A stretch of DNA of 22,867 nt from IMG/VR virus record IMGVR_UViG_3300031951_011464, positions 1 through 22,867 of that record, one strand, 5' to 3'. The stretch is from a virus. The position numbers and the translations under genes are program-made. Positions 1 through 22,867 of this stretch are shown here, piece by piece. Position 1 is the stretch's first letter. Each line of letters opens with the position of its first letter. Below the pieces are notes generated by a model. That model saw nothing but the letters and a program-made list of their open reading frames with translations. It was not told where the DNA came from and searched no databases.

Positions 1-113
1 GCGGGGCTGAGTACAATTCCGCAGGGCAACGGCTCGCACCGCGCGAGCAATGGGGTGAGGAGACGGGCGAGCATCCCGACGACGTGGCGCGGGCGTTCAC
101 CGCTGACCCTTAG
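1..113 (+). CDS. 3' end of an unidentified protein, truncated by window edge
   Basis: One reading frame (codons starting at base 3) is open from the window edge to a TAG at 111-113 and gives 36 residues ending in ...ARAFTADP. The fragment is polar and acidic, with EETGEHPDDVARAF near the end, which looks like a normal soluble C-terminus and not like a shadow of another frame. A hairpin terminator follows 51 bases downstream on the same strand, which supports this being the last gene of a rightward transcript entering from the left. Nothing can be said of its function because the start and most of the protein lie outside the window. Confidence 0.55.
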   Translation, partial: GAEYNSAGQRLAPREQWGEETGEHPDDVARAFTADP

Positions 114-164
114 ATCTAACGAGGTCCGCATCCCTGGTCGCAGGGGGTCGGTGGGTAAGTCAGA

Positions 165-191
165 AGCCTCGGGGGTAACCTCGGGGCTTTT
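165..191 (+). terminator. Rho-independent terminator after the left-edge gene
   Basis: AGCCTCGGGG (165-174) and CCTCGGGGCT (179-188) pair over 10 bp if two G-U pairs are allowed, closing a GTAA loop of the stable GNRA type, and the stem runs straight into TTTT (188-191). This is the layout of an intrinsic terminator for + strand transcription, placed 51 bases after the stop codon of the left-edge gene. The T-tract is short, so efficiency may be modest. The opposite strand lacks a T-tract. Confidence 0.55.
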
Positions 192-202
192 GGCGTTTGG
201 GG

Positions 203-306
203 GACTACCGGGAACGGGGTCACGTCGCGACGCTGGGAGCGTGCTGGGTTGCTCGCGCGAGTGTGGAGCCAGCAGGCCTGCGGGTGACTACCGGGGCCGG
301 TGTCAC
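203..306 (+). repeat. Imperfect direct repeat in the 192-414 non-coding stretch
   Basis: GACTACCGGG plus the following 11 bases occurs at 203-223 and again at 286-306, matching at 18 of 21 positions, 83 bases apart. Between the copies lie two 10-bp perfect palindromes, CTCGCGCGAG (252-261) and GCAGGCCTGC (272-281), and after them a run of ten G (377-386). I see no convincing gene in 192-414; open frames there have no ribosome site and odd composition. The stretch lies between a rightward terminator and the 3' end of a leftward gene. Its role is unknown. Confidence 0.4.
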
Positions 307-414
307 CTATCGCGCCCGGGTCCGCGAAAGTCAGCTCGGGCGGGTCGAGCTGCAAACAGGCCGGAAAGGGGGGTATGGGGGGGGGGTGCGTCGCCAGGGC
401 GGCAACACGGGGTG

Positions 415-639
415 CTAGGCGGGCGGGAGTGCGGTCAACGCGCGGACTAGCAGGGTCCGCACTGCGGTGACCACGGCGCGGGCGTCCTCTTCGCGGGGTG
501 CGCGGTACTGCGCTGCACCGGGGCGGGCGACGACGTACGCATGGAGGCGGGTTCGGCTGATACCTGACTCGCGCGCAACCGCCTCTAGCGTGCCGGGGTA
601 CGCCTTCACGGCGGTCTCAATGGTCTCTTGGGGGGTCAT
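415..639 (-). CDS. Small helix-turn-helix DNA-binding protein, 74 aa
   Basis: Start chosen at the ATG at 639-637, which overlaps the stop of the upstream gene as ATGA, so the two are translationally coupled. A longer in-frame start at 714 would add an Arg/Pro-rich stretch read antiphase to the neighbour and is less likely. Residues about 17-38 (TLEAVARESGISRTRLHAYVV) look like a helix-turn-helix: a first helix, the G-I-S turn and a recognition helix. This fits a small Cro-like or recruitment-type phage regulator. The rest is a helical tail rich in Ala, Arg and Val. Family membership below the motif level is not recognisable. It may act on one of the nearby dyads, which is inference from proximity only. 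Confidence 0.65.
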   Translation of the reverse strand: MTPQETIETAVKAYPGTLEAVARESGISRTRLHAYVVARPGAAQYRAPREEDARAVVTAVRTLLVRALTALPPA

Positions 640-926
640 CGGGAAGCCTCGCGGTTGGCGCGGCACTCTGCGGCGCATCGGTCCATGAGGGTCGCGAGTG
701 CTTCGCGGGGGCATGCCGCGTCGTATCGGAAGTAGCAGACGATTCCCGCATTGCGCGGAACCTTGCCTGCCGTGTGGACGCGGATCACGGCGTCATCATC
801 AAGGGAGATGATGCAGATGGCGCGGGGGTATGCCTTCTCTCGAAGTGCGGCGCGGTATAGCGCGTAGGCTACGATCTCGACGGCGCGGTCTTCGGTGTAG
901 AGGGGGCGGGACGTGTAGATGGCCAT
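636..926 (-). CDS. Hypothetical protein, 96 aa, first gene of leftward pair
   Basis: ATG at 926-924 is preceded by AAGGAG with a seven-base spacer, and a good promoter lies 45 bases further upstream, so the start is well supported. The product has an N-terminal helical part (VEIVAYALYRAALREKAYPRA), a middle that alternates in the manner of beta strands (ICIISLDDDAVIRVHTAG, then GIVCYFRYDAA) and a C-terminal helix rich in Ala and Arg. There is no signal peptide or membrane segment. I do not recognise the family. It is coupled to the helix-turn-helix gene by an ATGA overlap, suggesting the two products are made in step and may work together. Confidence 0.65.
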   Translation of the reverse strand: MAIYTSRPLYTEDRAVEIVAYALYRAALREKAYPRAICIISLDDDAVIRVHTAGKVPRNAGIVCYFRYDAACPREALATLMDRCAAECRANREASR

Positions 927-970
927 AGGGTGGTCTCCTTCGGGCGCTCAGCCCGTCTTGGGATGATCCC

Positions 971-998
971 CTTCTACGCTGATGGTTGGGGTGGTCAA
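971..998 (-). promoter_or_regulatory. Sigma-70-type promoter for the leftward gene pair
   Basis: Reading the minus strand, TTGACC (998-993) and TAGAAG (976-971) are separated by 16 bases: five of six and four of six matches to the canonical -35 and -10. Transcription would begin near 964, giving a leader of about 38 nt that carries the AAGGAG site before the ATG at 926. This is the best canonical promoter in the window. Confidence 0.5.
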
Positions 999-1023
999 TA
1001 CGAAATCGTAATGGCGGCGAAGA

Positions 1024-1183
1024 TGCAATGGGGTTGCAAGTGCAAGTGGGTTGCAAGTTGCCGGGGAACGGGATGGTCAAGCGAGGTTGACGAATTGGTC
1101 AAGCAAGGTTGACTAAGTGGGGAGGGAGGGCTTGGTTCCCTTCACCCTCTTGCAATCGGGTTGCATCTGCAAACAGTTTGCAA
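1024..1183. repeat. Cluster of TTGCAA / TGCAA iteron-like repeats
   Basis: Exact TTGCAA occurs at 1034-1039, 1051-1056, 1150-1155 and 1178-1183, with further TGCAA cores at 1024, 1041 and 1168. The first two exact copies sit in an 11-base direct repeat, GGGTTGCAAGT, 17 bases apart (1031-1041 and 1048-1058). At this base composition a given TTGCAA is expected roughly once per 10 kb, so four within 150 bases is a real cluster. Such iterons are typical of sites bound by replication initiators, partition proteins or repressors. The rightmost copies lie inside the doubtful gene at 1099-1377. Confidence 0.5.
1076..1113. promoter_or_regulatory. Two tandem GTCAA-N6-TTGAC dyads
   Basis: GTCAAGCGAGGTTGAC (1076-1091) and GTCAAGCAAGGTTGAC (1098-1113) are near-identical inverted repeats, one base different, 22 bases apart, so they present the same face of the helix about two turns apart. 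That is the geometry of cooperative dimer binding. They lie about 80-115 bases upstream of the leftward promoter at 998-971 and overlap the 3' end of the possible gene at 1099-1377. The neighbouring helix-turn-helix protein is an obvious candidate binder, but nothing proves it. Confidence 0.5.
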
Positions 1184-1377
1184 GTTCGCCGAGACGTGCC
1201 TCGTGGCGAGAATCGTGACCGCTCAGTCACCATTTCGCCTTGATACTCGCCAAACAACGGCACGACCACGGCGTGGTTAAGGCGCACTGCGGACTCTAGG
1301 ACGCTGTAAGCATCGGCATTGCCAGCAACCTGGCTTGCCACAGAGTAGGGGTTCAAAAGGGGGGGGTAGGGGGTCAT
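1099..1377 (-). CDS. Doubtful small hypothetical protein, 92 aa
   Basis: ATG at 1377-1375 opens a frame that runs to TGA at 1101-1099. The product begins MTPYPPLLNPYS and has a plausible middle with helix- and strand-like stretches (YSVLESAVRLNHAVVVPLFGEY), then a basic tail. There is no ribosome site; the bases before the ATG are a T-run and an 18-bp palindrome. Codons 5-7 contain a run of eight C on the coding strand, an unstable feature at a gene start. Third-position GC is lower than in the structural genes. It could be a real gene under control of the palindrome, or chance within a regulatory region that also carries iterons and dyads. No family recognised. Confidence 0.35.
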   Translation of the reverse strand: MTPYPPLLNPYSVASQVAGNADAYSVLESAVRLNHAVVVPLFGEYQGEMVTERSRFSPRGTSRRTCKLFADATRLQEGEGNQALPPHLVNLA

Positions 1378-1379
1378 AA

Positions 1380-1397
1380 AAAACGAACGTTCGTTTT
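1380..1397. promoter_or_regulatory. 18-bp perfect palindrome, operator-like
   Basis: AAAACGAACGTTCGTTTT is fully self-complementary, centred between 1388 and 1389, and lies three bases before the ATG of the possible leftward gene. AT-flanked CGAAC/GTTCG palindromes are typical dimer operators, for example of TetR-type repressors. Its right half and the following bases (CGTTCGTTTTG, then TTGCGC at 1401-1406) reappear at 8422-8441 before the scaffold gene, so one protein may read both places. Confidence 0.55.
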
Positions 1398-1457
1398 GTT
1401 TTGCGCACGGCACGTTGACCCCCGGGGGCACCACCGCCCGCGCGGGGCGCGAACTTG

Positions 1458-1472
1458 TACCCATAATGGGTA
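1458..1472. promoter_or_regulatory. 15-bp dyad TACCCAT-A-ATGGGTA in the 1398-1652 gap
   Basis: Seven-base arms TACCCAT (1458-1464) and ATGGGTA (1466-1472) flank a single A. CATAAT inside it resembles a -10 box on the + strand, but no -35 sits at the right distance. The rest of 1398-1652 shows no gene I can support: the 112-aa + frame starting at 1415 lacks a ribosome site and has shadow-like composition. The gap separates the palindrome at 1380 from the 3' end of the leftward gene at 1653. Confidence 0.4.
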
Positions 1473-1652
1473 AGCCCACTCCACCCTCCCGCCTAGTACC
1501 CCCTGCACCTGCGCAACGTCTTGGAACCATTGGCGTTGCCAGTTCCGATAGGCGCAAAACCCCCTGCTACCGTTGCGCGAGGTCCAGCGATATCGCGGGG
1601 TTGGGCGGCTCCATGAGCGCAATACCACCCAGGGCACCAGCGCCTTGGGGAG

Positions 1653-2021
1653 CTACGGCTGCCACCACGTATCGCGCTGGCGGGGTCTCGTGTGGATGGG
1701 AGCGGGCGCGTTCGACGCGGCTTCTGCGAGGCAGAGCCGTTCGAGGAGGTTGAAGGTGGCGAGGAGCGCGGCGTCTCGGCTGGTGGAGGCGGTGCCGTAG
1801 GCGCGGAGGTCGGGGTCGTCTGGGGAGGCGTGGTCGCCGTGGTCTGTGACGTGGGCGCTTTTGTGGACGCCGAGGCCGTGGACCGTGAGGCACGCGGAGT
1901 CGTGGCCGGTAGCGGTGATGGTGAGCGTGAAGGGGTGCCGAGTGCGGGAGTAGGTGGGCACTCGGCGGTGGGTGAGGACAGGGGAGAGTGTGTGGTTGTG
2001 GGCGAATTCTTCGAGATCCAT
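1653..2021 (-). CDS. Hypothetical protein, 122 aa, divergent from packaging operon
   Basis: The frame is open far upstream (to 3212), but only the part from the ATG at 2021-2019 is credible. AGGA lies nine bases upstream with a GGGGA closer in, the residues before it are antisense to the packaging genes, and the product from here has ordinary composition. It starts MDLEEFAHNH, has a strand-like middle (HPFTLTITATGHDSACLTVHG), a His/Asp-rich loop (about residues 56-70) and a helix (about 80-101, SRDAALLATFNLLERLCLAEAA). It has no membrane segment or signal peptide. Family unknown. It is transcribed away from the rightward operon, so the 2022-2197 gap probably holds both promoters. The YGTAS-then-helix segment loosely resembles YGSVS-then-helix in the 2198 gene product. 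Confidence 0.55.
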   Translation of the reverse strand: MDLEEFAHNHTLSPVLTHRRVPTYSRTRHPFTLTITATGHDSACLTVHGLGVHKSAHVTDHGDHASPDDPDLRAYGTASTSRDAALLATFNLLERLCLAEAASNAPAPIHTRPRQRDTWWQP

Positions 2022-2120
2022 GTCCCCTATTCCTGAGAGCTTCGCTCCACTCCGTTCCTCGCTTTCGCTTCGGATACTCGTGAGTGCTCGCTCTCTGCCC
2101 GCCCCCTCACCCAGCGTATC

Positions 2121-2201
2121 ATGGGGGAAGTGGGGGGTGGAAGAGGGAAAGTGGTGGTTGTGGGGAGGAGGTTGGTTTAGGGTTTGAGGAGGAGGTGATG
2201 A
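2121..2201 (+). other. 81-nt cytosine-free G-rich leader of the packaging operon
   Basis: From A2121 to A2201 the + strand contains no C at all, in a window that is roughly two-thirds G+C. The tract starts inside a -10-like TATCAT (2117-2122) and ends just inside the ATG of the first operon gene. It contains G5, G6 and G4 runs and ends in GAGGAGGAGGTG, the ribosome site. If transcription starts just after TATCAT, nearly the whole leader RNA would lack C and could not form G-C stems within itself. The remainder of the divergent gap (2022-2120) is pyrimidine-rich and shows no -35 of quality on either strand. Confidence 0.5.
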
Positions 2202-2524
2202 CGATGCATGAGACGCTGGCGGGTGAGTTGAACGAATGGCGGGTGGCGCGCGGGCGTGCGCCTTGTTGGTTTTCTGGGTACACGTCGGAGATCGCTGAGG
2301 CGGGGGTGACAGGTATTCGGGTGCACCGGCACTCGCCGCACCAGTTCTACACGGTGTGCTATGGCTCGGTGTCTGAGGGTGGCTCTGAGTTGGACGCTGT
2401 GGTGCGTGCTCTTCACGAGAAGCTGATGGGACTGAAGGAGAGGTCGGCGACGTGGGAGGGTCGGTTGCTCCATCCTGAGTGGCTGCTCCGTGCGTTCGCG
2501 CTTGAGGAGGCGGCTCATGCGTGA
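2198..2524 (+). CDS. Hypothetical protein, 108 aa, first gene of packaging operon
   Basis: ATG at 2198 is chosen because AGGAGG (2187-2192) sits five bases upstream; a second ATG two codons on is possible. The upstream in-frame extension would read through the G-rich leader and is not credible. The product begins MTMHETLAGELNEWRVARG, has a strand-like centre (TGIRVHRHSPHQFYTVCYGSVSEG) and a long C-terminal helix (LDAVVRALHEKLMGLKERS, then LLRAFALEEAAHA). It has no recognisable motif. Its stop lies inside the next gene (eight-base overlap), so it is coupled to the presumed small terminase. A packaging accessory role is a guess from position. Confidence 0.65.
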   Translation: MTMHETLAGELNEWRVARGRAPCWFSGYTSEIAEAGVTGIRVHRHSPHQFYTVCYGSVSEGGSELDAVVRALHEKLMGLKERSATWEGRLLHPEWLLRAFALEEAAHA

Positions 2525-3245
2525 CGATGACGAGTGGGAGAACGTGGTTCCTCCCGGGGTGGTGGCGGGGCTGCTGAGTACGTCTGTCGGGGCTTTGGAG
2601 ACGCGGCCTCGGGACGTGGAGCTGGCGCTCAATGATGGGGACGTCATTGGGGCTCGGCTCGGGGCGGCTCGCAGGTTGAATCAGCTTTTGAAGGAGTACG
2701 AGGACACGGAGCGCGTGAAAGGGCTCTCGCGGGACTCGATGGAGGTGTTGGTCAAAGGGTACACGGCGTTCGAGAAGATGGCGTCCGCGACGCACAAGGA
2801 CATGGCTCCCGCGAAGGATACGGGCGGGGAGAAGACGACGGGAGACGCGGAGCTGCGGAAGGCGCTTGCGGAAGTGAAGCGCAGCCCTGGGCGTCCTCGT
2901 AAGACCTTGGCGGTCGTGTCTGGCGGGGCGCATGTCGAGGATGCGGAGTTCGTGGTGGATGCAGCGGAGGTGGACTACGGGCCTTTGGTGCATTGGGCGG
3001 GGATGAAGTTCGCGCAGTTGCCGCACGCGCTCACGGTGCTGGAGATGGTTCGGCATGGGGCGACGGTGGACATGATCCGCGAGGTGTACTCGGACGTGAC
3101 GTCGTGGATGGTCGGGGACATTCGGAAGTTCTCGGAGAAGATGTTCGGCAAGCCCTTCGAGCCGCCTCCGCTTGCGCTGCGTCGTCGTGGCGGGTGGTAT
3201 CGAGGTCCGCACAAGGACCGCTACAAGGTGGAGGCCGCGCCGTGA
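2517..3245 (+). CDS. Putative DNA-binding protein in small-terminase position, 242 aa
   Basis: ATG at 2517 follows GAGGAGG with a six-base gap and overlaps the previous stop by eight bases; an in-frame start 27 bases upstream is weaker. The protein has an acidic N-terminus (MRDDDEWENVV), a helical region (residues 45-95), an AT-hook-like basic patch SPGRPRK (123-129) and a C-terminal region with a possible helix-turn-helix (about 177-205, VRHGATVDMIREVYSDVTSW), ending in a basic tail RRRGGWYRG. It lies directly before the large terminase with a GTGA overlap, the usual place of the small terminase subunit, which recognises the packaging site. No small-terminase family is recognisable by eye. 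It could also be another DNA-binding virion factor. Confidence 0.5.
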   Translation: MRDDDEWENVVPPGVVAGLLSTSVGALETRPRDVELALNDGDVIGARLGAARRLNQLLKEYEDTERVKGLSRDSMEVLVKGYTAFEKMASATHKDMAPAKDTGGEKTTGDAELRKALAEVKRSPGRPRKTLAVVSGGAHVEDAEFVVDAAEVDYGPLVHWAGMKFAQLPHALTVLEMVRHGATVDMIREVYSDVTSWMVGDIRKFSEKMFGKPFEPPPLALRRRGGWYRGPHKDRYKVEAAP

Positions 3246-5125
3246 AGTCGCTCAAGGTGAAGAAGGTGCGTCCCGCGTCGGACGTGCAGCGCCAGTTCAT
3301 GGCGATGTGCTGGCAGGGCGGGACCTTCGAGGGGTTCGAGTTCTTCTGTCGAACGTGCCTCAAGGTGCGTGCGCCGTCCGGGGGGACGTGGCAGTTCGTT
3401 CCGCTCATCTTGAATGAGGAGCAAGAGACCTTCGCGCAGGCGTTCATCTCGAAGCGCCTCGAAGGCAAGAAGGCGCGGTTCATTGTCCTCAAGGCGCGAA
3501 AGCTCGGGCTCTCGACGCTCATTCAGGCTTTGGGCATGTGGTACGGCGCGTTCACCGAGGGGTGGAAGACGAAGACCATTGCGCACCAGTTGAGTTCGAC
3601 GAAGGAGATCGGGGACATCTCGGTTCGCATGAGCGAGCGGCTCCCCGAGGCCATCCGGGACTACATCGCGCCCGAGTATCGGAACGGCAAGCTCGTGTGG
3701 ACGTCGGGCTCGGAGATCACGGTCGAGACGCAGCGGTCGGAGAATCAGGCGCGCGGCGGCACGCCCTCGCTCTTGCATATGTCGGAGGTCGCGTTCTGGG
3801 ACGAGAACCGTAAGGACGGCTCGGCTGAAGGAACGATGACGGCGCTCTTCGGGGCGCTCGAAGAGGAAGGGGGCGGCTCATCGACGGCGGTGGTCATCGA
3901 GACCACAGCGAACGGCGTGGGTGGCACGTTTCATACGCGGTGGATCGCGGCGCAGCGCCCGGAGTCCGAGTGGGTGCCCTTCTTCTTCCCGTGGCAGAAC
4001 GCGCAGAAGCATCAGCTTCAGGACGCGACGGAGATGGACGCGGCGCTGTCTGCGATCCTGCGCGACCCGTTGGTGAGCCGAGACGCGAAGATTCGGTCGG
4101 TGCTCGATGCGGGCATGGGCGCGGCCTTCGATGAGGAATGGGCTAGGCGGGCTGCGGACTTCGGGCTGAACGTGGCGCAGCTTCGGTGGGCGGTCGCAAA
4201 AGCGGACGAAATGGGGTCGATGCAGAAGTTCGACCAGGAGTACCCGATGAGCGCGGACCTCGCGTTCATTTCGTCGGGGCGCTTGGTGCTGGACACGATG
4301 ACGCTGAAGAAGGTGGTGGCGTCTGTGACTGCGCCGGTCATGAAGACCGGGCCGCTCTCGGCGGTGCCTGTGCCTGACATCGAGGATGGTCCGCTCAAGT
4401 GGGCTGACATCGACCGGGCGACCGGCGTGGGCGAAGTGTGGTGGTGGTGGCGCTTGCCTGAGCGGACGTGGCGCGGGCGCTACGCGGTGGGCGTTGATCC
4501 GTCGATGGGGTCGGGCAAGGACCGCGCGTGCATTTCCGTAAAGGACCTCATGCTCAACGAGCAGGTCGCGGAGTTCTACTGCGAGCACACGACGCCTGAC
4601 GTGTTGGCGCGGCAGGCAATGATCGTGGGGCACCTGTTCGGGAATGCGCTACTGGTCATCGAGATCAACGGGCCGGGGAACGTGGTCGTGAACGATGTCC
4701 TCAAGGCGGGCTACCCAGCGGTTTACCGTCGCGCCATCATCGAGTCGAACCTCGGGGGCGAGGTTTCGTGGGTGCGCCAGTTTGGGGTCTACATGGATGA
4801 GCGGAATCGGACGCTCATCGTGGATGGGCTCGTGCGCGGGCTGAAGGAAGGGACAAGCCTCATCCGGTCGCACCGGGCGCTCGAAGAGTTCCGCACGTTC
4901 CGGTTCGATGCGAAGGGCAAGCCCGACCACGAGAAGGGGAAGCACTCGGATGCCATTATGGCGGCGGGGCTCGCGGAGTACGGGCGCGGCCAAGCGGGTG
5001 AGATGGAGCAAGTGGACGTGGTGACGGGAACGCCGCTGCGCGAGGTGCCGTCGCTTCGGGACATGCGGGAGAAGTGGACCGCGAACGCGCGCCGGCAAGA
5101 CCCGTACTTTGGGAATCGCACATGA
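3242..5125 (+). CDS. terL: Large terminase subunit (packaging ATPase-nuclease), 627 aa
   Basis: GTG at 3242 overlaps the previous stop (GTGA) with GGAGG seven bases upstream. The product pumps DNA into the prohead through the portal and cuts the concatemer. N-terminal ATPase: degenerate Walker A KARKLGLST (84-92), Walker B LLHMSEVAFW (177-186) with catalytic E182, and coupling motif IETTANG (219-225). A linker carries QEYPMSADLAF. The C-terminal RNase H-like nuclease has its acidic residues at D419 (GVDPSMG), E474 (VIEINGPG) and D570 (HSDAIMA). The length is normal for the family. Odd points are the Leu-containing P-loop instead of G-K-S/T, seen in many phage terminases, and four tryptophans in a row (400-403) in the linker. 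Identification is secure; packaging mode (headful or site-specific) cannot be told. Confidence 0.93.
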   Translation: MKSLKVKKVRPASDVQRQFMAMCWQGGTFEGFEFFCRTCLKVRAPSGGTWQFVPLILNEEQETFAQAFISKRLEGKKARFIVLKARKLGLSTLIQALGMWYGAFTEGWKTKTIAHQLSSTKEIGDISVRMSERLPEAIRDYIAPEYRNGKLVWTSGSEITVETQRSENQARGGTPSLLHMSEVAFWDENRKDGSAEGTMTALFGALEEEGGGSSTAVVIETTANGVGGTFHTRWIAAQRPESEWVPFFFPWQNAQKHQLQDATEMDAALSAILRDPLVSRDAKIRSVLDAGMGAAFDEEWARRAADFGLNVAQLRWAVAKADEMGSMQKFDQEYPMSADLAFISSGRLVLDTMTLKKVVASVTAPVMKTGPLSAVPVPDIEDGPLKWADIDRATGVGEVWWWWRLPERTWRGRYAVGVDPSMGSGKDRACISVKDLMLNEQVAEFYCEHTTPDVLARQAMIVGHLFGNALLVIEINGPGNVVVNDVLKAGYPAVYRRAIIESNLGGEVSWVRQFGVYMDERNRTLIVDGLVRGLKEGTSLIRSHRALEEFRTFRFDAKGKPDHEKGKHSDAIMAAGLAEYGRGQAGEMEQVDVVTGTPLREVPSLRDMREKWTANARRQDPYFGNRT

Positions 5126-5472
5126 GATGGGTCATGGCCCTCTGGGCGTGGCTGAGGTCGAAGTGGGAAGCGCGCCGATTGCGTGGCGGGACCGCGCCGA
5201 AGGAGGCGCAGCATGAAGGCGGGGCATTGGCCGGCGCTCTTCACGCCGGGCGGGACGATGAGACGGAAACCTCGGGCGGCTTCGTTGACGTCGGCGCTGC
5301 TTCCCGAGGGGAAACGGAGTCACACGAGACGGCGCTTGTCAATCCTCCTCTGGACGGCGAAAGTAGCGACGCGGAGTGGGACGACTTTCTGTCAGACCCT
5401 CGGCAGCAGGCGCGGTTCCGCGCGGCGTGGGAACGACATGAGCGCGCGAAGAAGCGCGGGGAGGTGCCGTGA
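5122..5472 (+). CDS. Hypothetical protein, 116 aa, between terminase and portal
   Basis: ATG at 5122 overlaps the terminase stop as ATGA. The N-terminus is short, tryptophan-rich and basic (MRWVMALWAWLRSKWEARRLR), a possible amphipathic or weak membrane-associating helix. Then comes a low-complexity Gly/Glu/Thr-rich linker and an acidic-to-basic C-terminal helix (DAEWDDFLSDPRQQARFRAAWERHERAKK). No family is recognised. Small unknown genes between terminase and portal are common in short-tailed phages and are sometimes virion or packaging accessories; that is the most that can be inferred here. Confidence 0.6.
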   Translation: MRWVMALWAWLRSKWEARRLRGGTAPKEAQHEGGALAGALHAGRDDETETSGGFVDVGAASRGETESHETALVNPPLDGESSDAEWDDFLSDPRQQARFRAAWERHERAKKRGEVP

Positions 5473-5735
5473 TGGAGTGGCTGTTGCCGGTGCTAGGTGG
5501 TCTGTTCACGTCGTTAGTGAACACGGGTGGGTTCGCAAACACAGGCGGCAAGCAGTCTGAGCCGAAGCAGGAGCGCACGCCGCTTCAGCCGATGGGGAGC
5601 AAGGCGTCGGGTATGACTCGGCAGCGCCGGAACCCCTACGCAGACGCGGTGGCGGGCGGCATGGGCGGCGGCATGAGCGGCGACCCCGGCATGATTCGAC
5701 TCGAAGCGGCGCGCTCGCTTCGTCAGGGAGCGTGA
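5472..5735 (+). CDS. Hypothetical protein, 87 aa
   Basis: The stop of the previous gene and this ATG share bases (TGATG); GGAGG lies eight bases upstream. A GTG one codon earlier is an alternative start. The N-terminus is hydrophobic (MEWLLPVLGGLFTSLVNTGGF), about 16 apolar residues, which could be a short membrane or capsid-associating segment. Next come a basic, Gln/Ser-rich middle, a Gly/Met-rich linker (AGGMGGGMSGDPGM) and a short helix ending IRLEAARSLRQGA. No family recognised. The DPG-x-IRLE string near its C-terminus recurs as DPG-x-VRLE in the next protein, which hints at a common binding partner such as portal or terminase. Confidence 0.6.
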   Translation: MEWLLPVLGGLFTSLVNTGGFANTGGKQSEPKQERTPLQPMGSKASGMTRQRRNPYADAVAGGMGGGMSGDPGMIRLEAARSLRQGA

Positions 5736-5736
5736 C

Positions 5737-6054
5737 ATGTACAAGATGATGAACGCAGAGGAGCGCGCTCGGAAGAAGGCGCAGGGCGAGCAGATGCAAG
5801 CGGGGTTGACGGCGACGTCGGACCCTGCGGCGGCTCGTGCGGCGGCGGCGAAGCAGCTCGTCGAAGAGGCGGCGGCTCGCGCGTCGGGGCAAGCGCCGGT
5901 CAAGGACCCGGGGCAAGTGCGCCTCGAAGGGATGCAGCGTCGGCGGGTCGGCGGGCGCACCGTGGCTGACGTGCTAGCGTCGCTGACGGGACTCCCCGGT
6001 GGGCCGACCCCGATGGTCCCGCAACCCGGCAAGAAGGCGGCGAGGCCCCTGTGA
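5737..6054 (+). CDS. Hypothetical Ala-rich helical protein, 105 aa
   Basis: ATG at 5737 lies one base after the previous stop, with GGGAG upstream. The first two-thirds is a charged, alanine-rich helix (NAEERARKKAQGEQMQAG, then PAAARAAAAKQLVEEAAARASG), probably extended or coiled coil. It is followed by DPGQVRLEGMQRRRVGGRTVADVLASLTGLP and a basic, Pro-rich tail. It overlaps the portal gene by four bases (GTGA), so the two are likely translated together. No family is recognised. Possible roles are a portal or packaging cofactor or a minor head protein; the sequence does not decide. Confidence 0.6.
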   Translation: MYKMMNAEERARKKAQGEQMQAGLTATSDPAAARAAAAKQLVEEAAARASGQAPVKDPGQVRLEGMQRRRVGGRTVADVLASLTGLPGGPTPMVPQPGKKAARPL

Positions 6055-8261
6055 GTCTACTCCCTGACGCCACCGACGAGGCCATCGTCGATTTCTACCA
6101 GACTCGCGATGAGCAAGAGCTGACGTCGGCGGTGGTGACGCGCGTCGAGCGGCAGAAGCTACTTCAGCAGGGCTGGGTCGGTGACGCCTGGGTCGCGTGG
6201 GCGTATTGGGCGAACCGCCCGTGGTCGCTTTGGAATCGCACGATGGAGCGCCTCGACGCGCTTCCGGGCGAGTATGAGAATCAGATCCGGATCTCGCTGA
6301 ACTACATCCGCAAGGCGGTGAACGCGCGGGTGAGCAAGCTGACCGCGCATCAGCCGGGGTGGCAAGTCGGGCCGGCGACTGCGGACGAGACGGATGCGCA
6401 GAAGGCGCGGGCGTGCGAGTCGCTCCTGACGTACATCTACCACCACGAGAACATGCGGGCGAAGTGCCCCGAGTTTGTGCGGTGGGCCGAGGTCACGGGC
6501 GCGGGCGTGTTCCGCGTGGAGTGGGATCGTTTGGCCGGCGAGCCAGTGCCGGCGCACGACGAAGTGACGGGGGAGATCGTGCTTGGCGCGGACGGTCAGC
6601 CCGTCATGGTGCCGTCAGGGTTCCCAAAGATTACGGCGTGCTCGCCCATGGCGGTGTACTTCGACCCTGCGGCGTCTGATCAGAACCTCGCGGACTGTCG
6701 ATGGGTGGCCGAGGTGTCGTTTGTCTCGGTGGAAGCAGCGCGGGAGCAATGGCCCGACAAGGCGGCGTACATCAAGCCCTCGTCGCCGTCGCGCCCCGAT
6801 CCGCTGACCATGGAGACACTCGGCTACACGCCTTCGATGCAGATGGACGACATCGACCGGGTGGTGATCTACACCTACTACGAGCGCCCGTCGAAGAAGT
6901 ACCCTGAGGGGTTGTTTGTCGCGACGACCGACTCGGTGCTTCTGGAGAAGCTGGAGAAGTTGCCGCTCGGTGGGGAGCTTCCCTACGCCATCATGCGGGT
7001 GAACCCGTACCCCGGCCATCTCTACGGCCAGGGCATGGTCGAAGACCTGAAGCCCATTCAGTCGATGGTGAACCGGCAGGAGAGCAAGCGGCTAGAGCTT
7101 GTGGACCTGCACGCGAACCCGAAATGGCTGGTCGAGCGCGGCTCGGTGTCGCGCAAGCAGTTCACCAATCAGCCGGGCGAGGTCATCGAGTACGACCGTG
7201 GCTCGCGCCGACCTGAACTCATGCAGCCCCCGCCGCTGAGCCCCGAGCATGAGCGGCTAGCGACGCAGGGCATTGAGCACATCGCGTCGCTCTCCGGTGT
7301 AAGCGAGATCACCATGAACGGCGCACCGGCTTCGATGTCGGGGCGCATGGCGCAGTTCCAAGCGGAGATGGAGGCGTCGCAGCTTTCGCTCGACTCCGGG
7401 GAGCTGGAATTGGCGATGTCGCGGGTTGGGATGCTCTGCCTGCGGCTGTGTCACGAGTTCATGCCGCCTGAAATGACCATTCGCATCATCGGGGAGGAGA
7501 ACCGCCTTGAAGCGGTGCAGTTCTACCGAGACGCGATTCGTTCGACGGACGTGCGCATCGAGCCACAGTCGATGCAGGTCAAGCACCCGTCAGTGCAACG
7601 CGAAGCCGTGATGATGGCGTTCGAGCGCGGCATCCTGGGCGATCCGAACGACCCGGAGATCAAGCGGGAAGCGCGGCGCATGATGGAGTTCGGCGGCGAC
7701 AAGATCATCAACGGCGACCGCGTGCCCGAGCGCATGTACCAGGAGGAGGAGAACTACGCGATGAGCCTCGGCCACGAGGCCAAGGTGCAGCCGCAGGAGG
7801 ACCACGCGACGCACATCTCGTCGATCAAGGCGTTCATGTCGTCCGTGGCGTATCGGATGCTGTCGCCCGACATTCAGACGCGCTTCATGCAGCATCTCGC
7901 GATGCACGAGGCGTACAAGATGATGGCGGCGAACGGACAGCCGTGGTGGATGAGCTACCTCCCCGGGGACATGCAAGCGCAGGTCTTTCCGCAGGGCGTC
8001 CCCGCGCCTCCGATGCCCGAGGGCTCCGCGCCCTCCGCGCCGCAGATGCCCGTCGATGCGTTTGGTCTCGACCCCGCAGACGCGGCGGCGATGCAGTCGC
8101 AGGACGCGCAAAGCCTCGCGGCGGCGGCGGCACTGGCGGCGCAAGGCTCCACGCCTCGCACGGTGCAGGAGAACCAGCCGCTTCAGCAAGCCGCGCCGAT
8201 TCGCACCATTGGCGGGCAAACGCCTCCGACAGGTGGCGCGGGCGGGTGGGGCGTCGCGTGA
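6051..8261 (+). CDS. Portal protein, P22-type, 736 aa
   Basis: GTG at 6051 overlaps the upstream stop (GTGA). Twelve copies would form the ring at one capsid vertex through which the terminase packages DNA and to which the tail attaches. The length is close to that of the P22 portal (about 725 aa). Portal-like features are the N-terminal helical part with a conserved basic stretch (ISLNYIRKAVNARVSKLT), the wing region (PSGFPKITACSPMAVYFDP, then WVAEVSFVSVEAA) and the stem/clip region (YGQGMVEDLKPIQSMVNRQ, then LHANPKWLVERGS). The C-terminal 100 residues are Ala/Pro/Gln-rich low complexity and could correspond to the barrel or a disordered tail. Its place between terminase and scaffold is the standard head order. 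Family call is from these features, not from a search. Confidence 0.85.
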   Translation: MSLLPDATDEAIVDFYQTRDEQELTSAVVTRVERQKLLQQGWVGDAWVAWAYWANRPWSLWNRTMERLDALPGEYENQIRISLNYIRKAVNARVSKLTAHQPGWQVGPATADETDAQKARACESLLTYIYHHENMRAKCPEFVRWAEVTGAGVFRVEWDRLAGEPVPAHDEVTGEIVLGADGQPVMVPSGFPKITACSPMAVYFDPAASDQNLADCRWVAEVSFVSVEAAREQWPDKAAYIKPSSPSRPDPLTMETLGYTPSMQMDDIDRVVIYTYYERPSKKYPEGLFVATTDSVLLEKLEKLPLGGELPYAIMRVNPYPGHLYGQGMVEDLKPIQSMVNRQESKRLELVDLHANPKWLVERGSVSRKQFTNQPGEVIEYDRGSRRPELMQPPPLSPEHERLATQGIEHIASLSGVSEITMNGAPASMSGRMAQFQAEMEASQLSLDSGELELAMSRVGMLCLRLCHEFMPPEMTIRIIGEENRLEAVQFYRDAIRSTDVRIEPQSMQVKHPSVQREAVMMAFERGILGDPNDPEIKREARRMMEFGGDKIINGDRVPERMYQEEENYAMSLGHEAKVQPQEDHATHISSIKAFMSSVAYRMLSPDIQTRFMQHLAMHEAYKMMAANGQPWWMSYLPGDMQAQVFPQGVPAPPMPEGSAPSAPQMPVDAFGLDPADAAAMQSQDAQSLAAAAALAAQGSTPRTVQENQPLQQAAPIRTIGGQTPPTGGAGGWGVA

Positions 8262-8392
8262 ACGAGCCCGAGGTGATGGCCTGGGTTGAGGACGGCGTGC
8301 TTATTCTGGCGAAGTGGTGCTGCGGCATTCCGTGGCCTCCCGACTTTTTGATTGGGGACTGGTCGCCTAGCATCATCACGGGCGTTTCGTAA
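8258..8392 (+). CDS. Small unknown protein, 44 aa, coupled to portal gene
   Basis: GTG at 8258 overlaps the portal stop (GTGA), the same linkage used at several other junctions in this operon, and the frame ends at TAA 8390-8392. The product starts MNEPEVMAWVEDGVLILAKW and continues with CCGIPWPPDFLIGDW. It has four tryptophans, a vicinal Cys pair and a Pro-rich turn. The composition is quite unlike an antisense shadow. There is no clear membrane segment, though VLILAKW is hydrophobic. It may be a minor virion component or a small modulator. Its stop sits at the edge of the nested dyad that precedes the scaffold gene. No family is recognised. Confidence 0.5.
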   Translation: MNEPEVMAWVEDGVLILAKWCCGIPWPPDFLIGDWSPSIITGVS

Positions 8393-8430
8393 ACGAACAG
8401 ACGTTCGGAATTGAGAACAAGCGTTCGTTT
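8391..8430. promoter_or_regulatory. 40-bp symmetric nested dyad of GAAC-N4-GTTC sites
   Basis: Two dyads, GAAC-AGAC-GTTC (8395-8406) and GAAC-AAGC-GTTC (8415-8426), lie exactly 20 bases apart, and the whole block AAACGAAC...GTTCGTTT is itself symmetric about 8410.5 with AATT at its centre. CGAAC-N4-GTTCG is the core of the LexA/DinR box of Gram-positive bacteria. It lies just upstream of the weak promoter of the scaffold/capsid block, its centre about 60 bases before the inferred start. As RNA the block could also fold a long hairpin followed by TTTT and act as a terminator for the portal operon; both roles are possible. Confidence 0.55.
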
Positions 8431-8435
8431 TGCTC

Positions 8436-8465
8436 TTGCGCTTTGCGAGCGTCGTGCTCTAGCCT
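8436..8465 (+). promoter_or_regulatory. Weak candidate promoter for scaffold and capsid genes
   Basis: TTGCGC (8436-8441) and TAGCCT (8460-8465) are 18 bases apart, each three of six to consensus, which is common in GC-rich genomes. Support comes from position, in a 112-base gap directly downstream of the symmetric dyad, and from similar TAnnnT boxes in the other two gaps (12542, 21846). The start would be near 8472, giving a leader of about 33 nt. Confidence 0.35.
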
Positions 8466-8480
8466 GCCCCCGAGACGGAC

Positions 8481-8492
8481 GGCCTACGGGCC
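8481..8492 (+). other. Small UACG-loop hairpin in the scaffold-gene leader
   Basis: GGCC-TACG-GGCC forms a four-base-pair stem capped by a UACG loop closed by C-G, a member of the very stable UNCG tetraloop class. It sits 12 bases before the ATG of the scaffold gene, next to GAGGG (8496-8500). It could stabilise the 5' end of the transcript or present the ribosome site. Confidence 0.35.
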
Positions 8493-8504
8493 ACGAGGGC
8501 AAGC

Positions 8505-9440
8505 ATGGACGACGAGAACCAATTACCATCAGGAGGCGGCGGGCTGTTTGGCTCGTCTGCCATCGCTGAGTCGATGTCTTTCATGGGCGCTGGCAACGCG
8601 GAGACCGCCGAGGCGCTGACGCCCGTGGACGCGCCGGTTGCGGCGACGTCCGGGACGCCGGCTGAGCCTGCGGCTGAGACGCCGGCAGAGCCCGCTGCGG
8701 AAGCGGCTCCCGAGGCCCCTGTTGAGCCCGAGGTGCTTCCGAAGCGTGGCGGGCCAAGCCCGGTGCTTCGCGAGTACATCAAGGCGCAGGAGGAGCGGGC
8801 TAAGCGCGCCGAGGCGCTGCTCGAAGCGCAGCGTGCGGAGACCGCGAAGCTGCTCGAAGCCGTGCAGGCGCTCACGTCGAACCGTGCGCCGCAAACCGCT
8901 GAAGCGGACGACGAGCCCGAAGAGGAGCCGCTCGACCCGCTGGAGCGCGACCTCAAGGCCATGCGCGCCAAGGTCGAAGCCATGGAGCGCGCGCAAGCCG
9001 AGCGCGAAGCGCAGATGCAGCAGGCTCGCTACGAGCGCACGCTGCAAGCCGCGCGCAACGAGATCGTGTCCGAGGTCGATGCCGTCGTGAAGGAGTTCCC
9101 TGAGCTTGGGGAGTTCCGCAACGAGGTCTACGCCAACGTGGCGCTGAACTCGGAGCAATCGCGCATCGCTGGGAGCAACGTGAAAGAGCTTCCCGTGGCC
9201 GAGATTGCGCGTCAGTTCGCGCGCCGGCTCGGGCTCGTCAAAGCAAAGGCGGCTCCTGCGGCAACGCCCGCTGCGCCCCTCGCGCGTCCCGCTGCGGCGC
9301 AAACCAAACCACCGACGCCGGGCAGTCCAGCGCCGGTTCCTCGACATCCATCGGCAAGCGCATCGGTTCCGAGCGCGCCGAGGGACGTGTCCAAAATGTC
9401 GTTCCAGGAACTCAACGACGCCTGGGTCAGAGGCTCATAG
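8505..9440 (+). CDS. Putative capsid scaffolding protein, 311 aa
   Basis: ATG at 8505 has GAGG upstream. The gene lies between portal and major capsid gene, the usual scaffold position, and the length matches P22 scaffold (about 303 aa). The protein is an acidic, Ala/Pro/Glu-rich N-terminus (residues 30-85), a long charged coiled-coil core (about 85-190: REYIKAQEERAKRAEALLEA, then KAMRAKVEAMERAQAERE), a helical segment (IVSEVDAVVKEFPELGEF), an Ala/Pro-rich disordered linker and a short C-terminal helix KMSFQELNDAWVRGS that could be the coat-binding end. Scaffolds are poorly conserved, so the call rests on position, size and coiled-coil architecture. No protease domain is visible. Confidence 0.7.
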   Translation: MDDENQLPSGGGGLFGSSAIAESMSFMGAGNAETAEALTPVDAPVAATSGTPAEPAAETPAEPAAEAAPEAPVEPEVLPKRGGPSPVLREYIKAQEERAKRAEALLEAQRAETAKLLEAVQALTSNRAPQTAEADDEPEEEPLDPLERDLKAMRAKVEAMERAQAEREAQMQQARYERTLQAARNEIVSEVDAVVKEFPELGEFRNEVYANVALNSEQSRIAGSNVKELPVAEIARQFARRLGLVKAKAAPAATPAAPLARPAAAQTKPPTPGSPAPVPRHPSASASVPSAPRDVSKMSFQELNDAWVRGS

Positions 9441-9449
9441 GAGTAGCTC

Positions 9450-10715
9450 GTGCCGACCACGCTTCCCAATCCCGGCGCTGCCGGAACCCCGTCTTCGCCC
9501 GGGAGTGCGGATGCGCTCCTCAAGGACTTTTACCTTCCCAAGATCGTGTCGCTCCTCAACGAGAAGCACGAGCTTCTGAAGAAGCTGGGCCGCGACCCGA
9601 GCAAGTTCTCGGGCCGTCAGGTCAAGTTCCCGGTGACGACGGGCCGTGAGAACGGCATCGGCGCTCGCTCGGAGAACTCGTCTCTGCCGCGTGCGAGCGT
9701 CGCCCGCACCGTGCAGGCGTCGATCTACTCCAAGACGCTGACCGGGCGCACGCAGTTCACCGGCCAGATGATGGAGAAGTCGAAGTCTGACCGTGGCGCG
9801 TTCGCGCAGGAAGCCAAGCGTCAGATGGAGATGCTGACTGAAGGCCTGCTCGACGACACGAACCGCCAGCTCTACGGCGTGGAAGTCACCGTCAACGACG
9901 CTGACGGCACGGCATTCACCGGCAAGACGGGCCTTTTCGGCTACGTCACCAGCGGTCAAGCCTCGGCCACCCAGACGCTCTCAACCACGGCGAATCTCGT
10001 CAAGGGCATGAGCATCTGCTTCGGCACGACCGCTGAGTTTGGCTCGGGCTCGTGGTCTACGCAGGTCATCGACTCCGTGGACTCCGCGACGCAGATCACG
10101 CTGGAAAACTCGGTCACGACCGCGACGAACGACGGTGTGACGCGCGGCGACGCCGATGGCGTGGCGTTTGACGCCGAGCTGACGGGTCTGGAGTTCATTA
10201 TCAAGTCGAGCGGCACCTTCCAGGGGATTTCGGCCACGACCTACCCGAACTGGAAGTCCACCGTCACCGACGCGTCCTCGGGGTACTACCTCGACGACGA
10301 CCGCATCCAAGCGATGCTCGACACCATCGGTGACAACTGCGGCACCGAGCCCGACATGATCGTGTGCCATCGCACGCAGCGCCGGCTCTACCTGAGCACC
10401 CTCCTCCCGTCGAAGCGATTCGCGGGCCAGGACCTCAAGGGCGGTTTTGCGAACGGTCTCTCGTACCAGGGCGGCGACAAGCCGGTTCCGCTGTTCGTGG
10501 ACAAGCACTGTCCGACCACCACGGCCTACTTCCTCAACACTGGCGACATCACCATGTTCGTCGAGCAGGACTGGCAATGGATGGAGGAGGACGGCGCGAT
10601 CCTGAACCGCGTCGCGGGCAAGTTCAACTACGAAGCCACGATGACGGCCATGAAGGAACTCGGCTGCTTCCGTCGCAACTCGCACGGCAAGTACACGAAC
10701 CTCGCGACCTCGTGA
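9450..10715 (+). CDS. Major capsid protein, HK97-fold type, 421 aa
   Basis: GTG at 9450 is set by AGGAG six bases upstream. The product forms the icosahedral shell. Shell-protein features are an N-terminal arm (residues 20-50, ALLKDFYLPKIVSLLNEKHE), a loop and spine region (RTQFTGQMMEKSK, then AKRQMEMLTEGLLDDTNRQ), an insertion rich in Thr and Ala that looks like a small beta domain (about 155-225), and a conserved-looking C-terminal A-domain (MIVCHRTQRRLYLSTL, VPLFVDKHCPTTTAYFLN, DWQWMEEDGAILNRV, ending in TAMKELGCFRRNSHG). The middle segment GLEFIIKSSGTFQGIS is typical of one large group of phage coat proteins. The first ten residues are Pro/Gly-rich and flexible. Confidence 0.85.
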   Translation: MPTTLPNPGAAGTPSSPGSADALLKDFYLPKIVSLLNEKHELLKKLGRDPSKFSGRQVKFPVTTGRENGIGARSENSSLPRASVARTVQASIYSKTLTGRTQFTGQMMEKSKSDRGAFAQEAKRQMEMLTEGLLDDTNRQLYGVEVTVNDADGTAFTGKTGLFGYVTSGQASATQTLSTTANLVKGMSICFGTTAEFGSGSWSTQVIDSVDSATQITLENSVTTATNDGVTRGDADGVAFDAELTGLEFIIKSSGTFQGISATTYPNWKSTVTDASSGYYLDDDRIQAMLDTIGDNCGTEPDMIVCHRTQRRLYLSTLLPSKRFAGQDLKGGFANGLSYQGGDKPVPLFVDKHCPTTTAYFLNTGDITMFVEQDWQWMEEDGAILNRVAGKFNYEATMTAMKELGCFRRNSHGKYTNLATS

Positions 10716-10742
10716 TCTGAAGGCTGACCAAGGAGGTCTACC

Positions 10743-11345
10743 ATGGGAATCCGACAGAATCACATCGACCGGGCGTGGCAACTCGAAGAGTTCACCCCGG
10801 CTCACTTCACCACGCTTGTTAGCACGACGCTTCGCGCCGGGCCGGAAAGCTCGATTGTGTCGCAGTTCAACAGCCTGGGTATCCCGGGCATCAACCTCGA
10901 CACCAACGGCGACTCGGTTCGGCTGCTCAAGAAGCTGACGAACGTCGATACCACGCAGCGGATCTATTTCCGGGTCAACTGGACGTCCGACTCGACGACC
11001 TCGGCTCACTCGGTGGTGTGGACGATGACCTACAAGATCATCTCCCCCGACCAGGACGTGATCAGCTTCAGCTCGCCAACCGCGATGACGCCCGCGACCG
11101 TGACGGACACGGTAGGCTCAACGACGGCCTACAAGATCCGTCGCACGAACGCGCTGTACATCCCGGCTGACAGCGTGAACCGCACGGATCATGTCGCGTT
11201 GGAGTTCGAGGCGACCACGCTCACCGGGCTCACCAACTGCTACCTGCTCAACGTCGAGATGCTCTACTACCCCCGCCCGGCAATTGGGATCTCTCGTCCC
11301 TCCCCGGCCATGGCGCTTCCGTCCGACTGGACGGTGGCTTCGTAA
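10743..11345 (+). CDS. Capsid-region beta protein A, 200 aa, paralogue of next gene
   Basis: AAGGAGG six bases before ATG 10743 is the strongest ribosome site in the window, consistent with a product needed in high copy. The protein is Thr/Ser-rich and looks all-beta. Residues 43-196 line up with residues 53-201 of the next gene product: shared NSL, L-D/N-TNG, RV-x-WTS-x-S, DT, TAY, RT-x-A, a Leu/Val run and a C-terminal LPS-x-W. Two tandem paralogues right after the coat gene suggest capsid decoration (cement) proteins or vertex components. That is inferred from position and inferred expression; no known family was recognised by eye. Confidence 0.7.
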   Translation: MGIRQNHIDRAWQLEEFTPAHFTTLVSTTLRAGPESSIVSQFNSLGIPGINLDTNGDSVRLLKKLTNVDTTQRIYFRVNWTSDSTTSAHSVVWTMTYKIISPDQDVISFSSPTAMTPATVTDTVGSTTAYKIRRTNALYIPADSVNRTDHVALEFEATTLTGLTNCYLLNVEMLYYPRPAIGISRPSPAMALPSDWTVAS

Positions 11346-11357
11346 GGAGAAGGTGAC

Positions 11358-11972
11358 ATGGCTGAACTGAACTTCCAGCACGCTTGGAAACGGGCGTGGT
11401 TCGGACCCGAAGTGTTTCTTCCAGGTGCGGGCGCAACCGACGCCGCGCCGAACACGGTGACGACGGTCCAACTGAATAGCGGTCACACGACCGGGATTGC
11501 AATTGGCGAGATCAACAGCCTGAAGCTCAACAGCTACAAGCTGAACACCAACGGCAACCTCGTTCGTGCGATCACGCAGATCCCTGACGTCAACACGGCT
11601 GCACCGGTCTTGGCGCGCGTCGTGTGGACCTCGGGGTCCTCAACGGCTGCGGATACCATCGACTGGAAGGTGTCGGTCAAGGTGCAGACGGCAGACGCCG
11701 CGCTCATCGTGTCGTCTCTGACCACCGTCACGCTGTCCGACACGGCTCTCGCGACCGCCTACTGCCTCCAGCGCACGCCGGCAGGCACGTTTGCGGCGGG
11801 CGTCATCGACAACATGGACATCTTCGTTCTGCAGGTTGAGATGCACGCGAAGGCGGTCGGTCTGAGCGAAGACATTTTCTTCCTCGGCGTCGAACTGCTT
11901 TACGTCCCGGTGGTCGTCTCCGATCTCGGGCTCGGTCTCCCGTCGCTTCCGAGCGGCTGGCCGGGGTCCTGA
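11358..11972 (+). CDS. Capsid-region beta protein B, 204 aa, paralogue of previous gene
   Basis: ATG 11358 is preceded by AAGGAGA with a seven-base gap. It is an all-beta, Thr/Val/Ala-rich protein. Landmarks shared with protein A are NSL at 53 (A: 43), LNTNG at 62-66 (A: LDTNG 52-56), RVVWTS at 87-92 (A: RVNWTS 77-82) and a C-terminal LPSGW (A: LPSDW), with a constant ten-residue offset through the first half. The N-terminal 40 residues differ in sequence though both have an aromatic-rich start (HAWKRAWFG here, DRAWQLEEF in A). The pair probably arose by duplication and may form a hetero-oligomer on the shell. The function is inferred. Confidence 0.7.
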   Translation: MAELNFQHAWKRAWFGPEVFLPGAGATDAAPNTVTTVQLNSGHTTGIAIGEINSLKLNSYKLNTNGNLVRAITQIPDVNTAAPVLARVVWTSGSSTAADTIDWKVSVKVQTADAALIVSSLTTVTLSDTALATAYCLQRTPAGTFAAGVIDNMDIFVLQVEMHAKAVGLSEDIFFLGVELLYVPVVVSDLGLGLPSLPSGWPGS

Positions 11973-12526
11973 TGCACGTCCAGACCATGACCGAGAGTCA
12001 GATGCGACGCATCCTGGCTCTCAACTGGAAGAACGAGCACTCCACGCGCCTTCAACGCGCCATTGGCTGCAAGACGCTGGTGGTCGCGTGGCGTTCCGAC
12101 CTCGGTCGGTGGGTGCTCGCAAACGTCGAACGAGTCCGTGTGGGCAAGTCCTTCGGGATGCGCGCCTACGAGGAGTTCGAGGATGTTCCCGTGGTCTGGA
12201 AGGTGTGGCAGGATGACGACGGCTCCTTCCTCGACATCACCGACCCGCAACTAATACCGTACATCCGAAAGTGCGATGGCACGACGGGCGGTGCGGAACG
12301 GATGCTGGCGGCTGTCGAGGCGGGAGACGCCCGACGCGATGCGGAACTCAAGGCGGTAGCTGCGGAGGCGGCTGACGGTCTTGTGGACCACATCAAGTGG
12401 TTCCGTAACCGCGTGGACGAATCGGGCCACATCGCGCACCGCAAGGGCGGTCACGAGGGTGGCAAGATCAGCACGGCGTCTCTCTGGCGCGGCGGGGCGG
12501 TACAGCCCTTGATCGCCCTCGCGTAA
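11972..12526 (+). CDS. Hypothetical protein, 184 aa, last gene of capsid block
   Basis: The ATG shares bases with the previous stop (TGATG) and there is no clear ribosome site, so translation is probably by re-initiation. An N-terminal strand-rich domain (residues 25-90: CKTLVVAWRSDLGRWVLANVERVRV, then VPVVWKVWQDDDGSFLDI) is followed by a helical, charged part (AERMLAAVEAGDARRDAELKA) and a basic Gly-rich tail (HRKGGHEGGKIS). The family is not recognised. Position between the shell proteins and the adaptor fits a minor head or completion protein. Transcription may end or restart in the 44-base gap that follows. Confidence 0.6.
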   Translation: MHVQTMTESQMRRILALNWKNEHSTRLQRAIGCKTLVVAWRSDLGRWVLANVERVRVGKSFGMRAYEEFEDVPVVWKVWQDDDGSFLDITDPQLIPYIRKCDGTTGGAERMLAAVEAGDARRDAELKAVAAEAADGLVDHIKWFRNRVDESGHIAHRKGGHEGGKISTASLWRGGAVQPLIALA

Positions 12527-12541
12527 TCGGCCCGGGGGCGC

Positions 12542-12564
12542 TACCCTCCTGGCACTGACAGGAG
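12542..12564 (+). promoter_or_regulatory. -10-like box overlapping a hairpin that pairs with the ribosome site
   Basis: CTCCTG (12546-12551) can pair with CAGGAG (12559-12564) around a seven-base loop, covering AGGAG, the ribosome site of the adaptor gene (TTG at 12571). TACCCT (12542-12547) resembles the TAnnnT boxes in the other two gaps; no -35 is visible. Transcripts reading through from the capsid block would contain both arms, while a transcript started from this box (near 12554) would lack the left arm. Confidence 0.35.
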
Positions 12565-12570
12565 CAACCG

Positions 12571-13278
12571 TTGTCCCTGACCTACTCCACCGTTCTCGCA
12601 CTGGCGCAGACGCTACTCGACGACACGAGTACCGCGTCGGGCATCACGACCTCTCAATGGGTCACGCTGTTCAACGCGGCGAACCGGGACGTCTGGAGGA
12701 TGCTCGTCAACGTCAACCCGTCTTACTTCCAGACCTACGGGGACATCACGTTCCCGGCCTCGACTGAGAAGATCACGCTCTCGGGCGCGAGCTACCTCAA
12801 CACGACGCCGTACAAGCTGATTCAGGTCGAGGCGACGGCGATCACGGGCAACGTGACGCCGCAAAACCTCCCGCGAAAGCTCATGCCGGTGACGTTCCAA
12901 GAGCGCCCGCAGTTTCTTTCGGACATGCTGGTGAGCTTGAGTCCAGGCTCGATGGTGCCGGGGCCGTACGTCTACACCTACGACGAGGACTCGACGATGT
13001 ACGTCGCGCCGCTGTCGCAGACGGCGTGTCCGATGCGGATTCACTACGTCCCTCCGCTCGCGGCGGTGACTGGCCAGTCAAACGACGTGGTGCTCGCAGG
13101 GCGGGCGCAGTCCTTCCACGACGCGGTAGCTCACCGGCTTGCGTGGTACGCCTCGGTGAAGCGCGGCGGTACGCCCGGCGTGGCAGGGCAGCTCTGGCTT
13201 GAGAGCGAGAACCTCATCAAGAACTCGGCCCCGACGCGCAACGAGGGTGAGCCCTGGCGCGTGCGTAAGGTGTCCTAA
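12571..13278 (+). CDS. Head-tail adaptor protein, 235 aa
   Basis: TTG at 12571 is chosen because AGGAG lies six bases before it and the product then begins MSLTYSTVLALAQTLLDDT, a typical adaptor N-terminal helix. Next are TTSQWVTLFNAANRDVWRML, a central beta segment with the Pro-rich loop GPYVYTYDEDSTMYVAPLSQTA, and C-terminal helices (AQSFHDAVAHRLAWYASVKRGG, then LWLESENLIK). This helix-beta-helix plan and the acidic D-E-D turn followed by a P/APLSQ strand match the adaptor (gatekeeper) proteins of short-tailed phages, analogous to P22 gp4 or T7 gp11, which dock the tail on the portal. It is a little longer than those. TAATG links it to the next gene. Confidence 0.65.
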   Translation: MSLTYSTVLALAQTLLDDTSTASGITTSQWVTLFNAANRDVWRMLVNVNPSYFQTYGDITFPASTEKITLSGASYLNTTPYKLIQVEATAITGNVTPQNLPRKLMPVTFQERPQFLSDMLVSLSPGSMVPGPYVYTYDEDSTMYVAPLSQTACPMRIHYVPPLAAVTGQSNDVVLAGRAQSFHDAVAHRLAWYASVKRGGTPGVAGQLWLESENLIKNSAPTRNEGEPWRVRKVS

Positions 13279-15206
13279 TGGCAAAGCTCCGCATTACAGG
13301 GCCGTGGCGCGGAATGGACCTCCGCGACAACGGGGCAGCCGAGGGCACCGCCCGTCTCATGCTCAACATGGAGAACAAGGCGGGCGTGCTCAAGCCGCGC
13401 CAGTGCGTGTATCAGGTCTCGACGGCCATCGAGAACAATGCGCAGCTTCACTTCGTTGACCGGCCAGGGCTTCAGCGCGTCATTTTGGCGGTTGGCGTGT
13501 ATGGCACGGGTCAGGTGCGCGTGGACGGGCTCGACGAGTGGGGCAACACGGTGTTTTCCAACGTGCAGCTCACTACCGAAGCAACACCGCCCATCACCAC
13601 GGGGTTCCGGTGCTCCTTCATCGACACGTTCCTGCGACCAATCCCTGGTGTCGTGCCAGGACCGCCGCGCCCCGCGACGCTGATCGTAACGCCCAACGCG
13701 ACGTGGGTGTACGAGCCTTTGGCTGACGCGACGACGGTGCGGATTGCAAGCATCGCGAACGATGCGGTGCAGGCGAACACAAACAATATCAACTACCTAG
13801 CATCATTGCCTCGCGGGCCTATCGCCGCGATGCACAACAACTACGTCTTCTATGCCGGGTTTCAAGACGGTGTGGACGTCATATTTGATTCGCCGCTTGA
13901 GGATGATCAGGCCGACGTGCCGGACTACATTCTGTCGCAGAATCGAGCGGCGTTGCGGCTGTCGCCCGGCTTGCTGTTGCACTCGGACCAGTTTGACCCG
14001 CTTGGCATTGCCGCGCCCAACTTTTTCTTCATTGGTGGCGAAGTCATTACCGGATTGCACTCGACGGGCGAGGTGCTGCTTGTCTTCACGAACAAGAACA
14101 TCTGGGCGCTCACCGGGTACAACATCCAGACGTACTCGCTGCAACTCATCGTGCGCGGGATTGGGTGCGTGTCGCACTGGTCCATCGTGACGGTGCAGGG
14201 CGTGACGTACTTCGCCTCGGACGACGGCATCTACGCCTTCGGCGGCATGGGCGCTCCCGAGACGGTGAAGATCAGCGAGGGGCTGTCGCCGCTCTGGGAC
14301 GGTTGGGACGGGCAGTCCACCTTTGTCCCCGACGCCATGCAGGCGCGGCTTGCGAGCTTCGGGTGGCCGTGGACGCTGAAGAGCGACCTGTTTCATATGA
14401 CGTGCGGGCGCTACAACCGGCGAGCCAATCAAATTTGGTGGAGCTTCGCGAGCACCGGGCCGTACTCACTCAACACGCTCAACATGACGCTCGTGTACGA
14501 CCTCGACACGCGCGGGTTCTCGCTGTTCTTTGCAGACCCCTCGGAGACCGAGGTCGGCTCCGGGCTGTTCGGGTTCATGTCCGACGCGATTGAAGCAGGC
14601 TCGACGTGGTACTGGTCATCGTCAGTCGGCATCCTGTATCGCTTCGACTCGCACGGGTGGGACGGCAAGGAGCAAGAGGAGAACACGCAGCGTGGCGTCC
14701 CTGCATTCTGGCTGTCGCAGCGCATTGCGCCCGATGATGCGGACTGGAAGAAGGTTCTTGACACGCGGGTCAAAGTTCTGAGCCGGGGCCAATGGGACAC
14801 AGCGTACAACGACGATGCGGTCAATCTGCTTGGGAGCGGGAGCGTGCCCAAAGATTTGCCGTACTTCTGCCTGTCGGGTGAGGCCGAGGCGTTCGACCTT
14901 TACACGGATCAGGGGGTCGCTGCGACCTATTCGCAGCGCGGCAGCACGGTCACGGGCTCGCTGAACCTGCTAGCGAACGCCGGGTTTCGGACCATCGGCG
15001 GTGCCGGCGCGACGTCATCGTTCACGATCAACACGTCGAAGTGGGTGACGCGAGACTGGTTTGCGTCGCGGTGCGAAGGTCAGATCGGCGCAAAGTCGTT
15101 TCGGTTCGGACTGGTCGATGACGCCTGGGCCAACACGCGCGGGCCGAAGCTCGCGGTTGCCGCCATTGAGTTCGACATCCTCGAAGAGGGCACGACGCAC
15201 CGATGA
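13278..15206 (+). CDS. Tail nozzle-like beta-propeller protein, 642 aa
   Basis: ATG shares bases with the adaptor stop (TAATG), so the two are coupled. Repeating strand-turn motifs point to a beta-propeller: SLPRGPIAAMHNNYVFYAG, EVITGLHSTGEVLLVFTNKN then IWALTG, GCVSHWSIVTVQGVTYFAS then DDGIYAFGG, and TLVYDLDTRGFSLFF. These resemble the tail needle-hub/nozzle proteins that follow the adaptor in short-tailed phages (P22 gp10, T7 gp12). The product would extend the DNA channel below the adaptor. The C-terminal 150 residues (about 490-642) are a second beta domain with a long loop. It is longer than P22 gp10 and shorter than T7 gp12. It ends with an ATGA overlap to the next gene. The call rests on position and strand pattern. 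Confidence 0.65.
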   Translation: MAKLRITGPWRGMDLRDNGAAEGTARLMLNMENKAGVLKPRQCVYQVSTAIENNAQLHFVDRPGLQRVILAVGVYGTGQVRVDGLDEWGNTVFSNVQLTTEATPPITTGFRCSFIDTFLRPIPGVVPGPPRPATLIVTPNATWVYEPLADATTVRIASIANDAVQANTNNINYLASLPRGPIAAMHNNYVFYAGFQDGVDVIFDSPLEDDQADVPDYILSQNRAALRLSPGLLLHSDQFDPLGIAAPNFFFIGGEVITGLHSTGEVLLVFTNKNIWALTGYNIQTYSLQLIVRGIGCVSHWSIVTVQGVTYFASDDGIYAFGGMGAPETVKISEGLSPLWDGWDGQSTFVPDAMQARLASFGWPWTLKSDLFHMTCGRYNRRANQIWWSFASTGPYSLNTLNMTLVYDLDTRGFSLFFADPSETEVGSGLFGFMSDAIEAGSTWYWSSSVGILYRFDSHGWDGKEQEENTQRGVPAFWLSQRIAPDDADWKKVLDTRVKVLSRGQWDTAYNDDAVNLLGSGSVPKDLPYFCLSGEAEAFDLYTDQGVAATYSQRGSTVTGSLNLLANAGFRTIGGAGATSSFTINTSKWVTRDWFASRCEGQIGAKSFRFGLVDDAWANTRGPKLAVAAIEFDILEEGTTHR

Positions 15207-15865
15207 GCCGCCGTCTCCCTACGCTGAACGGCGCGCCTTCGATGGGGCTTGGCGCGGCCATGGCGGGGCTCAAGTTCGCCCGAGGCGACAAGCTGTTCTC
15301 GCCCGCGCAGGGCTCGCTGACGGCGATGCGAGCTGGTGTTGCAAACCAGGCGACGGAGCAACGGCTCGGGGCGCTCGGGTTCGTCGCAGACCCGTCCATG
15401 TCGTTCCGCGAGATCATGGGGCGCGTCATCGGGACGAAGGGGCCGGGCGCACGGGTGCTGTTCACCGAGGGCACCTATCACTTCAAGGAGATATCGAACG
15501 TCGAGATCGCACGCGACGGCGTGGAATTTATTGCCCTGTCGCCGGGGCGCACGGTGTTCCGGCGTGACACGGATGGCAGCCTTGCGGGCACGCGGGCGAA
15601 CATGCTCACCGTGTCAGGGGCGTACTTCCGCATGGAGGGGATCACGCTGACGGAGCCGGGAAACGCGGACTACCCGAGCGTGTCGCTTACAGGTGGCTAC
15701 GCAGCGGTACTCGGTTGCTACTTCGAAACCGTGTACGGCGCGGTCACAATTTCGTCCGACTACAACCTCGTGACGGACTGCCTTGTTGAAAACAACACAG
15801 CGGCGTCTGCCATCAACATCACGTCAGGGGCGGGCAACGTCGTCACTGACAATCGGATCGTCTGA
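15203..15865 (+). CDS. Short parallel beta-helix tail protein, 220 aa
   Basis: ATG 15203 overlaps the nozzle stop (ATGA). The N-terminal 60 residues are Gly/Ala-rich and probably attach to the particle. From about residue 85 the protein shows the spaced strand-turn pattern of a right-handed parallel beta-helix: GARVLFTEGTYHFKEIS, VEIARDGVEFIALSPG, NMLTVSGAYFRMEGITL, SVSLTGGYAAVLGCYFE, DYNLVTDCLVENN and AINITSGAGNVVTDNRIV at the end. This is the fold of many tailspikes and depolymerases, but the helix is short and I see no obvious catalytic cluster. It could be a structural fibre part or a stub to which another fibre binds. Its last rung resembles the end of the 16788 gene product. Confidence 0.6.
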   Translation: MSRRLPTLNGAPSMGLGAAMAGLKFARGDKLFSPAQGSLTAMRAGVANQATEQRLGALGFVADPSMSFREIMGRVIGTKGPGARVLFTEGTYHFKEISNVEIARDGVEFIALSPGRTVFRRDTDGSLAGTRANMLTVSGAYFRMEGITLTEPGNADYPSVSLTGGYAAVLGCYFETVYGAVTISSDYNLVTDCLVENNTAASAINITSGAGNVVTDNRIV

Positions 15866-15867
15866 CC

Positions 15868-16788
15868 ATGGCCTCCAAGTTCAAGTTGTACAGCACGGTG
15901 AGCACCGCTGAGACCTTTTATCGGATTTACGATCTGGTCGTGAACGTGACGTCGCAGAGCATTTACCGGCTGGTGAACGACACGGGCTCGGCTGTCGCGC
16001 TGAACAACGGCTCCGGTTTCGTCTCGTCGTTTGCTAACGCCGCAGCCGTCGCGGCTGGCTCCTACATGGTAATCGAGCCAGTGACCGCTTTGGGTGGCCG
16101 GCGACATCAGATCCGCGTCAACAACACCGGGACGACGGTGAACTCGGTGCAATTCTCCTCGCGCGGAGGGTGGACCAACGCGGGCGCGGCGTTCGGCGCA
16201 TCGTCGAAGACCGACGCCACGCAGTTCAACGACGGCGCGGCACCGGGTGCGGGCTCGCAGGTGTACGTCGGGATGGGCACGTTCGCCATCGACGGCAGCA
16301 ACACCGGGACCTACTTCTGGGCGAACATTCGAGACAGCGGCTCGGCCAACGCGGACCAGTTCGTCTACTGCGGCAACTACTACCCGTGGTCCATCAGCTA
16401 CGACGTCAACCCGGTGTGCTTTTTGACGCGCGTTCCAACGGTTTCAGGCGCAGCGTTCGACCTCGGGCGCAACTCCGCAGACACGAACAACCTGAACCGC
16501 ACGTCGGTCGAAGTGGCGCAGACGACCTCGTGGACCGCTGCCGGCTACGCGCGCATTGGGTTCTACGACGCCCCGAACACACCCGGCTCAACGTGCATCT
16601 GGCGCGACCTGCAAAGCTACTACCCGCCGCTCCCGGCGTACCTGTGGCTGCGCAACTCGGCGTGTATGGGGCATTTCGGAGACCATCTCCGCATCATCAA
16701 CGACACGCTGAGCGACTACGACACGGACACGGGGGCGACGCGGCTAGTCCTCGGACACCTGTGGATGCACTATGACGAGACGCTTTGA
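15868..16788 (+). CDS. Predicted virion (tail/fibre) protein, 306 aa, unknown family
   Basis: ATG 15868 follows the previous stop by two bases without a clear ribosome site. The protein is Ser/Thr/Asn/Gly-rich and aromatic, all-beta in look: KFKLYSTVSTAETFYRIYDLVVNV, then VNDTGSAVALNNGSGF, SYMVIEPVTALGGRRHQIRVNN, GTYFWANIRDSG and NYYPWSISYDVNP. The first 100 residues have the spacing of a jelly-roll or carbohydrate-binding-like sandwich; the C-terminal half carries AQTTSWTAAGYARIGFYDAP and ends in LGHLWMHYDETL. No catalytic motif is visible. Position among beta-helix and fibre genes makes a host-surface-contacting tail component likely. It is linked to the next gene by TGATG. Confidence 0.5.
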   Translation: MASKFKLYSTVSTAETFYRIYDLVVNVTSQSIYRLVNDTGSAVALNNGSGFVSSFANAAAVAAGSYMVIEPVTALGGRRHQIRVNNTGTTVNSVQFSSRGGWTNAGAAFGASSKTDATQFNDGAAPGAGSQVYVGMGTFAIDGSNTGTYFWANIRDSGSANADQFVYCGNYYPWSISYDVNPVCFLTRVPTVSGAAFDLGRNSADTNNLNRTSVEVAQTTSWTAAGYARIGFYDAPNTPGSTCIWRDLQSYYPPLPAYLWLRNSACMGHFGDHLRIINDTLSDYDTDTGATRLVLGHLWMHYDETL

Positions 16789-17330
16789 TGGCGACGATCA
16801 ACGCGTACTCGCCCTACGACTTCGACTTCGTGCGGTTTATCAGGCCGACGCACGCGCCCGCGTCCATGAGCGAGTACGTCGCGGCGGGTGGCACTGTGCC
16901 TGACACGACTATCACCAGCGCGCAGTCCGTGGGACTCACCCGCGTCCGTCTCACACTCGCCGTGACCGTCCCAAGCGACTCGACGTGGACCACGGCGGGC
17001 AACTACACAATCACCCCGAGCGGCGGCGCGGCGGCGGTCACGGTCTCGTCGGCAGCAGTCGGCCATGACGGCTCGTATATCGACCTGACCACGACCTCGC
17101 ACACGGCCTCTGGCGCGTACTCGGTCGCATGGACCGGGCTGACCGGGGTCGCGGCAGGGTCAGACGCCTACACGCCCGTGGCGCTTGCAACAGGGGCGCG
17201 CATCAACATCGCAAACGGCGCGACTGGAAACGTCGTTGTGGGAAACATGGTGGCGGGTGGTAGTATCACGTTCCGGGCGTCTGACGGCAACGTGGTTGAC
17301 GGCAACATCGGGCACCTGATCGTGACGTGA
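16788..17330 (+). CDS. Tail protein with Ig-like domain and beta-helix end, 180 aa
   Basis: ATG 16788 shares bases with the previous stop; a TTG one codon upstream is a weaker alternative. Residues 1-45 (INAYSPYDFDFVRFIRPT) are unfamiliar. Residues about 45-125 look like an immunoglobulin-like bacterial surface domain: RVRLTLAVTVPSDSTWTTAG, NYTITPSGG, AAVTVSSAAVGHDGSYIDL and GAYSVAWTGLTGVAAGS. The last 45 residues form beta-helix rungs (INIANGATGNVVVGNMVAGG, then ITFRASDGNVVDGNIGHLIV). Similar last rungs end the 15203 product, suggesting both belong to one trimeric assembly. There is no enzyme motif. Confidence 0.55.
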   Translation: MATINAYSPYDFDFVRFIRPTHAPASMSEYVAAGGTVPDTTITSAQSVGLTRVRLTLAVTVPSDSTWTTAGNYTITPSGGAAAVTVSSAAVGHDGSYIDLTTTSHTASGAYSVAWTGLTGVAAGSDAYTPVALATGARINIANGATGNVVVGNMVAGGSITFRASDGNVVDGNIGHLIVT

Positions 17331-17337
17331 GGCAAGC

Positions 17338-17832
17338 ATGGCGACGCTGACCTATCCCTACACCGCTGCGAATGGCGACACGCCCGACGCGACGGACTAC
17401 AACGGGAACTTCACGGCAATCAAGACGCTGCTTGAGACCACGAAGCTCGACACGGCGAACCTGAGCACGCCGTACTCGCTTCTGGCGTTGTCCTTCACGT
17501 CGCCGGCTGCGCTGGTTGGGGCGACCACCTACGTTGCGCGGTACAAGGTGCCGGCGAGCACGACGCTGATCCCGGTGTCGGTGAGCTTCAGCTTCACGAC
17601 GGCCACGGCAGGCGTGCCGACCCCGACGTTCCAGTTCACTGACGATGGCGCGAACGTGCTCACGTCGGCGCTCACGGCGTCGCTCCCCGCGACCACCTAC
17701 GAAAGCACCGGGTTTTCGATCACGTCCATTGCGGCGGCGTCTGACCTCGTGTTCACGATGACCGGAACGGCGGCGACGACGGCGACGGACCTGTTCGCGG
17801 TGGTCACGTTCAAAGTCCTCATCCGGGCCTGA
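17338..17832 (+). CDS. Small tail-fibre-like protein, 164 aa
   Basis: ATG 17338 has GAGG at a five-base spacing overlapping the previous stop. The N-terminus YPYTAANGDTPDATDYNGNF followed by TAIKTLLE resembles the head-binding start of phage fibres and appendages, where an N-x-N/G-F-x-x-I helix packs on the tail. The rest is a Thr/Ala-rich beta domain (SLLALSFTSPAALVGATTYV, RYKVPASTTLIPVSVSFSF, TFQFTDDGANVLTSALTASL, DLFAVVTFKVLIRA). There is no coiled coil. It is probably an accessory fibre or a knob-like domain. The homologous family is not identified. Confidence 0.5.
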   Translation: MATLTYPYTAANGDTPDATDYNGNFTAIKTLLETTKLDTANLSTPYSLLALSFTSPAALVGATTYVARYKVPASTTLIPVSVSFSFTTATAGVPTPTFQFTDDGANVLTSALTASLPATTYESTGFSITSIAAASDLVFTMTGTAATTATDLFAVVTFKVLIRA

Positions 17833-17844
17833 TAGGAGTCCTCG

Positions 17845-19788
17845 ATGCAAGCTCCCGCTCCCAACACGCGCCCCCTTCGAGCCCCGCTCCGAGGCACGGG
17901 CATGACGCGCCCGAACGCGGCGGCGGCGCTTGAATCGGCGGCGAAAGCCCGTGCGAACATGCAGACGGCGCAACAGCGCGGCATGGCAGCGGGTGGGCAA
18001 AAGCCGATGGCCCCGCAGGCTCCCGCGCAGAAGCCCGGTGCAGCGCCCGCACAAGCCCCGCAGCGGCAGCAGGCAGCGCCCGCACCGCGACCGACTCCGC
18101 AGGCGTATTCCAATCCCGAGTGGAACCCGCGCGCACAAGCGGCAAGTCAGCTTTCTGGTTTGTCCATGGGCGTTCCGAAGCCAGTTCCGGTGCAGACGCC
18201 GCAGGGCTATCAGCTACCTGCGGGCAAGGCAATGGGGCTCACGATGTCGAGCGTTCCTGGGACCGCTTCGTACACTGGCGGTGCAGCGGACATCGCAAAG
18301 AAGGCAGCGATGCCGCTGTGGGGGCTCCCGGGGAAAATGCAGGGCGCAAGCCTCCCGTGGGAGGTGTCGCCATCCGAGGAGGGCTGGGACTCGCTATCGG
18401 GCGAGTTCATGCCTCCGGGCCAGCAAGTGAGCGACCCGCTCAACGACCCGTCGATGTGGTCTGACATGACCGATGAGTTCGAAGAGGACTACGGCACGCC
18501 GCAAGAGCAGAAGGCGAAGCAAGACGCGGCGCTCGCGCAGCAGCAGGCGTTCATGGAGGAGTGGGGCATGACGCCCGAGGAGTTCGCGGCGGTCATGGGC
18601 GAGGGCGGTCCCGACCTTGCCGGCCTGATGCCGGAAGGGTGGGAGGACACGGCGGCGCTCGCAGGTCTCGACGAAAGCGATTGGGCCAACGAGGCGAACC
18701 CCGGCCCCGGCTTCGCGTGGAATCCTGACACCGGCAAGTGGGAGAAGCAGGCGCTTCCTCCCGGCGTGTCGAGGGATGACCCGCGTTGGACGTTCAACGA
18801 GGAGTCGGGCCAGTGGCAGCTTCACGACTACGAGAAGGAGGGGCCGCTCGTGGACGGCGAGTACATGGGCGAGTGGACAAAGGGCCTGATCGAGTCTGAC
18901 GTCGAAGACTACATGAACCCCATGCTCGAAAAGCAGAAGAAGGAGGCGTGGGACCAAGCGCAGCAGGCGAACTACGAGCTTGCGCAGGCGCTTGGCGCTC
19001 GCGGCATCGGCGCGTCGGGCCTTGCCGGCATGGGCATGGGCGACATCTACGCAGCCACGCAGGCGAACGTCCAAAGTCTGGAGTTCGACGAGTACACGGC
19101 AGCGGCAGAACGTCGCCTGAAGGAACTCCAGTTGGCGCTGAGTGGTCGCCAAGGCGACCTCTCGGCTGAGACGCAGAAGGAGCTTGCCGACAAGGCGGCA
19201 GAGCTTGAGAAGTTCCTCGCTGAGTCGCAGTACGCCCGCGAGGACCGCGACGACATCTGGACGGACATCGACAACTATGCTGCGGCGTTCGAGAAGGACG
19301 CTCCGAAGGGGTGGTCGCCTAGCAGCTTGAGTGCGTACAGGAAGTGGGCTTCCACGCCGGGGAACGACTTCTACAAAGCGGAGATTACCGTAAGCGGTGA
19401 TTCCGTCATCTTTGATGAGAAGGCGTCGAATCAAAACATGAAGGATGCAGGGTACCAAGGCGGGACCACGCCGGCCAATCCGATGCAAGTCGGGTTCGAC
19501 GAGTCGTGGCTCGATACCCCGGAGTCGGCGTATGACGCTTATGTCGAGGGAGCCAAGAGTGTCGGCGCGCCCCGGATGAGTTACGCACAGTTCGCCGCGT
19601 GGGTGTGGGAGAACTACAAGGTGCAGTTGCCGGCAGGCGGGACTGGCCCTAGCGGCGGTTCCGGCTACCAAAGCAAGGATGGCGACGCGGACTACGGCGA
19701 CGGCGACGGGGCTCCTGCGGGCATGACGCAAGAGGAGTTCAACGCTTGGTTCGAGGACGAGTACGGAATCGAAGGGACTGAGGAGTAG
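17845..19788 (+). CDS. Large internal/ejection-type virion protein, 647 aa
   Basis: ATG 17845 has AGGAG six bases upstream. The first 120 residues are Ala/Pro/Gln-rich and disordered. A middle acidic, Trp-containing region holds two short repeats, FAWNPDTGKW (290-299) and WTFNEESGQW (315-324). Then come a helical segment with ELAQALGARGIGASGLAGMG (membrane-active in look), a long coiled coil (EYTAAAERRLKELQLALSG, ETQKELADKAAELEKFLAES) and a C-terminal domain. ARGIGASGL followed by helices is a pattern I associate with internal virion proteins of short-tailed phages. Position after the fibres and before two more large, low-complexity proteins supports a DNA-ejection protein, as P22 gp7/gp16/gp20 or T7 gp14-16. 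Exact family unknown. Confidence 0.5.
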   Translation: MQAPAPNTRPLRAPLRGTGMTRPNAAAALESAAKARANMQTAQQRGMAAGGQKPMAPQAPAQKPGAAPAQAPQRQQAAPAPRPTPQAYSNPEWNPRAQAASQLSGLSMGVPKPVPVQTPQGYQLPAGKAMGLTMSSVPGTASYTGGAADIAKKAAMPLWGLPGKMQGASLPWEVSPSEEGWDSLSGEFMPPGQQVSDPLNDPSMWSDMTDEFEEDYGTPQEQKAKQDAALAQQQAFMEEWGMTPEEFAAVMGEGGPDLAGLMPEGWEDTAALAGLDESDWANEANPGPGFAWNPDTGKWEKQALPPGVSRDDPRWTFNEESGQWQLHDYEKEGPLVDGEYMGEWTKGLIESDVEDYMNPMLEKQKKEAWDQAQQANYELAQALGARGIGASGLAGMGMGDIYAATQANVQSLEFDEYTAAAERRLKELQLALSGRQGDLSAETQKELADKAAELEKFLAESQYAREDRDDIWTDIDNYAAAFEKDAPKGWSPSSLSAYRKWASTPGNDFYKAEITVSGDSVIFDEKASNQNMKDAGYQGGTTPANPMQVGFDESWLDTPESAYDAYVEGAKSVGAPRMSYAQFAAWVWENYKVQLPAGGTGPSGGSGYQSKDGDADYGDGDGAPAGMTQEEFNAWFEDEYGIEGTEE

Positions 19789-19791
19789 GCC

Positions 19792-21816
19792 ATGGCAATC
19801 CGACCCGTATCCTTTCTCGCTCAAGCCGCCGCGCAGCGTCACGCCTCGCGCGAGAACGAGTCGCAGCGCAAGTTCCAGAAGGAGCAGGCGCTACGCGACT
19901 TCGGGATGAACGTGGGCCAGTCGCTCATCGCAAGCCTCGGCAACTTCGGGGCGCAGGCGGGCGCGGACGCGATTCGCTTCAACCGCGAAGAGCCGTTCAA
20001 GATGCTGGAGCAGGACATCAACCCAATGCCGGATGTGGTGGAGGTTCCGTCCACCGTGGGCACGGGTGCGGCTGACGCACTGAGCAAGGCCGCGATGGCG
20101 CGCACGCAGACGCCGCCCCCGGCCACGCCACCTCCGGTCTCGGAGTTCACGCCGAAGCCGGTGGTGCCGAAGGCTGCGCCCGTGGCGTCGCGCCCGCCTT
20201 TGGTCATGCCTGAGATGGCAGGGGCTCCGTCGCGCGCTCCTGCGTCACCGCCAGCGCCAAGCGCCCCTCCGCAGGACGCAGCGCCGAAGTTCGACGCTCT
20301 GGAGTACATGCGCAACCCATCCTCGGTGGCACCGATAAAGCCTCGTCCCGAGGTGCTTCCGCCCGCGCCCGCACAAGCGCCCGCCGCGCCTCCGTCTCCC
20401 ATGGAGCAAGCCCGCAAAATGGCGCGCCCTGGTGAGACGGTCTCGGTGTCGCAGTCGTCGCGTGGCAGCGTGGCTCCCGAGGTGCGCCTCAAGGCACTTC
20501 AGGACATGGATCGCATCGCGCAGCGGTGGACCAGCGGCGTTCCGCTTCGGTTCCAGAAGAAGGATGGCTCGGAGGTGACGCCCCGCGAAGCGGCGTTTGC
20601 CACGGCCTACGCCATGAACGCGGACCTGAAGAAGCTGGAGATGCTGAAGATGCAGGGCTCGATTGAGGCCGAAGAGGCCAACTCGCTGTCCGCGCGCATC
20701 AAGGCTCAAGCGGAGGGCGAGGCGGCGACGACGAAGGCTAATGCCTACGAGCGCGAGAAGGCTTCAACCGCTTGGAAGAACACGGGTAGCGCCGCGAAGA
20801 GCGTGACGCAGAACTACGACCGAAGCGGGCGTCTCCTGTCCGGTGCCCCGCGCGAGTTCGTGGTGACGAACGACCCGAACGCGCCGATGTGGCCCTCCGT
20901 GGAGTCGGTGCCTGATCCCGAGCGTCCGCAGTACGGCGGCGGCAGAGGCGGCGGTGCGCCGCGCACGTCGGCCATGTTCCCTGACGCGACCGAGGTGTGG
21001 GCGCAGCAGTATTCCGAGACTCGGAATGACCGTGGTCAGAATCTTCAGGAGGCCGTTGTGCTTCCCGAGGAGTACCTTGACATGGCCGATCCGAAGATCG
21101 GCAAGTTCAAGTACATCAACCGCGCCGACGCCCCGGCGATCAAGAAGGCGCTCGATGCTGGTGATTGGCAGACCGCGCAGTCGCTTTTCAAGGAGGCCAA
21201 CGCGCGCTTTGCCAAGGGCGGTGCAGCGGCGACCGAGATGGTGCTCCCGCCCCGCACGCTCACCAAGGATGCGGAAAACGACGCAGCGGCAGCGGCAGCG
21301 GCAGCCGAGAAGGCTGAGCGAGCCAAAGTAACGGCACGCGCGAAGGCGGTGCAGGATGCCGAGGCGGCGCGCAGTAGCGTCATGCAGAAGCCGTCGATGG
21401 GAAGCCTGTTCCCGGGGCTCAAGCCGAAGAAGGCAGCGGCGGCGTACGCAGCGGCGATGTCGGGTAGCACGATTGCGCCCGACGGCGTGCCTCCCGAGGC
21501 GTGGGAAGCGGGCTTGCAGTCCGCGAAGCCGTACCTCGACTCGGTGCGCCCACGTCGTGGCAAGTACGAGGCCGCGTACAAGGCGTGGATCGCCAACGGC
21601 GGCACGCCCGAGGAGTGGGAGGCAACGGTCCCTCCGTTCCCTGGCGCGTCAACGCCCGCGCCCGGCCCGTCCGAGCAAAGCCCCGGTCAGCTCCCGCCAC
21701 CCGGCGACGAGTCGAAGGTGGACGAACTGTTCCAGAAGATCGAGTCGCAGCCGTGGAGCGCGGAGCGCAAAAAGCGCGTGTTCCTGATGCGCGCCAAAGA
21801 GGCCGGGCTCGCGTGA
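19792..21816 (+). CDS. Large Ala/Pro-rich putative ejection protein, 674 aa
   Basis: ATG 19792 has AGGAG six bases upstream, reading through the previous stop region. Domains: an N-terminal helix with amphipathic stretches (residues 1-60, LRDFGMNVGQSLIASLGNFG); a long Pro/Ala-rich disordered segment (about 95-215); a helical, Lys/Glu-rich region (about 225-330, MDRIAQRWTSG to ATTKANAYEREKAS); a Gly-rich linker; a mixed region with VLPEEYLDMADPKIGKFKYI; an Ala/Lys helix with eight consecutive Ala (about 500-510); and a C-terminal helix ending VDELFQKIESQPWSAERKKR. There is no enzyme motif, signal peptide or clear transmembrane helix. Similar low-complexity giants occur as ejected internal proteins in podoviruses. 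Function inferred from size, composition and position. Confidence 0.45.
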   Translation: MAIRPVSFLAQAAAQRHASRENESQRKFQKEQALRDFGMNVGQSLIASLGNFGAQAGADAIRFNREEPFKMLEQDINPMPDVVEVPSTVGTGAADALSKAAMARTQTPPPATPPPVSEFTPKPVVPKAAPVASRPPLVMPEMAGAPSRAPASPPAPSAPPQDAAPKFDALEYMRNPSSVAPIKPRPEVLPPAPAQAPAAPPSPMEQARKMARPGETVSVSQSSRGSVAPEVRLKALQDMDRIAQRWTSGVPLRFQKKDGSEVTPREAAFATAYAMNADLKKLEMLKMQGSIEAEEANSLSARIKAQAEGEAATTKANAYEREKASTAWKNTGSAAKSVTQNYDRSGRLLSGAPREFVVTNDPNAPMWPSVESVPDPERPQYGGGRGGGAPRTSAMFPDATEVWAQQYSETRNDRGQNLQEAVVLPEEYLDMADPKIGKFKYINRADAPAIKKALDAGDWQTAQSLFKEANARFAKGGAAATEMVLPPRTLTKDAENDAAAAAAAAEKAERAKVTARAKAVQDAEAARSSVMQKPSMGSLFPGLKPKKAAAAYAAAMSGSTIAPDGVPPEAWEAGLQSAKPYLDSVRPRRGKYEAAYKAWIANGGTPEEWEATVPPFPGASTPAPGPSEQSPGQLPPPGDESKVDELFQKIESQPWSAERKKRVFLMRAKEAGLA

Positions 21817-21825
21817 GCACGCTTT

Positions 21826-21852
21826 CGCGGTAGCGTCAAGGGTGCTACCGTG
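21826..21852 (+). promoter_or_regulatory. Hairpin/dyad overlapping a -10-like box before the last gene
   Basis: CGCGGTAGC (21826-21834) can pair with GCTACCGTG (21844-21852) over nine pairs including one G-U, around a nine-base loop. The right arm contains TACCGT (21846-21851), six bases before the ATG at 21858: the TAnnnT-N6-ATG spacing of leaderless promoters known in several GC-rich phyla. No good -35 is present (TTTCGC at 21823-21828, 17 bases away). No T-tract follows, so a terminator is unlikely. A protein bound to the dyad would block the box. Confidence 0.4.
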
Positions 21853-21857
21853 CCGGC

Positions 21858-22867
21858 ATGGCGCAACCCGACGACGAATACGGCAGCGGTTTCGAGATTG
21901 GCAAGACTCTTGGCGGGTTGTTCGCAACGCCGCCATCGGCACGGGAGAAGCCGCGCAGTCCGCAAGGGCTGAAGCTCGTTGACCAGTACGCGGGGCGCTT
22001 CAGCGACACGTCGAAGCAACTCGGCGCGGGTGTCGCCAGGACCTTCACGTCCCCATCCGATTTCTTCGAGCCGCAGAAGTGGCAAGAGGCACAGAGCGAG
22101 GCGAGCGAGCTTGCCAAGCAAACGCCCGAGTTCAACGCGGCCAAGCTGCGCGCGCTTCAGGGTGGCGTCGGCCTCCCGACCTACAACAAGCCTGACGCGC
22201 CACTGAGGTCCGAGCTTCCTGCGGGCACTGAGCCATGGGCCGCGCAACCGTCGCCGGGCACCGCTGCACCCGTCCTCGACGTGCCGGTCAGGCAGGATGA
22301 CGACACAGACTACTTCGTGCGTCAGGACATCCTGAAGACGAAGGCTCCCGACCTCGCTGAGTTTCGGAAGAAGCCCGGGTTCGGCACGGTGTCGGTCAAG
22401 AATCAGGAGGGCGAGTACGGCGAGGAGAAGGCTCCTCTTGAGGCCGAGACCGATTGGGCTAGTGAGTTCATCGCCAAGCCGACGCAGTTTGGCACGCTGA
22501 GCGAGCCGACGCTTGGCGAGCAAGTGGCGATGTACCCGTTTGCGCTTGGTGCAGGGCTCACCGAGAAGGCGTTCGAGACGGTGGGTCTTGATACACCTGA
22601 GCGCGCCATACCGCTCGGCGGCGGCGGCATCTACGGCTACGAGACGGGGCGCGACGCTCCCGAGGTGCTGGCGCGCTTCCCGGAGGAGTTTGTCGGCGCT
22701 GCGACGAAGCGGATCGCCAAGGGCGCGCAAGCGTTCATGGACACTCCGACGACGCAGGAGGGTGTTCTCGGCGCGGTCGAGGATTTTTCGACGGCCACGG
22801 GCAACGCCCTTGAGGCGATGACGGACATCCCGCGCAAGGCGTTCGAGTGGGACGCGAACGACTACTT
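21858..22867 (+). CDS. Putative internal virion protein, 3' truncated by window edge
   Basis: An open frame runs from ATG 21858 to the window edge (336 residues) without a stop, which is why it is absent from complete-ORF lists. Codon use and composition match the neighbouring structural genes. The product begins MAQPDDEYGSGFEIGKTLGG, has an Ala/Lys/Gln helical region (residues 60-95, SDFFEPQKWQEAQSEASEL), a Pro-rich linker (about 110-145), an acidic segment, then a Gly-rich, more hydrophobic stretch (VAMYPFALGAGLTEKAFETV, LGGGGIYGYETG) and helices (EFVGAATKRIAKGAQAFM). No ribosome site exists upstream. Position makes it the third large protein of an ejection-type cluster; C-terminal catalytic domains, if any, are outside the window. 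Confidence 0.6.
   Translation, partial: MAQPDDEYGSGFEIGKTLGGLFATPPSAREKPRSPQGLKLVDQYAGRFSDTSKQLGAGVARTFTSPSDFFEPQKWQEAQSEASELAKQTPEFNAAKLRALQGGVGLPTYNKPDAPLRSELPAGTEPWAAQPSPGTAAPVLDVPVRQDDDTDYFVRQDILKTKAPDLAEFRKKPGFGTVSVKNQEGEYGEEKAPLEAETDWASEFIAKPTQFGTLSEPTLGEQVAMYPFALGAGLTEKAFETVGLDTPERAIPLGGGGIYGYETGRDAPEVLARFPEEFVGAATKRIAKGAQAFMDTPTTQEGVLGAVEDFSTATGNALEAMTDIPRKAFEWDANDY

Follow-up and report, generated by a model that had tools for sequence, protein, structure and literature searches.

The record under study is a viral contig of 22,867 bases (hereafter the window, i.e., the whole stretch of DNA analysed), in which two adjacent genes on one strand, A and B, follow the gene for the major capsid (coat) protein (Table 1). 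A lies directly 3' of the coat gene and is separated from B by 12 nt. A large terminase, a P22-type portal and a scaffold-like gene are found upstream of the coat gene, and the region downstream of A and B contains a gene for a 184 amino acid (aa) protein, an SU10-type adaptor, a protein resembling a hub or nozzle, and genes for putative appendages. This set of head and tail genes (viz. the P22-type portal, SU10-type adaptor and hub/nozzle-like protein) indicates a short-tailed phage, and the phage of the window, which is uncultured, is probably of this type as read from its gene content. An 8.5-kb contig from another sample (L020; IMGVR 3300042691_029819) carries a portal that matches the window's at 100% identity, hence the same phage has probably been met twice.

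Table 1. Coordinates of the features discussed, in the window unless another contig is named.
Feature	Coordinates	Strand	Characteristics
Portal protein, search anchor	6051..8261	+	Pfam P22_portal, E 4.4e-32
Major capsid (coat) protein, 421 aa	9450..10715	+	PHROG 14242 major head protein, E 1e-48
Shine-Dalgarno of A, AAGGAGGT	10730..10737	+	8 nt, 5 nt spacing
A, 200-aa predicted jelly-roll protein, faster-evolving copy	10743..11345	+	Paralogue of B; AlphaFold model all-beta
C-terminal tail of A, ALPSDWTVAS	11313..11342	+	9/10 residues same in L001 A
Shine-Dalgarno of B, TAAGGAG	11343..11349	+	7 nt, 8 nt spacing; overlaps stop of A
B, 204-aa predicted jelly-roll protein, conserved copy	11358..11972	+	AlphaFold model; matches L001 B
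C-terminal tail of B, PSLPSGWPGS	11940..11969	+	9/10 residues same in L001 B
184-aa gene, always 3' of the A/B family	11972..12526	+	Counterparts in relatives
SU10-type head-tail adaptor	12571..13278	+	Pfam SU10_adaptor, E 1.9e-7, above curated cut-off
Tail hub or nozzle-like protein, search anchor	13278..15206	+	Weak PHROG virion-protein matches
Virion-like pair	L025:9454-9993 + 9996-10517
Virion-like pair	L027:13193-13744 + 13747-14268
Virion-like pair	L028:13988-14536 + 14539-15060

The first-pass annotation had described A and B as tandem paralogues of 200 and 204 aa. Open reading frames of exactly these lengths were found at the positions listed in Table 1, and their products match one another over nearly their full length in BLASTP (30% identity, 50% positives, 77 bits, E 2e-22). 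The local alignment score of A with B is 199, whereas 1000 shuffles gave a mean of 34 and reached 61 at most, and none of the other products of the window scored above 46 against either protein. The motifs that were cited for the pair (viz. NSL, L-D/N-TNG, RV-x-WTS, DT, TAY, and LPS-x-W) are all present, but the constant ten-residue offset between them is not, the offset being 10 residues at NSL, L-D/N-TNG and RV-x-WTS, 6 at DT, and 5 at TAY and LPS-x-W. Judged by their sequences, A and B are intact tandem paralogues.

Searches of Pfam, NCBIfam, PHROGs and PDB sequences returned no match for A or B and, as far as the profile libraries searched are concerned, the A/B family is a new one. Direct searches with A, B, or a four-row profile retrieved a single contig, L001 (IMGVR 3300037042_002378), which has both copies and the gene order of the window; nothing was retrieved by direct searches from genome contigs or annotated phage records, and matches of A to RNase P (E ~0.02) were set aside as chance. 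Further relatives were reached by using conserved neighbours (viz. portal and tail hub) as anchors. The hub led to L018 (full-length match, 39% identity) and the portal led to L022–L028 (portal identity 35–38%, and 35–37% for L023–L028). Of these, L024 stops within the coat gene, and L025 is nearly identical to L026. L023 and L025–L028 are referred to here as the marine group, a label of convenience and not a checked habitat. The coat gene, when used as the anchor, yielded L001 and otherwise only distant contigs from the rumen that lack the family.

The position directly after the coat gene, pointed out earlier for the window, is shared, across ~35–39% portal identity, by all 8 of the family-bearing contigs (viz. 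the window, L001, L018, L023, L025, L026, L027, and L028), and every contig that spans the site has the coat gene, then a family member, then a gene for 166–184 aa. Two copies are present only in the window and L001, and each of the other contigs proved to have exactly one when its full record (7–41 kb) was searched with the profile. The 184-aa protein of the window is 59% identical to its counterpart in L001 and 36% to that in L018, and a 166-aa counterpart is found at this site in L025, L027, and L028, with a cut one in L023; it has no convincing library match (Pfam DUF2554 scored below its cut-off). Another virion-like gene (window 17338–17832) displays the reverse pattern of copy number, occurring once in the window and once in L018 (41% mutual identity) and present as a tandem paralogous pair with 36–38% identity in L025, L027, and L028 (Table 1).

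Profile searches found no family member in phages with more distant coat proteins, viz. Arthrobacter phage Jasmine, Microbacterium phage Shocker, Cellulosimicrobium phage DS1, the Manatee Spring phages ctEqG8 and ctLwi270, and contigs L012 and L013. The family is accessory, in that a number of phages with related coat proteins lack it, and since fragments may be among these records the absences are provisional. Absence from related-coat phages (viz. Jasmine, Shocker, DS1, and L012) is what would be expected of an accessory layer.

The ribosome binding site of A had been singled out as the strongest of the window, and by a simple measure of length it is so: AAGGAGGT is the longest anti-Shine-Dalgarno match among the 17 starts, and TAAGGAG of B (7 nt) is the second longest, a rank it shares with another gene; within the head region, the sites of A and B are the strongest. 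The coat gene of the window has AGGAG (5 nt), and the family's ribosome sites (those of A, B, and the single copy of L018 among them) are longer than that of the respective coat gene in the window, L001, and L018, which suggests that many copies of these proteins are made. No promoter or terminator-like site that would account for A/B expression was found, and A and B are not set apart by their codon usage. In L018, the interval between the coat gene and the only family member contains a perfect GC-rich hairpin (CCGGGCGGG-ATTGA-CCCGCCCGG; approximately L018:6796-6818), possibly a site of transcript processing or attenuation.

In a tree based on the core alignment, A branches with A of L001 and B with B of L001 (98% support for B). 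Independent duplications in the window and L001 were rejected (AU p 0.0005 and 0.0002), hence the doubled state was inherited and, by these topology comparisons, has a single origin in the two phages. The single copy of L018 is closest to B (41% identity vs. 28% to A), and a placement with A is disfavoured (p 0.02). Both a duplication before the split of L018, followed by loss of A in L018, and a duplication after it are allowed (AU p 0.75 and 0.30, respectively). The two copies have diverged unequally: A is 37–40% identical to its L001 orthologue, depending on the alignment, and B is 58–62% identical to L001 B in global or core alignments (68% in the best tblastn segment), where the portal and adaptor are each 70%, the coat protein 66%, and the scaffold-like gene 44% identical. 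By these identities B is the conserved copy, held nearly as strongly as the shell, and A is among the fastest genes. The scaffold-like gene (8505–9440) is also among the fastest of the head module, with 25% identity to L018.

The description of A and B as beta-rich agrees with their AlphaFold models, which are all-beta with strands in matching order (pLDDT 71 and pTM 0.74 for A; pLDDT 72 and pTM 0.76 for B) and which were built from four-row alignments; model confidence is moderate only. A check for a common fold found that the two predicted folds do not differ and that their jelly-roll matches coincide. In a library of viral structures, A0A1B1IV77 ranked first and A0A6J5RYK1 second for both proteins; F8TV94 and F5B3P6 were also among the top matches of both, making four in common, and several tail-fibre or collagen-like proteins are among the viral matches. 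F8TV94 may be a protein of an EBPR podovirus, and the EBPR podovirus records (podovirus 1 included) contain no family member. The best solved matches for both models are jelly rolls of the carbohydrate-binding module types CBM6, CBM35, and CBM36 (Z 9–12, rmsd 2.3–3.5 for the closest modules), with sequence identity of only 4–16%, and no Pfam or NCBIfam profile of a CBM family matches any of nine family members. The jelly-roll domain of Cry proteins also appears among the matches of both models; it reflects the common fold and has no bearing on toxicity. No solved decoration protein was found by sequence in PDB or by structure among the matches listed. A and B are predicted, with moderate confidence, to share one jelly-roll beta-sandwich fold.

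Within this predicted fold, the family varies in its loops and is most conserved at its ends. B of L001 contains an insertion of ~150 residues behind the N-terminal segment and L018 contains one of ~75–80 residues ahead of the penultimate strand; these are two different loops, and the insertions mark spots that tolerate added domains. In the marine group, identity is 88% over the N-terminal 12 columns and 73% over the C-terminal 16 columns compared with 32% in the body, with a p value of 0.03 for both ends by circular shift; A and B show a contrast in the same direction that is not significant. The C-terminal tails of A and B differ from each other, and each is kept at 9 of 10 positions in L001 although A as a whole is only ~40% identical, which for A is a statistically weak signal. 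The single copy of L018 ends in LPSGW.

We interpret A and B as duplicated jelly-roll capsid-decoration proteins that are anchored by their ends and have split sites or roles between them, a reading to which we assign a probability of roughly 0.58. A decoration protein would fit the combination of probable strong translation, accessory distribution, adjacency to the coat gene, conserved termini, and a body that accommodates insertions. According to this model, a single-copy gene for a virion-surface jelly-roll protein 3' of the coat gene would have been duplicated and the pair then inherited. The strong ribosome sites would give large amounts of protein, which would attach to the exterior of an HK97-type shell during or after its expansion, by means of the conserved N-terminus and the C-terminal tail, with the body and the insertion-prone loops pointing outward. 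After the duplication, B would have retained the ancestral role while A diverged, and the two would have come to reside at different, non-equivalent positions of the shell, or one of them may have gained a second function, e.g., adhesion. It is the location in the virion, the binding to the capsid, the high copy number, the end anchoring, and the division of sites that we infer here. A narrower version, in which the two paralogues of a new jelly-roll family sit at different non-equivalent positions of an HK97-type shell (e.g., penton-proximal vs. hexon-hexon), is put forward tentatively.

A related pair of proteins on the shell, as was proposed in the first-pass annotation, is plausible and is partly supported by the paralogy, the shared predicted fold and the fixed place. 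It has a precedent in the Pectobacterium podophage PhiM1, and this precedent tempers the accompanying statement that such a pair would be uncommon in short-tailed phages (PMC11440229). The decoration proteins of PhiM1, alpha-claw (gp44) and alpha-paw (gp43), are encoded by separate genes, share a capsid-binding motif (34.55% identity), and are found at distinct quasi-2-fold sites according to how close these lie to the pentamer, and one of them has an added arm domain (PMC11440229). Both phages thus have two related, separate genes (34.55% identity in the motif of PhiM1 and 30% between A and B); however, the PhiM1 proteins are helix-turn-helix proteins whose binding to the capsid has been demonstrated, whereas A and B are predicted jelly rolls whose binding we infer. 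The helix-turn-helix dimerisation motif of alpha-claw was not found in the models of A and B, which are almost free of helix, and as beta-sandwiches A and B are not homologues of the PhiM1 proteins and are at most analogous to them.

Bbp16 of the podophage BPP-1 is a jelly-roll cement protein with a C-terminal extension that binds the shell mainly through its N- and C-termini plus one loop (PMC3863775). It resembles the moderate-confidence models of A and B in being a jelly-roll beta-sandwich, but it is one protein of 140 aa and its deletion abolished infectious particles (PMC3863775); no PDB-chain sequence match links it to A or B, and it is not among the fold matches listed. The cement protein gp1 of the Ralstonia podophage GP4 is also a beta-sandwich, present in a number equal to the coat protein (PMC9698820), but it is a single-copy, 157-aa protein of Ig-like fold that forms trimers at quasi-3-fold axes. 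Two decoration proteins on one shell are also known from Sf14 (viz. gp33 and gp20) (PMC11821841); they differ from A and B in having unrelated folds (beta-tulip and Hoc-like Ig), in not being paralogues, and in belonging to a phage with a contractile tail (PMC11821841).

The matches to carbohydrate-binding modules, the closest of the solved folds, and to viral fibre and collagen-like proteins bear on a different reading, in which A and B are receptor- or sugar-binding appendages of the tail or neck whose genes lie between coat and adaptor only incidentally. The duplication would then widen or alter binding to surfaces, and A, one of the fastest genes of the module, would follow the surface of the host; in Arthrobacter phage Jasmine, whose coat protein is related, the coat gene is immediately followed by one that is annotated as a tail spike. 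Roles of a fibre or adhesin-like kind are possible because the fold of A and B is widespread in such proteins, but likeness of fold proves no function. Neither a shaft nor a trimerisation segment was seen in A and B, which are only ~200 aa long, and other candidates for appendage genes are found downstream (a beta-helix ORF at 15203–15865, and 15868–17832). The ribosome sites of A and B surpass that of the coat gene, which suggests production in many copies; we therefore consider an appendage role rather unlikely. The beta-helix-like ORF of the window (220 aa) is the counterpart of a 374-aa ORF of L018 (10923–12044), and as it is shorter and is closely followed by 15868–16788, the gene may be split or rearranged.

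Adjacent genes that both have strong ribosome sites and are retained together in two phages with ~70% portal identity could also encode obligate heteromers, which would form a mixed layer in which neither protein functions alone. The relatives, however, manage with one protein, which implies that homomers were sufficient; the two proteins A and B have evolved at unequal rates (~40% vs. ~60% identity to L001), and the related pair of PhiM1 forms homodimers (PMC11440229), which makes obligate heteromers improbable. That one copy, presumably A, which evolves faster than B and the coat protein, is a decaying or redundant duplicate without a distinct role is highly unlikely, as A is open, has a strong ribosome site, and is present in two divergent phages, and between the window and L001 its second codon positions differ least (0.36 vs. 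0.48 and 0.61), as under purifying selection, which indicates that A is still under selection. An internal or assembly-only role (viz. chaperone, scaffold helper, or head-completion factor), suggested by the position within the head assembly block, is just as hard to reconcile with a beta-sandwich with insertion-tolerant loops and with the absence of the family from phages with related coat proteins.

Read as decoration proteins, A and B are a jelly-roll variation on the known theme of paired decoration and introduce no new principle. What is new is an undescribed family whose synteny is fixed, together with one inherited duplication and relatives with one copy that are available for comparison. 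If this interpretation is correct, the single-copy relatives would represent a natural before-state and the domains inserted in the loops would be natural display fusions and, as the relatives have one copy and one lineage has two, the family would provide a before-and-after test of how the work of an accessory capsid protein comes to be divided among non-equivalent lattice sites.
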